A DNA stretch of 64,000 nt, from the NCBI GenBank assembly GCA_902784585.1, contig CACZVM010000001.1:161904-225903 (forward strand), written 5' to 3'. This DNA comes from an uncultured Bacteroidales bacterium. Lineage in GTDB: Bacteria; Bacteroidota; Bacteroidia; Bacteroidales; Paludibacteraceae. How positions within the stretch are numbered: the first letter of the stretch is position 1; each line of letters opens with the position of its first letter. The translations under genes and the position numbers were made by a program. Below the pieces are notes generated by a model. It ran no database searches. It saw only the letters and a program-made list of their open reading frames with translations, and was not told where the DNA came from. This document shows positions 1 through 64,000 of the stretch, one piece after another.

Positions 1-115
1 GGCTGTTCGGGTCGTCGCTATCAAGCACCACGCGGGCGATGGCACCGCTGAAGACCCAGGGATGGCGGCGAAGGAGCGACTCCTCTTTATGGGGTTTTAA
101 AATGACAGAAGTCAT
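1..115 (-). CDS. rlmI: 23S rRNA methyltransferase RlmI-like, N-terminal fragment
   Basis: Only the first 38 codons are in the window; the gene continues past base 1. The product begins MTSVILKPHKEESLLRRHPW and continues with VFSGAI, which matches the N-terminal PUA domain of RlmI/RlmK-type class I SAM-dependent methyltransferases that modify a cytosine of 23S rRNA. The ATG is at 113-115. It lies downstream of the nucleosidase-like gene on the same strand, separated by an AT-rich 7-bp repeat tract. The family assignment rests on this short N-terminus alone, so the subfamily is uncertain. Confidence 0.7.
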   Translation of the reverse strand, partial: MTSVILKPHKEESLLRRHPWVFSGAIARVVLDSDDPNS

Positions 116-117
116 TT

Positions 118-152
118 ATAATTAAGAATTAAAAATTAAGGATTAAGGATTA
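118..152. repeat. 7-bp tandem repeat tract (AATTAAG type)
   Basis: Five consecutive heptamers of the form AATTAAG, AATTAAA, AATTAAG, GATTAAG fill the gap between two leftward genes and reach the stop codon of the nucleosidase-like gene. It is one member of a dispersed family in this window. Confidence 0.75.
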
Positions 153-638
153 TTCTACGCCGTGGGTCAGGTCGTGATAGGCATGCAGCGAGAGGTTGTC
201 GCTGACATATTTGAGACTGGAGAGCCGGCGGAAACCCAAGGCAGCAATGAAGGCCAATTCCATATCGAAGACACAATCGCGATAGTCGGAAGCCAGTACA
301 AAATCGGTACCTGTGAAACAAGGAGCCTTAATGATTGGTGATTGGTGATTGGTGATTGGTAATTTCAGTTCCGGCTCGGGGTAGGTGACGTTAGGATGGT
401 TGAGACGCACTTCGGAAACGGCTACCCATGTGCCGATGTCGAAGTTAGCGCTGCCCGCGTAGCCGATATTAATGAGTTCGGTGTCGCGATCCAATTGCTG
501 GAGGCTGCGAATGATGTTAATTGCTCCAACGCCGGTGTAGATGATTTGGGCATCGGAGAGATCCAACCCCAATTCGGTGCGGGCTTTTTCCAATAGTACC
601 AACTCGCCTTCTTCGGCCAAAAGAACCGTTTTATTCAT
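150..638 (-). CDS. Nucleoside phosphorylase / MTA-SAH nucleosidase-like protein
   Basis: A 162-residue protein starting MNKTVLLAEEG, with the phosphorylase-type motifs YTGVGAINI (about residues 34-42), INIGYAGS (about 60-67) and the nucleobase/ribose-binding VFDMELAFIAA near the C-terminus. The family (PNP_UDP) splits N-glycosidic bonds of nucleosides. At 162 residues it is shorter than typical MTA/SAH nucleosidases of about 230, so parts of the fold are reduced. The ATG at 636-638 was preferred over one further upstream because the upstream extension is low-complexity and lies beyond a good promoter. A CCAATCA heptamer tract is inserted in frame and encodes PITNHQSPI. The exact substrate cannot be told. 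Confidence 0.65.
   Translation of the reverse strand: MNKTVLLAEEGELVLLEKARTELGLDLSDAQIIYTGVGAINIIRSLQQLDRDTELINIGYAGSANFDIGTWVAVSEVRLNHPNVTYPEPELKLPITNHQSPIIKAPCFTGTDFVLASDYRDCVFDMELAFIAALGFRRLSSLKYVSDNLSLHAYHDLTHGVE
329..362 (-). repeat. In-gene CCAATCA x4 heptamer tract
   Basis: On the minus strand this is four tandem CCAATCA units followed by TTA, inside the nucleosidase-like gene. A stretch of 32 bases is identical to a tract inside ispG at 51340-51371. Confidence 0.9.
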
Positions 639-692
639 AGCTAATATAAGATTAATTGTGTGTATTTTTACATTTTTCCACTTTTTCGGCTG

Positions 693-723
693 CAAAATTA
701 CTAAAAATTTTTGCAATGTGCAA
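693..723 (-). promoter_or_regulatory. Bacteroidota-type promoter of the nucleosidase-like gene
   Basis: On the minus strand: -33 TTG (721-723), 20-bp spacer, -7 TAATTTTG (693-700). It interlocks with the divergent rdgB promoter. Confidence 0.7.
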
Positions 724-740
724 AAAAAATCGTATCTTTG
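711..740 (+). promoter_or_regulatory. Bacteroidota-type promoter of rdgB
   Basis: -33 TTG at 711-713, 19-bp spacer, -7 TATCTTTG at 733-740, about 38 bp before the rdgB start codon. Its -33 lies inside the spacer of the leftward promoter. Confidence 0.7.
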
Positions 741-777
741 TCGCGAATTTTCGCGCGCGTAATATATAATAAGGAGT

Positions 778-1404
778 ATGAAACTGGTTTTTGCATCGAA
801 TAACGCTCATAAGTTGCAGGAGGTACGTGCCATCATGCCTGCCGGTATTGAAGTGTTGAGTCTGAGAGAGGTGGGATTTGATCAAGAGATAGACGAGACG
901 GGTTTGACGTTGGAAGAGAACAGCGCGATAAAAGCCCGTGCGGTTTGGGATTTTGTCAGCCATCAGCCCTCAGCCGTCCGCCATCAGATAGATGGTGTGT
1001 TTGCAGATGACACGGGTCTGGAGATAGATGCGTTGCACGGCGAGCCGGGTGTGTTCACCGCCCGCTGGGCTGAGCGCGAGACGGGTGTACACCTGCCGGA
1101 GATGGCGACGTACGCTGCCAACAGACAGAAGGCGTTGCGTGAGTTGGCCCATCAGTCTAATCGTGGTGCGCAGTTCAGAACGGTGGTGACGCTGATACGC
1201 GGCGGCAAGGAAGAGCAAGTGGACGGAGTAGTCCGCGGCCGGATGACGACAGAGGAGCGTGGCGAAGGTGGGTTTGGATATGACCCGCTCTTTATGCCGG
1301 AAGGGTACGAGAAGACGTTCGCCGAGTTGCCGTCTGAGATAAAGAACAGCATCAGTCATCGCGCCAGAGCGATGCAGGCATTAGTGAAGATGTTGAATGA
1401 ATAG
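778..1404 (+). CDS. rdgB: Non-canonical purine NTP pyrophosphatase (RdgB/HAM1)
   Basis: A 208-residue house-cleaning enzyme that hydrolyses dITP, XTP and related triphosphates to monophosphates. The N-terminal SNNAHKLQEV substrate loop, the FADDTGLEID active-site strand, the GGFGYDPLF motif near residue 165 and SHRARAM at the C-terminus are the family hallmarks. A heptamer tract (959-987) encodes SHQPSAVRHQ just before the FADDTG strand, where other members usually have fewer residues. The end overlaps the start of the PorZ-like gene by 8 bp, so the two are probably co-transcribed. Confidence 0.93.
   Translation: MKLVFASNNAHKLQEVRAIMPAGIEVLSLREVGFDQEIDETGLTLEENSAIKARAVWDFVSHQPSAVRHQIDGVFADDTGLEIDALHGEPGVFTARWAERETGVHLPEMATYAANRQKALRELAHQSNRGAQFRTVVTLIRGGKEEQVDGVVRGRMTTEERGEGGFGYDPLFMPEGYEKTFAELPSEIKNSISHRARAMQALVKMLNE
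959..987 (+). repeat. In-gene heptamer tract (GCCATCA type) in rdgB
   Basis: Four degenerate 7-bp units (GCCATCA, GCCCTCA, GCCGTCC, GCCATCA) lie in frame before the catalytic FADDTG strand of rdgB. On the complementary strand they resemble the GGCTGAT-type intergenic tract at 14349-14380. Confidence 0.7.
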
Positions 1405-4400
1405 ACTAAGAATCATATGGATGCTGGTGCTCTGTTGCTGTGCAGCAGGGATAACGGCTCAACGCTGGATCACGCATTTTGCGTATAACAACGTCACGCA
1501 GATAGCGATGGCATCTGATCGTGTGTATGCGTTGTCGGACGGCAGTCTGTATAGCGTGGACAAGTTGTCGGAACAGATACGCATCTACGGCCGTCAGTCG
1601 GGGCTACATGCTACGGGTATTACGTGTATCGGCTACGACGTGTACAGAAGCCAACTGATCATAGCCTATGATTTCGGTAAACTGGATATCCTGACGAATA
1701 ATGGGGTGCGCTATATAGGCGACTTGTACAACAAGGATATGACGCAGCGTAAGACGGTGCATAATATCACTATCCACGGAAGGACCGCGTACCTGTCGAC
1801 GCACTATGGCGTGCAGACGCTGGATCTGACGGAAAACAGACTGGTGGACAGCTACTGGCTTCGTCCAGACGGAGCAGAGACGCCAGTGATGGATGTGCTC
1901 ATCAATGGCGATAGTATATACGCCTTTACAACCGACAGTTTGTTCTGTGCATCTCTGAGCGATAACTTGGTGGATTATCATGTATGGCAGCGCGAGGTAA
2001 GAAGCGGCCGAATAAGTCCGGACAGTGAGAAGGGTAAGCATTATCAGGACGCGTTGGATAACTGGTATGCCGGAGGAGCAGAAGGAATCATACGTTTTAC
2101 GCCTACGGAGAGGTTGAGCTACAGGCCGGAAGGGCCGTTGACGAACATTTCGTATCGGGTGATGACCCATGGTGAGGAAGTGTATGTGCTTCCCGGCGGT
2201 CGATGGACCAACCAGAACTATACTTCCGGAAATATCATGCGTTTTGACGGCATTCATTGGCTGTGTATTCCCCGAGACTCCATCTATGCGCGAACCGGAA
2301 AACCGGTGTTGGATATGATGAACGTAGCGGTGGATCCGCAAGATTCGTCGCATCTGTTTGTGACCAGCTACGGAACAGGTTTGTATGAGTTCCAGGGTAC
2401 TCAACTGCAGCATCATTATTTGCCGGCAGCGGATAACACCTTAGAATCAGCAGTGCCGAACAATCCGACGCATTATACGCGTCTGGATAATGCGCTCTAT
2501 GACGCAGACGGCAATCTATGGCTGACGGTGGCGGGCGATGTAACGTATCCGCTGGTGTGCAAAGACCGGCAAGGCGTATGGCACGGACTGCCCATAATCG
2601 TCAATACCGTGGCCGTACCAATCCATACACCGGCAGGCCTGCTGGTGGACCGCCGTAATGGTCATCATAAATGGTTAGCCGCAGGAAGAGCGGGGACCGG
2701 ACTATACTTCATAGACGACCGAGGCACGTGGGATGCCTCTGACGACCGTATATGCAAACGTTCGAAATGGCTGGACCAACAGGGAGATGAGTTTGAGCCG
2801 CAGAATATCTACGCCGTGCTTCAGGACAGCGAAGGGCGCATATGGATGGCAACGGAGCAGGGTATAGCCCGGATAGATACAGAGGATTATTTTTCGGATG
2901 AAGATTGTGTGCGTCCCGTGCTGACGGATAATAACGGCGAGAACCCTATGCGTACTTTGAGCGTGAATGCCTTGTGCGAAGATGCCGAAGGCCAGATATG
3001 GGTTGGCACCCTGGATTTAGGTGTGTATGTGCTTAACAGTGAAGCGACCGAGATAGTAGCACACTATACGACAGACAACTCGGCTTTGCCGTCCAACAGC
3101 ATCCTCTCGGTGGCATGTACTGAGAGTGGAGGGATATATGTCGGTACGGCTGAAGGACTGGTGGCATATGATCCGCAGGGAAGAACAGAGCGTATTGAGT
3201 CCGAAGAGGAGGAAGAAGAACTGCATATGGGATATATGCAGCAATGGCGCTTGCATCTCTCGTACGCTGAGCCGCAAGAAGTGGTGGCAACCCCGGGACA
3301 TATCTATGCAGCAGCCAACGGAACGCTGTTCTCCGTCAATCGTCAAGACGAGACGATAGAGTATTGGAACAAAGCAACAGGCCTGACCGGTAACCGTATT
3401 GTACATATCGCCTATGATGCTGCGTCGGAGCAACTTATCATCGCTTACGACGACGGGCGTATTGACCTGCTGAGCGAAGACGGCGCGGTACGTCAGATGC
3501 CTGACCTCTATATGAAGGCCAGTTCGATGGCTATGAACATCAACTGTATTGCCATTGGTTCGCGCTATGTCTATTTAGGTACTACCTTCGGCATCTTGGC
3601 GGTCAATCCCCGCAAAGCGGAAGTAGTGGATACCTACTATATCGGTCAAGAGGCGGCATCAGTGAATGTGCAGCAGATAGTGGAGCACAACGACTCGCTC
3701 TATGCGTTTGCAGACAATCGCATGTATTCGGTTGCACTCAAGGATAATCTGGTAGACTATAATTACTGGCACGCGACACCTTTGGACGGAGATGGGTTGA
3801 CACATGCTTGCGCATGGCGTGACCGACTCTATGTGTTAATGCACGATACGCTGTATCGTCGCTCCAACGACATGTGGCAACAAGTTAGCCCTGAGGCCGT
3901 GAAATGGATTCATGCGTCGGGAGGTCAGTTGTTGGCTTATCGCGAAGGAGTAGGAGTGTTGTATATGGATGATGATAACCAGTGGCATGGGTTAGCGGGT
4001 TATAGTGCAGTGGATGCTGTTTATTCCAAGGGCGAATGGTGGCTTGGAATTTCGGAGAAAGGACTTATTCGCTTGAATAGTAGCGGCGATGATGTATTCC
4101 AACCAGAAGGTCCTAACAGCAATTTCGGCTACAGGTTGCACGCTACCGATGATCATGTGTATGTTGCTTCGGGTGGCCGTTGGGCAGAGCAATTCATGCG
4201 CTATGCACATTTGAACATCTACGATGGCGCCCAATGGCGCGGCATCACACCGAGTGATATCGGTTCGCGTGTCGGTAGGCCGGCAATAGATGCAGTGAGT
4301 ATAGCTGTGGATCCGAATAATGCCGGACATTTCTTTGTGGCTACTTATGGCACAGGAGTGTTTGAGTTTAACAACTATGAGGCAGTAGCGCACTATACTG

Positions 4401-5455
4401 TCAACAACAGTACCTTGCGTGAAGCGGTAAACGGGATAGATCCGAATTATTACACCCGTACGGATGGAGCGATGATAGACGAGCAGGGCAATCTGTGGGT
4501 GCTGAATGCAACAGAGATAGGTGCACCTGTGCATATCCGTACCAAGAACGGAGTCTGGTATTCGCTGAAATTGACCAGTTATGGTGACAGTCTGCATTTT
4601 GTTACACCTGGCGAGATATTGGTGGACAGACGCAGCAGTCAGCGCAAATGGATGATCAATCAGCGTGTGTCGCCGGGCATCATCTTGTTGGACGACGGCG
4701 GAACTCCTATTCGTTCGAGTGACGATCGTTGCCTTATGCGTTCATCTTTTGTTGACCAGAACGGTAAGCCACTGTCTCCGGATCCGATCTATTGTCTCGC
4801 CCAAGATCATAAGAACAGGATTTGGGTGGGTACGCAGGCCGGCGTACTGTTGATACCTGCAACGACGGATTTCTTCACCAGCAATGCCTGTCAGCGTATC
4901 ATTATTCCGCGTAATGACGGAACGGGGTTGGGTGATTATCTGTTGGCCAATGAGCAAATCAACTGTATGGCTGTGGATGGAGGCGATCGTATGTGGATAG
5001 GCACGGCCAATTCCGGTTTGTACTTGATAGAGGACGATACGATTACCGTGGCACATTTCACCGAATATAATTCGCTGTTACCATCGAATGTGATACAATC
5101 GATTGCTATCATGCCAACAACCGGTGAAGTGTTCGTCGGCACAGACAAAGGTATCGCTTCTTATCGCAGCGATGCCAGTGAGAGCCGTTCGGATTTCTCC
5201 GGCGCTTACGCCTATCCGAATCCTGTCCGCCCTGACTATGACGGCATGATCAGTATCACCGGACTGATGGAGAACACGGTTGTCAATATTGTAGATGAGT
5301 CGGGCAACTTGGTATGCAAGACCCGTAGTCATGGCGGTACAGCAGTCTGGGACGGCAAGTCTGCCGATGGCCACAGAGCCTCTGCGGGTGTCTACACGGC
5401 ACTATGTAATGCCGATGGTGGTCATACCGTAGTGAAGATATTGGTAATACGCTAA
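1397..5455 (+). CDS. PorZ-like propeller protein, tandemly duplicated
   Basis: A 1352-residue secreted or surface protein. A signal peptide covers about residues 1-21 (hydrophobic core WMLVLCCCAAG). Two homologous halves follow, about 22-612 and 613-1265. Each starts with QRW/QQWR..H.(S/A)Y, repeats LIIAYD(F/D)G(K/R)(L/I)D and DNLVDY(H/N), and carries propeller blades such as GRIWMATEQGIARI and NRIWVGTQAGVLLI typical of two-component-regulator propellers. From about 1270 an AYPNPVRP segment begins an FlgD-like Ig fold. PorZ of the type IX secretion system has the same order (propeller plus C-terminal domain) but is about 780 residues, so this copy looks internally duplicated. It overlaps rdgB by 8 bp and ends at a terminator. 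PorZ is the best match; another T9SS-dependent propeller protein is possible. Confidence 0.75.
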   Translation: MNRLRIIWMLVLCCCAAGITAQRWITHFAYNNVTQIAMASDRVYALSDGSLYSVDKLSEQIRIYGRQSGLHATGITCIGYDVYRSQLIIAYDFGKLDILTNNGVRYIGDLYNKDMTQRKTVHNITIHGRTAYLSTHYGVQTLDLTENRLVDSYWLRPDGAETPVMDVLINGDSIYAFTTDSLFCASLSDNLVDYHVWQREVRSGRISPDSEKGKHYQDALDNWYAGGAEGIIRFTPTERLSYRPEGPLTNISYRVMTHGEEVYVLPGGRWTNQNYTSGNIMRFDGIHWLCIPRDSIYARTGKPVLDMMNVAVDPQDSSHLFVTSYGTGLYEFQGTQLQHHYLPAADNTLESAVPNNPTHYTRLDNALYDADGNLWLTVAGDVTYPLVCKDRQGVWHGLPIIVNTVAVPIHTPAGLLVDRRNGHHKWLAAGRAGTGLYFIDDRGTWDASDDRICKRSKWLDQQGDEFEPQNIYAVLQDSEGRIWMATEQGIARIDTEDYFSDEDCVRPVLTDNNGENPMRTLSVNALCEDAEGQIWVGTLDLGVYVLNSEATEIVAHYTTDNSALPSNSILSVACTESGGIYVGTAEGLVAYDPQGRTERIESEEEEEELHMGYMQQWRLHLSYAEPQEVVATPGHIYAAANGTLFSVNRQDETIEYWNKATGLTGNRIVHIAYDAASEQLIIAYDDGRIDLLSEDGAVRQMPDLYMKASSMAMNINCIAIGSRYVYLGTTFGILAVNPRKAEVVDTYYIGQEAASVNVQQIVEHNDSLYAFADNRMYSVALKDNLVDYNYWHATPLDGDGLTHACAWRDRLYVLMHDTLYRRSNDMWQQVSPEAVKWIHASGGQLLAYREGVGVLYMDDDNQWHGLAGYSAVDAVYSKGEWWLGISEKGLIRLNSSGDDVFQPEGPNSNFGYRLHATDDHVYVASGGRWAEQFMRYAHLNIYDGAQWRGITPSDIGSRVGRPAIDAVSIAVDPNNAGHFFVATYGTGVFEFNNYEAVAHYTVNNSTLREAVNGIDPNYYTRTDGAMIDEQGNLWVLNATEIGAPVHIRTKNGVWYSLKLTSYGDSLHFVTPGEILVDRRSSQRKWMINQRVSPGIILLDDGGTPIRSSDDRCLMRSSFVDQNGKPLSPDPIYCLAQDHKNRIWVGTQAGVLLIPATTDFFTSNACQRIIIPRNDGTGLGDYLLANEQINCMAVDGGDRMWIGTANSGLYLIEDDTITVAHFTEYNSLLPSNVIQSIAIMPTTGEVFVGTDKGIASYRSDASESRSDFSGAYAYPNPVRPDYDGMISITGLMENTVVNIVDESGNLVCKTRSHGGTAVWDGKSADGHRASAGVYTALCNADGGHTVVKILVIR

Positions 5456-5458
5456 AAA

Positions 5459-5490
5459 GAAAAAGCAGGTCTATCGGCCTGCTTTTCTTT
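5459..5490. terminator. Bidirectional intrinsic terminator
   Basis: AAAAGCAGG (5461-5469) pairs with CCTGCTTTT (5478-5486) around an 8-nt loop. A and T tracts on both sides let it serve both the PorZ-like gene and folE. Confidence 0.85.
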
Positions 5491-5504
5491 TATCAGAAGG
5501 AGTA

Positions 5505-6089
5505 CTATCCTTTTATCAGTTTCATAAACTCTTCGCGTGTCTTGGCTTGGTTGAAGACACCGGTGAAATCGGATGTCACGGTCATGGCATGCTGTTTCTG
5601 TACGCCTCGCATCTGCATGCAGAGGTGTTCCGCCTCGATAACAACCATCACTCCCAGCGGGTTGAGGGTGTTCTGAATACAGTCCTTGATCTGTGTCGTC
5701 AGCCTCTCCTGCACTTGCAGGCGACGGGCAAAGACATCCACCACGCGAGCAATCTTACTCAGCCCGGTGATACGTCCGTTAGGGATATACGCCACATGTA
5801 CCTTGCCGAAGAACGGCAGCATATGGTGCTCGCAGAGCGAATAGAAATCAATATCCTTGACTACAACCATCTGGCGATAATCCTCCTCAAAGAGCGCTGA
5901 TCGCAAGATAGCTTCCGGATCCTCGTGATAGCCCTTGCAAAGGAATTGCAGTGCTTTGCCTACGCGCTGCGGCGTTTTCTGCAGTCCCTCGCGTGTTGGA
6001 TCTTCGCCTATCTGACGCAATGCCTTCTCCACAGATGTAGCGATGGCATCAGTTACTTCTGGTTTGCTATGAAATTCTTGCAGGTCCAT
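5505..6089 (-). CDS. folE: GTP cyclohydrolase I (FolE)
   Basis: A 194-residue enzyme converting GTP to 7,8-dihydroneopterin triphosphate, the first step of the tetrahydrofolate/pterin pathway. Zinc ligands and active-site residues are visible in [19 protein letters not shown] (about 80-98) and in the later QEMRGV-type stretch [18 protein letters not shown]. The length is normal for unifunctional FolE. Its ATG shares one base with the stop codon of the SPOR gene (TAATG), so translation is probably coupled. It is the last gene of the leftward gyrB-folE run. Confidence 0.97.
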
Positions 6090-6535
6090 TATTGCATCAC
6101 TTGAATTTTGTCACGCACGATGTAGGTGTCACCTTGCATCTCGGGGTATTGCTGAACGAAGAGGTACTTATACTCCTTAGCATCTTCGTATGTACGGAAA
6201 TCACCTAATCTGACTTTCCAGAATGGAGGTATATACTGTACATACAATGTTTGGCTGACTTTGTCTTTCAGTTTTGTCTCCAAACCAAGGGCCTCGGATT
6301 TGGCTGTTTGTTGCTGGTTGGATGAGTATATCTGTACGCGATAACCGTCGATCTCTACCAGTTGTTGCTCTCCGTAGATAGCGGTGCGCAGCAGTAAATA
6401 GATCGACGAGTCTTGTATGATCTCCACGCCCTGCAGCGAGTCCATAATATTAGGCCGCAGATCGTTGGCAGGTACATCTGCCCATGCTGCTGTAATCGCA
6501 GACATGAGTAAAAATATGATTCCTAAATGTCTCAT
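6089..6535 (-). CDS. SPOR domain protein, exported
   Basis: A 148-residue protein with a signal peptide ([19 protein letters not shown]) and a C-terminal SPOR-like repeat of about 75 residues ([12 protein letters not shown]...[17 protein letters not shown]...YIVRDKI). SPOR domains bind denuded peptidoglycan glycan strands, so a periplasmic cell-wall role is inferred. The ATG at 6533-6535 was chosen because it gives a clean signal peptide and is preceded by AGAAAGA; a longer reading would overlap the kinase gene. Its stop overlaps the folE start. Confidence 0.85.
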
Positions 6536-6566
6536 TCTTTCTGAATAATCAACAATAAGCGTGCCA

Positions 6567-8261
6567 TCAATAATGGAACGAACTGCCACCGACGAACTCG
6601 CGTACGAGTGAGGTAGGTGGAATTTCTTTCTCGGGAATAGGAATAAAGTACTGCAGGAACTTCAGCAGACGATGTGCCTCGGTGTATTCCTCGCAGAACT
6701 TAGGTACCTCCTGCAGGATAGGCTCAGCATGCAGTTTCAGCACGGCGAACTCGAAGATAAGTGCCGAGTTGAACATTACATCTGCCTCTTCCTGGAACGG
6801 ATAGACCCATTTGGTCTCGCCGCGAACCACTGACGGACAACGGGCGATGGTCTCTTTGGCTGAATAGTTGCGGTACTTATAGTCGCGAACGATGCGGCGC
6901 AGCAGGCGGATATCCGTTGTAGGTATCCAGTTGTGGTTGTCGATATTGATAGTAGTCAGCGCCGACACGTATATCTTAAACGTCAGACTCTTGTCCACGT
7001 CCGGTAGAATACAGGGATTGAGTGCATGCAGACCCTCGATGATGAGTACCGAGTCTTTCTGCAGCTTCAGTTTGCGTCCCTCAAAAACCCGCTCGCCGAT
7101 AGAGAAGTCGTAGGTGGGTAGATCCACTTCTTTGCCATCCAGAATATCCTGCATCTGCTGACGGAAGAACGGCAGATCCACGGCATTGACAGCCTCAAAG
7201 TCCCATTCGCCGTTCTCATCGCGCGGTGTGTCTACACGATTAACGAAATAATCGTCCATACTGAGTACCTCCGGCTGAATGCCATCCACCATCAGCTGGA
7301 TTTGCAGACGCTTGGAGAACGTAGTCTTGCCACTTGAAGAAGGACCGCTGATAAACACCAGTTTGGGGCGTTTCTCTGCGATGGCATCTGCTATCTGTGC
7401 AATTTTCTTCTCCTGCATGGCCTCTGCCAGTTTGATCATCTCGAAGGATTTCTTGTCCTTGCAGGCCACATTGAAATCGTTGACGTTGTGGATGCGCAGC
7501 AACTTGTTCCAGCGGCTGTATTCGCGGAAAATAGAGAACATCTTCTCTTGCGGGATAGCGTCCTCCAGAATGGTGGGGTTGCTGCGGTTGGGGATACGCA
7601 GTAGCATGCCGTCTTTGTACGACTCCAGATCAAAGACGTTCAAGTAGCCGGAACTGGGGAGCAGAACGTTGGTATAGTAATCAATGAAATCACCCATTCG
7701 GAAATAGCGGCAATAGGGATTGCCGAGCGCTTCGAAGATGGAACTCTCGTTGTTGTACCTGGCGGCAAACATACGAATCACCTCTTTGGTCTGTTTCTCT
7801 TCCTCAACGATAAGGCGATCCTCGGCGATGATTTGCATCATACGCTGTTTGATGGCCTCCACCATCTCTGGTGTCAATACCGGCTGGGGAGGTTCGGGGC
7901 TTATTTCTTCCGTCTTGTTGATATGCCACTGCAAGGTACAATAATATCCCTTGCTGATGGGGTGTTCAATACGCAGGTCGGTGCGGGGATATAATTCGTT
8001 GATGGCACAGGCCAGCACCATATTCAATGTCCGCACATACGCACGCATTCCGCTTGGCGAACTGGCATCCAGAAACTCTACATCTTTGGGTTTGTAGAGG
8101 AGGAAATTCAAGTTCTCTACCTTGTAGTTGACATGCGCGGCAATAATCGGGAAAGGCAGCCGGATGTCCAGCAGGTCCTTCAACTCGATGAGCGAAATGC
8201 CACGCGGTACCTCATGGTAGGTGTGGGTGTTTTTGCAATAGATGGTGATGGTTGGTTCCAT
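6567..8261 (-). CDS. Nucleoside (uridine) kinase with N-terminal TGS-like region
   Basis: A 564-residue protein. The N-terminal 60 residues form a TGS/ubiquitin-like part (ITIYCKNTHTYHEVPRGISL), followed by a threonyl-tRNA synthetase second-domain-like region and, from about residue 295, a P-loop kinase domain (FISGPSSSGKTTFSKRL) of the uridine kinase family with the acceptor motif LSMDDYFVNR and LIIEGLHALNP. This architecture is common in Bacteroidota and phosphorylates uridine/cytidine or a related nucleoside; the substrate cannot be told from sequence. The ATG at 8259-8261 was chosen because the upstream alternative would run into kdsA. Confidence 0.88.
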   Translation of the reverse strand: MEPTITIYCKNTHTYHEVPRGISLIELKDLLDIRLPFPIIAAHVNYKVENLNFLLYKPKDVEFLDASSPSGMRAYVRTLNMVLACAINELYPRTDLRIEHPISKGYYCTLQWHINKTEEISPEPPQPVLTPEMVEAIKQRMMQIIAEDRLIVEEEKQTKEVIRMFAARYNNESSIFEALGNPYCRYFRMGDFIDYYTNVLLPSSGYLNVFDLESYKDGMLLRIPNRSNPTILEDAIPQEKMFSIFREYSRWNKLLRIHNVNDFNVACKDKKSFEMIKLAEAMQEKKIAQIADAIAEKRPKLVFISGPSSSGKTTFSKRLQIQLMVDGIQPEVLSMDDYFVNRVDTPRDENGEWDFEAVNAVDLPFFRQQMQDILDGKEVDLPTYDFSIGERVFEGRKLKLQKDSVLIIEGLHALNPCILPDVDKSLTFKIYVSALTTINIDNHNWIPTTDIRLLRRIVRDYKYRNYSAKETIARCPSVVRGETKWVYPFQEEADVMFNSALIFEFAVLKLHAEPILQEVPKFCEEYTEAHRLLKFLQYFIPIPEKEIPPTSLVREFVGGSSFHY

Positions 8262-8277
8262 ATAATGATGATTTTGA

Positions 8278-9063
8278 TTAACGATTCTTACGGAGTGCAT
8301 CTAACTCCAGTGCTTGCTGTAGCAGCTCTTTCAAGTCGCCTAGGCGTACTTGGTTGGCAGCATCTGAGATTGCTTGCTCCGGATTCGGATGCGTCTCGAT
8401 GAATAGTCCGTCCACGCCTACCGCCACGGCTGCGCGCATCAGATAGGGGACCATCTGACGGTTGCCGCCTGTCACGCCGTTCGGCGAACTGGGCTGCTGT
8501 ACCGAATGGGTAGCATCGAAAACAATAGGACAACCGAAACGTCGCATCTCTACCAGCGAAGTCATGTCCACAATCAGTCGTCCGTAGCCGAACGAACTGC
8601 CGCGTTCGGTGAGCCATACATGCCCCTCTTTGCTGGCCCCGGGCTGAACATGCTCTATCTTCTCTATCACGCCGCTCATATCCCATGGGGCCATGAACTG
8701 CCCTTTCTTGACATTTACCACCCGCCCGGTGAGAGCTGCCGCTTGCAGGAGGTCGGTCTGTCGGCTCAGGAAGGCGGGTATCTGCAGCACGTCGGCCACA
8801 TCGCTTACCGGCCGGCATTGCCAGCACTCGTGTACGTCGGTCAGGATAGGTAGACCGAATTGCTCTTTGACCTCTTGTAAGATGCGCAATCCTTCCTCCA
8901 TACCTACACCGCGTGCCGAAGCAGTGGTGCGGTTGGCTTTGTCGAACGAGGACTTGAAATAGAGTGTCAGACCAAGGTCGTAGCAGAGACGATTGAGCGT
9001 CTCTGCCGTTTGAAGTACGATGTCTCTGTTCTCAATGGCGCATGGCCCGGCAATAAGGAACAT
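8278..9063 (-). CDS. kdsA: KDO-8-phosphate synthase (KdsA)
   Basis: A 261-residue enzyme condensing phosphoenolpyruvate and arabinose-5-phosphate to KDO-8-phosphate for the lipopolysaccharide inner core. Signature stretches are FLIAGPCAIEN at the N-terminus, YFKSSFDKANR (PEP/A5P binding), TDVHE, VKKGQFMAPWDM and FDATHSVQ with the conserved DATHS. The start MFLIAGPC was chosen; upstream in-frame codons lack family similarity. It lies 16 bp before the kinase gene and 26 bp after the GH16-like gene in the same operon. Confidence 0.96.
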   Translation of the reverse strand: MFLIAGPCAIENRDIVLQTAETLNRLCYDLGLTLYFKSSFDKANRTTASARGVGMEEGLRILQEVKEQFGLPILTDVHECWQCRPVSDVADVLQIPAFLSRQTDLLQAAALTGRVVNVKKGQFMAPWDMSGVIEKIEHVQPGASKEGHVWLTERGSSFGYGRLIVDMTSLVEMRRFGCPIVFDATHSVQQPSSPNGVTGGNRQMVPYLMRAAVAVGVDGLFIETHPNPEQAISDAANQVRLGDLKELLQQALELDALRKNR

Positions 9064-9089
9064 AAGCCGATGAAAAGATAGAAGTAATA

Positions 9090-10403
9090 TTAATCTACAG
9101 CTCTGTACACACGTGCCCACTTAACACGCAGGGCACCTACGCCGCCTTTCTCACTCCTGGGCAACCAGCTCTGTGCGAGGAAGAACATCGCCTCTTTGGG
9201 CAGACGGTTAGGCAAACGCAAAATCTCCAGATTATTAACGTACCATACCAGTTCGTTCTTGGTCCAGCGGAAAGTATATACGTAGTAAGCCGAACGGAAC
9301 ATACCTGTCAGGTCTACCATCTGCGTCTTAGGACCATTCACATAGCCTAACTGGTGTTTGTTGCCGTTGTAGTGATAGAGTGCTACCATCGGGTTGTTCA
9401 GTTTGCCTGTGCTCAGACCGAAGAAATGATGGCCGTCACCTTTAGAACGCACTTTGGCCATGAACATACCGGACTCTTGTGCGAAGGTCTCCTTGGTGTT
9501 CATCACATCCGATGTGTATTCGAAGATCTGCTCCGTGAAGCCTTTCTTCTCATCCCATGCGATGGCTTTCTTGCTCTCTTCGCGTGTCTCCATATCCATA
9601 CGGCCATCTACGAAGAAGGTGTTCTTGCCTCCGTTGTATGCCTGCCACTCGCTGGTACGGGAGTGACCGTCTTTCATGGCAGGATTGGCATAGCCGTAGC
9701 CGGGATTCCAGTTCTTGCCACTCGACATGTCGTCGTCAAACGCAGGACGGAACAACTCAGCCCAGTCTATTTTCTCCTGACGCGACTCGAAGAAGAACTT
9801 GATATCGTCCGAGTTGGCCAATTCCATATAGCGCTGTTCGGTCTTGTACTCTTCCGAGTGCTGCCAGCGCTTGTTGTCTGCCCAGAGCGCATGACGCTTC
9901 TGGAAGTCGTCGGTCTTGACCTCTTTCTCCAGTTCGACCAATTGCTTCAGTTCCGGCGAGTTGAGCACCTTCGTGTAGTTCTTGTAGTAGGATGAATAGT
10001 ACAATCTGTTGAAGGTGCGAATACGCGAGTCTGTGAGGCACTCTTTGATACTCTTTATTTTCTGGAATTCGTCGCTCTCGCGGAATTTCAGGAATTCCTG
10101 GAACGTCTCATCCTTCAAGGCCTCAAGATAACGACGGATGCTCCGTGAATCACGCAGATTCTCGAAGGACGTCATCTTGCGTCCTTCGTCTGTATCTTTG
10201 TACTTGCGGTTCATGAGCTCGTTCTTGCGCTCCTGGAAGTCACGGCTTTCCACCACTTTCTTCAATTGCTGGTACTCCGCCAATTCAGGAGATTTCTCAA
10301 TCGCACGCCAACGCTTCACGCGTTCTTGCATTTCATGGATTGTTTTCTCGAACGTGTCGGTCGAGAGCATTTTGCCGGTTAGTCTGGCTGTGAATAGATT
10401 CAT
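9090..10403 (-). CDS. GH16/ConA-like domain protein with N-terminal helical repeats
   Basis: A 437-residue protein without signal peptide. Residues 1-210 are charged and helical, with an internal duplication: SPELAEYQQLKKVVESRDFQ at 38-57 matches SPELKQLVELEKEVKTDDFQ at 149-168, a period of about 111 residues. Residues 215-437 resemble the concanavalin/GH16 beta-sandwich (WNPGYGY, YVYTFRWTKNELVWYVNN, ending in a WARVYRA strand). The catalytic ExDxxE signature of GH16 enzymes is not evident, so carbohydrate binding without hydrolysis is plausible. It sits between a LOG gene and kdsA in the same operon. Function unknown. Confidence 0.7.
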   Translation of the reverse strand: MNLFTARLTGKMLSTDTFEKTIHEMQERVKRWRAIEKSPELAEYQQLKKVVESRDFQERKNELMNRKYKDTDEGRKMTSFENLRDSRSIRRYLEALKDETFQEFLKFRESDEFQKIKSIKECLTDSRIRTFNRLYYSSYYKNYTKVLNSPELKQLVELEKEVKTDDFQKRHALWADNKRWQHSEEYKTEQRYMELANSDDIKFFFESRQEKIDWAELFRPAFDDDMSSGKNWNPGYGYANPAMKDGHSRTSEWQAYNGGKNTFFVDGRMDMETREESKKAIAWDEKKGFTEQIFEYTSDVMNTKETFAQESGMFMAKVRSKGDGHHFFGLSTGKLNNPMVALYHYNGNKHQLGYVNGPKTQMVDLTGMFRSAYYVYTFRWTKNELVWYVNNLEILRLPNRLPKEAMFFLAQSWLPRSEKGGVGALRVKWARVYRAVD

Positions 10404-10409
10404 AATATA

Positions 10410-10942
10410 TTATTTTTTCAGTTTTTCAAATAACTCGTCCACGGTGTCTGCAAACTGGAGTTGATAACTCTCTTGCTCGGGAATGAACCGTAGGCGGCGC
10501 ATCAGCTCTATTTGTTGCTTGAGCGGTTCGTAGAACCCCTGGTAGTTAAGCACATAGGTAGGTTTGCGATGCTCGCCGACAATAGCACTGCTGGTGGCAT
10601 CCATCATTTCATCCAATGTGCCGTAGCTGCCGGGTAGGCATATGATGACATCCGCTTCGTCGCGCATGCGTTGCTTGCGTTCCGACATGTTGGCCACCTC
10701 GATCAGTTGGTCACAGTTGCTTGCCAGTCGTCCGGCCGCTATGATGCGCGGCGGGATGACACCAATCACACGGGCACCGGCCTCCTTGGCCGCGTTGCTC
10801 ACACGAGTCATCAGTCCGCCTGTAGCACCGCCGTAGACCAACGTGTGCCCTTGCGCACCGATCCACGCGCCTAACGTGTCACCCAACTGCAGATACGCTT
10901 CGGGTATCGCATCTTTGGCCGAACAATAGACAGCTATCTTCA

Positions 10943-10943
<1 letters not shown>
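10410..10943 (-). CDS. LOG family nucleotide phosphoribohydrolase-like protein
   Basis: A 177-residue Rossmann-fold protein. LOG/YvdD proteins remove ribose-5-phosphate from nucleoside monophosphates. Visible motifs are VYGGATGGLMTRVS, the arginine-containing MSERKQRM and LPGSYGTLDEMMD. The usual PGGxGTxxE signature reads PGSYGTLDE here, so the second glycine is a serine. The start ATG shares its A with the gyrB stop (TGATG), indicating coupled translation. A TTG one codon upstream is a less likely start. Confidence 0.87.
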
Positions 10944-13147
<2,204 letters not shown>

Positions 13148-13165
13148 TTATGAATATCCCCTTAG

Positions 13166-13269
13166 TGGGGGCCCCGAAAATTTTAATTTTTGGGGAGAGC
13201 GGAGGCATCGGTTGCCTGTCCATTTAGCAGAGCGGTATGGACCAACGCAACCCGATTGCCGAACGCGAA
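13166..13269 (+). repeat. GGGGCCCC palindrome element, copy 1
   Basis: CCCCGAAAATT (13172-13182) pairs with AATTTTTGGGG (13185-13195), then GAGCGGAGGCA, a GTCCAT...ATGGAC hairpin around TTTAGCA, and TTGCCGAACGCGA. The same order, with compensatory base changes, recurs at 44550-44720. It ends where tRNA-Ser begins. Confidence 0.7.
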
Positions 13270-13357
13270 GGAGAGATGCTCGAGTGGTTGAAGAGGCACG
13301 CCTGGAAAGCGTGTAAACGCCAAAAGTGTTTCCGGGGTTCGAATCCCCGTCTCTCCG
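13270..13357 (+). tRNA. tRNA-Ser(GGA)
   Basis: Acceptor GGAGAGA pairs with TCTCTCC. Anticodon stem CACGC/GCGTG holds loop CTGGAAA, giving anticodon GGA. A long class II variable arm and T-loop TTCGAAT are present. CCA is not encoded. Confidence 0.95.
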
Positions 13358-13518
13358 CAAAGATTTTGCTACGAGCCGTGGAAGTAAGCTTGCTTACGGA
13401 CGCGGATAGAAGCAAAAGATTTGAACAAGGTGCCAGCGGCAGCTTGTGGGGATTACGAAGAAATCCCCGTCCAAGAAAACGCATTAAACACAAATAACTT
13501 AAATTAATTTTTTATCTC
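13358..13518 (+). other. Structured leader between tRNA-Ser and exbB
   Basis: A 161-nt gap with three strong hairpins and no coding potential: CCGTG/CGCGG enclosing GTAAGC/GCTTAC (13376-13405), CAAGGTGCC/GGCAGCTTG (13426-13446) and GGGGATT/AATCCCC (13448-13468). No U-run follows the third, so it may be a tRNA-processing spacer or an mRNA leader rather than a terminator. Confidence 0.55.
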
Positions 13519-14346
13519 ATGAAAAAAGTATTTGCAACCCTTACGGTGCTGGCTATGCTGACCTTTGGTAGCGCAGCCCTTATGGCACAAGAGGAAGCTG
13601 CTCCCGCACAGGAAGCTGCTGTAGAAAACGTAGATGAAGTAGCCGCTGAGGCTCCGGTAGCTGAAGAAGTTGAGGCTCCCGCAGAAGAGGCCGGTGGCGT
13701 GGTAGCGCTCCACAAAGTGCTCAAAACCAAATTTATCGAAGGTGGTGCCGGCTTCATGGCTCTGACACTCGTTACTCTCGTTTTTGGTCTCGCACTCTGC
13801 ATCGAGCGTATTATCTATCTGTCGCTCAGCAAAACCAACACCAAGGCGCTGCTTGAGAATATTGAGGCTGCCCTCAAACAAGGTGGTATTGAGAAAGCTC
13901 TGGATGTTTGCCGCAACACTCGTGGTCCGGTCGCTTCGATCTTCTATCAGGGGCTGAGCCGCTACGACGAGGGTATCGACGTGGTGGAGAAAACCGTCGC
14001 TTCCTATGGTGGCGTACAGCTCGGTCTCTTGGAGAAGAACCTCAGCTGGATTTCTCTCTTCATCTCCATCGCTCCGTCTCTCGGATTCTTGGGTACCATC
14101 ATCGGTATGATCGCTGCATTCGATAAGATTCAGCAAGTAGGTGATATCTCGGCTACCGTAGTTGCCGGTGGTATCAAGGTCGCTCTGTTGACCACCCTTC
14201 TCGGTTTGATTATTGCTATTGTTCTCCAGTTGTTCTACAACTACATCCTCAGCCTCATCGAGGGCCTGGTAAATGAAATGGAGGACAGCTCGATTAGCCT
14301 GCTCGATATCGTAGTAGAGTACGACGCTGCTCAAAAGAAAAAGTAA
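13519..14346 (+). CDS. exbB: MotA/TolQ/ExbB proton channel family protein
   Basis: A 275-residue inner-membrane protein. A signal-like N-terminus (MKKVFATLTVLAMLTFG) and an Ala/Glu/Pro-rich linker (about 25-60) precede the ExbB core. Three hydrophobic segments lie at about 74-97, 175-195 and 215-240, with the family motif ISIAPSLGFLGTIIGMIAAF. Together with ExbD it uses the proton gradient to drive TonB. The extended N-terminus is common in Bacteroidota ExbB. It is the first protein gene after tRNA-Ser and is followed by three Exb-operon genes. Confidence 0.93.
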   Translation: MKKVFATLTVLAMLTFGSAALMAQEEAAPAQEAAVENVDEVAAEAPVAEEVEAPAEEAGGVVALHKVLKTKFIEGGAGFMALTLVTLVFGLALCIERIIYLSLSKTNTKALLENIEAALKQGGIEKALDVCRNTRGPVASIFYQGLSRYDEGIDVVEKTVASYGGVQLGLLEKNLSWISLFISIAPSLGFLGTIIGMIAAFDKIQQVGDISATVVAGGIKVALLTTLLGLIIAIVLQLFYNYILSLIEGLVNEMEDSSISLLDIVVEYDAAQKKK

Positions 14347-14348
14347 TA

Positions 14349-14380
14349 AGCTGAAGGCTGATGGCTGAAAGCTGAAAACT
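14349..14380 (+). repeat. Intergenic heptamer tract (AGCTGAA type)
   Basis: Four 7-bp units (AGCTGAA, GGCTGAT, GGCTGAA, AGCTGAA) start 3 bp after the exbB stop. They are followed by an ATTGTTT/AAACAAT hairpin and a short T-run at 14381-14402 that may attenuate transcription. Confidence 0.8.
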
Positions 14381-14410
14381 ATTGTTTAACACAAACAATT
14401 TTGAGCAATT

Positions 14411-14890
14411 ATGAAAAACTATAAAATGATTCCTAAGATTACTCTTTGGTCGCTGCTGGCACTGGGCATCGTCTTCGTGGCGTTGTTCTTCCTCGGTGGC
14501 TCCAACGGTAGTCTGGAGGTAGCCGGTGATTTCCTGGATATTCCTCGCTTCACCAACGCTTTCCTCATCTGGGTGTATATCCTGCTGGCTATTGTAGTGC
14601 TTGTCACACTGGCTGTGGTGGTAGTGGATTTCGCCAACAACTGGAAGCACAACCGCCGCAAGGCTTACATGACGCTTGGCGTGGTGGGTGGTTTCGTCCT
14701 GCTGGCTCTCATCTGCTGGTTCCTCGGAAGCCCGGAGAAAATTAATATCATCGGATACGAAGGTACGGATAACCAGGGCGCTTGGGCACAATTGGCTGAC
14801 GCCGTTATCTATGCTTGCTACTTCCTTGTTATCGCTACTCTCGGTACGATGATTTGGGGCGTAATTTACACCAAGAAACTGTCCAAGTAA
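14411..14890 (+). CDS. Exb-operon membrane protein of unknown function
   Basis: A 159-residue protein with about four hydrophobic segments (LWSLLALGIVFVALFFLGG, AFLIWVYILLAIVVLVTLAV, MTLGVVGGFVLLALICWFL, AVIYACYFLVIATLGTMIWG) and basic loops (KHNRRK). It has no recognised catalytic motif. Its place between exbB and two exbD genes suggests a stabilising or structural subunit of the Exb complex; this is inference. I recognise it only as a family seen in Bacteroidota ExbBD clusters. Confidence 0.75.
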   Translation: MKNYKMIPKITLWSLLALGIVFVALFFLGGSNGSLEVAGDFLDIPRFTNAFLIWVYILLAIVVLVTLAVVVVDFANNWKHNRRKAYMTLGVVGGFVLLALICWFLGSPEKINIIGYEGTDNQGAWAQLADAVIYACYFLVIATLGTMIWGVIYTKKLSK

Positions 14891-14902
14891 ATCACATCTA
14901 TC

Positions 14903-15481
14903 ATGGCAAAGAAAATCCCACAGATTAACGCCAGCTCTATGGCCGATATCTCGTTCCTGTTGCTGATTTTCTTCCTCGTTACCACCTCTATGGATGTTAA
15001 CCAGGGACTGGCTCGCCGTCTGCCTGCTCCTATTCCCCCTGATCAGAAAGTGGAGGATAAGGATATTAACAAGCGCAACCTGTTGGTAGTGAAGATCAAC
15101 TCCGCTAACCAACTCATGGTACAAGGCCAGTTGACGGATGTGAAGCAACTTCGCGAGAGGGCAAAAGAGTTCATCAAGAACGAACAGAATGCCGACTACT
15201 ATCCCAAGCTCGTTGAGGAGGATTTCGGCGCTCCCTTCGGTGTCATTCGCTACACCAAGGATCACGTCATCTCCGTCCAAAACGACGTCGATACGCAGTA
15301 CCAGGCTTATCTGGACGTTCAGAACGAACTCGTAGCTGCCTACAACGAACTGCGTGACGAATGTGCGCAGAAGTATTTCCACAAGGGCTATAACGAACTC
15401 GAAGAGGATCAACAGAAACAGATCCAGAAGATCTATCCTCAGAAGATTTCCGAGGCTGAACCTAAAAATTACGGTAACTAA
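14903..15481 (+). CDS. exbD: ExbD/TolR family protein 1
   Basis: A 192-residue protein with one membrane segment near the N-terminus (MADISFLLLIFFLVTTSM, about 13-30). The proton-carrying Asp of the family is expected at its start, and the D of MADISF fits. The periplasmic part carries an insertion relative to short ExbD proteins (YYPKLVEEDFGAPFGVIRY...). It lies 12 bp after the membrane-protein gene and 1 bp before the second exbD. Confidence 0.9.
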   Translation: MAKKIPQINASSMADISFLLLIFFLVTTSMDVNQGLARRLPAPIPPDQKVEDKDINKRNLLVVKINSANQLMVQGQLTDVKQLRERAKEFIKNEQNADYYPKLVEEDFGAPFGVIRYTKDHVISVQNDVDTQYQAYLDVQNELVAAYNELRDECAQKYFHKGYNELEEDQQKQIQKIYPQKISEAEPKNYGN

Positions 15482-15482
15482 T

Positions 15483-15953
15483 ATGGCTAAGATACGTAGA
15501 AATGAGAAACGTGAGATGCCGGCGCTTAACACGTCGTCGCTCCCCGATATTATCTTCATGCTGCTCTTCTTCTTCATGTCAGTTACGTCTATGAAGGAGG
15601 TGACCTACAAGGTGCAATTCAAGAACCCGCAGGCCACTGAGCTCACCAAGCTGGAGAAAAAATCCCTTGTGCGCTATATCTACGTCGGTACTCCTACCGC
15701 TGAGTTCCGCAAACAGTACGGTGCTGAGACACGTATCCAACTCGACGACGCTTTCGCAGAAGTTAGCGAGATTGGCGAGTATATCGTCAACGAACGCTCT
15801 TCTATGAAAGAGTCCGACCAGGGTCTGATGACTGTGTCTATCAAGGCCGACAAGGAAACGCGAATGGGTATCATCGCAGATATCAAGCAGGAGTTACGCC
15901 GCGCGTACGCACTGAAAATCAGTTATGCCGCTACGCAACGCACAAGCTACTGA
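15483..15953 (+). CDS. exbD: ExbD/TolR family protein 2
   Basis: A 156-residue paralogue of the preceding protein, with membrane segment PDIIFMLLFFFMSVTSM containing the family Asp. The periplasmic domain ends in ADKETRMGIIADIKQELRRA, the usual ExbD C-terminal helix region. The ATG at 15483 follows the exbD1 stop by one base; an upstream in-frame ATG would sit inside exbD1. Two ExbD paralogues in a row are usual in Bacteroidota and may form a heteromeric pair. Confidence 0.92.
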   Translation: MAKIRRNEKREMPALNTSSLPDIIFMLLFFFMSVTSMKEVTYKVQFKNPQATELTKLEKKSLVRYIYVGTPTAEFRKQYGAETRIQLDDAFAEVSEIGEYIVNERSSMKESDQGLMTVSIKADKETRMGIIADIKQELRRAYALKISYAATQRTSY

Positions 15954-16581
15954 TTCTTACTTAAAGAGCCGCTTTGCTGCGGCTCTTTTCGTAGGTATAT
16001 CGCTCCTCCTGAGCGCCTGTTCAAGCCCCGCACCGGTACTCGATCTGACCGATGCCGACTGCTGGCGCGAAGGTGATCTGGCACTCCGCTTAGGCTACGG
16101 CGTAGAGAGTAGGGCTGTGACGATGGGAGGCTCTTTCTATTCCCACGTCGGACTGCTTCATTACGACAGCACCGCACGCGAATGGCAGGTTGTCCATGCC
16201 GTGCCGGGAGAAGATGAACCGGAGCTACTCAAGAGCGAACCTGCAACGGTGTTCTTCAGCACCGAACGCGCCCAGCGGGGCGCATGGCTCCGAGTCGATT
16301 GCACCGATTCGGTCGCTCGAAAGGCGGTTCGCTATGCTCTTGCCAAAGTGCAACAACATATCGAGTTCGACAACAGCTACTTGCTCGCCGACACGTCGCA
16401 ATTGTATTGCACCGAACTTGTATGGCAGAGTTTTATGCATCAGGGACTCGATATCACCAACGGACGGAGACAGGCTGTACCGACCATCTTTAGCAAAGAG
16501 GGGGAATGTATCTTCCCCAACAATATAGAAGAGAGTGAAACATCTCTATTTGTAAAACCCTTAAAAACAAAATCATTATGA
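15925..16581 (+). CDS. YiiX/YebB-like NlpC/P60-type cysteine hydrolase, lipoprotein
   Basis: A 218-residue protein with a lipoprotein signal (FVGISLLLSACSS; lipidated Cys near residue 32). The mature part shows the permuted NlpC/P60 (YiiX) pattern: REGDLALRLG, the His-containing FYSHVGLLHYD and a Cys-containing LYCTELVWQSF. Such enzymes cleave amide bonds of peptidoglycan peptides or lipids. The start overlaps exbD2 by 29 bp; a downstream start would truncate the lipobox. It overlaps the next gene by 4 bp (ATGA). Confidence 0.8.
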   Translation: MPLRNAQATDSYLKSRFAAALFVGISLLLSACSSPAPVLDLTDADCWREGDLALRLGYGVESRAVTMGGSFYSHVGLLHYDSTAREWQVVHAVPGEDEPELLKSEPATVFFSTERAQRGAWLRVDCTDSVARKAVRYALAKVQQHIEFDNSYLLADTSQLYCTELVWQSFMHQGLDITNGRRQAVPTIFSKEGECIFPNNIEESETSLFVKPLKTKSL

Positions 16582-16973
16582 AGAAAATCTTTCGTTTGAT
16601 GGCTGTAGCCTTTGTGGCTCTGACCATGGCCGCTTGCGGCAGCAACAACACTCCTGAAGGCGCAGCCCAGAAGTTCCTCAAGGTCTACAAGAATGGCGAC
16701 TACAAAGCTATGGTTGACCAGATGCATTTCACCAAAGAGGCCACCGATGAGCAGAAAGCTCAATTCGCTTCGATGATCGAGCAGAAAGTGGCTGGCGAAA
16801 TAGAGAAGAAGGGCGGTATCGAATCCTTTGAAGTAAAAGAGGCACAAGTGGCTGAGGACGGCCAAAGCGCAAAAGTGGAGTATATCCTCCATTTTGGCAA
16901 CGGCACCGAAAGCGACGACACGCTCAAACTCGTCCTCGTTGACGGCAAATGGATGGTTGACGGCGGCAAATAA
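16578..16973 (+). CDS. DUF4878-type lipoprotein
   Basis: A 131-residue lipoprotein (MKKIFRLMAVAFVALTMAAC, lipobox Cys20) with one compact NTF2-like domain (TPEGAAQKFLKVYKNGDYKAM...LVLVDGKWMVDGGK). DUF4878 proteins share this cystatin/NTF2-like fold; no enzymatic role is known. Its start overlaps the hydrolase stop (ATGA), so it is the last gene of the Exb operon before a strong terminator. Confidence 0.82.
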   Translation: MKKIFRLMAVAFVALTMAACGSNNTPEGAAQKFLKVYKNGDYKAMVDQMHFTKEATDEQKAQFASMIEQKVAGEIEKKGGIESFEVKEAQVAEDGQSAKVEYILHFGNGTESDDTLKLVLVDGKWMVDGGK

Positions 16974-17001
16974 CGCCCTCTTCCTTCCCACTAATACAAC
17001 C

Positions 17002-17036
17002 AGCGGCATGCATCCTTCGCATGCCGCTTTTTCTTT
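17002..17036 (+). terminator. Terminator of the Exb operon
   Basis: AGCGGCATGC (17002-17011) and GCATGCCGCT (17019-17028) form a 10-bp stem followed by TTTTTC. Confidence 0.92.
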
Positions 17037-17245
17037 TCGTTTATTGTGCCGGCTGGTAGCCGGCTGTCTTCTTATTCTTTCTCTTCATTTACGCCCGAAT
17101 CAGATTCGGGCATGTTCCACCCTTGGCATACATGCCAGCCCTTCTTTTGTTGTTTAAGGGGGATTACCTTCGTAATCACGTTATCCCATAATTACCTAAT
17201 TACGAAAAATTATCACTTTTATTTGTATATATCCGAAAATTGTTG
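17037..17245. other. Noncoding stretch with three short perfect hairpins
   Basis: No gene is seen. Three inverted repeats follow each other: GCCGGCT/AGCCGGC (17048-17064), GCCCGAAT/ATTCGGGC (17093-17111) and GATTAC/GTAATC (17162-17177). The last, read on the minus strand, nearly matches the hairpin at 13451-13468. Confidence 0.6.
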
Positions 17246-17253
17246 TACCTTTG
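17222..17253 (+). promoter_or_regulatory. Promoter upstream of structured RNA copy A
   Basis: -33 TTTG (17222-17225), 20-bp spacer, -7 TACCTTTG (17246-17253). CCTTTGC-ACTC-GCAAAGG (17248-17265) makes a palindrome over the -7 box and likely start site. Confidence 0.8.
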
Positions 17254-17314
17254 CACTCGCAAAGGTTTCAAACACCTTTCCGTCGCTCCAAGACGTTAAA
17301 CCGGAGGACATATT

Positions 17315-17487
17315 AGAAATTAGGCGTTTGCTTTATTTGAGGATTCATTCAATCTACCACATTTGAATACACTATTCCGAGAATATTGCGAAACGCTCAC
17401 GTTTAGGCGTGAGCTTTCTGCATATATTGGATAGTGTGGGTGTGGTAGCCCGAATGAACCAATAGCAGTTGGCTCACGTTTTTTTGT
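17315..17487 (+). ncRNA. Structured leader RNA, copy A
   Basis: A rod-like RNA of nested helices. P1: GG-bulged A-TTCATTC (17341-17350) with GAATGAACC (17452-17460). P2: TACCAC with GTGGTA (17355-17360/17442-17447). P3: CACTAT-bulged T-CC with GGATAGTG (17370-17378/17429-17436). P4: GCTCACG with CGTGAGC (17395-17401/17408-17414). A third strand, GCTCACG (17472-17478), repeats the 5' arm of P4 and is followed by seven T's, so it can compete for CGTGAGC. The element ends 40 nt before the PKD lipoprotein ATG. Copy B at 40910-41073 has the same helices with compensatory changes. Class not recognised. Confidence 0.72.
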
Positions 17488-17526
17488 GACATATTAAGAT
17501 GAACTTTTTTAGAAAACATAAGTCAT

Positions 17527-18438
17527 ATGAAAAACAAATTTTTCTTTATCTTAGCATTGACGATAGTCATAGCTGGATGCAAATCGGAAGAGCCGGAAAC
17601 ACAACCGGTTGCTAAATTTACGTATTCAGTAAACCAAAATGTGGTTACGTTTACTAATCAATCAACGAATGCTAAAAAATACTATTGGAATTTCGGAGAT
17701 GGATCTACTTCTTCCTCTACCAATCCAGTAAAAACCTATTCTAACACGGGTTCATATTCCGTGACACTTACTGCTACAAATATTACAAAAAGTAATTCCT
17801 ATTCAAAAACGATAGAAATAACTCAAACACCACCGCCAGAAGAACAAACTCCAACAGCAAAATTCACCTATAAAGTTCAACAACCGTTGAAGGTTGTTTT
17901 AACGAATACTTCCACAAATGCCACATCGTATTTATGGGAATTCGGAGATGGGTCTACCTCTACCGAAAAGAATCCAACACATAGATATAGCGGGTTAGGA
18001 GTCTATAGAATCAAACTAACGGCTAGTAATAGTACAAAATCAAGCACGCATGAAGAAAACGTGACAGTAGAAGCCCCAACAAATTGTTATGTAACTGGTT
18101 TGAGCATAAACAAAATCCCAAACAACAACTATTATTATCAAGTACAACTGACAGATGATTATACTTGGAGTAAAACCACATATTTTTACACAGACTGGTA
18201 TCTTTTGTCTTCGGCAAATCTCCCATATTCTCATACTCTAACCACCATGAAGAAGTTGGATATGAATGATAAATACGTTTTGCGCCTTTATAAGAATTCG
18301 GAAAAACAATCTGGTCAAGCATCAGGAAGTGGATTTTGGACAACCACTATTACATCTTCAGACTTAAAGAAATATCCAGAAAGCATAACTCGTTCCAACA
18401 CACAAGCAGAAATAAAGTTAGATTTTTATTGGAAATAG
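17527..18438 (+). CDS. Lipoprotein with two PKD domains
   Basis: A 303-residue lipoprotein (MKNKFFFILALTIVIAGC, Cys18). Two PKD domains occupy about 27-100 and 111-180; each has the (W/Y)xFGDGSTS motif (YYWNFGDGSTSSS, YLWEFGDGSTSTE). PKD domains are beta-sandwich adhesion or spacer modules, so the protein is probably anchored and surface-exposed. The C-terminal 120 residues (YVTGLSINKIPNNNYYYQ...) match no family I recognise but could be a C2-like beta-sandwich. The gene is visibly more AT-rich than its neighbours, suggesting acquisition. It follows structured RNA copy A directly. Confidence 0.85.
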   Translation: MKNKFFFILALTIVIAGCKSEEPETQPVAKFTYSVNQNVVTFTNQSTNAKKYYWNFGDGSTSSSTNPVKTYSNTGSYSVTLTATNITKSNSYSKTIEITQTPPPEEQTPTAKFTYKVQQPLKVVLTNTSTNATSYLWEFGDGSTSTEKNPTHRYSGLGVYRIKLTASNSTKSSTHEENVTVEAPTNCYVTGLSINKIPNNNYYYQVQLTDDYTWSKTTYFYTDWYLLSSANLPYSHTLTTMKKLDMNDKYVLRLYKNSEKQSGQASGSGFWTTTITSSDLKKYPESITRSNTQAEIKLDFYWK

Positions 18439-18457
18439 TATTTTTTCGCACTCACAC

Positions 18458-18491
18458 CCGCTCGGTACCTCCAACTACCGAGCGGTTTTTT
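18458..18491 (+). terminator. Terminator of the PKD lipoprotein gene
   Basis: CCGCTCGGTA (18458-18467) pairs with TACCGAGCGG (18476-18485), followed by TTTTTT. Confidence 0.92.
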
Positions 18492-18854
18492 CTTTCTTCT
18501 TATTACAGGCGTTTTTAAAAAGCCGCTTAAAAGGCTATGTTTATTGTTCCGAATTATATTCGGATATTTGGCCATTCTTGAATGCCTCCATTCTTCATCT
18601 TTCATTCTTGAATGCCTCGCCTTTTCATTTTTCTTCTTTCATTCTGCATCTTTCCCTTTTCATCTTTCATACTTCATCCCCCTTTGGTCTCCCTGTATGT
18701 ACTACGACATTAGTAGGTGATTAGTAGGTTATTAGTAGGTGATTAGTAGGTTATTAGTAGGTGAATAATCTGACTATTCACCTACCATCACATATCGTTC
18801 CTTTGCCATTCGACTTGCCATTTTTCGCAAATATGCAAGAATTTTACAATTTTA
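18492..18854. other. Noncoding spacer with repeats
   Basis: No gene is seen. Contents: a TCCGAAT/ATTCGGA hairpin near 18548-18564; CT-rich sequence in which TTCTTGAATGCCTC occurs twice (near 18577 and 18605); and the 11-bp repeat array at 18710-18764. Confidence 0.6.
18710..18785 (+). repeat. Five 11-bp repeats plus hairpin
   Basis: TTAGTAGGTGA and TTAGTAGGTTA alternate over five units (18710-18764). The last unit starts an inverted repeat, GTAGGTGAATA with TATTCACCTAC (to about 18785). The 11-bp period is close to one helical turn. Confidence 0.9.
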
Positions 18855-18886
18855 TTTGGTCATGTCAAAAAAAAGCAGTACCTTTG
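18855..18886 (+). promoter_or_regulatory. Promoter of rpsP
   Basis: -33 TTTG (18855-18858), 20-bp spacer, -7 TACCTTTG (18879-18886). TTTGCGC (18883-18889) is mirrored by GCGCAAA (18898-18904). Confidence 0.85.
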
Positions 18887-18975
18887 CGCCGCTTTTCGCG
18901 CAAAAGCACTAACAAGTATTGTTTAACCGGACAGACCTCTCGTGAAGAGGAACGTCCCCAAAATCAAAAGTCTAA

Positions 18976-19548
18976 ATGGCAACTAAGATTCGTTTGGCTC
19001 GTCATGGTCACAAAGACTACGCTTTCTACCACATCGTAGTAGCAGACAGCCGCTCGCCGCGTGACGGCAGAATTATCGAACGTATCGGTTCGTTCAACCC
19101 CAACACCAACCCCGCTGCTGTGATCCTCAATTTCGATCGCGCGCTCTATTGGGTAGGCGTAGGTGCACAACCGACTGACACCGTACGTACCATCCTCTCC
19201 AACGAGGGCGTACTGCTCATGAAGCACCTCAATGGTGGTGTCGCAAAGGGCGCATTTAGTGCAGAAGAAGCTCAGAAGCGTTTCGACGCTTGGAAAGCTC
19301 AGAAGGATGCTAAGGCCGGCAAGATCAGCCAGGCTGAGGCTGACAAGAAAGCTGCTGCTGCCAAGGCTCTCCTCGCTCAAGAGGTAGAGACCAACAAGGC
19401 TAAGGCCGCTGCTATCGCTGAGAAGCGCGCTGCTGCTGCCGCTGAACTCGCTGCTGCAGCACAAGAGGCTGCTCAGGAAGCTGCTGCTGCAGAAGCAGAG
19501 GCTAACGGCGAAGAGGCTCCTGCAGAGGAAGCTGAGGCTGAAGCATAA
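18976..19548 (+). CDS. rpsP: 30S ribosomal protein bS16 with Ala/Glu-rich tail
   Basis: A 190-residue protein. Residues 1-85 are the bS16 core ([40 protein letters not shown]), which binds 16S rRNA early in 30S assembly. Residues 100-190 are a low-complexity helix rich in Ala, Glu and Lys ending [12 protein letters not shown]. bS16 is 80-90 residues in most bacteria; Bacteroidota versions are commonly extended, though this tail is long. The gene stands alone between its own promoter and terminator. Confidence 0.95.
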
Positions 19549-19576
19549 AGCCGCGCTAACCTGCCAAAAAGAAGTT

Positions 19577-19604
19577 CAAAACGAAAGTTTTGGGCTTTTT
19601 TTTT
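19577..19604 (+). terminator. Terminator of rpsP
   Basis: CAAAAC-GAAA-GTTTTG (19577-19592) followed by a nine-T run. The T-run merges into the -33 box (19602-19605) of the next promoter. Confidence 0.85.
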
Positions 19605-19633
19605 GTATATGTCGAAAAAAAGCAGTACCTTTG
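19602..19633 (+). promoter_or_regulatory. Promoter of the surface-glycan cluster
   Basis: -33 TTTG (19602-19605), 20-bp spacer, -7 TACCTTTG (19626-19633). The start codon lies only 14 bp after the -7 box, so the leader is at most about 10 nt. Confidence 0.8.
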
Positions 19634-19647
19634 CCGCAGAAATTACG

Positions 19648-21372
19648 ATGAGTGATACACTTGCACATATTGGCGCTTGGGGAAGGTGGTTGTTAGTAGT
19701 GGCGCTTCTGATGACCAAATGTTACGTCTTTGACGTACTTGTTGCTCAGCCCGAACATATCGAATGGTTGACTTCGGATTTTCTGGCTAATGGTGCCGTA
19801 GCTGCCATATTGGCATTATTAGTCACTTTCACTCCCCGCCGTTATCCGATCTTTATCCTGTTGGGCGTAGCGGATGGTTGGATGATAGCCAATATCCTTT
19901 TCTATCGTTCGTACCGATTGTTTATTACGTGGTCGCAGTTTACTTTAATCGGTAATATGGAGGGTTTCTGGGGCAGTATCATTCCCTATTGCAGTCTGTC
20001 GTTATTGCTGTTTCCCGCCCTTACGATACCAGCGTTGTTGTGCTATGTATGGCCCGCCAAACGCTTTCGTTGGTTAGAGAGTGCGGGTGTGTTGCTGTTA
20101 GGTGTGATCCTGAGTATGTCAGGTGCCTATAGTCGGTACAGACAGGAAAAACCTGCACTCGGCGATGCCCCTTTCACTGCCGAATGGCTTAATCCTTGCG
20201 ATCTACCCGAAGTGCTTTCTGCTCCCGTATGGGAGAGCGAACGCCAGACGGCCAAATATATCCATTACCACTCTATTCTTTCTTATCCCCTTTTCATCGT
20301 CCGCGATGTGGTCCATTCGTATCTCCTTCGCTCCGACGACCAATGGACGGAAGAGGAACTGCAGGAATTGAACCGACTGATAGGTCCTGTCGTACCCCAA
20401 GAACCGGTGCCGGGAAACCTGCTTATTGTGCTGCTGGAGAGTTTTGAGTCCTGGTTATTAGACTCCTACGACGCAAACGGACAACCCGTCTGTGGTGCCT
20501 TAAAGAACTATATCGCGACCCATAATGTGCTGTTTGTCGAGGATGTAGAGACCCAGATTCAATATGGCATGTCAGGCGACGGGCAACTCATCGTCAATAC
20601 GGGTTTATATCCGATTATGGAAGGCGTAGCGTGCGTCGATTATGCCTATAATACCTATCCTAACTTGGCGCATTTCTATCCGAATAGTGCCGTGGTGAAT
20701 CCATGCAAGAATGTGTGGAACCAACGCACGATATCTGCCGCCTACGGATACCGCCATCTGATTGAACCGAAAGGCGATAATATGTTCGAATGGAACGATA
20801 GTATCGTGATGGATCAAATCATCGATTATTTCAATGCTACCCCTTCTCCCTGTTGCGTGATGGGCATTACCGTATCCGGGCATATGCCTTTTGATCTTCA
20901 CCCTGATAATGTAGCTGTTCCTGATACGATGCCAGTACTCTTTCAGCATTACTTGCAAACGGCGCATTTCACGGATCGCCAATTAGGACGTCTTCTTAGT
21001 TGGGCAGACACTGCGAGTGTGATGCAAAATGCCACGATTGTCATCACCGGAGATCATCGTATCTTCCATGCCTGGATCAACGATGAGATACGCGAATACG
21101 GTCTCCGTGCCAACTTGCCTTTCGGTGTTTGCTATGCCGGTTGTCCGTTTATCATTGCTGGCCCGAAAGTAGCTCAGCGCACCCTTCAAAAGGGATTGCA
21201 AGTGGATATATTTACCACTACCCTGCATGCTATCGGACAAAGTAATTATTTCTGGCAAGGAACAGGACATAATCTGCTGGAAGACTACACTGTATCGGCG
21301 TCGGAAGGAAACCTGCGCCGCCAGATTTCCGATAAACTTATACGAACGGATTATTTCGGGCAAATAGAGTGA
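19648..21372 (+). CDS. LtaS-type phosphoglycerol transferase / sulfatase-family membrane protein
   Basis: A 574-residue inner-membrane enzyme. The N-terminal half has about five hydrophobic helices (about 10-175). The C-terminal alkaline-phosphatase-superfamily domain shows LLIVLLESFESWLL (metal-binding Glu region), GMSGDGQLIVNTG (region of the nucleophile), GITVSGHMPF and VITGDHRIF (metal ligands). Relatives transfer phosphoglycerol or phosphoethanolamine from lipids to glycans; modification of the cluster's polysaccharide is inferred. The ATG at 19648 was chosen because an earlier in-frame ATG lies inside the promoter. It overlaps the flippase gene by 4 bp. Confidence 0.82.
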   Translation: MSDTLAHIGAWGRWLLVVALLMTKCYVFDVLVAQPEHIEWLTSDFLANGAVAAILALLVTFTPRRYPIFILLGVADGWMIANILFYRSYRLFITWSQFTLIGNMEGFWGSIIPYCSLSLLLFPALTIPALLCYVWPAKRFRWLESAGVLLLGVILSMSGAYSRYRQEKPALGDAPFTAEWLNPCDLPEVLSAPVWESERQTAKYIHYHSILSYPLFIVRDVVHSYLLRSDDQWTEEELQELNRLIGPVVPQEPVPGNLLIVLLESFESWLLDSYDANGQPVCGALKNYIATHNVLFVEDVETQIQYGMSGDGQLIVNTGLYPIMEGVACVDYAYNTYPNLAHFYPNSAVVNPCKNVWNQRTISAAYGYRHLIEPKGDNMFEWNDSIVMDQIIDYFNATPSPCCVMGITVSGHMPFDLHPDNVAVPDTMPVLFQHYLQTAHFTDRQLGRLLSWADTASVMQNATIVITGDHRIFHAWINDEIREYGLRANLPFGVCYAGCPFIIAGPKVAQRTLQKGLQVDIFTTTLHAIGQSNYFWQGTGHNLLEDYTVSASEGNLRRQISDKLIRTDYFGQIE

Positions 21373-22613
21373 AGACGCTGTATCGAAATATGGTTTCGTT
21401 AGGGGTGTTGCAGGTGGCGAACTACCTGATACCATTCTTGGTATTACCCGTCATCAGTCGTATCCTCGGTGCCTCCCTCTTCGGTAGCGTCAGTTATGCG
21501 CAGAATATCGTCACTTATCTGACCCTGCTCATCAATTTCGGCTTCGAGTATTCCGCTACGCGCCAGATATCCATTGCCCGCGATGACAAAGCCAAAACGG
21601 ATGCCATCTTCTGGTCGGTTATCGCCGCGAAATCCATGCTGCTGCTCCTGTCCTTTGCCATCCTGGCGGTACTGCCTTTCTGCATAGAGCGTGTGGCGTG
21701 CGATCCGAAGTTGTATATCTTCACCGCCCTCACCAATATCGGTATCGTCTTCTTCCCCACCTGGTATCTGCAAGGCGTGCAGCAGATGGATAAGATGGCC
21801 TGGGCCAATTTCTTTACCAAACTCTTAGGTGCCGTATTGGTACTGGCCTTGGTGCGCGAAGCATCGGCCTATCGCCTCTACCCGCTCCTTATGTCTTTGG
21901 CCAGCATCATCGTCGGTATCGGTGCGATGATCTATGTGATTCGGCATTTCGGTATCCGTCGTCCGGTGTTCTCGCGCCAAACGATGCGCGAAGTGATGCA
22001 CGCCGGTGCACCGATCTTCCTCAATAATGTGTTTGTCGCGCTTTATACCACGGCGAACATGACCATCCTCGGTATCTATGCCGCGGACGAGGTGATCGGT
22101 TATTTCTCCGGTGCGCAACGCCTGATTCAGGCGCTGAACATGGTGGTGGTGATGCCCGTTAGCATGGCCGTTTATCCGGAGATCAGTCGTCGTTTTGCGC
22201 AGTCCAAAGTGGAGGGCGTGCTTTTCTTGAAGCAGGTACTCCTCTGGGCAGGTAGCGCGGCGGCAGTAGTGTCTCTGCTGACTTTTGTCTGCGCACCGCT
22301 CATGATCCGTATCATGTATGGCATCGGTTTTGCGCCTTCGGTGGAGATCTTGCAATGGTTGGCGCCGATCCCCTTCTTGGTCATGGTCGCTACTTTGCTA
22401 ACCGTGCAAGGACTGTACGGCATGGGGCTGCAGCGTTGGGCACCGTGGGTGGGCATCATCTTGGCCATCAGTTGTGTGGGACTCAACTTGTGGTTATTGC
22501 CCTTGATCGGAGTCAAAGGCGTATGCATCAGTTGGATAGTCGCTGAGGTACTTGAATGTCTGTTGGTAAGTATCATCTTAATGACGAAAGGACGTAAGCT
22601 ATGTTCTATCTGA
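21369..22613 (+). CDS. Oligosaccharide flippase (Wzx-like)
   Basis: A 414-residue polytopic protein of the MOP/MATE polysaccharide-transport family, with about 12 hydrophobic helices and the usual N-terminus NMVSLGVLQVANYLIPFLVLPVISR followed by GASLFGSVSYAQ (only family-typical portions quoted). It should flip undecaprenyl-linked repeat units across the inner membrane. Translation starts at GTG, within the GTGA overlap with the previous stop. The polymerase gene starts 13 bp before its end. Confidence 0.9.
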   Translation: MKTLYRNMVSLGVLQVANYLIPFLVLPVISRILGASLFGSVSYAQNIVTYLTLLINFGFEYSATRQISIARDDKAKTDAIFWSVIAAKSMLLLLSFAILAVLPFCIERVACDPKLYIFTALTNIGIVFFPTWYLQGVQQMDKMAWANFFTKLLGAVLVLALVREASAYRLYPLLMSLASIIVGIGAMIYVIRHFGIRRPVFSRQTMREVMHAGAPIFLNNVFVALYTTANMTILGIYAADEVIGYFSGAQRLIQALNMVVVMPVSMAVYPEISRRFAQSKVEGVLFLKQVLLWAGSAAAVVSLLTFVCAPLMIRIMYGIGFAPSVEILQWLAPIPFLVMVATLLTVQGLYGMGLQRWAPWVGIILAISCVGLNLWLLPLIGVKGVCISWIVAEVLECLLVSIILMTKGRKLCSI

Positions 22614-23782
22614 TCTGTTTCGGCATATTAATCGTTTTGGCGGTGCTCAATGTGCAGATGCACGACCGGCTCAGCAATCAGTTGATGAGCGGCATAGCCG
22701 CACTTCTCCTTATCGCTATTGCAGGTCTGCGCTACGAAACGGGAGGAGACTGGGATTCCTATGCACTTCTTTTCGATAGGTTCCCTTCGTTCAATCGCTT
22801 GATAGGTCATCCTGTGGAACTGTTGGAGCAAGATGTAGAAGAAGGTTTTGTGTTGCTGAATGCATTGATTAAATCGCTGGGAGGAACGGTGCAACACTTG
22901 TTCTTTGTGGTGACGGCTATCAACATAACGCTCATCACCTGTGCGCTACCCAAATACACCAAGTATCCGGTAGTAGCTCTTTTGTGCTATTATGGTATCC
23001 TCTATTTCCAACTGGAGATGATCTATATCCGTCAGGCTACGGCAGTAGCGCTCTGCTTCTTTGCCTTGCAGTATATTGCGCCGCGTAAATTAGTGCGATA
23101 TTTGCTGTGCGTATTGCTCGCCTGTACGTTCCATCGTGTGGCAGCACTGATGATCCCTCTCTATTTCTTCTTGGATCGCAAGTTACCCGTCTGGCTCTAT
23201 CTGACGGTTATCGGTATAGGCGCAGTGTTGATGCTGGCTGGTATCCCGTGGATAAAGACCATCTTCCTGACGGTGGCCGGTTGGTTGGGCGAGAACTATG
23301 CGGAGAAGGCTGAGATGTACACCGAGAATGCCATGTTTGCCGTCAATAGAGGTCTGAGCATAGGCTTTGTACTCAACTTGGCCATACTCATTGTGCTCAT
23401 GTTCTTCAAGGATAAATTGGATGAACTGCCTAACGGAACCATTATGCTGAATATGTTCGCAATCAGTTTGATACTTTACTACTATTGCTTTGAGTTGGTG
23501 GAGGTCAGCAATCGTACGCGAATGTTCTTCTATATAGGTATCATTGCGCTGCTTCCGATGGCATTGGAAGTGCTGCCTCTGTTCTTGGAGCGCTTGGCGG
23601 GATTGATAGTAGTGGTACTCTATTGTTTCAGTTTCAGCCGAGGCATATTCCTGGAACTTCCGCAAGCGGCAGCTTACAACCCGTATCAGAACTATATAGA
23701 ATACAAAATCCATCCGCGGCCAAGTACGGGCAAGCAGCGTCTGGAGCAATCGAAGAAAGCCTTCCGAGACGAACGCAAATGA
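22601..23782 (+). CDS. EpsG/Wzy-type polysaccharide polymerase
   Basis: A 393-residue protein with about ten membrane segments and the EpsG signature GLRYETGGDWDSYALLF after the second helix. By position after the flippase it should polymerise the flipped repeat units on the periplasmic side. Sequence conservation in this family is low, so the identity relies on topology and the GxDWxxY motif. It overlaps the flippase by 13 bp and the next glycosyltransferase by 4 bp. Confidence 0.85.
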   Translation: MFYLICFGILIVLAVLNVQMHDRLSNQLMSGIAALLLIAIAGLRYETGGDWDSYALLFDRFPSFNRLIGHPVELLEQDVEEGFVLLNALIKSLGGTVQHLFFVVTAINITLITCALPKYTKYPVVALLCYYGILYFQLEMIYIRQATAVALCFFALQYIAPRKLVRYLLCVLLACTFHRVAALMIPLYFFLDRKLPVWLYLTVIGIGAVLMLAGIPWIKTIFLTVAGWLGENYAEKAEMYTENAMFAVNRGLSIGFVLNLAILIVLMFFKDKLDELPNGTIMLNMFAISLILYYYCFELVEVSNRTRMFFYIGIIALLPMALEVLPLFLERLAGLIVVVLYCFSFSRGIFLELPQAAAYNPYQNYIEYKIHPRPSTGKQRLEQSKKAFRDERK

Positions 23783-24885
23783 GTCATATCCTCTTCATAT
23801 CGCATGCCCGCGGAGTCCATGGTGCCGAAGCGGTAATGGTGCGCGCTGCCAAAGCGTGCGCGGCTGCTGGTGCTCGGGTGACGGTAGTGATACCATCTAT
23901 TGTGGAGGATGCGGGACTGGATAAGGCTTTGAGCAGTGTGCGAGGCATAGCTGTAATGCCGCTGCCGTATAGAGCGGCGGGGAAGAATATGCTGCGTACC
24001 CACCTTGTACGGCTGTATAATATCCCGACGCTGCTGACACTCAGGCGTTTTGTGCATCGAGAGCAGGTGGATGTGATCTATTCGAGTTCGTCTATAACGA
24101 TTTTAGGTGCAGCGCTTTCAGGGATGACGGGTGTGCGTCATGTCTGGCATTGGCATGAGCCGGTGGATGAACGCTTCGGATGGCATTTCACTATGGAGAA
24201 TTACTATCGCCAGGCGGCGCAAACTACCGATACGATTCTTTGTATATCGCATCAGCAGCAGGAGGAATGGGAACAGACGCTGGGTGTGTCTCTGAACAAT
24301 GCCGTGATTGTGTATAATCCAATTAAGCAACTGAACGTAGGACCGACACAGCCGCACAAGGACGTTCGCATCGGTTTCATCGGTAATTTTGAGGAACGAA
24401 AGAACCTTCCGCTGCTGCTTCAGACCTTTGTTGCCATCCATGATAAAGTGCCTCATACAAGCCTGCTGCTGTGTGGCGCGAAAGACGAACAGGATAGAAA
24501 CTATGTTGAGCGGATGACCGATTTGCGCGAACCGATAATTCGCGTTCTTCCGCAGACCTCCGATGTCGCGGCGTTCTATCGGTCTATTGACATTCTCGTG
24601 CTTCCCTCATGGCGTGAGACAATGCCGCTTGTGATCCTCGAGGCCATGCAAGCCGGTGTATGCGTGTTGCAAACCAACCGTTCCGGAATGGCAGAACTGG
24701 TAGCACCGGGAACAGAGACGCTTTTCTTCTCGCCCGACAGGCCCGAAGAGTTGGAGCATTTGTTGATGCGCTGTATGGATGTAGACTATCGCCAATATAT
24801 TGCGCAAGCAGGACAACAAAAGGCGATACAATTAGTAAACAACCAGTCATTTGACGAACAAATAACAAAAATCCTATGCGCGTAA
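23779..24885 (+). CDS. Glycosyltransferase family 4 protein
   Basis: A 368-residue GT-B enzyme. The N-terminal Rossmann half shows FISHARGVHGAEAVMVRAA and the linker HWHEPVDE; the C-terminal half shows IGFIGNFEERKNLPLLLQ and LPSWRETMPLVILEAMQAG, the nucleotide-sugar-binding ExxxxxxxE-type motif of GT4. The ATG at 23779 overlaps the preceding stop (ATGA). Donor and acceptor sugars are unknown. Confidence 0.9.
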   Translation: MSHILFISHARGVHGAEAVMVRAAKACAAAGARVTVVIPSIVEDAGLDKALSSVRGIAVMPLPYRAAGKNMLRTHLVRLYNIPTLLTLRRFVHREQVDVIYSSSSITILGAALSGMTGVRHVWHWHEPVDERFGWHFTMENYYRQAAQTTDTILCISHQQQEEWEQTLGVSLNNAVIVYNPIKQLNVGPTQPHKDVRIGFIGNFEERKNLPLLLQTFVAIHDKVPHTSLLLCGAKDEQDRNYVERMTDLREPIIRVLPQTSDVAAFYRSIDILVLPSWRETMPLVILEAMQAGVCVLQTNRSGMAELVAPGTETLFFSPDRPEELEHLLMRCMDVDYRQYIAQAGQQKAIQLVNNQSFDEQITKILCA

Positions 24886-25940
24886 TTGCCTATTATCTTC
24901 CGCAATTCCATGCTATTCCCGAGAATGATGAATGGTGGGGAAAAAACTTCACCGAATGGGTCAGTGTGCGTAACGGGAAACCCCTGTTCAATGGACATCA
25001 GCAACCCGTTATGCCCGGAGAGTTGGGATATTACAACTTGTTGGAGGCTGACATCAAAGAGCGTCAGGCACAGCTGGCACGCGAGGCGGGAGTAGAGGGT
25101 TTCTGCTATTGGCACTATTGGTTCGGCGGTAAGCAACTGTTGGAAAAACCGCTGCAGCAGGTGATGGCAAGCGGCAAGCCGGATTTCCCGTTCTGTCTGG
25201 GTTGGGCGAACGAGAGTTGGAAGGCCAAGACATGGCTTGACCAGCAGACAGCTCCGGATCGCATGCTCATCGAGCAGACCTATTCTTGGGAGGATGATGA
25301 GGCGCATTTCGCCGCCATCCTGCTGATGCTTCGTGACAAACGCTATATACAGGTGGATGGCAAACCGCTGCTGATGGTATATCGACCCTTTGACTTGCCC
25401 GATGGCAAAGCATGGACGGCTCACTGGCAAGAAATGGCAAAAATGGCCGGTTTCAACGGACTTTATCTACTTGGCCACGTGGCCTATCAAAAGCAAATAG
25501 ATGATGTGCTTGCTATGGGTTTCGATGCGGTCAATCTTGTCCCGTTTGGTGATACCAAACGTAATAAATGCCTCGCGTTGCGCCATCTGCCGACCCTGAT
25601 AAAGCATATTCGAGGCAAATCGCCGCTCGTTTATGATTATGCAAAAGCGATCAAGGTGTTTGCCGAGCCGGCAATGCAACGCGAAGAAGTAGTGCCGACC
25701 ATCCTGCCCGGATGGGATCATTCGCCACGAAGCCGGATGAGGGCGTTTGTGATGAATAACTCCACGCCCGAGGCATTTAAAGCACATGTGCAGGCCATTA
25801 AAACCATCGTGGACAAGAAGCAAAACCAACTCGTCATGCTCAAGTCATGGAACGAATGGGGCGAGGGTAATTATATCGAACCCGACAAGCGTTGGGGACG
25901 GCAGTATCTGGATGTATTAGGAGCGATCAATCGGAAGTGA
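24876..25940 (+). CDS. WbsX-like glycosyl hydrolase-fold protein (GH99-like)
   Basis: A 354-residue cytoplasmic protein with the WbsX/GH99-like pattern: IAYYLPQFHAIPENDEWWG, NFTEWVSVRNGKPLF, GFCYWHYWFGGKQLLEKPL, CLGWANESW and a C-terminal LKSWNEWGEGNYIEPD. Members occur in O-antigen and capsule clusters beside glycosyltransferases; the activity is not established. It overlaps the previous gene by 10 bp and the next by 4 bp. Confidence 0.9.
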   Translation: MRVIAYYLPQFHAIPENDEWWGKNFTEWVSVRNGKPLFNGHQQPVMPGELGYYNLLEADIKERQAQLAREAGVEGFCYWHYWFGGKQLLEKPLQQVMASGKPDFPFCLGWANESWKAKTWLDQQTAPDRMLIEQTYSWEDDEAHFAAILLMLRDKRYIQVDGKPLLMVYRPFDLPDGKAWTAHWQEMAKMAGFNGLYLLGHVAYQKQIDDVLAMGFDAVNLVPFGDTKRNKCLALRHLPTLIKHIRGKSPLVYDYAKAIKVFAEPAMQREEVVPTILPGWDHSPRSRMRAFVMNNSTPEAFKAHVQAIKTIVDKKQNQLVMLKSWNEWGEGNYIEPDKRWGRQYLDVLGAINRK

Positions 25941-26878
25941 ACGTAATATTCGATAATATTATCTTTTCTCTGCAGCGAACAGGCGGTATATCGGTTGTTT
26001 GGAATGAGTTGCTGTCCCGTGCCCGGGTGGACAAGGAGCTGCACTGTACGGAGCTGGACTACAAGCAGGGTATGACGCCCCGGTGGATGGAGCGCTATCG
26101 TATTCCGGCCTTTACGGCCGAGACGCCGGCCATCTTCCACTCGTCCTATTTCCGGATCCTGCCGCAGCAGGGGGTGCATAATGTGACCACCGTGCATGAT
26201 CTGACCTATCATTTCTACCGAAAGGGTATGGCCAAGGCGGTGCATCTCTGGGAAGAAGAGCGGGCACTGCGGCATAGCGAGGCAGTCATCTGCATCAGCG
26301 AGAATACCAAACGCGATCTGATGCGTTTCTATCCATGGTTGCAAGAGGACCGGATCCATGTGGTGTACAACGGCGTGAGTGAGGCATTTGCCCCGATTCC
26401 ATCGGCACAAAAGAAAGGATACCTGCTCTTCATTGGCAATAGTATGGTGGATTACAAACGCTACGATGTGGCGCAAGAAGTGGCACGTCTGACGGGATTG
26501 GAGTTGCGCACCCCTACCTGCGTCTCGCAAGCGGAACTGAATACGCTCTACAATGAGGCCCTGTGCCTGTTGTACCCTTCGGACTATGAGGGATTCGGTT
26601 TGCCGATTCTGGAAGCACAGAAAGCGGGTTGCCCGGTTATTGCCCAAGGCCGCTCCTCTATCCCAGAAGTGATGGGAGAGGGCGGATGGATGGTGAAGCC
26701 CGATACGCCGCACCGTATGGCGCAAGAGATGGCAGCTATCGTGAGCGAGATACAATCGCGCTCCACGCAGCAGATGATTCAGAAAGGAATGGAGAACGCC
26801 AAGCGGTTCTCCTGGGATAAGACATACCTACAGACTAAACAAGTATATGAAAATATCTATCATAACGATCACGTATAA
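25937..26878 (+). CDS. Glycosyltransferase family 4 protein (mannosyltransferase-like)
   Basis: A 313-residue GT-B enzyme with DNIIFSLQRTGGISVVW at the N-terminus, TTVHDLTYHFYR, SENTKRDLMRFYP and the donor-binding PSDYEGFGLPILEAQKAG. The GTG at 25937 is the probable start: it overlaps the WbsX stop as GTGA and gives the expected beginning NVIFDNI. It overlaps the next gene by 32 bp. The sugar transferred is unknown. Confidence 0.88.
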   Translation: MNVIFDNIIFSLQRTGGISVVWNELLSRARVDKELHCTELDYKQGMTPRWMERYRIPAFTAETPAIFHSSYFRILPQQGVHNVTTVHDLTYHFYRKGMAKAVHLWEEERALRHSEAVICISENTKRDLMRFYPWLQEDRIHVVYNGVSEAFAPIPSAQKKGYLLFIGNSMVDYKRYDVAQEVARLTGLELRTPTCVSQAELNTLYNEALCLLYPSDYEGFGLPILEAQKAGCPVIAQGRSSIPEVMGEGGWMVKPDTPHRMAQEMAAIVSEIQSRSTQQMIQKGMENAKRFSWDKTYLQTKQVYENIYHNDHV

Positions 26879-27593
26879 CAGTGCCAAAACCGTGCAGCGT
26901 GCATTGGAGAGTGTGCAGAGTCAGACCTACAAAGATATCGAGCATGTCATTGTGGACGGGGCTTCGACGGACGGTACGAAAGAACTGATTGAGACGTACG
27001 CCAAGCAGCATGGCAACGTGCGGTGGATATCCGAAAAAGACAAGGGTATCTACAATGCGATCAATAAAGGTATAGCTCTGGCCACAGGCGATGTGATCGG
27101 TTTCTTGCATTCGGACGATGTGCTGTATTCTGCCGATTCCATCGGACAAATCGCAGCTGCTTTTGCGGATCCGAAGATCGATGTGGTGTATGGCGATCTG
27201 CAATACTGCAGCGGGGAAAAAGTGATCCGTCGTTGGCGGAGCAACCCTTTCAGTCCCTCGAGTCTGAAGTTCGGTTGGATGCCCCCGCATCCCACGGTCT
27301 ATGTGCGCCGTGAGGTCTATCAGCAAGTAGGACCGTACGACGAGTGGTTCCGTATATCGGCCGACTACGATATGATGTTGCGCATCTTTAGTGCCCACTA
27401 TCATACCTGTTATATTCCCGAGGTGCTGGTAAGCATGGAGACAGGCGGCGCTAGCAACCGTAATACCAAAGCCCGTCTCTCCAAGACACAAGAGGACTAT
27501 ATCGCCCTGAAGAAAAACCATGTAGGAGCAGGGTATCTCACCGTCGCTTTCAAGCAATTACGCAAAGTGCGCCAATTCCTTCGCAAATCCTAA
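26847..27593 (+). CDS. Glycosyltransferase family 2 protein (WcaA-like)
   Basis: A 248-residue GT-A enzyme: ISIITITYNSAKTVQRALES, HVIVDGASTDGT, a metal-binding HSDDV in place of DxD, and WMPPHPTVYVRREVY in the acceptor half. No membrane helices are seen, so it acts on lipid-linked substrate at the cytoplasmic face. It overlaps the preceding gene by 32 bp. Confidence 0.92.
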   Translation: MKISIITITYNSAKTVQRALESVQSQTYKDIEHVIVDGASTDGTKELIETYAKQHGNVRWISEKDKGIYNAINKGIALATGDVIGFLHSDDVLYSADSIGQIAAAFADPKIDVVYGDLQYCSGEKVIRRWRSNPFSPSSLKFGWMPPHPTVYVRREVYQQVGPYDEWFRISADYDMMLRIFSAHYHTCYIPEVLVSMETGGASNRNTKARLSKTQEDYIALKKNHVGAGYLTVAFKQLRKVRQFLRKS

Positions 27594-27596
27594 GGT

Positions 27597-28412
27597 ATGC
27601 TGAATATATCCATTGTGCTATATCGTCCGAAATGGGAGCAAGAGGTGTTGCCTCTAGTTGCCGAACTGCTGAAGGTGAAGAATCTTCGGAGGATATACCT
27701 AGTGGATAACAGCGAAAAAGATTGGTTGAAGGAGCATGTGGATATGCAGAAAGCGCCTCCTGCCTCCAATCAACTTCGCTATATGGCTATGCCGGAGAAC
27801 CTGGGTTACGGCAAGGCGCATAATATCGCCTTGCGGGAGAGTGCGTACCAGGAGGTGGACCTCCATCTGGTGATGAATAGCGATATCCGTGTGACAGCAG
27901 AAGCTATTGATGCGATGCATGACTGGATGATGGCGCATCCGATGGTAGGCCAACTGATGCCGAGAGTGGTGCATCCCGACGGAAGTCAGCAGTACTTGGC
28001 CAAACGCTTACCTTCCCCCTTGGATGTGTTCGGCCGGCGGTTCTTACCGGCCTCTTGGATCGCCAAACGCAATGCCCGCTATGAACTGCGTGATCTAGAC
28101 CTCTCGCGTCCGATCAATGCGCCATACCTGAGCGGTTGCTTTATGCTGCTTCGTACAAAAGCAGCCGTAGAGGCTGGATTATTTGACGAACGCTATTTTA
28201 TGTATCCGGAGGATATCGACCTCACGCGCTCCATTCATCGCAACTATCTTACGCTCTATTATCCCGAGTGGACCATTGTCCATGCACACGCACAGGCGTC
28301 CTACAAAAACAAACACATGCTCTGGATTCATATCCAAAACATGTGCCGTTATTTCAATAAATACGGTTGGTTCTGCGATCGCGAACGCCGTATGTTCAAC
28401 CATTCGCTTTAG
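27597..28412 (+). CDS. Glycosyltransferase family 2 protein (rhamnosyltransferase-like)
   Basis: A 271-residue GT-A protein of the WbbL type: IYLVDNSEKDW, NLGYGKAHNIALRES, VMNSDIRV (DxD equivalent), YLSGCFMLLRT and FDERYFMYPEDIDLTRSIH. It closes the glycan cluster and converges with the exchanger gene, the two stop codons overlapping. WbbL-type enzymes often add rhamnose, but the donor here is not demonstrable. Confidence 0.9.
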   Translation: MLNISIVLYRPKWEQEVLPLVAELLKVKNLRRIYLVDNSEKDWLKEHVDMQKAPPASNQLRYMAMPENLGYGKAHNIALRESAYQEVDLHLVMNSDIRVTAEAIDAMHDWMMAHPMVGQLMPRVVHPDGSQQYLAKRLPSPLDVFGRRFLPASWIAKRNARYELRDLDLSRPINAPYLSGCFMLLRTKAAVEAGLFDERYFMYPEDIDLTRSIHRNYLTLYYPEWTIVHAHAQASYKNKHMLWIHIQNMCRYFNKYGWFCDRERRMFNHSL

Positions 28413-29398
28413 ACTTGCAGAAGTCGGTACGTGAGGTACCCGACGTAAATAATTACAAGCAAGGCGCCTGCCCAGCGTTGGATCTTGCGTTCTTTGTTGG
28501 ATTTGATAGCCAGCCATACAATGATGCTACCAAGGGCCGCCATGATGGCATCCAACTCAATACCCTGATAGGCAGGCAGCGGACGAACAGTGGCGCTTAC
28601 TCCCAAGACGAAGAACACATTGAAGATGTTGGAGCCAATCACATTGCCCAAAGCGATGTCGGAGTTGTGCTTCGTGGCGGCAATTACCGAGGTGGCCAGT
28701 TCCGGAAGCGATGTGCCTAAGGCGACTATCGTCAAACCGATAATAGCTTCGCTCACACCCATGCGGGTGGCTATATCCACTGCACTCTTCACGATCAGTT
28801 CTCCACCAACCACCAATCCCACAAACCCACCTAATATCAGTGCGATGGCACGGCGCGTGGGAATGAGTTTCACTGCTTCTGCATCTGTCTCTTCCGGATG
28901 GTCCTTGGCGTGACGGAAAGTGTTGTACAGGAAATAGCAGAAGAAGGCCAGCAACGTAGCACCGCCAATACGGCCTATACCGCGCATATTTTCGCCTATC
29001 GGCAGTTGGATGGCCACAAAAACAATTACCATCACTCCCGCCACAATCGAGAGAGGAATATCGAAATCACGGCTGCGTTTCTGCGAGGCAACCGGATATA
29101 CCAAGGCGGTCAAACCGAGAATGACGAAGGTATTGATGATATTCGAACCCAGAATATTCGTGATAGCCAAATCTGTTGTTCCTTCGGCTACAGAAACCAT
29201 GTTTACCACAAACTCAGGCATCGAGGTGCCGAAAGCCACTACGGTCAAACCGATGACGAGGTCGGATATACCGAAATTCTTAGCGATGGATGAGGCACCA
29301 TCCACCAACCAGTCTGCGCCTTTTACCAGCGCTACAAAGCCGGCGATAATAAACACTATCGCCACCCATATGCCATATGCTAAATATTGCTCAATCAT
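28409..29398 (-). CDS. Calcium/sodium antiporter (YrbG/CaCA family)
   Basis: A 329-residue membrane antiporter with ten or so helices and two alpha-repeats: GLTVVAFGTSMPEFVVN (about residue 50) and GLTIVALGTSLPELATS (about 220), each followed by a GN(I/V)(L/I)GSNI(I/F)N motif. The acidic residues in both repeats bind the cation. It overlaps ychF by 4 bp (ATGA) and is the downstream gene of that pair. Confidence 0.93.
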   Translation of the reverse strand: MIEQYLAYGIWVAIVFIIAGFVALVKGADWLVDGASSIAKNFGISDLVIGLTVVAFGTSMPEFVVNMVSVAEGTTDLAITNILGSNIINTFVILGLTALVYPVASQKRSRDFDIPLSIVAGVMVIVFVAIQLPIGENMRGIGRIGGATLLAFFCYFLYNTFRHAKDHPEETDAEAVKLIPTRRAIALILGGFVGLVVGGELIVKSAVDIATRMGVSEAIIGLTIVALGTSLPELATSVIAATKHNSDIALGNVIGSNIFNVFFVLGVSATVRPLPAYQGIELDAIMAALGSIIVWLAIKSNKERKIQRWAGALLVIIYVGYLTYRLLQV

Positions 29399-30501
29399 AC
29401 ATTAAAGAGGAAATGCATAATGTCGCCGTCTTGTACGACATAGTCCTTGCCTTCAGTTGCCAGTTTGCCGGCAGCACGACAAGCCGCTTCGCCGCCCAGT
29501 GCAACGAAATCATCGTATTTGATTACTTCGGCACGAATAAATCCGCGCTCAAAATCGGTATGAATCACTCCGGCGCATTGTGGTGCTTTCGCTCCTGCCT
29601 TGAAGGTCCATGCACGCACCTCATCACTACCTGCCGTGAGGAATGTCCGCAGATTCAATAACGCATAGGCGGCTTTGATCAGGCGGTTCACCCCCGATTC
29701 CTGCAAACCGATCTCTTCGAGGAACATCTGGCGTTCCTCATAGGTTTCCAGTTCAGCTATCTCGCTCTCTATCTTTGCGGCCAGCACGAGTACTTGTGCG
29801 TCTTCGTCTTTCACCGCCTCTTTGACTTGCTCTACATAGGCATTGCCGGTCACGGCTGCGGCTTCGTCCACGTTGCAGACGTACATCACCGGTTTGTTGG
29901 TCAGCAGAAACAGATCTCTGGCAGCTGCTTCCTGATCTTTGTTGTCCAGCTCCACCGTACGGGCATTCTTGCCTTGCGAGAGCGCTTCGCGGTATTTCAC
30001 GAGCACCTCCAGCTGCAACTTAGCCTGCTTGTCTCCACCCGCCTTGGCTGCTTTCTCGCATTTCTGAATACGGCTCTCAACGGTCTCCAGGTCTTTCAGT
30101 TGCAACTCCGCATCGATGATCTCTTTGTCGCGTACAGGGTTCACTGTGCCATCCACATGCACCACGTTCTCGTCGTCGAAACAACGCAACACATGGATGA
30201 TTGCATCTGTCTCGCGGATATTAGCCAGGAACTTGTTACCAAGTCCTTCGCCCTTGCTGGCACCTTTGACCAATCCGGCGATATCTACTATCTCCACGGT
30301 AGTAGGGATCACTCCGCGTTCCGGCTTGCACAGCTCGCCTAACTTAATCAATCGCTCATCCGGTACAGTGATCACACCTACGTTCGGTTCGATGGTGCAG
30401 AAGGGGAAATTGGCACTCTGTGCCTTGGCATTGCTCAGGCAATTAAATAGGGTACTCTTGCCTACATTCGGCAACCCTACGATTCCACATTGTAATGACA
30501 T
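29395..30501 (-). CDS. ychF: Ribosome-binding ATPase YchF (OLA1 family)
   Basis: A 368-residue P-loop protein: Walker A GLPNVGKSTLFNCLS, switch DIAGLVKGASKGEGLGN, and NVDE replacing the GTPase NKxD, the mark of ATP preference in this family. A helical domain (about 130-200) and a C-terminal TGS domain (VIHTDFERGFIRAEVI...GKDYVVQDGDIMHFLFNV) complete it. Length is normal. Confidence 0.97.
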   Translation of the reverse strand: MSLQCGIVGLPNVGKSTLFNCLSNAKAQSANFPFCTIEPNVGVITVPDERLIKLGELCKPERGVIPTTVEIVDIAGLVKGASKGEGLGNKFLANIRETDAIIHVLRCFDDENVVHVDGTVNPVRDKEIIDAELQLKDLETVESRIQKCEKAAKAGGDKQAKLQLEVLVKYREALSQGKNARTVELDNKDQEAAARDLFLLTNKPVMYVCNVDEAAAVTGNAYVEQVKEAVKDEDAQVLVLAAKIESEIAELETYEERQMFLEEIGLQESGVNRLIKAAYALLNLRTFLTAGSDEVRAWTFKAGAKAPQCAGVIHTDFERGFIRAEVIKYDDFVALGGEAACRAAGKLATEGKDYVVQDGDIMHFLFNV

Positions 30502-30554
30502 ATCTCTGTGTTTCTATTTTCAGAATTCTGAATACGGATAACTGACCGCTCTCG

Positions 30555-31991
30555 TCATCCTATCGAGCCTTCCAGACTAACTTGCAGTAGTTTCTGGGCT
30601 TCTACGGCGAACTCCATCGGCAGTTTGTCCATCACCTCTTTGGCGTAACCGTTGACAATCAGTCCTACGGCATCCTCTACGCCTATACCGCGCTGGCGGC
30701 AATAGAAGAGTTGTTCATCGCTTATCTTGCTGGTGGTGGCCTCGTGCTCTACGGTCGCGGTCGGGTTGGCTATCTGCATGTCGGGGAAGGTGTGTGCACC
30801 GCATTGGTCTCCCAGCAGCAACGAGTCGCACTGACTGTAGTTGCGTCCGTTCTCGGCGTTCACACCCATCTTCACCAGTCCGCGGTAGGCATTCTGACTC
30901 TTGCCGGCAGATATACCTTTAGATATAATACGCGAGCGCGTGTTACGACCAATATGGATCATCTTTGTACCCGTATCTGCCTGCTGGTAGTTGTTGGTCA
31001 CCGCAACGGAGTAGAACTCCGCACTCGAGTTGTCGCCGCGGAGGATACAACTCGGATATTTCCAAGTGATGGCACTTCCGGTCTCCACCTGAGTCCAACT
31101 CAGGCGTGCGTTCTCGTAGGTTATTCCTCGTTTGGTCACGAAGTTATAGATGCCTCCATTGCCCTCTTTGTCGCCCGGATACCAGTTCTGTACGGTTGAA
31201 TATTTCACTTCCGCATCCTTGTGCACCACTATCTCCACGATAGCAGCATGCAACTGGTTTTCATCGCGCATAGGTGCCGTGCAGCCCTCCAGATAACTCA
31301 AGTACGCACCTTCATCCGCCACCAGCAACGTGCGCTCAAACTGACCGGTCTTGCCGGCATTGATGCGGAAATACGTACTCAACTCCATCGGGCAACGCAC
31401 ACCTTTCGGTATGTAGACGAACGAACCGTCGGTGAACACGGCCGAGTTCAGGGCTGCATAGAAATTGTCGGTATAGGGAACCACCGAACCAAGATACTTT
31501 TTCACCAAGTCCGGATATTCGCGTACTGCTTCGCTGATCGAACAGAAGATAATACCTTTCTCCGCCAATGTCTCGCGGAAAGTAGTCTTGACGCTCACCG
31601 AATCCATCACGGCGTCCACAGCCATGTTTCCGGCCAGTGCTTCTCTCTCTTGCAAAGGAATACCGAGTTTGTCGAAGGTCTTCATGATCTCCGGATCAAT
31701 CTCTTTTTTCTCTCCCTGCTCTTTGCCGGTACGTGGAGCGGCATAGTAGGAAATAGCCTGAAAATCGATATCGGGAATCTGCAGGTGCGCCCATGTCGGC
31801 ACCGGCATTGTCAGCCATTTGCGGTAGGCCTTGAGCCGAAAATCCAGCAACCACCCCGGCTCTTGTTTCTTGGCGGATATCAGTCGGATGATGTCTTCGC
31901 TCAGACCGGCCGGCACAACTTCCGTCTCCACGTCGGTCGTGAAGCCGTACTTGTACTCTTGAGAAGTTATGTCCTGGATGATCTCGTCCAT
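30555..31991 (-). CDS. sufB: Fe-S cluster assembly scaffold SufB
   Basis: A 478-residue SufBCD scaffold subunit on which Fe-S clusters are built. Characteristic stretches are [52 protein letters not shown] and the C-terminal [20 protein letters not shown]. The ATG at 31989-31991 fits the family start. No sufC, sufD or sufS follows; ychF comes next after 53 bp. The start codon lies about a dozen bases after a strong terminator below tRNA-Cys, and no separate good promoter is seen. Confidence 0.95.
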
Positions 31992-32002
31992 GCGCCAAGC
32001 AA

Positions 32003-32032
32003 ATAAAAAAAAGCCACTCTTGACGAGTGACT
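32003..32032 (-). terminator. Terminator below the Leu-Leu-Cys tRNA operon
   Basis: On the minus strand AGTCACTC (32025-32032) pairs with GAGTGGCT (32012-32019), allowing one G-U, followed by a run of eight T's. It lies 11 bp before the sufB ATG. Confidence 0.85.
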
Positions 32033-32040
32033 TCTGCTGG

Positions 32041-32112
32041 AGGCCGGTAGCGGAGTCAAACCGCTCTAGACGGTTTTGCAGACCGTTGACTAAGTCGCTC
32101 ATCCAACCGGCC
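32041..32112 (-). tRNA. tRNA-Cys(GCA), CCA-encoding
   Basis: Acceptor GGCCGGT/ACCGGCC, 3-bp D-stem GAT/GTC, anticodon stem ACGGT/ACCGT with loop CTGCAAA (anticodon GCA), T-stem AGCGG/CCGCT with loop TTTGACT. Discriminator U. Unlike the other tRNAs here, CCA is encoded (complement of 32038-32040). Position 56 is T instead of C, and the D-loop has A where G19 is expected, so a 19-56 A-U pair may replace G-C. Confidence 0.9.
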
Positions 32113-32127
32113 GTTTCGAAAAACAAG

Positions 32128-32211
32128 TGCGCAGGATGAGACTCGAACTCACACGATCTTGCGACCACTACCCCCTCAAAGTAGCGTGTATACCAATTTC
32201 ACCACCTGCGC
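32128..32211 (-). tRNA. tRNA-Leu(GAG)
   Basis: Acceptor GCGCAGG/CCTGCGC, anticodon stem CTACT/GGTAG with loop TTGAGGG (anticodon GAG), class II variable arm, T-loop TTCGAGT. No encoded CCA. Confidence 0.95.
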
Positions 32212-32222
32212 CTTTTTTTTTG

Positions 32223-32304
32223 TGCCCAGAACAGGACTCGAACCTGCACACCTCGCGGCATGCGCACCTGAAACGCACGCGTCTACCAATTCCGCCATCT
32301 GGGC
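32223..32304 (-). tRNA. tRNA-Leu(CAG)
   Basis: Acceptor GCCCAGA/TCTGGGC, anticodon stem TGCGT/GCGCA with loop TTCAGGT (anticodon CAG), class II variable arm, T-loop TTCGAGT. No encoded CCA. First gene of the tRNA operon. Confidence 0.95.
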
Positions 32305-32327
32305 AAAAAAAAAGCGAAAAGCGGGTG

Positions 32328-32359
32328 CAAAAGTACAGCTTTTTTTTGATATGACCAAA
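32328..32359 (-). promoter_or_regulatory. Promoter of the Leu-Leu-Cys tRNA operon
   Basis: Minus strand: -33 TTTG (32356-32359), 20-bp spacer, -7 TACTTTTG (32328-32335). Confidence 0.85.
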
Positions 32360-32424
32360 TATTTTCAAAAAAAAATGCAAAAAAACTTCATTTTTATGAT
32401 TTCTTGTAGGTAAATATGTGATTT

Positions 32425-32458
32425 TTTGAGGCAATTTGAAAAAAAAGAAGTACTTTTG
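32425..32458 (+). promoter_or_regulatory. Promoter of the DUF5606 gene
   Basis: -7 TACTTTTG at 32451-32458. The best -33 candidate is TTTG at 32425-32428 with a 22-bp spacer, longer than the usual 20. Confidence 0.6.
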
Positions 32459-32486
32459 CAACGATTTTTGAGAAAACAGCAAATTT

Positions 32487-32900
32487 ATGTTGAAGAATAT
32501 ACTCGCTATCACCGGTAAACCGGGGTTGTACAAGCTGGTTAGTCGTGGCAACAACATGCTCATCGTGGAGTCGCTCGTGGATGGCAAACGTATGCCGACT
32601 TATGCGCGTGACAAGATTGTAGCGCTGAGCGATGTGTCTATGTTCACCGATTCGGATGACGTTGCGCTGAGCGAAGTACTGACAGCAGCCGGTAAGAAAG
32701 AGGGACTGAAACCGGTGGCGATGGATGTCAAGAAGGCCGGCAATGCCGAACTGCAGGCATGGTTTGATCAGGTGCTGCCCAACTGGGATCGCGACCGCGT
32801 GTATCCTTCCGATATCCGCAAACTCATTCAGTGGTATAATATCCTCATCCATGCCGGTATTACCGACTTCACGATCAAAGAGGAAGAAGCTGAAAACTGA
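32487..32900 (+). CDS. DUF5606 family protein
   Basis: A 137-residue soluble protein starting MLKNILAITGKPGLYKLVSRG, the typical beginning of the Bacteroidota DUF5606 family (an SH3-like barrel followed by helices). Later conserved parts are YARDKIVALSDVSMF and VYPSDIRKLIQWYNIL. No function is established. It is followed by a heptamer tract and by nif3, probably in the same transcript. Confidence 0.85.
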   Translation: MLKNILAITGKPGLYKLVSRGNNMLIVESLVDGKRMPTYARDKIVALSDVSMFTDSDDVALSEVLTAAGKKEGLKPVAMDVKKAGNAELQAWFDQVLPNWDRDRVYPSDIRKLIQWYNILIHAGITDFTIKEEEAEN

Positions 32901-32922
32901 TAGCTGAAGGCTTAAGGCTGAC
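32889..32922 (+). repeat. Heptamer tract (GCTGAAA type) at the end of the DUF5606 gene
   Basis: Degenerate 7-bp units (GCTGAAA, ACTGATA, GCTGAAG, GCTTAAG, GCTGACA) cover the last DUF5606 codons, the stop and the gap up to the GTG start of nif3. Confidence 0.75.
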
Positions 32923-32924
32923 AC

Positions 32925-33683
32925 GTGCTCCTCAGGGAGATTATCGATAGCATAGAATCTGCAGTGCCACGGAGTGCCCAGATGGAATGGGATAACTCGG
33001 GAATGCAGGTAGGCGACACAGGACGTGATATCAAGTCCGTCCTCTTGACCACCGATGTAACACCGGAAGTGGTCGATGAAGCCATTATGCTCGGTTGCCA
33101 ACTCATCATCTCACATCATCCGCTTTTGTTCCGCAGCCTCCGACAGGTTTGCGGCCAGACTCCGCAGGCATGCATGGTGGCTACGGCTATCAAGCACGAT
33201 ATAGCCATCTATAGCGCGCATACCAGTCTGGATGTGGCCAGCGATGGCATCAACACGCGTCTGGCAGAGAAACTGCTGCTGACCGACTGCCATCCGTTGA
33301 TGGAGAACGGTCTGGGCGTGATAGGCCGTCTGCGCGAACCGATGCGCAGCGACGACTTCCTCCGCCTCGTGCGCGATACGCTTTCTGCTACCTATGTGCG
33401 CTATACGCGTCCTGTCTCCGATCAGGTACAGACGGTGGCACTCTGCGGCGGATCTGGAGCGGAGTTCATCTCTGATGCGGTAGCGCAAGGCGCCGACGTT
33501 TATCTCACGGCAGACTGCAAATATCATGAGTTCCAAGATGCAGAGGGACGCATCTGCCTGATCGATGTCGATCATTGGGTGAGCGAGCATCATGCTGCGG
33601 AGATATTTAGCGATATACTTGCGCCGCTTCCGTTGGTGGTGCATACCAGCCAACAAGACAAGACACCAATAAATATACTATAA
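32925..33683 (+). CDS. Nif3-like dinuclear metal-centre protein
   Basis: A 252-residue protein of the Nif3/YbgI (GTP cyclohydrolase I type 2-like) family, which forms toroidal hexamers with two metals per subunit. Metal ligands appear as LIISHHPLLF (about 62-71), IYSAHTSLDVASDG and DVDHWVSEHHAAEIF. The start is GTG at 32925, giving the usual N-terminus; no in-frame ATG is better placed. The zinc-ribbon gene follows after 2 bp. The in vivo role is unsettled for the family. Confidence 0.92.
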   Translation: MLLREIIDSIESAVPRSAQMEWDNSGMQVGDTGRDIKSVLLTTDVTPEVVDEAIMLGCQLIISHHPLLFRSLRQVCGQTPQACMVATAIKHDIAIYSAHTSLDVASDGINTRLAEKLLLTDCHPLMENGLGVIGRLREPMRSDDFLRLVRDTLSATYVRYTRPVSDQVQTVALCGGSGAEFISDAVAQGADVYLTADCKYHEFQDAEGRICLIDVDHWVSEHHAAEIFSDILAPLPLVVHTSQQDKTPINIL

Positions 33684-33685
33684 AT

Positions 33686-34414
33686 ATGGCAAGAGAATTA
33701 ACTATTGAACAAAAACTGAAGGCACTCTACGACCTGCAGCAAGTGGATTCGAAGATCGACGAACTGCGTACGCTGGCCGGAGAACTGCCCCAAGAGGTCA
33801 AAGACATGTCCGATGAGGTAGAAGGTCTCAAGACCCGCCTGAGCAACATCGAGAACGACATCAAAGAGTGTGAGACCCAGATCTCCGATCATCGCGTGCG
33901 TACCGAGAATGCCAATGCCAGCATTTCGCGCTACAAAGAGCAACAGAACAACGTTCGCAACAACCGTGAGTTCGACAACCTCAACAAAGAGATTGAGTAC
34001 CAGGAACTGGAGATCGAGGCATCGCAACGGAAGATCAAGCATTTCAGTGCTGAACTGGAGGCACGTATCGCCGACAAGGCCAAGACGACCAAAGATATCG
34101 AGGAGCGCACTGTGGATCTGAATCAGAAACGCAATGAGCTCGATCAGATCTTGGCAGAGACTAAGGCAGAGACCGAGACGCTGGTGCTCAAGGCCGGTGA
34201 TCTGGAGAAGAAGATTGACGAGCGTCTGCTCAGCGCCTTCAAGCGTATCCGCAAGAGTGCGCACAATGGTCTGGCTGTAGTGAAAGTAGAACGCGACAGC
34301 TGCGGCGGTTGCCACGCGAAGATACCTGCTCAGCGCCAATTGGATATCCGTACGCGCAAGAAGATCATCGTGTGCGAGTTCTGCGGACGTATCCTGGTTG
34401 ATCCGGATATGTAA
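33686..34414 (+). CDS. Coiled-coil protein with C4 zinc ribbon (CT398-like)
   Basis: A 242-residue protein. Residues about 15-190 are a long coiled-coil hairpin rich in Glu, Lys and Arg. The C-terminus carries a zinc ribbon (CGGCH about 206-210 and CEFCGR about 230-235). Homologues are widespread and neighbour Nif3 genes, as here; they may bind nucleic acid or the flagellar/secretion apparatus in other phyla. It converges with the CPBP protease gene. Confidence 0.88.
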   Translation: MARELTIEQKLKALYDLQQVDSKIDELRTLAGELPQEVKDMSDEVEGLKTRLSNIENDIKECETQISDHRVRTENANASISRYKEQQNNVRNNREFDNLNKEIEYQELEIEASQRKIKHFSAELEARIADKAKTTKDIEERTVDLNQKRNELDQILAETKAETETLVLKAGDLEKKIDERLLSAFKRIRKSAHNGLAVVKVERDSCGGCHAKIPAQRQLDIRTRKKIIVCEFCGRILVDPDM

Positions 34415-34417
34415 TCC

Positions 34418-35263
34418 TTATTTCTGCCCGGCGTGTTGCCTGAGCAGAAGAATCAATCCGATGCTGAGCATGATACTCAGCACGCCTAACCACCAAGTTG
34501 TGCCGGCACCGATAGTGTCGGCATAATTTGTGTCCGTACCGTTGTCAAAGAGATAAAAACTCAGCACGGCCAGACTGTTGTTGACAAAATGCATCAGCAT
34601 CGGTATCCAGAGATTGCCGGTCCAGACAAAGACATACCCGAACAGCGCTCCCATCAACATGCGCGGGACGAAACCGTAGAACTGCATATGGATGGCAGAG
34701 AAGACAAATGCGGTAATCCAGATAGCGGTATGGCGATTGCCCAGCACCTGTTGCAGCGTACCGCGAAAAGAGAGTTCTTCGGCCAGCGCCGGAAGAACGG
34801 CCAGCAGACCCATGTTAATAAGGATGATACCGAAATGGTCGGCTTCCAGAAAACGCCTGGTCAGGGCTGCTGCTGTGTCTTCCTGTTCGCGCAGAAAATG
34901 TTCGATGAAACCGAGGCTTTCCGGTAATACCACGCGTCCGTTCAGATCCGCCAGCAGGTTGATGCCCGGGATGGCACACACCATGATTGCGACAGCCAAC
35001 CATGCGACCTTACCGTTGGGCCGCTGATCCAGCTGAAGCCAGTGCCAGGGTTGACGAGTGGCGCTCCACATCCATGCGCAAAGCAGCGGAGGAAGCAGAA
35101 ACGTACCGACAGTCTGCATCAGTTGCAGCCACTTGAGCGAGGCGGTACTCATGTCGCCTCCGCAGAGCAGATACCACAGTCCCATCGCCACCAGGGTCAG
35201 AACAGACATCACACCCAGCCATGTTAGTATTTGCTTCCAGACCTTCATCCTTTGACCTCTCAT
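34418..35263 (-). CDS. CPBP family intramembrane glutamic protease
   Basis: A 281-residue protein with about eight hydrophobic segments. The CPBP/Rce1 motifs are LAEELSFRGTLQQVL (catalytic Glu pair), FSAIHMQFYGF and HFVNNSLAVLSF. Substrates in bacteria are mostly unknown. The first ATG overlaps the sirtuin stop (ATGA), favouring this start; a second ATG lies five codons later. Confidence 0.9.
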   Translation of the reverse strand: MRGQRMKVWKQILTWLGVMSVLTLVAMGLWYLLCGGDMSTASLKWLQLMQTVGTFLLPPLLCAWMWSATRQPWHWLQLDQRPNGKVAWLAVAIMVCAIPGINLLADLNGRVVLPESLGFIEHFLREQEDTAAALTRRFLEADHFGIILINMGLLAVLPALAEELSFRGTLQQVLGNRHTAIWITAFVFSAIHMQFYGFVPRMLMGALFGYVFVWTGNLWIPMLMHFVNNSLAVLSFYLFDNGTDTNYADTIGAGTTWWLGVLSIMLSIGLILLLRQHAGQK

Positions 35264-35946
35264 TCTTTCAACAACTGCTCCACTACTTCTGGTACACCTA
35301 CGGTAGCGGGTTTGCGGATATGTGTGATGCGATCGGCCCAGTTGCCGAACTCCGGTTGACCGGGATCAACGAAATAGACAGGCACATCCGGACGGGCGTA
35401 ATGGATAAGCGAAGCGGCAGGATAGACATTGAGACTTGTACCCACCACCAGCATGATATCCGCTTGTGCCGCTACGCGGCAGGCTTCTTCGAAATACGGA
35501 ACTCCCTCGCCGAAGAAGACGATATACGGACGCAGCAACGAACCGTCCGGATGACGCTCTCCGTAGTGTTGCTCCCATCCCTCCAGAGGCACTGTGGCGG
35601 TCTCGTTGAGCGACGAACGCAGTTTGGTGATCTCTCCATGCAGGTGGATCACATCCTTTGCGCCAGCCCGTTCGTGCAGATCGTCGATGTTCTGTGTGAT
35701 GATACGTGTGTCGGGCAACGCCTGCTGCAGTTTGGCTATAGCCAAATGGGCTGCATTGGGTTGCGCCGCCAAGGTATCGCGGCGACGGTCGTTGTAGAAC
35801 TTGACACACAGCTGCGGATTGCGCAGCCATGCCTCGTGGGTGCATACATCCTCTACGCGGTAGTGCTCCCACAGTCCGTCACTATCGCGGAACGTACCTA
35901 ATCCGCTCTCTGCGCTAACTCCTGCGCCGGTAAAAACAACGATCAT
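35260..35946 (-). CDS. cobB: NAD-dependent protein deacylase (sirtuin, CobB type)
   Basis: A 228-residue sirtuin that removes acyl groups from lysine using NAD. Motifs are FTGAGVSAESGLGTFRD, ITQNIDDLHERAG, the catalytic His in HLHGE, and VGTSLNVYPAA. The zinc-binding module normally between HGE and FFGE has no cysteine at all (KLRSSLNETATVPLEGW...), as known for some Bacteroidota sirtuins. The ATG at 35944-35946 follows a good promoter; longer in-frame sequence upstream is noncoding. Confidence 0.93.
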   Translation of the reverse strand: MIVVFTGAGVSAESGLGTFRDSDGLWEHYRVEDVCTHEAWLRNPQLCVKFYNDRRRDTLAAQPNAAHLAIAKLQQALPDTRIITQNIDDLHERAGAKDVIHLHGEITKLRSSLNETATVPLEGWEQHYGERHPDGSLLRPYIVFFGEGVPYFEEACRVAAQADIMLVVGTSLNVYPAASLIHYARPDVPVYFVDPGQPEFGNWADRITHIRKPATVGVPEVVEQLLKE

Positions 35947-35970
35947 ACGTTTACGGTTTTTTATCGGGTG

Positions 35971-36002
35971 CAAAAGTACTACATTTTTTTGAATTGTGCA
36001 AA
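35971..36002 (-). promoter_or_regulatory. Promoter of the sirtuin-CPBP operon
   Basis: Minus strand: -33 TTTG (35999-36002), 20-bp spacer, -7 TACTTTTG (35971-35978). Confidence 0.85.
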
Positions 36003-36039
36003 TAATTATTGCCTCTGCGAAAAAAAAATCGTCATATGC

Positions 36040-36070
36040 TTGCATATGTCGATAAAATGTAGTAAATTTG
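36040..36070 (+). promoter_or_regulatory. Promoter of the DUF7935 gene
   Basis: -33 TTG (36040-36042), 20-bp spacer, -7 TAAATTTG (36063-36070), 28 bp before the ATG at 36098. Confidence 0.8.
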
Positions 36071-36097
36071 CGGCGTAATTTGGAAAAGTGGGCATTT

Positions 36098-36610
36098 ATG
36101 CAGACAACACTATTGATTATTCTGATTATTGTTGTGATGATTTTCGGGTTCTGGTTGATCCAGTACTCCACCTTCCGCAACGAGGAGCGCAAGCGCCAAT
36201 GGGAATTGAAACGTGAGAGCCAGAAGACGGTTTCTCCTATCCGCCTGCGTGCGTACGAGCGTCTCGCGTTGCTACTGGAACGTACAACGCCGGAGCATAT
36301 GCTCATGGGGCTGGATCTGACGACGATGACCGTAGCGCAACTGCAGCAACATCTGTTGCAGACCATCCGTGCGGAGTTTGAGCACAACATGAGTCAGCAG
36401 GTCTATGTGAGCGAAGAAGTATGGGCGCTTATCATCAATGCGCGCGACCAGATGGCAGCTTTTGTGGTAGGTATAGCTACTCAGTTGCCTCCCAACGCCG
36501 ATGCGATGACCTATGCCAAGATGTTGCTGACGGCCTACAGTTCCAACGGGCTGACCCCGACCGACAAAGCATTGTCGGAACTCAAAGATGAGGCGAAGGC
36601 ACTCATGTAA
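36098..36610 (+). CDS. DUF7935-like membrane-anchored protein
   Basis: A 170-residue protein with one N-terminal membrane helix (TTLLIILIIVVMIFGFWLI) and a cytoplasmic helical domain beginning NEERKRQWELKRESQKTVSPIR. The following PIRLRAYERLALLLERTTPE segment is typical of a conserved Bacteroidota family (DUF7935). No function is known. The ATG at 36098 was chosen because the next candidate upstream is a TTG inside the -7 box. DUF6048 follows. Confidence 0.75.
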   Translation: MQTTLLIILIIVVMIFGFWLIQYSTFRNEERKRQWELKRESQKTVSPIRLRAYERLALLLERTTPEHMLMGLDLTTMTVAQLQQHLLQTIRAEFEHNMSQQVYVSEEVWALIINARDQMAAFVVGIATQLPPNADAMTYAKMLLTAYSSNGLTPTDKALSELKDEAKALM

Positions 36611-36645
36611 AAGTGAAAGGAAGAAATAGAAAATTGAAAGATGAG

Positions 36646-37392
36646 ATGACATATGTACAAAAGTTAGGATTCGTTATCCTTTCATTTTTCATTTTTCATT
36701 TTTCTTTTCTGCATGCACAGACCGATTCCATAGCGGTTGACTCGCTGCCTCAGTCTGTGCCGGACACGGCTCTGGTGCTGCCTCTCGACAGCCTGCCCGC
36801 TGCCACGCCTCATCAGGCGTCCCCTAAACGGCCATCGGTCTATCAGGGTGTGACGGTGAAGTTGGATCTGGGCGCAGCGGTCCTGGCCATGGCGGTGAGC
36901 AAGGCGCGTATCCAGCAATGGGAAGTGGCGGCGAACGTGCGACTCAAGAATCGTTTTTATCCCACTTTCGAACTGGGATATGCCGGAGGAACCGCCACAC
37001 GGGGTGATTCGCTCAGTTATAACGGCCATGGCGGGTTCTTCCGCGTAGGATGCGACATATGTCCGCTCAAGAAACGTCCCGAAAGTCCGCACGCCCTGCT
37101 GGTGGGAGTGCGTCTGGGAACAGCCGTACAGGGTGCGCGGCAAGGCGCCACGGCCGATACGTGGCGACCGTATAAGACCAAGGCGGACTGCTGGGGCGAG
37201 ATTGTTTTGGGATGCCAGGTTAATGTAGTGAAAGGACTGTACATGGGTTGGATGGGACGACTCAAGTTCCTCTTTACCCGCGATAAAGACGGTCTGGCTA
37301 TGGCGGAGATGGCACCGGTGTATATACCCGGATACGGGAACAGAGGCGATATGAGCTACGGACTCAGTTATCATATAGGATGGCATTTTTAA
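36646..37392 (+). CDS. DUF6048-like outer-membrane beta-barrel protein
   Basis: A 248-residue exported protein. The signal peptide ends HFSFLHAQ; its hydrophobic core is encoded by a TTTTCAT heptamer tract (36679-36708). A Pro/Ser-rich linker (about 25-65) precedes alternating beta-strands (YQGVTVKLDLGAAVLAMAV, GGFFRVGCDICPL, ALLVGVRLGTA...) ending in an aromatic residue, HIGWHF, as in outer-membrane barrels. The DUF6048 assignment is from memory of the pattern. A GTG at 36613 is an alternative start but places a charged segment before the signal. Confidence 0.7.
   Translation: MTYVQKLGFVILSFFIFHFSFLHAQTDSIAVDSLPQSVPDTALVLPLDSLPAATPHQASPKRPSVYQGVTVKLDLGAAVLAMAVSKARIQQWEVAANVRLKNRFYPTFELGYAGGTATRGDSLSYNGHGGFFRVGCDICPLKKRPESPHALLVGVRLGTAVQGARQGATADTWRPYKTKADCWGEIVLGCQVNVVKGLYMGWMGRLKFLFTRDKDGLAMAEMAPVYIPGYGNRGDMSYGLSYHIGWHF
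36679..36708 (+). repeat. Heptamer tract (TTTTCAT type) encoding a signal peptide core
   Basis: Three to four TTTTCAT units encode SFFIFHFSF, the hydrophobic core of the DUF6048-like signal peptide. Confidence 0.75.
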
Positions 37393-37427
37393 AAAACAAA
37401 AAATAACAATAAGTATTAACCTTTTTT

Positions 37428-37560
37428 CCTCCGGGCTGGCTTGGAGGCGCTCTCAAACCTCGGGACGTAAAACGAGTTTTGCGGACCGAAGAGCGAGGGC
37501 ATCCGAGTACTTATTACTAAAACGAAGTTTTGGTGCATGTACGAGGATAGCCAGCGCGAC
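37428..37560 (+). promoter_or_regulatory. Structured 5' leader of transketolase
   Basis: Four local helices and one long-range contact are readable. CCTCC/GGAGG (37428-37432/37443-37447) encloses GCTGGCT. CGCTCT/AGAGCG (37448-37453/37490-37495) encloses TCGG/CCGA and an AAAA/TTTT hairpin. ATCC-GA-GTAC/GTAC-GA-GGAT (37501-37510/37539-37548) contains tandem G-A pairs and encloses ACTAAAAC/GTTTTGGT. The loop GCTGGCT (37435-37441) complements AGCCAGC (37549-37555), 5 nt before the ATG. No U-run follows, so control of translation is more likely than termination. Class not recognised. Confidence 0.6.
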
Positions 37561-39570
37561 ATGAACAAGACACAACTCATGAATCGTGCAGCGGATAACA
37601 TCCGTATCCTGGCTGCAGCGGCAGTAGAGAAAGCCAAGAGTGGTCACCCGGGCGGTGCTATGGGTGGCGCAGATTTCATCAATGTTCTTTTCAGCGAGTT
37701 TCTGGAATACGATCCGGAGAACCCGGGTTGGGAAGCGCGTGACCGTTTCTTCCTCGACCCCGGTCACATGGCTCCGATGCTCTATTCGCAACTCTGCCTG
37801 GCCGGTAAGTTTACCCTCGAAGACCTGCAGAACCTCCGTCAATGGGGTTCGGTCACTCCCGGTCACCCCGAGCGTGAGATCGAACGCATGATAGAGAACA
37901 CCTCCGGTCCGCTGGGCCAAGGTCACGTCTTCGGCGTAGGTGCTGCCATCGCAGCCAAATGGTTCAACCAGCGTTACGGCGCTATCCATAATCCGACTAT
38001 CTATGCCTTCATCTCGGACGGCGGTGTACAGGAAGAGATCTCGCAGGGCGCAGGCCGTCTGGCCGGACACCTTGGTCTGGACAACCTCATCATGTTCTAC
38101 GACTCCAACACCATCCAGTTGTCCACCGAGTGCGGTGAGGTGACCAGCGAAGATGTAGCAGCCAAGTACAAGGCTTGGGGTTGGTTCGTTCAGGAGATCC
38201 CCGGTAATGATCCTGATGCTATCCGCGAAGCCCTCATCAAGGCCAAAGCAGAAAAAGGTCGTCCGTCGCTCATCATCGGTCATACCACGATGGGTAAGGG
38301 ATGTGTTACGGCTGAAGGCGCGAGCTGGGAAAACAAGTGCTCTACGCACGGTAACCCGCTCAGCAAGTCCGGTGCTTCGTTTGAGAAGACCATCGAGCAC
38401 CTCGGCGGTGATCCGCAGAACCCCTTCGTGATCTTCCCGGAAGTACAGAAACTGTACGAAGACCGTGCTATCGAGCTGCGCGAGCTGGCTAACAAGAAAT
38501 ATGCGGCATACCACGAGTGGAAAGAGAAGAATCCGCTTGCAGCCAACGAATATGAGACCTTCATGTCGGGTGAGACACCTTGCATCGACTGGAGCCTCGT
38601 GGAGCAGAAAGCCGGTGACGCTACGCGTAACGCCAGCGGTAGGGTGCTCAGCTTCCTCGCAGAGAACGTAGGTAACATGATCGTCAGCTCGGCTGACCTG
38701 AGCAACTCCGACAAGACCGACGGTTTCCTCAAGAAGACCCACGCCATCAAGAAGGGTGACTTCAGCGGTCAGTTCCTCCAAGCCGGCGTAGCCGAGCTCA
38801 CCATGGCTTGCGTCTGCATCGGTATGTCGCTCCACGGCGGTATCATCCCCGCTTGCGGTACGTTCTTCGTCTTCAGCGACTATATGAAACCTGCCGTTCG
38901 TCTGGCTGCCCTCATGGAACTGCCGGTTATCTTCATCTGGAGTCACGACGCGTTCCGCGTAGGCGAAGACGGTCCGACGCACGAGCCGGTTGAGCAAGAA
39001 GCACAAATCCGTCTCATGGAGAAACTGCATAATCATCACGGCAAGCCGTCGATGCTCGTTCTCCGTCCGGCAGACGCAGAAGAGACGACGCTCGCTTGGC
39101 GTGCAGCCATCGAGAACACCGCCACTCCGAGCGCACTTATTTTGAGCCGTCAGGATATTGCACCTGTTCCAAATGTCAACTTGGAAGGCTTCCGAAAAGG
39201 TGCATATATCGTTTCAAAAGACGAAAATCCGCAAGTGGTTTTACTCGCTTCTGGAAGTGAAGTTTCGACATTGCTCGCAGGAGCAGAGTTGCTGCGCAAA
39301 GAAGGAGTACGCTTGCAGGTAGTAAGTGTTCCTTCCGAAGGACGTTTCCGCGAGCAACCCGCTGAGTATCAGAACGAAGTACTCCCGAAGGGCGTTAAAC
39401 GCTTCGGTATGACCGCAGGTCTGCCTTGCACGCTCCAGGGACTTGTTGGCGACAACGGTGCTATCTGGGGTCTCGAGAGCTTCGGTTTCTCCGCTCCGTA
39501 CAAGGTACTGGACGAGAAACTCGGCTTCACCGCACAAAATGTTTATGAGCAAGTGAAGAAACTGCTGTAA
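37561..39570 (+). CDS. tkt: Transketolase
   Basis: A 669-residue thiamine-diphosphate enzyme moving two-carbon ketol units in the pentose phosphate pathway. Motifs are KSGHPGGAMGGADF, LDPGHMAPMLYS, a TPP-binding FISDGGVQEEISQGAG...N segment (SDG in place of the usual GDG), and the pyrimidine-domain DAFRVGEDGPTHEPVEQ. The ATG at 37561 gives the usual N-terminus MNKTQLMNRAADNIR. Codon use is strongly biased, as in highly expressed genes, except for a short AT-richer stretch near 39140-39270. A Fic gene follows after 20 bp without a terminator. Confidence 0.96.
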   Translation: MNKTQLMNRAADNIRILAAAAVEKAKSGHPGGAMGGADFINVLFSEFLEYDPENPGWEARDRFFLDPGHMAPMLYSQLCLAGKFTLEDLQNLRQWGSVTPGHPEREIERMIENTSGPLGQGHVFGVGAAIAAKWFNQRYGAIHNPTIYAFISDGGVQEEISQGAGRLAGHLGLDNLIMFYDSNTIQLSTECGEVTSEDVAAKYKAWGWFVQEIPGNDPDAIREALIKAKAEKGRPSLIIGHTTMGKGCVTAEGASWENKCSTHGNPLSKSGASFEKTIEHLGGDPQNPFVIFPEVQKLYEDRAIELRELANKKYAAYHEWKEKNPLAANEYETFMSGETPCIDWSLVEQKAGDATRNASGRVLSFLAENVGNMIVSSADLSNSDKTDGFLKKTHAIKKGDFSGQFLQAGVAELTMACVCIGMSLHGGIIPACGTFFVFSDYMKPAVRLAALMELPVIFIWSHDAFRVGEDGPTHEPVEQEAQIRLMEKLHNHHGKPSMLVLRPADAEETTLAWRAAIENTATPSALILSRQDIAPVPNVNLEGFRKGAYIVSKDENPQVVLLASGSEVSTLLAGAELLRKEGVRLQVVSVPSEGRFREQPAEYQNEVLPKGVKRFGMTAGLPCTLQGLVGDNGAIWGLESFGFSAPYKVLDEKLGFTAQNVYEQVKKLL

Positions 39571-39590
39571 GAAATACGAGCACATAATAG

Positions 39591-40853
39591 ATGCTAACAC
39601 CTCAAGACATAGAAAAACCCGTTATTCCTGAGTTTGAGGAATACATCCGCCAAGGAGAACCGGATCAGAAAGCCAAGGCATCGCTTTGGCAGACTGCTAT
39701 CGGTCTCCAGGCGGTGGATGGGTTGAAGACGTCTGAGTATCTTCGTGAAACTGCGCGTCGTAACATCGAAGGAGAGATTTCTTTGGACGAGGCGCATCAG
39801 CTCATCCATGGTTACTACCAGAAACGCACTGCTCATGACGAGCCGACCAACGAAGATGAGGCAGAAGCGGATCGCGCGTCGTCCAATATCGCGCGCATTC
39901 TTGCATCGCAGACCTTGGCATTTAATACGAATGGCTTGATAGCATTACACCGCCGTATTTTTGAAGGAGTATTCAAGCACGCCGGAGAATTGCGTACATA
40001 CGACATTACAAAAAAGGAATGGGTACTCCGTGAAGACACAGTTAATTACCTGAATTGGGAAGATTTGCGCAGTGCTTTGGATTATGACATACAGGCGGAA
40101 AAAGCCTTTTCATATACGAACATCTCTAATGACGAGATGATCACACATATCTCACATTTTGTGAGTGATCTATGGCAAATCCATCCTTTCGGCGAAGGTA
40201 ATACACGTACTACGGCAGTCTTCACAATCTTGTATTTGAGATCTATAGGCTTTGCTGTCAACAACGATTTGTTTGCTAATCATGCTTGGTATTTTCGCAA
40301 CGCCCTCGTGCGTGCCAACTATAAGAGCGCGCGTTTAGGTATAGATTATTCGCCGCAATACTTGGAGCGTTTCTTCCGAAACTTACTGTTTGGAGAACAA
40401 TGGGATTTGCGTAGCCGTTACCTCTATATCAATCCGCCGGAGGAATGGCAAAATCAACCGAATTTAGCGGCAGGACAAATACCGAACAAGTACCGAACAA
40501 GTACCGAACAAGTACCCGAACAAGCACCCGAACAAGCACCCGAACAAGCACCCGAACAAGTACCCGAACAAGTTACAACGCAAACATATGTAAATCAATT
40601 AGATATAAACTTGTATGGGGAACTGCAAAAACAGCTGATATCTGCGATTGGTTTAGAAAAACGGAGTATAAAAGAATTACTTGACATCCTTCATTTACGT
40701 CATAGGCCGAATTTTATCGAATACCACCTGCGACCGGCTTTAGAGGCAAAATTGATAGTTCCGCTATACCCCAATAACATCAACCACCCTCGGCAGAAAT
40801 ACCTGCTGACGATAAAAGGAATGATGCTGTTTAATCAGTTATCAAACAAATGA
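39591..40853 (+). CDS. Fic family protein with repeat tract and winged-helix tail
   Basis: A 420-residue protein. An N-terminal helical part contains ETARRNIEGEIS, the place of the inhibitory (S/T)xxxE(G/N) motif but with Arg for Ser/Thr. The Fic core has HPFGEGNTRT at about 198-207, which transfers AMP or a related group to target hydroxyls. After about 295 come repeats of PNKYRTSTEQ and then EQAPEQAPEQ, encoded by 11- and 12-bp DNA repeats. The C-terminal 90 residues look like a winged helix (KRSIKELLDILHLRHRPNF), usual in Fic proteins. No antitoxin gene is adjacent. It is 20 bp downstream of transketolase and may be an insertion there. Confidence 0.88.
   Translation: MLTPQDIEKPVIPEFEEYIRQGEPDQKAKASLWQTAIGLQAVDGLKTSEYLRETARRNIEGEISLDEAHQLIHGYYQKRTAHDEPTNEDEAEADRASSNIARILASQTLAFNTNGLIALHRRIFEGVFKHAGELRTYDITKKEWVLREDTVNYLNWEDLRSALDYDIQAEKAFSYTNISNDEMITHISHFVSDLWQIHPFGEGNTRTTAVFTILYLRSIGFAVNNDLFANHAWYFRNALVRANYKSARLGIDYSPQYLERFFRNLLFGEQWDLRSRYLYINPPEEWQNQPNLAAGQIPNKYRTSTEQVPEQAPEQAPEQAPEQVPEQVTTQTYVNQLDINLYGELQKQLISAIGLEKRSIKELLDILHLRHRPNFIEYHLRPALEAKLIVPLYPNNINHPRQKYLLTIKGMMLFNQLSNK
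40480..40572 (+). repeat. 11-bp x3 and 12-bp x5 tandem repeats in the Fic gene
   Basis: TACCGAACAAG three times (40480-40512), then (T/C)ACCCGAACAAG five times (40513-40572). The 11-bp unit is not a multiple of three, so a change in its number shifts the frame before the winged-helix part. Confidence 0.92.
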
Positions 40854-40909
40854 CCTCAACTACAATCCTGCCTATGGCATAAAACAACAGACAAACAACA
40901 TACATAAAT

Positions 40910-41073
40910 AAGCATTTGCTTTATTAAGGAGACATTCAATCTTGGACCATTGTAATCACTTTCCTAAATATAGCGAATGTTCACACGTATCTGTGTGGGC
41001 ATTCTGCGTATATTGGAAGTGATGGGAGTCCAAGCCCGAATGTCCTGATATAAACAGATTGCCCACACTTTTA
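40910..41073 (+). ncRNA. Structured leader RNA, copy B
   Basis: Homologue of copy A (17315-17487). P1: GG-bulged A-GACATTC with GAATGTCC (40928-40937/41038-41045). P2: TTGGAC with GTCCAA (40942-40947/41028-41033). P3: CACTT-bulged T-CC with GGAAGTG (40957-40964/41015-41021). P4: GTTCACAC with GTGTGGGC (40979-40986/40993-41000), including two G-U pairs. The third strand GCCCACAC (41061-41068) matches GTGTGGGC perfectly and is followed by TTTTATTT. Internal loops AATC/GCCC and the strand TTCTGCGTATATTGG are conserved with copy A. No TAnnTTTG promoter is clear upstream. The DUF2971-like ATG is 22 nt further on. Confidence 0.7.
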
Positions 41074-41094
41074 TTTATCAAACTCTCAAAAGCT

Positions 41095-41829
41095 ATGTTA
41101 AATATAAATGATTTTCAAACTGCTGATTTTATTCAGCAAAGCAGAAATATTTATCTTCATAAAGATTTGACATTTGGTACTCCTATTTGCAGGTATATTC
41201 CTATTGACTACTTTGTAGAAATCCTGTCCACTCAAAAACTATATGTCTCAAATAGGAAATATCTCAATGACAAAAGAGAACAAGGAATTAAAGAGAATCT
41301 GCGTGATATTTTCCCCTTGTCTCCAATATATGAAGACGAGAATATGACACGAGAAGAAGCGATTCGACGATATGGACTACATCAAGAAGCGTATTCTACA
41401 TGTGTTTCTTGTTGGACTAAAAGAACTGATGAAAGCATTATGTTATGGAATTGTTATGGGCAAAACACATGTAGGCTTTCCACTACAATAGGCGGTTTAA
41501 TCAATGCAATCCAGCCAGATTTACAGATGCCAACAATTTTAGTAGCTCCTATCCAATATGTTGATAATGATGGAACAAATCTAATCTATGAAAAAGTATT
41601 TAGTAAAAATAAGGCATATCAAGATGAACAAGAGATTAGGCTATGTTTATTATGTAACGAACACCATTTTTTATTGAATATTGACACAAAAGTACTGATT
41701 AAAGATATAATTCTCAATCCTTTCTTTAGTAAATGTTACCAAAACTTTCTTAAAGACTCTATTGAGGAAAGATACAAATTTTTAGATGGAAGAATTAATT
41801 ATTCCCACCTGTTAGAGTATAAATCATAA
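41095..41829 (+). CDS. DUF2971-like protein
   Basis: A 244-residue soluble protein. The pattern CRYIPIDYFVEILSTQKLYVSNRKYLND, then SCWTKRTDESIMLWNCYG and a C-terminal DEQEIRLCLL resembles DUF2971, a family frequent in accessory and defence-associated regions but without known activity. The ATG at 41095 fits this pattern; an ATG at 41059 would lie inside the structured RNA. The gene is strongly AT-rich compared with the housekeeping genes. It may be co-transcribed with the next two genes. Confidence 0.75.
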   Translation: MLNINDFQTADFIQQSRNIYLHKDLTFGTPICRYIPIDYFVEILSTQKLYVSNRKYLNDKREQGIKENLRDIFPLSPIYEDENMTREEAIRRYGLHQEAYSTCVSCWTKRTDESIMLWNCYGQNTCRLSTTIGGLINAIQPDLQMPTILVAPIQYVDNDGTNLIYEKVFSKNKAYQDEQEIRLCLLCNEHHFLLNIDTKVLIKDIILNPFFSKCYQNFLKDSIEERYKFLDGRINYSHLLEYKS

Positions 41830-41842
41830 AAAACATATTGAT

Positions 41843-43384
41843 ATGAAACACGTAATATCTATAGTGCTATTATTGGCAAATATTGTCATCACGTCTTCTG
41901 CTATTGAAACTATTTCTCCAGAATTCAAGAAAAGCGGAACAAATTATGTACTGATCTCCTCTATTGATGTAGATATTGATGAAACGAACATATATATTGA
42001 TTGTTCTCCTTATTTTCAAAAAAAATCAAGTTCATATTACCCTTTTTATGGCAATTCTGTTCACAATTTATCGATAAATATAGATAAAAACATAATAATG
42101 ACATACATCGATCCTATAAATAGACAAACAATAAAAGTAAACGCATTAGAATTATACGCATTTGGTGATAATAAACTATTCTTTAACAAAAATTATTATT
42201 TAAATGATTTCCTTCAAGAAGACGGAAAGTATTACCCCTATATTTCCATCGTATTTCCACCTCTACCGGAAGGAGTGGATACTATTTCAATATATGAAGA
42301 TGAAACAAATAAGAATAATGGATGGTGGTGGGAGAATATTTATATTAAACCGTTAACCATAGGAAAGACAACAAGATTAGTTTCTGATATAGATTCTATT
42401 AACACTCTTATCAAAACTACAAAAAGTCAATATGCAGGAATATATGAGAAAGTAGGAACTGATAATGGTGGTATTGATTATACTCTTGCATATCTACAAT
42501 ATATGGATAAAGATTATCTGGTTTATATCAAAAGTGATGATATTAATAGTGTATGGAAAATTGGAGAAGTAAAAGCAGAGTTACGATCTTCGGCTAATTC
42601 GGGGACATTTAAGGCTACATGGTACAATCGTGATAAATCGGAAAACTCTAAATGTGTGGTTTCCTTTGATAATAGCACAATGAAAGTTTTTGTTAACGAT
42701 GAGATCGATACATATATTAAAATGAATAATGGTGATAATAACTCATTTAGTTCAAATCAAGCATTATGGTCAGGAACAGGCTTTGCGTTAAATAAAGGAT
42801 ATGTCGTAACGAATTATCATGTTGTAAACGAAGCAACGTCAATTGAGATATTTGGGATAAATAAAGATATATCAAAAGCATATAAAGCAGATGTTGTAGG
42901 TGTAGATAAAGTAAATGATTTAGCTCTGCTAAAAATTAAAGATGATGCTTTCACTTCGTTTGGTAACATACCATATAATGTAAAGCAAGCTATGGCTGAA
43001 GTCGGAGAAGATATATTTGTACTCGGTTATCCTTTAACCACTACAATGGGAACTGAAGTTAAACTTACAAATGGTATCATTAGTTCTCGTTCTGGATTTG
43101 ATGGAGATATAGCTTTGTATCAAATCTCTGCTCCAATACAACCAGGAAATAGCGGTGGCCCATTGTTTGACAAAAAAGGAAATCTCATAGGCGTGATATG
43201 TGCGAAACATTTAGGAGCAGAGAATGCTGGTTATGCGATAAAAATGTCATACCTTAGGAATCTTGTTGAATCGGTCGCTGATATTAGTATTTTGCCTACC
43301 AAAAATAATATTAATACAACCGAACTTAAAGAACAAGTAAAACAAATTTCACCATATGTGTTCTTAATTAAGTGTTCAAAATAA
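41843..43384 (+). CDS. Secreted trypsin-like serine protease with novel N-terminal region
   Basis: A 513-residue exported protein (signal peptide MKHVISIVLLLANIVITSSA). Residues 25-300 are beta-rich and match nothing I recognise. The S1 protease domain (about 305-480) has SGTGFALNKGYVVTNYHVVN (His about 329), VNDLALLKI (Asp about 359) and QPGNSGGPLFDKKGNLIGV (Ser about 436), a full catalytic triad of the DegP/trypsin type, but no PDZ domain follows. AT-rich like its neighbours. It lies 13 bp after the DUF2971-like gene. Confidence 0.85.
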   Translation: MKHVISIVLLLANIVITSSAIETISPEFKKSGTNYVLISSIDVDIDETNIYIDCSPYFQKKSSSYYPFYGNSVHNLSINIDKNIIMTYIDPINRQTIKVNALELYAFGDNKLFFNKNYYLNDFLQEDGKYYPYISIVFPPLPEGVDTISIYEDETNKNNGWWWENIYIKPLTIGKTTRLVSDIDSINTLIKTTKSQYAGIYEKVGTDNGGIDYTLAYLQYMDKDYLVYIKSDDINSVWKIGEVKAELRSSANSGTFKATWYNRDKSENSKCVVSFDNSTMKVFVNDEIDTYIKMNNGDNNSFSSNQALWSGTGFALNKGYVVTNYHVVNEATSIEIFGINKDISKAYKADVVGVDKVNDLALLKIKDDAFTSFGNIPYNVKQAMAEVGEDIFVLGYPLTTTMGTEVKLTNGIISSRSGFDGDIALYQISAPIQPGNSGGPLFDKKGNLIGVICAKHLGAENAGYAIKMSYLRNLVESVADISILPTKNNINTTELKEQVKQISPYVFLIKCSK

Positions 43385-43412
43385 TTACTCGGAAAATAAA
43401 GTTATAGCATCA

Positions 43413-44264
43413 ATGAAATATATTATTCCGATTTTAATTACAATATCGCTTTTCTTCTTTGCATGCACAAAGCAAATAGACACGACAAAACCATACAAAG
43501 TATCTTCTAATGCCTCGTGGGTACAAGAGTTGAAGCAAAGAAATCCGCTTAAAGATAGTGCAAATATTACAAGCGTCTATTTTTGTTATGACACTATTGT
43601 TAACGACTACAAGGTCAGCGGTATATTTTATCCTATTTACCAAGAGGAATACAAGAATGACATATGGAGCGGCTGGAGTTACGAATCAGGTGTATATATG
43701 ATTTTTCATAATGTTCAAACAGGGAATGAATTCGTGTTCAGCAAAATGGGTAAATGGATTTCCGGAGATGATAATTGCGAATACTTTTTGAGTAGAAATA
43801 TAATGGATATATTTTGCAACTCATTCAAAGGATTCGGAAAGGACGATGCGTATGTTTTCAAATACCATGACGAAGAGGTCTGTAGCGAAAACCCTTTGCT
43901 CTTAGAGGCGGATTTCCAATTTGCAGATGTAGATTTTGATGGGGAAGATGAATTAGTAATTTGCAATCATGGAGGAGGACCAAGAGGCAGTAATAGTTAT
44001 GATGCATATGAGATTACGACGGATGGATTATTAGAGAAGAAACCGTACAACAAACCCGATTGTTGGTTTGCTTTTACTGAAGATACACGTTTTGATACGA
44101 TTAATAAATATGTCATTTGTAGTCTGTCTGAAAGTAGTTGTCAAAGGGGAGAATATATATATCAAGCTGATGAGAACGGAGATTTGAAATATATTCGTCA
44201 TATTAATTATATCTATGGTACAGAAAACGATGTACTAATAACTGATACTACTGAATACAACTAA
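43413..44264 (+). CDS. Lipoprotein of unknown function
   Basis: A 283-residue lipoprotein (MKYIIPILITISLFFFAC, Cys18). The middle contains FADVDFDGEDELVICNHGGG, an EF-hand-like DxDxDGxxE loop as in FG-GAP/VCBS-type or XAC2610-type proteins, so calcium binding is possible. The remainder is beta-rich with several cysteines. It is the third gene of the AT-rich run and ends before a hairpin terminator. Possibly an inhibitor or partner of the upstream secreted protease; this is inference from adjacency only. Confidence 0.75.
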   Translation: MKYIIPILITISLFFFACTKQIDTTKPYKVSSNASWVQELKQRNPLKDSANITSVYFCYDTIVNDYKVSGIFYPIYQEEYKNDIWSGWSYESGVYMIFHNVQTGNEFVFSKMGKWISGDDNCEYFLSRNIMDIFCNSFKGFGKDDAYVFKYHDEEVCSENPLLLEADFQFADVDFDGEDELVICNHGGGPRGSNSYDAYEITTDGLLEKKPYNKPDCWFAFTEDTRFDTINKYVICSLSESSCQRGEYIYQADENGDLKYIRHINYIYGTENDVLITDTTEYN

Positions 44265-44310
44265 CCCCTTTCGCTCTATCGATAACCCGGTAACTCGATC
44301 TATCGGAACT

Positions 44311-44347
44311 CCTGCCTGCTCCGCCACCGAGCAGGCAGGTTCTTTCT
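44311..44347 (+). terminator. Terminator of the accessory operon
   Basis: CCTGCCTGCTC (44311-44321) pairs with GAGCAGGCAGG (44329-44339), followed by a weak T-rich tail TTCTTTCTT. Confidence 0.75.
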
Positions 44348-44446
44348 TCGTATGTTTCGCCGGAAATAATCGTGCCCTCGCGGCTAAGAATCCTATTCCG
44401 ACAATCGGCTGTCTCAAAGTCTCATAGTCTCACGTACATTTTTTGA

Positions 44447-44512
44447 TTTGTCAGTTTTGTCAGTTCTGTCAGTTTCCTTTTCCAAACTGACAATACTGAC
44501 ATTACTGACATG
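44447..44512. repeat. Inverted pair of 9-bp tandem repeats
   Basis: TTTGTCAGT, TTTGTCAGT, TCTGTCAGT face AAACTGACA, ATACTGACA, TTACTGACA across an 8-nt spacer (CCTTTTCC), so the whole can fold into a hairpin of nearly 30 bp with few mismatches. Confidence 0.85.
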
Positions 44513-44549
44513 GTAAATTTTTATTGCATCAGCCAAGTTTGGCACTTCC

Positions 44550-44720
44550 TGGGGGCCCCGCAAATTTTAATTTGTGGGGGGAGCGGAGGCAATGGTCGCA
44601 CCTGCCATTTAGCATGGAGAATTGCCTTGAATTGGCAATTCGAACGGAAGGAGCAGTGGGGAGCGTCGCTCCGACCATAGAACAAGGTATGGCCTTTGCG
44701 ATCCATTTGCCGAACGCGAC
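44550..44720 (+). repeat. GGGGCCCC palindrome element, copy 2
   Basis: CCCCGCAAATT (44556-44566) pairs with AATTTGTGGGG (44569-44579), then GGAGCGGAGGCA, a CCAT-TTAGC-ATGG hairpin, and after two extra hairpins TTTGCCGAACGCGA. It corresponds to copy 1 at 13166-13269. Confidence 0.7.
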
Positions 44721-45351
44721 TGTTAGTTGTTCTTAGTCATTCTTAGTGGTCCGTTAACCATTCTCGTGGGTATCTCGAGGTTATGTCGTTCGCATTACGT
44801 TAGCATCCTGTACGTGACCGTACGATGCCTTTACCTTTTTCTTAATAATCGGACATTTTCAGAGAAAGCTCAATAGTGGCTCGAGAGATGCTTGAGATAT
44901 GCTGATTGACAGTCATTAGTTGGTATGCTTTCCGTTTTCATAAATCTTAATAATCGTGCATTTTAGAGGGATGGAAAGAGCCGTTATGAACAGGCAAAAA
45001 CCTCGACTTGCCCCCGAGATGAGTCTGAGATTACCCTTACTTGCCCTCGATAACATGTTTATAATATGCTGAAAATAAAAGGCTTACAAAAATAGTTCAA
45101 ATTAGTATAAAAAATATGAATCTTAATAATCGGATACTTTTACATATCTTCCATTGATAGCGATAGAAGTTCGCAGGTATAGGGCTGGAGATTCGGATAA
45201 ACGGACAAGAAATTGTCGGAATTATTCACTGATAGTAACAAACGATACCGTAATACACATTACGATTTTTCTCTCATTTTTCTTCATTTTCTTCATTTTT
45301 TTTGAAAAGTTGAAGTATTTCATTCTATTTGGCAAAAAAATGTCCGAACGC

Positions 45352-45382
45352 TTGCGTATGTCAAAAAAAAGTAGTACCTTTG
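45352..45382 (+). promoter_or_regulatory. Promoter of leuS
   Basis: -33 TTG (45352-45354), 20-bp spacer, -7 TACCTTTG (45375-45382). CCTTTGC-AGTC-GCAAAGG (45377-45394) is palindromic over the -7 box. Confidence 0.85.
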
Positions 45383-45437
45383 CAGTCGCAAAGGTTTGGA
45401 CCTATGCGAATTGAACAACAAGACAAATAATAGTTTT

Positions 45438-48215
45438 ATGGAATATAATTTTTCAGAGATTGAGAAAAAGTGGCAAAAGGCCTGGGAAGAAGCGGGCGTT
45501 TATACCGTTTCCAACGAGTCCGACAAGCCGCACTACTATGTGTTGGATATGTTCCCTTATCCTTCGGGCGCAGGACTGCACGTAGGTCACCCGTTAGGCT
45601 ATATTGCCAGCGATATTTACAGCCGTTACAAACGCCTCAAGGGCTTTAACGTGCTGCACCCGATGGGTTTTGACAGTTATGGATTGCCTGCAGAGCAATA
45701 CGCTATTCAGACAGGTCAACACCCCGAGAAAACGACGTTTGAGAACATAGACCGCTATATCTCGCAACTCAAGAAAATCGGTTTCTGCTACGACTGGAGT
45801 AGGGAGATCCGCACCTGCGACCCGAAGTACTACCACTGGACCCAGTGGGCCTTCGTGCAGATGTTCAACAGTTATTTCGATCCCAAGACGCAGAAAGCGC
45901 AGCCCATCAGCAAGCTGATTGCCGAGTTTGAGGCCAACGACCCGAAATGGGCGACCATGAGCGAGAAAGAGCAGCAGGAACGCCTCATGAACTACCGCAT
46001 CGCCTATCTGGCTGATACCAAAGTGAACTGGTGTCCGAAGCTCGGAACGGTACTCGCGAATGATGAGGTGAGCGAGGGTCTGAGTGTCCGTGGCGGTTAT
46101 CCGGTGGAGCAACGTGTGATGAGGCAGTGGTGTCTGCGCGTGAGCGCTTATGCCGGACGTCTATTGGAGGGTTTGGACCGCATCGATTGGACCGAATCCC
46201 TCAAAGAGACGCAACGCAACTGGATAGGTCGCAGCGAAGGCGCAGAGATGCAGTTCAGCATCAAGGGTCAAGACGAACCCTTCACGATCTTCACCACTCG
46301 CGCAGATACGATCTTCGGCGTTACCTTCATGGTATTAGCTCCGGAAAGTGAGTACGTAGCGCGTGTAGTGACCGATGAGCACAAAGCCGAAGTAGAGGAA
46401 TACCTCGCTTGGGTGAAACATCGTACAGAACGCGAGCGTATTGCCGATCGCAAGGTAACGGGTGTGTTCACCGGTTCATACGCCATCAATCCGCTGACGC
46501 AAGGCGAGATACCTATTTATATCTCCGACTATGTACTCGCGGGCTACGGAACCGGCGCTATCATGGCAGTTCCGGCGCACGACAGCCGCGACTACGCGTT
46601 CGCCAAACATTTCAACCTGCCGATTATCCCGCTTATCGAAGGCGCGGACGTCAGCGAAGAGTCGTTTGACGCGAAGGAAGGCAAGATGATGAACTCCGGT
46701 TTCCTCAACGGCATGGAAGTGAAAGACGCTATCCAGGCGATGAAGGAATATATCACCAACACCGGTCTCGGTCGCGTGAAGGTCAACTACCGTCTGCGCG
46801 ACGCGATCTTCTCGCGTCAGCGTTATTGGGGCGAACCGTTCCCGATCTACTATAAAGACGGCATGCCTTATGCGGTGGACGAGAAAGACCTGCCGATCAC
46901 GTTGCCGGAGGTGAGCGATTTCAAGCCGACCTCTGACGGTCGTCCGCCGTTGGGCAATGCCGACAACTGGACATACAAAGGCTATCCGCTCGAGCTCTGC
47001 ACCATGCCGGGATTCGCAGGTTCGTCTGCATATTATCTCCGCTATATGGATCCGCAGAACAACAAGGAACTGGTCAGCAAACAGGCCAACGACTACTGGC
47101 GTCAGGTGGATCTGTACTTGGGCGGTTCGGAACATGCGACCGGACACCTCATCTACAGCCGTTTCTGGAACAAGTTCCTGTACGATCTCGGCTATGTATG
47201 CGAGGATGAGCCGTTCAAGAAACTCATCAACCAGGGTATGATACAAGGCCGTTCGAACTTCGTGTATCGCTATATAGGCGAAGGCGCGACGGGTAACCTC
47301 TATATCTCGTACAACCTCATCGAGAACCCCGAATACAAGGATAAAGTGCAGCCGATTCACGTCAACGTGAATATCGTCAACAACGATGTGCTCGACATCA
47401 ATGCTTTCCGCGCATGGATGCCGGAGTTCAAGAATGCCGAGTTCGTGTTCGCCGATGGCACCTCGTCCGAGTTAACGGGCTACACCGCCGGCGCGAAACA
47501 GTATATCTGCGGCTGGGCGGTAGAGAAGATGTCGAAGTCCATGTTCAACGTCGTGAACCCCGATGACGTGATCGCCAAGTTCGGTGCCGACACGCTGCGT
47601 CTCTATGAGATGTTCCTCGGCCCGCTGGAGATGTCCAAACCATGGGACACCAACGGTATCGACGGCGTGCATCGTTTCCTGCGTCGTCTTTGGAATATGT
47701 ACGAGACCGTTGTGGACGAGGAGCCGACGAAAGAAGAACTCAAGAGCCTGCACAAGCTCATTAAGAAGATCACGTGGGACATCGAGAACTTCTCGTTCAA
47801 TACCTCTATCCCGGCGTTCATGATAGCGCAGAACGAACTCTCCGCACTCAAGTGCAACAAGCGTGCTATCCTTGAGCCGATAGCGGTTCTGTTAGCGCCG
47901 TACGCTCCGCATATTGCAGAAGAAATGTGGCATCGTTGTCAAGAATTCACAATTCACAATTCACAATTCACAAAGTTTGTGATTGATGCGGAGTGGCCGG
48001 AGTGCAACGAGGCGTACTTGGTAGAGGACAGCCAGAAGTATCCGGTGCAGTTCAACGGCAAAGTGCGTTTCACGTTGGAGTGCCCGAAGGACACGCCGAA
48101 AGAGGAAGTGGAGAAACTCGTCCTCGCGCACGAAGACACCGCTAAGTACCTTGCCGGCAACACGCCTAAAAAAGTCATCGTCGTCCCCGGCAGGATTGTC
48201 AACATTGTGATGTAA
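45438..48215 (+). CDS. leuS: Leucyl-tRNA synthetase
   Basis: A 925-residue class I synthetase charging tRNA-Leu. The HIGH-type motif is LHVGHP near residue 50, the KMSKS motif EKMSKSMFN near 700, with the CP1 editing domain between ([38 protein letters not shown]). A heptamer tract encodes [12 protein letters not shown] in the C-terminal tRNA-binding region (about 835-846). The ATG at 45438 gives the family N-terminus [13 protein letters not shown]. Stand-alone gene with its own promoter and terminator. Confidence 0.97.
47944..47972 (+). repeat. In-gene AATTCAC x4 heptamer tract in leuS
   Basis: Four AATTCAC units in frame in the C-terminal part of leuS, at a point where the surrounding codons are GC-rich. 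Confidence 0.9.
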
Positions 48216-48247
48216 AAACGTTCTCTGGAAGAAAAAGTGAATATGCA

Positions 48248-48286
48248 ATTAGCGGGCAGCCATGAAGGTTGCCCGCTAATCTTTTA
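48248..48286. terminator. Bidirectional terminator between leuS and degP
   Basis: ATTAGCGGGC (48248-48257) pairs with GCCCGCTAAT (48271-48280), with CTTTT after it; it serves both converging genes. Confidence 0.88.
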
Positions 48287-48306
48287 TATTTTATAATCGC
48301 ACACCT

Positions 48307-49797
48307 TTACTCTGCCAGATTGACGGCGTAGTAGCGGATACGGCCTTGTGCCGTGCAGCCGGTGATGAAGAGGACGCGGTCATGCTCGGAGGCGGAGTTG
48401 GCACGGCGGACGATGTCGTCAAGGTCTTCTTCTGTACGGACAGAACGGTTGTTGACCTTGAGGATGATGAAGTCCGCCGGTACGCCGGCACTTTTCAGTT
48501 TGCCTGCCTTGAGCGACTTGATTTGCAGGCCGTAATTGATACCCAGGCGTTCTTTCTGTGCTTCGGTCAGTTCGGAGAACGTAGCACCCAAGACGGACGC
48601 TTTGTCCTCGGCGGAGATGACTCCTGTGCCGCCATCGCGGTTGGTCAGTGTGGCTTGGACGGTCAGCGTTTTGCCGTCGCGCAGGAGTGTGACGGAGACC
48701 ACGTCTCCCGGACGATGACGACCGATATGTTCCTGCAGGTCGGTTCCTGTCTTAACCACTGCGTCATCAATGCGCGTAATCACATCGCCGCTCTTAATTC
48801 CGGCTTTCTCCGCTGCGCCGTCCGGCACTACGCGCTCCACGTATGCACCTTGTAACGTGCTGAGTTTCTTCTCTTTCTGCAGTTCGGACGTGATCTCGCG
48901 CATCTGCACGCCGAGGATGGCGCGCTGCACAATACCATACTGGCGGATGTCGCTCACCACTTTCTGCACGATACTTACCGGAACGGCAAAACTGTAGCCC
49001 GAATAGGAGCCTGTCTGTGAGGCGATGGCGGTGTTGATGCCCACCAGTTCGCCGCGTGTGTTAACCAACGCACCGCCGGAGTTGCCGGGGTTGACGGCGG
49101 CATCGGTCTGGATGAATGACTCGATTTTCATCTCTGCGTTGAGGATATTGATGTTACGTGCTTTCGCAGACACGATACCTGCCGTGACGGTTGATGTGAG
49201 GTTGAACGGGTTGCCGACGGCGAGTACCCATTCGCCGACACGCAGGTCGTCGGAGTTGCCCATGAGGATCACCGGCAGGTTTGTCTCGTCAATCTTCAAA
49301 AGCGCGATATCTGTGTTCGGGTCGGTGCCTACCAGCGTTGCCGTGTATTCGCGCTTGTCGTTAAGCACAACCTGAATCTGGTCCGCGCGGTCAATGACAT
49401 GGTTATTGGTAACAATGTAACCGTCCTCGGAAATGATCACGCCTGAACCGGAAGCCTGTTGCGCAGGCATTTCGCGTTGCTGCCCGGGACGTCCGAAAAA
49501 GAATTCAAACAGATCCATCTGTTGCGACGAGACCTGATTGCGGTACGTCGTTTTGACGTGTACAACGGCATTGACGGACAGCTCGGCAGCTTGGGTAAAG
49601 TCCGTTTCTCCCGCCTGCGGCAAAGAGGCAAAGCGGCTATAAGCGGCCGGGAGCCCGGATGAATCGGAAGAGAATTTGTAATTTGTGATTTGTGATTGAA
49701 AATTGGAGCTGCCGTATTTGAGCACGGCGATGGTTGTTCCGGCACTGACGGCTACTACGAGCAGCACGATGCCTAAAAATCTAAATATCTTTTTCAT
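48307..49797 (-). CDS. degP: DegP/HtrA-type periplasmic serine protease
   Basis: A 496-residue trypsin-like protease/chaperone. An N-terminal signal-anchor (MKKIFRFLGIVLLVVAVSAG) is followed by a linker containing a heptamer-encoded FQSQITNYKF. The protease domain shows YIVTNNHVID (His), NTDIALLKID (Asp) and AAVNPGNSGGALVN (Ser). Two PDZ domains follow: about residues 295-385 (LGVQMREITSELQ, GIKSGDVITRI) and 400-490 (GVPADFIILKVNN). Length matches the family. The ATG at 49795-49797 gives a good signal. No clear TAnnTTTG promoter is visible for this gene. Confidence 0.93.
   Translation of the reverse strand: MKKIFRFLGIVLLVVAVSAGTTIAVLKYGSSNFQSQITNYKFSSDSSGLPAAYSRFASLPQAGETDFTQAAELSVNAVVHVKTTYRNQVSSQQMDLFEFFFGRPGQQREMPAQQASGSGVIISEDGYIVTNNHVIDRADQIQVVLNDKREYTATLVGTDPNTDIALLKIDETNLPVILMGNSDDLRVGEWVLAVGNPFNLTSTVTAGIVSAKARNINILNAEMKIESFIQTDAAVNPGNSGGALVNTRGELVGINTAIASQTGSYSGYSFAVPVSIVQKVVSDIRQYGIVQRAILGVQMREITSELQKEKKLSTLQGAYVERVVPDGAAEKAGIKSGDVITRIDDAVVKTGTDLQEHIGRHRPGDVVSVTLLRDGKTLTVQATLTNRDGGTGVISAEDKASVLGATFSELTEAQKERLGINYGLQIKSLKAGKLKSAGVPADFIILKVNNRSVRTEEDLDDIVRRANSASEHDRVLFITGCTAQGRIRYYAVNLAE
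49673..49705 (-). repeat. In-gene heptamer tract (AATTTGT type) in degP
   Basis: On the plus strand: AATTTGT, AATTTGT, GATTTGT, GATTGAA, AATTGGA. It encodes part of the linker between membrane anchor and protease domain of DegP. Confidence 0.8.
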
Positions 49798-49887
49798 AGT
49801 TTTGTAAATTTTAATACCAGAAAGAGTATTACAAACTCCGTGCCAAAGAAAAAAAAGCACTTTCTTGTTACTATTTTATGTATTTGC

Positions 49888-49918
49888 TTGCATATTTGGA
49901 TTTTTTGTAGTAATTTTG
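49888..49918 (+). promoter_or_regulatory. Orphan rightward promoter opposite tRNA-Lys
   Basis: -33 TTG (49888-49890), 20-bp spacer, -7 TAATTTTG (49911-49918). AATTTTGC-AA-GCAAAATT (49912-49929) is a perfect palindrome. It points at the tRNA-Lys terminator and no rightward gene begins before ispG at 50193. Confidence 0.6.
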
Positions 49919-49960
49919 CAAGCAAAATTTGGTGAAAGAGGAAAACGGGAAAGGAAAACA

Positions 49961-49982
49961 AAAAAGAGAGTCGAAACTCTCT
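49961..49982 (-). terminator. Terminator of tRNA-Lys
   Basis: Minus strand AGAGAGT-TTCG-ACTCTCT (49965-49982) followed by a T-run (49961-49964 and beyond). Confidence 0.88.
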
Positions 49983-49987
49983 TCTTG

Positions 49988-50064
49988 TGAACCAGCTGGG
50001 GCTCGAACCCAGGACCCCATCCTTAAAAGGGATGTGCTCTACCTGCTGAACGCTTCGCTGGTTT
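49988..50064 (-). tRNA. tRNA-Lys(TTT), atypical 5' half
   Basis: The anticodon stem CATCC/GGATG with loop CTTTTAA, D-arm GTTC-AGCAGGTA-GAGC and T-arm CTGGG-TTCGAGC-CCCAG are normal. The acceptor pairs AAACCAG with CTGGTTC, leaving an A-C mismatch at 1-72, and six bases (CGAAGC) occupy the place of the usual two at positions 8-9, making it 4 nt longer than expected. It has its own promoter and terminator. It may be a degenerate copy or an unusual functional tRNA. CCA is not encoded. Confidence 0.8.
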
Positions 50065-50114
50065 AGATCCCGAGGAATAGACCAGAAAAAGTGGTGATTT
50101 TCGAAAAGCGGCTG

Positions 50115-50146
50115 CAAAAGTACTACAATTTTTTGATATACGCAAA
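50115..50146 (-). promoter_or_regulatory. Promoter of tRNA-Lys
   Basis: Minus strand: -33 TTTG (50143-50146), 20-bp spacer, -7 TACTTTTG (50115-50122). About 45 nt of leader precede the tRNA. Confidence 0.82.
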
Positions 50147-50192
50147 TTATTTTACACTTTTTTTGAAAAAATAAGGCTTTTTGAGCCAAATT

Positions 50193-51560
50193 ATGGAAAT
50201 AAAACTAACATATCAACGTCGTGAGACCTCGCAAGTGCAGGTCGGTAATATCTTTTTAGGTTCAGACTATCCCATCCGTGTGCAGACGATGGCCAACACC
50301 AGCACCAACGATATCGATGCATCGGTTGAGCAGGCGCGGCGCTGCATAGAAGCAGGCACGGAGTTGCTGCGCTTCACGACGCAGGGACTCCGCGAGGTGG
50401 AGAGCCTCAAGGAGATTCATGCCCAAGTGCTGACGGCTGTACCGCTGGTGGCTGACGTACATTTCAATTCAGAAGTGGCCGACGCAGCTGCCGAGATAGT
50501 GGAAGCCGTGCGTATCAACCCCGGCAACTACAGCCGAGACCACGACAAGCTACAGGAACGCTTCATCCATCTGCTCAATATATGCCGCGAGCATGAGACG
50601 GCGATCCGCATCGGCGTCAACCACGGTTCGCTCTCCCCACGCATGATGGAGAAGTATGGCGACACGCCCGAAGGAATGGTTGAGTCGGTGATGGAGTTTC
50701 TCCGCATCGCTGTGGATCAGGAGTTTGAGAACATCGTCATCTCCGTCAAAGCCAGCAACACCCGCGTGATGGTAGATACCGTGCGGCTGCTTGTGAAGAC
50801 GATGCGCCACGAGCATATGGCCTTCCCGTTGCATCTCGGCGTGACCGAAGCAGGCGAAGGCGAAGACGGACGTATCAAGTCCGCTGTAGGTATAGGTGCG
50901 CTGTTGGCCGATGGTATCGGCGACACCATCCGCGTGAGCCTGAGTGAAGCCCCCGAGAATGAGATACCTGTGGCCCAGGAACTTGTCGACTATTTCGCAG
51001 ACGATGAATCGGTTCGTTATGACGGTTCGGTGCGCGCCGAAGTGCTGGATAACATTGGCGGAAGTGCCGAAGTACGCTATTCCTCCTGCGAGGACCACTG
51101 GGAGACCTTCGCCCTGCAGGCCGCTGCCGAGTGCGGACACCTGCTCTGGGACTACAAGGCCAAAGAACTGACGCTGGTCAATCCGAATTTCTCCGAGACA
51201 CGACTCAACTTCCTCGGCAAGGACATCCTTCAGGCTGCGCGCGTACGCATATATAAAACGGAATATATCTCCTGCCCGGGCTGCGGACGTACGATGTTCA
51301 ACTTACAAAAGACGGTAGCTGAGGTTAAGAAAGCCGTTGACCAATCACCAATCACCAATCACCAATCATTAAAAATCGCCGTCATGGGGTGCATCGTCAA
51401 CGGGCCGGGTGAGATGGCGGATGCCGATTACGGCTATGTAGGTGCCGGACGCGACCGCATAAGCCTCTACAGAGGAAAAGAATGTATCCTCAAGAACATC
51501 CCGCAAGAAGAGGCTGTGGAAAAATTGTTGGAACTAATAGAACAAGATAAACAACTTTAA
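50193..51560 (+). CDS. ispG: 4-hydroxy-3-methylbut-2-enyl diphosphate synthase (IspG)
   Basis: A 455-residue Fe-S enzyme of the MEP isoprenoid pathway, converting MEcPP to HMBPP. The TIM barrel begins RVQTMANTSTND and contains VADVHFN and RIGVNHGSLS. The C-terminal domain binds 4Fe-4S through SCPGCGR and GCIVNGPGE. Between barrel and Fe-S domain is an extra region, but the total is shorter than the roughly 600 residues I expect for the three-domain Bacteroidota form, so the A* domain seems reduced. A CCAATCA tract encodes QSPITNHQS just before the last Fe-S part. ATG at 50193 chosen. The phosphofructokinase gene follows after 12 bp. Confidence 0.95.
   Translation: MEIKLTYQRRETSQVQVGNIFLGSDYPIRVQTMANTSTNDIDASVEQARRCIEAGTELLRFTTQGLREVESLKEIHAQVLTAVPLVADVHFNSEVADAAAEIVEAVRINPGNYSRDHDKLQERFIHLLNICREHETAIRIGVNHGSLSPRMMEKYGDTPEGMVESVMEFLRIAVDQEFENIVISVKASNTRVMVDTVRLLVKTMRHEHMAFPLHLGVTEAGEGEDGRIKSAVGIGALLADGIGDTIRVSLSEAPENEIPVAQELVDYFADDESVRYDGSVRAEVLDNIGGSAEVRYSSCEDHWETFALQAAAECGHLLWDYKAKELTLVNPNFSETRLNFLGKDILQAARVRIYKTEYISCPGCGRTMFNLQKTVAEVKKAVDQSPITNHQSLKIAVMGCIVNGPGEMADADYGYVGAGRDRISLYRGKECILKNIPQEEAVEKLLELIEQDKQL
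51340..51371 (+). repeat. In-gene CCAATCA x4 heptamer tract in ispG
   Basis: Four CCAATCA units plus TTA, in frame. The 32 bases are identical to the complement of the tract at 329-362 but read in a different frame. Confidence 0.92.
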
Positions 51561-51572
51561 AACTTTACCCCT

Positions 51573-53225
51573 ATGCAAAAATCTCCATTACAAATCGCCC
51601 GTCAGGCTTATCAGCCGAAAATGCCGGTGGCATTGCAGGGCGCAGTACGCCTCGTAGAAGGCGAGAAAACGCACTCTGTAGCAGATCAGGAAGAGATCAA
51701 GAAACTCTTCCCGAATACGTACGGTCTGCCCCTCATCACGTTTGAACCCACTACGGGCAAAAACACCTGCGCAGAACCGTTCAATGTAGGCGTGATCCTC
51801 TCCGGCGGACAGGCTCCCGGCGGTCACAACGTCATCTGCGGCCTCTACGACGGTCTGAAAGCACTCAATCCGAACAACAAGCTCTACGGCTTCCTCGGTG
51901 GTCCTTCCGGTCTCATCGACGGCAAGTATCAGGAACTCACCGGCGCTATCATCGACGAGTACCGTAACACCGGCGGCTTCGACATCATTGGTTCAGGTCG
52001 TACCAAACTCGAAGAGACCTGGCAGTTCGACAACGGTATCGAGGTATGCAAACAGCTGGGCATCAAGGCTGTAGTCATCATCGGTGGCGACGACTCGAAC
52101 ACCAATGCCTGCGTGCTGGCCGAGTACTATCTGCAGAAACAATGCGGCATCCAAGTCATCGGTTGCCCCAAGACTATCGACGGCGACCTGAAGAATGAGA
52201 TGATCGAGACCAGCTTCGGCTTCGACACCGCTTGTAAGACCTACGCCGAGCTGATCGGTAACATCCAGCGCGACGCCAACTCTGCCAAGAAATACTGGCA
52301 CTTCATCCGCCTCATGGGCCGTTCTGCTTCGCATATCGCCCTCGAGTGCGCACTCCAGAGCCAACCCAATATCTGCCTCATCTCCGAGGAAGTGGAGGCC
52401 AAGAAGATGACCCTCAACGATATCGTGGAAGACATCGTCAAGGTGATCGTCAACCGCGCCAACGCCGGTCTTAACTTCGGTACGATTCTCATCCCCGAAG
52501 GTCTCATTGAGTTCATCCCCGCTATGCGCGTGCTGATCCAGGAACTCAACGATATGCTCGCTGCCAACGACGAGTTCGCATCGCTCGACGGTGACGACGC
52601 CAAGCGTGAGTACGTCAAGAGCAAACTGACGCCGGCCAGCTGCGAACTGTTCCGTTCGCTGCCGAAGGGTATTGCTAAGCAGTTGACGTTGGATCGCGAC
52701 CCGCACGGCAACGTCATGGTATCGCAGATCGAGACCGAGAAACTGCTCATCGAGATGGTAGGCAAGCGTCTGGCTGTGCTCAAAGCCAACGGCGAGTACA
52801 AGGGTAAGTTCGCGGCGCTCAACCATTTCTTCGGCTACGAAGGACGTTGCGCTATGCCGTCGAATTTCGATGCCGACTACTGCTATTCCATCGGTGTGAA
52901 TGCTACTCACCTCATCGCAGCAGGCAAGACGGGTTATATGTCGCTCGTACGCAATCTGACCAAGCCCGCAGCCGAGTGGCTTGCAGGCGGTGTGCCCATC
53001 ACGATGATGATGAATATGGAGAAACGTAACGGTAAGATGAAACCGGTTATCCAGAAAGCGCTTGTGGAACTGGATGGCGCACCGTTCAAGTACCTGCAAG
53101 AGCATCGTGCTAAATGGGCAAGTCCGGATACCAACTATATCTACCCGGGTCCGATCCAGTACTACGGTCCGGCTGAAGTCTGCGACCAGCCGACCCGCAC
53201 GCTGCTCCTCGAGCGTGGCAAATAA
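51573..53225 (+). CDS. pfp: Diphosphate--fructose-6-phosphate 1-phosphotransferase
   Basis: A 550-residue PPi-dependent phosphofructokinase, a reversible glycolytic enzyme. Motifs are [34 protein letters not shown] (GGDD marks PPi use), [11 protein letters not shown] with the catalytic TIDGDL, and [15 protein letters not shown]. Length fits the long plant/Bacteroidota type. Codon use is strongly biased, consistent with high expression. It lies 12 bp after ispG and ends at a strong terminator. Confidence 0.96.
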
Positions 53226-53246
53226 GTTAAAAGCCTATAGCTAAAG

Positions 53247-53276
53247 CAAAAAAAACGTCCTTCGGGGCGTTTTTTT
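53247..53276 (+). terminator. Terminator of the ispG-pfp operon
   Basis: AAAAACGTCC-TTCG-GGGCGTTTTT (about 53251-53273) with flanking A and T runs; the core stem has a C-G-rich part closed by a TTCG tetraloop. Confidence 0.9.
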
Positions 53277-53324
53277 GTGTCATGTACATGACCTCGTCCA
53301 TGACCGCTGTGGTCAAGGCGGGAC

Positions 53325-53642
53325 CTATCTATCCCTCCAGCCCGCTTGGTACTCCTGGCTGACAAAATAGATCTTCAGGTCGGCCTGGTACTCATGATCA
53401 ACGAAATAGACCTTTGTGTTGGCTTCATATTCATGATCCACAAAATACCATAAGCCCCTATTCCCCTTTGCCTGATACTCATGATTCACCCGATATACTA
53501 ATAAGTCGGCTTGATACTCATGATCCACCACGTACACCTTGATGTCCGCCTGGTACTCATGATTCACCACATAGATGTTTTGTGCGCCGGCAGAGATGCT
53601 TGCCAGCAGGGCCACAACTAAAGAAAGTAAAAATCGTTGCAT
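53325..53642 (-). CDS. DUF6150-like secreted repeat protein
   Basis: A 105-residue exported protein. A signal peptide (MQRFLLSLVVALLASISAGA) is followed by six copies of a roughly 12-residue repeat with consensus (V/I)YxV(D/N)HEYQAD(L/I)K: VNHEYQAD, VDHEYQAD, VNHEYQAK, VDHEYEAN, VDHEYQAD, VSQEYQAG. It has the look of the Bacteroidota DUF6150 family and could form a small beta-sheet or solenoid. No function is known. It faces the TPR-like gene divergently. Confidence 0.78.
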   Translation of the reverse strand: MQRFLLSLVVALLASISAGAQNIYVVNHEYQADIKVYVVDHEYQADLLVYRVNHEYQAKGNRGLWYFVDHEYEANTKVYFVDHEYQADLKIYFVSQEYQAGWRDR

Positions 53643-53720
53643 AGTCTATTCTGTTTACCTCCTATCTGCAATTATTGTGCCACGAATCCTCGCACGAGCT
53701 GCATTTTTTTGCTTCCGCCC

Positions 53721-53751
53721 TTGCATATTTCATTTTTTTGTTGTACTTTTG
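53721..53751 (+). promoter_or_regulatory. Promoter of the TPR-like gene
   Basis: -33 TTG (53721-53723), 20-bp spacer, -7 TACTTTTG (53744-53751). Confidence 0.83.
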
Positions 53752-53788
53752 CAGCGTAAATACAGGAGGCCCTTTGCGCCGAATAGCT

Positions 53789-54370
53789 ATGCGAATAATA
53801 ACGATCATCGTCTTATTGATAGCCAGTCTGTCGCTTTCTGCAGCGAATAACGCGGTGGACAGCGTGATGCTGGATGCGTACCGGCAGGAGAAGATGTCGG
53901 TCTGGAAGAACTATCTGGATACAGCGCCGGTGAATGCCCACCGGCTGATGTACGAATATGGTTATTGCGGATATATTGTCTCGGCAGACAAGAAGGCGGC
54001 GTTGCCGTACGTACAGCATTTTCGCAAGCATGTAGAGGCACTGAAGAGCCGTTTGCCCAAAGGGCACTTTGAGATGTATATGTCGGCCGTCTATGTGTTC
54101 GAACTGCGTCTGCATGAGTCGTTCCACCCCGCCAAGGGGATGAGTCTGGCCAAGGAGGCGGCGCGGCTGGCACCCAAGGATCCGCTGACGCTCACCTATC
54201 TGGGTACCTCACTCTTCTATGCGCCCAAGCCCTTCGGCAGCAAGCAGGAGGCACTCTCGTATTTTGAGCAGGCTGAGGCCTTGTTCAAAGCACCCAAATG
54301 GAAGTATTGCTGGTTGAGGGAAGCCAACCAAATGTACATCCGTCAATGTCATGAAAAGCTGAAAAAGTAG
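53789..54370 (+). CDS. Exported TPR-like protein
   Basis: A 193-residue exported protein (signal MRIITIIVLLIASLSLSA). The mature part is helical, with TPR-like pairs (SLAKEAARLAPKDPLTLTYLGTSL, QEALSYFEQAEALFKAPKW) resembling tetratricopeptide repeats that mediate protein contacts. No family is recognised beyond that. The ATG at 53789 was chosen for its signal peptide; a longer reading would start upstream of the promoter. Confidence 0.75.
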   Translation: MRIITIIVLLIASLSLSAANNAVDSVMLDAYRQEKMSVWKNYLDTAPVNAHRLMYEYGYCGYIVSADKKAALPYVQHFRKHVEALKSRLPKGHFEMYMSAVYVFELRLHESFHPAKGMSLAKEAARLAPKDPLTLTYLGTSLFYAPKPFGSKQEALSYFEQAEALFKAPKWKYCWLREANQMYIRQCHEKLKK

Positions 54371-54407
54371 TAAAATTGCATTTTTTTTGCATTTTTTTGC
54401 AAAAATA

Positions 54408-54439
54408 TTTGCTCATATCGTAAAAAAGCAGTACTTTTG
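54408..54439 (+). promoter_or_regulatory. Promoter of tRNA-Gln
   Basis: -33 TTTG (54408-54411), 20-bp spacer, -7 TACTTTTG (54432-54439). Confidence 0.85.
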
Positions 54440-54460
54440 CACCCGCTTTAGAAAAGAGCC

Positions 54461-54531
54461 TGCCGAATTGTGTAATGGTAGCACTACAGATTCTGGTTCT
54501 GTCTGTCTGGGTTCGAGTCCTGGTTCGGCAA
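54461..54531 (+). tRNA. tRNA-Gln(CTG)
   Basis: Acceptor TGCCGAA/TTCGGCA, anticodon stem ACAGA/TCTGT with loop TTCTGGT (anticodon CTG), T-loop TTCGAGT. No encoded CCA. Confidence 0.93.
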
Positions 54532-54533
54532 CA

Positions 54534-54563
54534 TAAAAAAAGAGACCTTCGGGCCTCTTTTTT
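54534..54563. terminator. Terminator between tRNA-Gln and the ClC gene
   Basis: AGAGACC-TTCG-GGCCTCT (54541-54558) with one A-C mismatch, flanked by A and T runs, so usable from both sides. Confidence 0.82.
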
Positions 54564-56350
54564 TATTCTTCGCTGAAATGGACGAGGACGTGGCGATAGG
54601 AATTGAAGATCTTGGATTTGCTGACGAAGCCCAGATAGCGGCGGTAGCCATCCACCACGGGCAGGTTCCATGCTCCGGTATCCTCAAAGGTCTCCATCAC
54701 TTTCTCCATCGGTTGATCCACGCGCAGTATAGCCGCCGGTGAGGTCATGAGCTGTTTGACCCGGAAGCGGTTGTATAGACGCGGTTGGAACATGATATTA
54801 CGTACCTCGTCGAGCAGCACTATGCCGCGCAGGCGGCCGTCTTTGTCGATCACGGGGAAGATATTTCGCTTGCTCTCGCTGATCACTTTGACCAGTTCAC
54901 CCAGCGTCATATCCGGCGAAACGGTCTTCAGATCGGTCTCCAGCACATTGTCCATCTTGAGCAGCGTCAGTACGTTGCGGTCTTTGTTGTGGGTGAGCAG
55001 TTCGCCCTTCTGCGCCAGACGCATCGCGTAGAGCGAGTGAGGCTCGAAGAGCATGATCGTCAGATAGGAGATGACGCTCACGATCATCAGGGGCATGAAG
55101 AGGTGGTAGCCACCGGTCAGTTCGGCGATGAGGAAGATACCCGTGAGTGGTGCGTGCATCACACCGGACATCAGTCCAGCCATACCCACGAGTGCGAAAC
55201 TCGTCTCCGGTACACTCAGCCCTGCGAGGTTCATCACACGTGCTGTGACGAATCCGACGATAGCACCCATGAAGAGTGAGGGCGCGAAGATACCTCCGAC
55301 ACCTCCGCCTCCGTTCGTCGCAACACTGGCAACAATCTTCAGTAAGATGATGGCTACGAAGTAGGCGATGATGATGAGTTGTGGCGGCAGGGAAGTGAGG
55401 TAAGCCTCAAAGGGGCTATACTTGAGTGCACTAAGACTGTCGCCGTTGATGAGTTGGCGGATGACATCGTATCCCTCGCCGTAGAGAGGCGGGAAGAGGA
55501 AGATGAGTACACTCAGCATAATACCGCCCACCAGCAACTTCAGCCACATATTGCCGATGGTATGTTTCATCCATTGTTCCAGCCGGTTCATGCCCCGGGT
55601 GAAATAGAGGCTGGCCAATCCGCATATAGCACCCAGTATGAGGTACCAGGGGATACGATGGACGAGGAAGGGTTCGGTCACATTCAGCGGGAACATAGGT
55701 TGTACTCCCGTCAGGATATACGAGATGGCAGTGGCGGTGACCGAAGAGATCAAGAGTGGTGCTACGGAGGTCATCGTCAGATCCATCATCAGCACCTCGA
55801 GCGTGAACACCAGTCCTGCGATAGGCGCCTTGAAGATACCACCTATGGCACCGGCGGCTCCGCAGCCGATCATGAGCATCATCGTCTTCTGGTCGAGCCG
55901 GAAGGCTTTAGCCAGATTGGAACCGATGGCGGCACCGGTCAGTACGATAGGTGCCTCGGCTCCTACCGATCCTCCGAAACCGATGGTCAGGCCTGAACCG
56001 ACGACGGAAGACCACATGTTGTGGGCCTTGATGATCGATTTGCGTTGGGAGATGGCGTAGAGTATCTTGGTAATACCGTGGCTGATGTCGTCGCGCACGA
56101 TATAGCGCACGAAGAGTGCGGCGAGGGTAATACCAATCAGAGGCGTGATCAGATACCACCAGGTATGTTCGTTGGCAATGAGGTGGTTTTCTACAAACCA
56201 CTGGATCAGGTGGATAAAGGATTTCAACAGAGCTGCTGCGGCTGCGGAAAAAGCGCCTACGAAGAAAGATAGTAAGAGCACAAGGTGCTTCTCGCTGATG
56301 TGGCGTTCACGCCACTCTATCATCCTATCGTACCACGTAGTCTTCAGCAT
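54563..56350 (-). CDS. ClC-family chloride channel/antiporter with CBS domains
   Basis: A 595-residue membrane protein. The ClC core (about 20-440) has the selectivity-filter stretches GFGGSVGAEAP, GCGAAGAIGGIFKAPIAG and NGGGGVGGIFAPSL. Two CBS domains (about 455-590: MDNVLETDLKTVSPDMTLG, VKQLMTSPAAILRVDQPME) probably regulate it by nucleotide binding. Its start lies beside a heptamer tract separating it from obgE. Confidence 0.94.
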   Translation of the reverse strand: MLKTTWYDRMIEWRERHISEKHLVLLLSFFVGAFSAAAAALLKSFIHLIQWFVENHLIANEHTWWYLITPLIGITLAALFVRYIVRDDISHGITKILYAISQRKSIIKAHNMWSSVVGSGLTIGFGGSVGAEAPIVLTGAAIGSNLAKAFRLDQKTMMLMIGCGAAGAIGGIFKAPIAGLVFTLEVLMMDLTMTSVAPLLISSVTATAISYILTGVQPMFPLNVTEPFLVHRIPWYLILGAICGLASLYFTRGMNRLEQWMKHTIGNMWLKLLVGGIMLSVLIFLFPPLYGEGYDVIRQLINGDSLSALKYSPFEAYLTSLPPQLIIIAYFVAIILLKIVASVATNGGGGVGGIFAPSLFMGAIVGFVTARVMNLAGLSVPETSFALVGMAGLMSGVMHAPLTGIFLIAELTGGYHLFMPLMIVSVISYLTIMLFEPHSLYAMRLAQKGELLTHNKDRNVLTLLKMDNVLETDLKTVSPDMTLGELVKVISESKRNIFPVIDKDGRLRGIVLLDEVRNIMFQPRLYNRFRVKQLMTSPAAILRVDQPMEKVMETFEDTGAWNLPVVDGYRRYLGFVSKSKIFNSYRHVLVHFSEE

Positions 56351-56371
56351 TCAGCTTTCAGTTTTCAGAAT
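56343..56371. repeat. Heptamer tract (TTTCAGC type) between obgE and the ClC gene
   Basis: CATTCAG, CTTTCAG, TTTTCAG units overlap the first codons of the ClC gene and the end of obgE. On the complementary strand this is the CTGAAAG-type seen at 14349 and 32889. Confidence 0.75.
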
Positions 56372-57527
56372 CCCAACCGATGCCTTTGTATTTGTCCAAA
56401 TCCCACTCTTCGTCCACTTCATTCAGATAGATCGTCTGCGGTTCTTCTTCCTCTTGTGCCTCGGGTTCTTCCCGTTCGATGACGGTGACATCTATCGGTG
56501 CATGGCTGATCTCGATGACCTGATTCTGCTCTTTGTTGAGTTCGGTCCATAGGGCATCTTTGAGTTCGTCGATGCCAGTGCCTGCCACAGAGGAGATGAA
56601 GACAATAGGCAGATCGAGCTTCTGCATCTTCTTGGACGCCCGCATTTTCTTGAGTTCTTTCTCATCGATCGCATCAGTCTTGGTGATCGCCAGGATGCGT
56701 GCCTTGGTGAGCAGTTGCGGGTTGTATTTTTCCAGTTCGCGAAGAAGGATGGCGTACTCGCCCGGTATATCTTCGCTGGTAGCGGGAACCATAAATAAAA
56801 GGACGGCGTTGCGTTCTATATGCCGCAGAAAACGCAGTCCGAGTCCCTTACCTTCGGCAGCACCCTCGATGATACCGGGTATGTCTGCCATGCAGAAGGA
56901 TCGTCCGTCGCGGTAGGAGACGATGCCCAGTTGGGGCGTAAGGGTGGTGAAGGGATAGTCGGCTATAGCAGGTTTGGCGGCTGAGACAACACTCAGCAGC
57001 GTGGATTTTCCGGCATTGGGGAATCCTACGAGTCCGACGTCGGCCAATACCTTCAGTTGCATGATGACGGTGCGTTCCTGAGCCGGTTCACCGGGTTGGG
57101 CATAGCGCGGAGCCTGGTTGGTAGCCGTACGGAAATGCCAGTTGCCCAATCCGCCCCGGCCGCCTTTGAGCAGTACGATGCGCTCGTCATGCTCTTTAAC
57201 TTCGCAGAGCCACTCGCCTGTCTCGCCGTCGTAGACGACGGTACCGCAGGGCACTTCAATGATGCGGTCTTCACCGTCCTTACCGAACGAACGACTCTGT
57301 CCGCCCCGCCCGCCATCGGTAGCCATGATATGTTTCTGGTACTTCAGGTGCAGCAAGGTCCACAAGTTACGGTTGCCTCGCAGGATGATGGAACCACCCT
57401 TACCGCCGTCGCCGCCGTCTGGTCCGCCCTTAGGCAGATACTTGGCGCGATGGAGGTGCATACAACCTGCGCCGCCCTTACCGGAGCGGCAGTAGATCTT
57501 TACATAGTCGATGAAGTTACCGGACAT
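56358..57527 (-). CDS. obgE: GTPase ObgE/CgtA
   Basis: A 389-residue GTPase needed for 50S assembly. The glycine-rich Obg fold ([21 protein letters not shown], about 38-58 in part) covers residues 1-158. The G domain shows [36 protein letters not shown] (NKxD equivalent) and [11 protein letters not shown]. An acidic C-terminal tail ([12 protein letters not shown]) follows. adk lies 5 bp upstream on the same strand. Confidence 0.96.
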
Positions 57528-57532
57528 AAGGA

Positions 57533-58111
57533 TTAGTTTTTCTTTTCGCGATCAATGATGCGCTTCACCTGGCGGAACACATCTTCCACGCCGTGGTTGC
57601 CGTTGACGGCGAAATAGTTGCCGTGGCGCAAGAAATAATGGGCGATAGGTTCCGTCTGGTCGTGATAGACAGCGATGCGATGGCGGATGGTGTTGAGGTT
57701 GTCGTCTGCTCGTCCGCTGACCTTGCCGCGCTCGAGCAGGCGCTGGATAAGCAGCTGCTCGTCCACCATCAGGTCGATCATCAGGGCGTCCATATGGTAT
57801 TTCTTGAGCAGCGCGGAGAGCGAAACCGCCTGGGCCACCGTACGCGGATAGCCGTCGAAGATAGTGCCCTTGCAATGTTTGGGCAGGGATGAGATATAAT
57901 TTTCGATGAGGTCGAACATCATATCGTCCGGCACCAGATTGCCAACCGAAATGAGTGCATCGATCTGTTTGCCCAGTTCGGTGCCTTTGGCTATCTCAGC
58001 GCGCAGCACATCTCCGGTAGAGAGATGCTTGAGTCCGTAGTGGTCAACTATCAACTGGGATTGTGTACCCTTACCGCTACCGGGTGCGCCACACAAAATA
58101 ATATTAAGCAT
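57533..58111 (-). CDS. adk: Adenylate kinase
   Basis: A 192-residue nucleotide kinase interconverting ATP+AMP and 2 ADP. Walker [18 protein letters not shown]-binding [27 protein letters not shown] (with YPRT for the usual FPRT), and [13 protein letters not shown]. The LID is the short form without zinc cysteines. obgE follows at 5 bp. Confidence 0.96.
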
Positions 58112-58145
58112 AGGTTAGTAGTACTAGATAAATGTACCGAAAAGA

Positions 58146-58180
58146 CGAAAAACGAGCTGCCCGTGTGCGGGCAACTCGTT
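58146..58180 (-). terminator. Terminator of the HU gene
   Basis: Minus strand AACGAGTTGCCC (58169-58180) pairs with GGGCAGCTCGTT (58151-58162) with one mismatch, followed by TTTTCG. Transcription of adk must read through or start within the next 35 bp. Confidence 0.82.
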
Positions 58181-58200
58181 TGATAAGTTAGATTGCCTGA

Positions 58201-58464
58201 TTAGAGAGCAAATTTAGCACCAGCTTTGATCTTAACAGCCTTCTTAGCGGGGATGTTAACAACAGCGCCGGTACGCGGGTTCTTAGCAACGCGTGCAGCC
58301 TTGTTAACGATAGCGATGTTAGCGTAACCGATGATCTGTACGTTCTCGCCTTTCTTAACTGCCTCAACAGCTGCCTCAAGAGCTGCGTCAATAACTTTAG
58401 CGGCTTGAGCCTTGCTAACTTCTGCCTTTGCAGCTGCAGCTGCGATAAGTTCCAATTTGTTCAT
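58201..58464 (-). CDS. HU-family DNA-binding protein
   Basis: An 87-residue nucleoid protein: MNKLELIAAAAAKAEVSKAQ forms the HU helical dimer base, and KNPRTGAVVNIPAKKAVKIKAG the DNA-binding arm and following strands. The usual GFGxF before the arm reads GYANIAI, and the C-terminal helix is short (KFAL). Codon use is highly biased, consistent with abundant expression. A good promoter and terminator make it monocistronic. Confidence 0.93.
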   Translation of the reverse strand: MNKLELIAAAAAKAEVSKAQAAKVIDAALEAAVEAVKKGENVQIIGYANIAIVNKAARVAKNPRTGAVVNIPAKKAVKIKAGAKFAL

Positions 58465-58561
58465 AACAATAGATTTTAAATTTATAAATAAAAAGTTAAT
58501 TGTTGGTTCTATTTTCGCAATAAACGCTCAAACGATTCCTTCCTAATTCGGAATACGCTTG

Positions 58562-58592
58562 CAAAAGTACAACTTTTTTTGCATACTACCAA
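58562..58592 (-). promoter_or_regulatory. Promoter of the HU gene
   Basis: Minus strand: -33 TTG (58590-58592), 20-bp spacer, -7 TACTTTTG (58562-58569). The leader is about 90 nt. Confidence 0.83.
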
Positions 58593-58685
58593 CTATTTCG
58601 GAAAAAAAAATCACTTTTTAGCCAAAAAAATGCATTTTTTTGTAAAAAGTACCCATTTTTATAGGTATAATCAAGGAAAAAGTAG

Positions 58686-58693
58686 TAATTTTG
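58686..58693 (+). promoter_or_regulatory. -7 box of the rhomboid gene
   Basis: TAATTTTG at 58686-58693. No TTG lies at the expected -33 spacing. The ATG at 58702 is only 8 bp downstream, implying an almost leaderless mRNA. Confidence 0.55.
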
Positions 58694-58701
58694 CAGCCGT
58701 T

Positions 58702-59469
58702 ATGAGAAATCTACCGACAGTAACGCGCTATCTGCTGATAGCCAATATTATGATTTATCTGCTGACGTCTGTGCTGCTGCGTTATGGCGTGGATCTGAAC
58801 ACCCTATGCGGTCTGCATTATATGTCAGCGTCCAGTTTCCACTGGTGGCAGCCGTTCACCTATATGTTTCTGCATGCAGATTTCGGTCATATCTTCTGCA
58901 ATATGTTTGCAGTCTGGATGTTCGGTCCGATGATAGAGCGCGAATGGGGTGAGCGTCGCTACGCGGTATACTACTTCGTATGTGGTTTGGGTGCCGCGTT
59001 GGTGCAAGAAGGTGTATGGGCGTTGATGCTGGATAACATGTCGTTGCACTATAGTGCGGAGGCATTGACGTACTATGCCACCTTGCTCAATACGATAGGT
59101 GCGTCAGGTGCCGTATTCGGCATCCTGTTCGCCTTCGGATGGCTCTATCCGGATGTACCGATGTTCCTGCTCTTTATTCCTGTACCCATACGTGCGCGCG
59201 TGTTCGTTATTATCTATGCGCTCATCGAGTTGTTCGCCGGTTTGGGTTCGGTGACGGGGCTGACGGCCGATCATGTGGCCCATTTTGCCCACTTGGGCGG
59301 ACTGATGTTCGGTTGGCTGCTGATTCTCTACTGGAAGAAGACAGGCTGGCAGGATCCGCATATCGGTAATCTGTGGCGGCGAATAAAGTCGAAATGGCAC
59401 GGCTACGAGAACCTGGATAGCAGTAAGGGTCGTGATTTCGACGACTACCACTACCAGCGTCGCGTGTAA
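58702..59469 (+). CDS. Rhomboid family intramembrane serine protease
   Basis: A 255-residue membrane protein with about six helices. The catalytic Ser is in IGASGAVFGILFAFG (about 135) and the catalytic His in HVAHFAHLGGLMFGW (about 200); WQPFTYMFLHADFGHIFCNM carries the conserved HxxxN. A cytoplasmic tail (YENLDSSKGRDFDDYHYQ) follows. The ATG at 58702 was chosen by its conserved N-terminus; an upstream extension is Lys/Phe-rich and falls in the intergenic AT tract. Substrates unknown. Confidence 0.9.
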   Translation: MRNLPTVTRYLLIANIMIYLLTSVLLRYGVDLNTLCGLHYMSASSFHWWQPFTYMFLHADFGHIFCNMFAVWMFGPMIEREWGERRYAVYYFVCGLGAALVQEGVWALMLDNMSLHYSAEALTYYATLLNTIGASGAVFGILFAFGWLYPDVPMFLLFIPVPIRARVFVIIYALIELFAGLGSVTGLTADHVAHFAHLGGLMFGWLLILYWKKTGWQDPHIGNLWRRIKSKWHGYENLDSSKGRDFDDYHYQRRV

Positions 59470-59491
59470 GCAGAAAAAAGGGAAATAGATA

Positions 59492-60256
59492 TTACCACGT
59501 GAGAGTGGCGACTACAGGCTTGTGATCCGAGCCTGTAGTTTGTTTTGTCTCGCAGGCAGTAGGCCGTAGCGACGGGGAGGAGAGGATATAGTCGATCCGC
59601 AGACCTACCCCCATTTTCTCGAAGGTGGCCCCCCATTCCCAGGGATGTGTCTCGTTCCATGCATCGAGCAGTCCGCTGCTGATGGTCCAATAGGCATAAC
59701 TGAGGGCGACTGAGTTGAAATCCCCCACCACGATGACCGGATAAGGGCTGGCTTCTATCTCAGCGCGGATGACGCGTGCCTGCGCATTGCGAAGAGGGAT
59801 GGCGCGGCGCCATTTTGCCTCTATTCGGTCCAGATCGTTCAGGTCTTCGGATACGAGTTTGTAAGATTCCAGATGGTTGTTAATCAGCCGGAAAGTGTCG
59901 TTGCCTATCGCTACGTCGCAGCGGTTGGATAGGTTGCCGTGCGACTCGTAACGGATACTCTGCTTGTGGATGAGCGGATAGCGCGACCAGACCATCGTAC
60001 CGAACTGATGACGCTGGTCGTAAACGGAGAAATCGATGTAGGAGTAGGGGTATTTGCTACCCAGCGTCTGCTTGACATCGGCGAGAGTGAGATATTTGGC
60101 ATCTTTGTACACATCCACCTCTTGCAGACAGATGATATCCGCATCCTGGGCCATGAGGAAGCCAAGCACTTGGTTTTCAGCGGGTTTGTGCTTGAAGTCC
60201 ATGCGTGCGGTGTTCCACGTCAGGACGGTAATCGCTATGAGAAGGAAGGATTTCAA
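59492..60256 (-). CDS. Endonuclease/exonuclease/phosphatase family protein
   Basis: A 254-residue protein with the EEP fold: LTWNTAR at the N-terminus, CLQEVD (metal-binding Glu), VVGDFNSVA, RIDYILSS and GSDHKPVVATL at the C-terminus (catalytic Asp-His). Members hydrolyse phosphodiesters of DNA, RNA, lipids or small molecules; the substrate is unknown. A TTG at 60256 inside the heptamer tract is the likeliest start, because an in-frame stop lies just upstream and the first in-frame ATG would remove the LTWNTAR strand. It lies just after porX. Confidence 0.8.
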   Translation of the reverse strand: MKSFLLIAITVLTWNTARMDFKHKPAENQVLGFLMAQDADIICLQEVDVYKDAKYLTLADVKQTLGSKYPYSYIDFSVYDQRHQFGTMVWSRYPLIHKQSIRYESHGNLSNRCDVAIGNDTFRLINNHLESYKLVSEDLNDLDRIEAKWRRAIPLRNAQARVIRAEIEASPYPVIVVGDFNSVALSYAYWTISSGLLDAWNETHPWEWGATFEKMGVGLRIDYILSSPSLRPTACETKQTTGSDHKPVVATLTW

Positions 60257-60282
60257 ATTTCAAATTTATGATTTATGATTTT
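60250..60282. repeat. Heptamer tract (ATTTCAA/ATTTATG type) at the porX-EEP junction
   Basis: ATTTCAA twice, then ATTTATG twice. It covers the end of porX and supplies the TTG start region of the nuclease gene. Confidence 0.82.
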
Positions 60283-61832
60283 GGTACCAAAGTCACCAGG
60301 GGAACGATCATCTCTTCGAGCGAAATACCGCCGTGCTGGAAGGTGTTGCGATAGTACTGGGCGTAGTAGTTGAACTGATTGGGATAGGCGAAGAAGTCGT
60401 TGCCGGTGCAGAACATATAACTGCTGCTCACGTTGGGGCTGGGCAGTCCTGTACGTTCGGGGCGTTCGAGCACAAAGACGTTCTTGGAGTTGCAGTTGAG
60501 CGCTTTGCCCACTTTGTAGCGGATGTTGGTGTTGGTGTTCTTGTCGGCGATGATCTGCACGGCGTTCTTGACGCGTGTCGTGCCATGATCGGTGGTCAGC
60601 ACGAGCGTGAATCCCAGTTCAGCAGCGCGGCGCAGCAGGGTATAGGTGGGTGAATGGCGGAACCAGCTGAGCGTCAGGCTGCGGTAGGCGGCCTCGTCGT
60701 TGGCCAGTTCGCGCATCATCTTGCTCTCCGTACGCGAGTGGCTGAGCATGTCGATGAAGTTGAGCACGACGATGTTCAGCGGCGTCTGCACGTTGCGCAA
60801 CTGTCCGATGACCCGTTCGCAGAAATCGCTCTCGTTCACCTTCCAGTAGGTGAAACTCTCGCGTCGGCGGTAGCGGTCGAGCAATGTCTGTACGAGTTCT
60901 TTTTCAAACTGGTTCTTGCTCTCTTCGTCACCCTCTTCCACCCATAACTGTGGGTACATCTGCTGTATCTGCAGGGGCATGAGGCCGGAGAAGATGGCGT
61001 TGCGGGCATACTGGGTGGCAGTAGGCAGGATGCTGAGGTACTGCGCTTCCTCATGGATGGAGAAGAACTCGCTCAGCAGCGGCTGGATGGTCTTCCACTG
61101 GTCGTAGCGGAAGTTGTCGATGACGCAGAGCAGCACTTTCTTGCCTTGGTCAAGCAGCGGGAAGACGCTGTGCTTCATGATGTCGGGTGACATCACAGGC
61201 TTGCCTTCCGATGGCAGATTGCTGATGGCAGACGGTTGTCCGAACCAACTCTCGTAGTTCTTGGCTATCCATTTGGCGAAGGCGCTGTTGGCCTGGGTGC
61301 GCTGGTCGTCGATGAGTGAACGCATCGGGCTGTTCTCCAGTTCGATGTCCCATCGGCTGAGGCTGCGTTCGACGGCGGCCCATTCCTCGAAGGTGGCGGC
61401 TGTGTCGATCATATAGGCGATGTCGCTCCACTCCTGTCGGTAGTTCTGCTGCACCTGCTCGCTCACGATGTCCTGCAGATGGATATGTTTCTTCAGGCAG
61501 AGCAGAATCTGGCTGGGATTGACGGGTTTGATCAGGTAGTCGGCTATCTTCTCTCCGATGGCCTGCTCCATGATATGTTCCTCCTCGCTCTTGGTGATCA
61601 TCACCACGGGCACTTCGGGACGGATACGCTTGATCTCCTGCAGAGTCTCCAGCCCCGTCAGGCCGGGCATGTTCTCATCCAGAAAGACGATGGCAGGCGC
61701 AGTCTGTTCGACGATGTCGAGTGCATCGCGTCCGTTGGTAGCGGTAGTGACGTGGTAGCCTTTGCCGCTCAGGTAGATAATATAGGGTTGCAACAAGTCA
61801 ATCTCGTCGTCCACCCAAAGGATTGTATTCAT
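60273..61832 (-). CDS. porX: PorX: response regulator with PglZ domain
   Basis: A 519-residue regulator of type IX secretion. Residues 1-120 are a receiver domain (ILWVDDEIDLLQPYI, phospho-acceptor Asp in VFLDENMPGLTG, Lys in DYLIKPVNPSQI). A three-helix region precedes an alkaline-phosphatase-superfamily PglZ domain (CVIDNFRYDQW, FIDMLSHSR, LTTDHGTTRVKNA with metal ligands). In Porphyromonas gingivalis PorX is phosphorylated by PorY and acts with sigma factor SigP. The cognate kinase is not in this window. Confidence 0.95.
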   Translation of the reverse strand: MNTILWVDDEIDLLQPYIIYLSGKGYHVTTATNGRDALDIVEQTAPAIVFLDENMPGLTGLETLQEIKRIRPEVPVVMITKSEEEHIMEQAIGEKIADYLIKPVNPSQILLCLKKHIHLQDIVSEQVQQNYRQEWSDIAYMIDTAATFEEWAAVERSLSRWDIELENSPMRSLIDDQRTQANSAFAKWIAKNYESWFGQPSAISNLPSEGKPVMSPDIMKHSVFPLLDQGKKVLLCVIDNFRYDQWKTIQPLLSEFFSIHEEAQYLSILPTATQYARNAIFSGLMPLQIQQMYPQLWVEEGDEESKNQFEKELVQTLLDRYRRRESFTYWKVNESDFCERVIGQLRNVQTPLNIVVLNFIDMLSHSRTESKMMRELANDEAAYRSLTLSWFRHSPTYTLLRRAAELGFTLVLTTDHGTTRVKNAVQIIADKNTNTNIRYKVGKALNCNSKNVFVLERPERTGLPSPNVSSSYMFCTGNDFFAYPNQFNYYAQYYRNTFQHGGISLEEMIVPLVTLVPKS

Positions 61833-61836
61833 TTCG

Positions 61837-61911
61837 TTTCAATTTTGCTCGCACTAGGTGTCCCCGCTGGGGAAACCGGTACGCGGGAAGGGGTTTTTCA
61901 ATTTTGCTCGC
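61837..61911 (-). repeat. 16-bp direct repeat in the porX leader
   Basis: TTTCAATTTTGCTCGC occurs at 61837-61852 and 61896-61911 (unit spacing 59 bp). The copy nearer the promoter merges with its -7 box. The DNA between holds a TCCCC/GGGGA hairpin. Confidence 0.88.
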
Positions 61912-61942
61912 AAAATTACATAAAATAATTGATATACGCAAA
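61911..61942 (-). promoter_or_regulatory. Promoter of porX
   Basis: Minus strand: -33 TTTG (61939-61942), 20-bp spacer, -7 TAATTTTG (61911-61918). AATTTTGC-TC-GCAAAATT (61900-61917) is a palindrome across the -7 and start region. Confidence 0.85.
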
Positions 61943-61976
61943 TGTATTCGTTACTTTTCTGAAATTTGCAAATAAA

Positions 61977-62008
61977 TTTGCATATATGGAATATTTGTTG
62001 TACCTTTG
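61977..62008 (+). promoter_or_regulatory. Promoter of the LRR-caspase gene
   Basis: -33 TTTG (61977-61980), 20-bp spacer, -7 TACCTTTG (62001-62008). CCTTTGC-ACTC-GCAAAGG (62003-62020) matches the palindrome at 17248-17265 exactly. Confidence 0.85.
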
Positions 62009-62034
62009 CACTCGCAAAGGTTTGAAAAGATACT

Positions 62035-62079
62035 ATGACTACTTTACGTCCACTGTGGCGATTAATCCCCGCTAAATAA
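62035..62079 (+). CDS. Possible 14-residue leader peptide
   Basis: ATG to TAA encodes [14 protein letters not shown], ending 7 bp before the ATG of the LRR-caspase gene in the mRNA leader. No family is known. It could be a translated leader, or chance. Confidence 0.3.
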
Positions 62080-62086
62080 TCAAAAT

Positions 62087-64000
62087 ATGAAACCCAAACT
62101 CTTTACTCTTCTTTTCGCCCTCATCGTAGGTATAACCTCCATCTTCGCAAATGGAGTTAAGATTGGTGATTTGTACTATCTTTTGGATAAAGATAAACTC
62201 ACCGCAAAAGTAACATACAGGGCTAAAGATTACTCCCACAACGACGGCTGGAATATTACGACTGCGGAAATACCGGAGAGTGTGACATATAAGGGCCAAT
62301 CGTATCGTGTTACATGCATAGGAGAACATGCTTTTTATGTTTGCCGCAAATTGACGGATGTGACGATCCCAAATAGTGTAATAAGTATTGAAGACCATGC
62401 GTTTGCGATTTGCGAACGCCTTTCTTCTATTACCATTCCCAACGGAGTCACAAGCATAGGACGTAGTGCGTTTTATGGTTGTGACGCTATTACATCGGTT
62501 ATTATACCGAATAGCGTTAGAAGGATAGAAGATAAAGCCTTTTATAATTGCAGAAATCTCCGGTCGGTTACTATTGGTACGAACGTCACATACATTGATC
62601 TATTGGCTTTTGACGGTCGAACCAAGGTTACCGATGTTACATGGAACGCCATCAACGGCCCGGTCTATAATTTTGGAAGTCAGGTTGAGAGATTTACCTT
62701 TGGAGAAGGCGTGAAAACCATTCCTCATGCAATCTGCAAGGAGATGAGCAAACTCACTTCCATTACCATCCCTAACTCTGTTACAAGCATTGGAAATTAT
62801 GCTTTCCAAGATTGTAAAAATATCACCTCCATTATCCTCCCAAACTCCGTTACAAGCATAGGTAGTTATGCTTTTAATGGGTGTACCAAGCTTAAATCAA
62901 TAACCATTCCCAATAGCGTTACGAAGATTGAAAATCATGCTTTCCAAAATTGCGCTAACCTTCAATCGATAACCCTTCCGAGCAGCCTCACCGATATTGG
63001 ACAGTATGCGTTCGATAAATGTTCCGGTCTCACATCGCTTATTATTCCCAACAGCGTCGAATTCATAGGAGACTATGCATTCTTTGGCTGTCCCAACCTG
63101 ACGGTTTATACCTCATCTTCGTATCTATACAACCGTTCAAGCACATATGCTGTCAAACAGCGTTATTTGCTTTCCCCGGACCAATTGATGTATTATTATC
63201 CCTATTCAACTTTTGCAAAAGAATATGTGGAGCAAAACATCAACGAGTGGCAGAAGAAAGGCGAGTTCGAACGGGTTGCCGATTGGCAGAAACGCGTCAA
63301 CGAACAGACGCGCCAACAAAAAATCAAATCCTTATTGGCAGAGTCGCAGAACAAATATATTGATTTTCATACACAAAACACGCAACTCAATCTCTCATTA
63401 GGCAAATACGATGCAGAAAATGAGGTATTTGCCATAAGCAATGACAAATACGGCACGCTATACATGGTTGTTCCTTTCGACGAAGCGCAATACTTCAAGA
63501 AGAATTGGGACGCAAAAACGGCAAAGCCGCAAGTGAGTATCTACGATGATGTGATTAAACTGTCTGCGCTGGCTATCACAATGCCGAACGGCAAACAATA
63601 TACCTATCGCAATACCGATGCAGTCAGCTACAACATGGCGGAAATGGCGTATAACTTTGAACCCATCGAACTGAACCTGCCGAAGACTTCTACTGCTCCG
63701 AAGCAAGGCCAGGTGAACATCACCAAGACTACCGTCAAGATCGGCAAGTCTGCCGTAGATACGGATATCCCCGAGACCAACGCCTCCAATCCCAACACCT
63801 TCGTCATCATCTTCGCCAACGAAGATTACAAGAACGTAGCCTCTGTGCCTTTCGCTAAGAATGACGGTACTATCTTCCAGAAGTACTGCCAGAAGACGCT
63901 GGGCATTCCGACCAATAATATCCACTACGTGGAGAATGCCACCTTCAACGACATGCGTATCCAACTGGCATGGCTCAAAGACGTGTGCGATGCCTTCGAA
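62087..64000 (+). CDS. BspA-type LRR protein with C-terminal caspase-like domain (3' end missing)
   Basis: Open for 638 codons to the window end. A signal peptide ([21 protein letters not shown]) precedes about ten LRR_5 (BspA-type) repeats of roughly 23 residues with consensus (L/I)[20 protein letters not shown] (about 60-345). A linker with coiled-coil character ([18 protein letters not shown]) and a beta-rich region follow. From about 565 the start of a peptidase C14 caspase-like domain appears ([20 protein letters not shown], then [17 protein letters not shown]); its catalytic His and Cys would lie beyond the window. Codons are AT-rich up to about 63,600 and GC-richer after, suggesting a mosaic. 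Probably exported. Confidence 0.82.

Follow-up and report, generated by a model that had tools for sequence, protein, structure and literature searches.

A putative family of attenuator-like leader RNAs in front of unrelated accessory genes of the Bacteroidia

A 64,000-nucleotide stretch of the genome of an uncultured Bacteroidales bacterium of the Paludibacteraceae (contig CACZVM010000001.1; this whole stretch is called the window hereafter) contains two similar structured elements, copies A and B, each of which lies shortly before an accessory gene. Which kind of element is it that is found twice in front of genes that are unrelated to each other? A sequence-only reading had proposed a selected RNA structure before unrelated accessory genes, and this proposal is supported by the analysis described here, in which the family furthermore proved to be class-wide, to possess two predicted folds and, apparently, to recombine separately from its genes. 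Searched with R2, a covariance model of 68 homologues that includes A and B in its training set, and with filters off, the window contains these two copies as its sole good matches (Table 1); up to E = 1 there is one further match, which is antisense to the P4 helix of A (E 0.62). Compared with 200 dinucleotide shuffles each, the copies fold with z values of -6.0 (A) and -7.3 (B), and none of the shuffles was as good. The helices P1 to P4 that had been claimed for both copies were found in their places, and the claimed spacing of 22-40 nt to the gene comes to about 41 nt for A (ATG at 17527) and about 21 nt for B (ATG at 41095). Pfam likewise bore out the PKD label of the gene behind A and the protease label downstream of B, but the label DUF2971 for the first gene behind B found no counterpart there.

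Table 1. Positions, in the window, of the two leader copies, their segments and the genes behind them.
Feature	Position	Strand	Basis
Copy A: TACCTTTG, match to presumed Bacteroidota -7 promoter box	17246..17253	+	box enriched upstream of copies
Copy A: H-type pseudoknot candidate upstream of core, CGTC/GACG, loop CTCC with GGAG	17280..17309	+	by eye
Copy A: leader RNA core	17321..17484	+	R2 100.6 bits, E 8.1e-15
Copy A: s1, partner of s2	17322..17331	+	covariation and placement
Copy A: P1 5' strand	17341..17350	+	covariation and placement
Copy A: P2 5' strand (apical loop of 5' half hairpin)	17354..17360	+	covariation/folding and placement
Copy A: P3 5' strand	17370..17378	+	covariation and placement
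Copy A: s2 = P4 5' strand, partner of s1 or s3	17388..17401	+	partner-swap test
Copy A: s3 = P4 3' strand, partner of s2 or s4	17408..17421	+	partner-swap test and covariation
Copy A: P3 3' strand	17429..17436	+	
Copy A: P2 3' strand (apical loop of 3' half hairpin)	17442..17448	+	
Copy A: P1 3' strand	17452..17460	+	
Copy A: s4, with s3 terminator-like hairpin, -32.6 kcal/mol alone	17459..17478	+	covariation and folding
Copy A: T-tract directly 3' of s4	17479..17485	+	
PKD-domain lipoprotein gene downstream of A	17527..18438	+	PF18911, E 6.2e-28; lipoprotein by eye
Copy B: conserved block upstream of s1 (GCCTATGGC...), near left end of block common to unrelated loci	40870..40911	+	
Copy B: leader RNA core	40909..41073	+	R2 94.4 bits, E 8.3e-14
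Copy B: s1	40911..40919	+	
Copy B: P1 5' strand	40928..40937	+	
Copy B: P2 5' strand	40941..40947	+	
Copy B: P3 5' strand	40957..40964	+	
Copy B: s2 = P4 5' strand	40973..40986	+	
Copy B: s3 = P4 3' strand	40993..41007	+	
Copy B: P3 3' strand	41015..41021	+	
Copy B: P2 3' strand	41028..41034	+	
Copy B: P1 3' strand	41038..41045	+	
Copy B: s4; s3..s4 hairpin -36.1 kcal/mol alone	41045..41068	+	folding
Copy B: T-rich tract after s4 (TTTTATTTAT)	41069..41078	+	
First gene downstream of B	41095..41829	+	no Pfam match at E <= 0.001
Trypsin-like protease gene, second in row after B	41843..43384	+	PF13365, E 6.1e-27
Lipoprotein-like gene, third in row after B	43413..44264	+	by eye; no Pfam match

The covariation that had been seen between the two copies is also strong among the homologues. 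In an alignment of 68 copies, the rod P1-P4 contains 432 cells that are changed on both sides of a pair, compared with 180 in shuffles, and its score is 0.428 compared with 0.186, neither value being reached by any of 500 shuffles; a cruder count of the pairs with any double change gives 30 versus 27.5 and was reached in 42 of 500. The rod as read earlier from A and B therewith stands, but an alternative to it, in which s1 pairs with s2 and s3 with s4, and the T-tract after s4 had been overlooked. In the same alignment, this alternative is 97.3% paired (94.4 in shuffles) and has 26 double-change cells where 5.3 are expected, which none of 500 shuffles reaches; its pairs with any double change number 6 versus 3.4 (reached in 9 of 500). 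For partner-swap tests, the copies were divided into two sets that are distinct by RNA sequence, 68 near copies, mostly from the genus of the window, and 88 far copies from other genera. All three pairings stood out in both sets, with 0 of 100 swaps reaching the native value each time: s1:s2 with z 6.4 (near) and 5.8 (far), s2:s3 with 9.7 and 12.7, and s3:s4 with 7.5 and 7.2. One column of s3 covaries with both of its partners, the one in s2 and the one in s4 (z 9.4 each), on a covariation scale that is not noise-free, as a column pair outside every proposed helix reaches z 7.8. The P4 pair 94:116 of the rod is U.G in 55 of the 68 rows, and 116:208, which belongs to s3:s4, is G-C in 54. The leader ends with a run of at least four T in 153 of 156 copies, so that what is found are mutually exclusive conserved pairings, one of which ends in a T-tract, as in an attenuator. 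From these alignments it could be shown that the alternation of s1, s2, s3 and s4 (1:2 with 3:4, or 2:3 within the rod) is conserved, with covariation in both predicted states. Two further pairings were considered and rejected, namely s1:s4 as a closing helix (z -1.2 in the far set, and a weak 2.5 with 0 of 100 swaps in the near set) and a pairing of the region before s1 with that behind the T-tract (weak in the far set, z 3.3, and none in the near set, z -0.7).

The extent of the family was followed in genome draws that overlap and include the genome of the window, which itself has eight matches at E < 1e-4 plus a weak ninth. A first model of 25 sequences (R1) has matches in 134 of 151 genomes of the genus, with up to 10 per genome, in 124 of 250 genomes and 24 of 33 genera of the family draw, and in 74 of 393 genomes and 52 of 206 genera of the order draw. 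R2 has matches in 83 of 345 genomes and 50 of 178 genera of the class draw and in 31 of 296 genomes of the phylum draw, with two weaker ones outside the class (E 2.4e-6 and 3.6e-4). As a check of specificity, a pattern scan of titled contigs gave 69 loci, of which 50 have an R2 match; these are all titled Paludibacteraceae or Bacteroidales, and the 19 negative ones comprise all 12 titled outside Bacteroidota and 7 titled within. Rfam 15 at the gathering threshold gave no leader match in the window, in the 20 scanned of 29 order-level loci or in the 20 scanned of 33 loci from the class and phylum searches, and its E-value mode returned for A and B sub-threshold eukaryotic families only. The earlier reading had named a lack of further covarying homologues and an Rfam hit to a known, non-regulatory RNA as findings that would speak against it; many homologues with covariation exist, and there was no such hit among the leader copies scanned. 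The literature searched, in whose coverage supplements, most subscription papers and preprints are not included, held no paper on this leader family. Elsewhere in the window, at 49988-50056 on the minus strand, Rfam matches a tRNA (37.9 bits) that ARAGORN does not call. In some contigs two copies occur on the same strand at 1-2 kb from each other (L233 at 435-592 and 2355-2515; L042, which is the same contig as L122, at 1674-1841 and 2999-3172), a weakly supported pair in L056 is about 3 kb apart, and still wider spacings occur, for example in G609:C15; integron-like arrays were considered, and no long array was seen beyond such pairs. Another locus, L006 (G000:C14:519-554), has only the first part of the leader and the upstream block before it diverges, and is either a truncated copy or a recombination scar.

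The relation of the leader to its surroundings becomes apparent from close pairs of copies. Copy B and a locus of genome G015 share a block of 215 bp at 97.7% identity, which stretches from roughly 40 nt upstream of s1 as far as the T-tract and has unrelated flanks on both sides. Among the 68 near copies there are 25 pairs with at least 90% identity across the RNA, 22 of which align over less than 350 nt, and in only one of these 22 are the downstream proteins homologous; of the 14 pairs at 92-98.6% identity, 13 align over less than 350 nt. The best reading of these alignments is that the leader recombines between loci independently of the gene behind it, and a spread of the leader independent of its genes is favoured by the same data. 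The blocks may move by gene conversion between copies, which is as possible as transposition. Copy B lies between the genes for transketolase (tkt, by Pfam) and leucyl-tRNA synthetase (leuS, by eye), and the region from one to the other (39570-45396) is a hotspot of accessory genes in the genus: after tkt, some genomes carry Fic-like (Fic by Pfam), DUF1016-like or other single genes, and in others leuS is directly adjacent (partly judged by eye). The RNA pattern was found in 2 of 30 genus loci at tkt (the window itself and L270), which is a lower bound with loci fetched to about 1.5 kb past tkt; in G004 the RNA lies farther along at the same place, and in G058 the coordinates put one just after tkt.

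Leader-sized blocks between unrelated flanks and an insertion hotspot at the tkt-leuS junction are also what would be expected if the element acted as DNA, namely as a MITE-like or attC-like site, mobile or used for recombination, that carries the genes as cargo and whose repeats coevolve via one protein that binds them. The similar sequences in s2, s3 and s4, which occur in opposite orientations, fit this as well. RNA and DNA can be told apart by A.C and G.U mismatches, which were counted in 68 copies, with internal loops excluded, and compared with shuffles that keep the column composition. A.C is depleted much more than G.U (observed/shuffled) in P4 (A.C 1/20.9, G.U 111/121.6), in s3:s4 (2/14.8 and 70/84.3) and in the P3 core (4/21.6 and 21/35.9), which points to an RNA in the sense of the gene; the effect is weaker in s1:s2 (6/10.7 and 52/56.4). 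In the raw counts of P3, s2:s3, s3:s4 and s1:s2, G.U is far above A.C, which mostly reflects base composition, and the joint raw row of P1 and P2 is opposite in direction (3:177 near, 15:40 far). RNA-level selection, as judged by these mismatches, is supported for P3, P4 and s3:s4. P1 (A.C 52/67.8, G.U 33/57.3) and P2 (15/42.6 and 3/39.6) show no G.U preference, a lack of strand preference that suits a DNA element. Internal loops were rejected as its cause, since the preference is still absent with the loops left out. Faulty alignment could be part of the cause, or Watson-Crick pairs could be required in P2, as is often the case for loop-loop contacts. Besides the A.C depletion, the DNA reading has against it that neither terminal inverted repeats nor target duplications were seen by eye in 15 loci, that three consensus patterns had 0 occurrences in a viral collection, and that distance and orientation to the gene start are fairly consistent, and we think that it is decidedly unlikely.

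The position of the RNA relative to promoters and genes fits a 5' leader. A box of the Bacteroidota -7 consensus is found within 160 nt upstream of 50 of 87 far copies, where 12.2 are expected, and of 20 of 64 near copies, where 3.3 are, and many copies, 37 and 44 respectively, are without it there; upstream of A we take TACCTTTG to be this box, and upstream of B none was found in 40501-40915. Between the RNA and the ATG it occurs in 1 of 70 far and 0 of 58 near copies. Near leaders of type A have candidate H-type pseudoknots with an A-rich linker upstream in 17 of 68 copies versus 2.7 expected, a list that does not name copy A itself, and the far set is closer to background (25 of 88 versus 18.5 expected). 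The leader and the first ORF downstream of it have the same orientation in 60 of 68 near copies (opposite in 6, no ORF in 2) and in 78 of 88 far copies (opposite in 5, no ORF in 5), and the median gap is 54 and 72 nt in the two sets. Upstream genes are co-oriented too, if less strongly (52:12 near, 55:27 far), so that the bias seen downstream may in part reflect operon context. By a crude test, the first downstream ORF starts like a signal peptide in 54 of 67 near and 55 of 83 far copies, with 96 of 314 ORFs of the same loci as background.

A promoter-like box upstream and a T-tract at the end could also delimit a stand-alone sRNA, some 200 nt long and equipped with a promoter and a terminator of its own, that acts in trans, for example via the P2 loops, and whose downstream gene is a mere neighbour, expressed independently or by leak. 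The several copies per genome (up to 10) and the recurrence of P2-loop sequences between copies (a crude count) are in line with this. Against such an sRNA stand the co-orientation of the first downstream ORF (60:6 and 78:5), its median distance, its bias to exported proteins and a -7 box before the ATG in only 1 of 128 copies, and we regard it as unlikely.

What lies behind the leader was assessed by a Pfam scan of 139 of 150 downstream proteins, namely those that start at most 300 nt from it, cut at 320 residues. These 139 proteins matched 73 families, with BspA-type LRR_5 (16) as the commonest, and CsgG (4), T9SS tails (4), PKD (2), one MTase_III and one REase_I among the others. The genes are diverse and mostly exported, in agreement with the claim that they are unrelated accessory genes, and the functionally related downstream genes by which a riboswitch is recognized are not seen in these 73 families of 139 proteins. 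The 83 co-oriented upstream proteins repeatedly include members of nuclease, toxin-antitoxin and phage-type families (DUF1016 5, DUF2442 5, YhcG 4, PIN 3, HEPN 2, KilA-N 2, ORF6N 2, DUF3791 2), and housekeeping genes are also found (e.g. L007, L109, L117, L106, L133); the upstream gene was rejected as part of the unit, as upstream genes vary independently. In L343, L344, L346 and L354, all from one class-level genus, the leader is flanked by a divergent small gene and a large exported gene, which by eye look HTH-like and SusC-like, respectively.

How the two folds could act on the downstream gene is suggested by their energies. If the RNA is cut between s2 and s3, each half alone forms a long hairpin, with means of -18.8 and -29.7 kcal/mol in the near set, where the rod has -56.3, and of -19.2 and -27.7 kcal/mol in the far set, where the rod has -61.0; the 3' half ends at the T-tract. 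When growing transcripts are folded by computation, the partner of s2 is s1 in 88 of the 156 copies as long as s3 has not emerged, and s3 in 152 of 156 just after, and in the minimum free energy fold of the full length s3 pairs with s2 in 154 copies and with s4 in 2. As this energy favours the rod as default, the terminator-like fold would need a factor or kinetic trapping. In four copies inspected, the P2 strands lie in or beside the apical loops of both halves, and their complementarity suggests that the two half hairpins could kiss. In the scheme that we propose, 3:4 with the T-tract would act as an intrinsic terminator and end transcription ahead of the gene, the rod would be the antiterminator, and by minimum free energy the default, that lets transcription through, and a factor holding the 5' half hairpin (1:2) would move the balance to OFF. 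The loop of about 28 nt between the s3 and s4 strands of copy A counts against the terminator reading. Both the termination and the regulation of the downstream gene we infer from the pairings and the T-tract.

Alternatively, the T-tract could be a mere linker, and the choice between 3:4 and 2:3 could alter the access to the region before the start codon, so that translation or mRNA stability would be switched. In the far copies, s4 indeed covaries with a segment s5 behind the T-tract (z 6.6), with a run of at least 6 in 70 of 88 copies compared with 53.7 when swapped; as s5 lies beyond the T-tract, s4:s5 matters only in read-through transcripts. In addition, a second hairpin (loop GATGGGATATAA; GGCG/CGCC or GCTC/GAGC as stems) is conserved shortly in front of the ATG in 14 of 156 copies, where it follows the T-tract 30-60 nt after the leader, e.g. 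in L115, L116, L119, L125, L131 and L005; a 15th match was discounted because it lies inside an ORF. The near copies, however, which include the window's kind, give s4:s5 no support (z -1.0; 39 of 68 versus 32.4), tens of nt separate s5 from the ATG behind it in copies inspected by eye, and the T-tract that immediately follows s4 in 153 of 156 copies is a better fit to termination. A translational or stability switch seems quite improbable to us. A leader-peptide mini-ORF (GCCTATG..TAA), which is seen by eye in many far copies, was rejected as it is absent from others.

We therefore return to transcription, and hold it to be somewhat better than an even chance that A and B belong to one family of 5' leader RNAs that are attenuator-like two-state switches. 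This family we call undescribed on the basis of Rfam and the literature, where the FopS RNAs discussed below are set apart by their description and the GUCCY-hairpin and Bacteroides-2 motifs are known here without structures. A recombining leader block could bring numerous unrelated accessory genes, most of them coding for exported proteins, under the same control. In a bolder version, which we put forward tentatively and rate clearly below an even chance, the leader would be a mobile RNA switch of about 205 bp that spreads through the class Bacteroidia independently of its genes and repeatedly puts newly acquired exported-protein or defence genes under one shared signal, with kissing mirror-image hairpins choosing between read-through and termination. 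With matches in 83 of 345 class genomes, up to 10 per genome, and no Rfam match in the scanned copies, it would be a large unannotated family of regulatory RNAs in Bacteroidota, and, if it is a switch, it would offer one handle on the control of many surface and accessory genes that are not related to each other. Compensatory mutation of the four named segments would test the mechanism directly.

Among known systems, the closest in architecture are the trp-type transcription attenuators, in which the pairings 1:2, 2:3 and 3:4 alternate. Four segments, mutually exclusive pairings and a T-tract after 3:4 are shared with these, whereas in an unsystematic look no leader peptide was identified here, the rod of P1-P3 is long and variable, with internal loops that are conserved, and the downstream genes are unrelated accessory genes. 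Flavo-1 (RF01705) is likewise an RNA motif of Bacteroidota, described from 5' regions in Flavobacterium psychrophilum (PMC9723704); it differs in having 76 positions, and it matches L339 at 1048-1123, a place apart from the leader. The GUCCY-hairpin and Bacteroides-2 motifs resemble the leader as Bacteroidetes candidates, stand without an Rfam number in the table of Weinberg 2010, and are known here from that table and text without structures (PMC2864571). The FopS sRNAs of Bacteroides thetaiotaomicron share with the leader that they are multicopy Bacteroidales RNAs with a link to outer-membrane proteins and a terminator hairpin. They are described as consisting of a single-stranded 5' stretch with the seed R1 and one terminator hairpin and as acting in trans on SusC-type mRNAs (PMC11697453), whereas in the leader both halves take part in a paired structure, about 165 nt long, that precedes genes.
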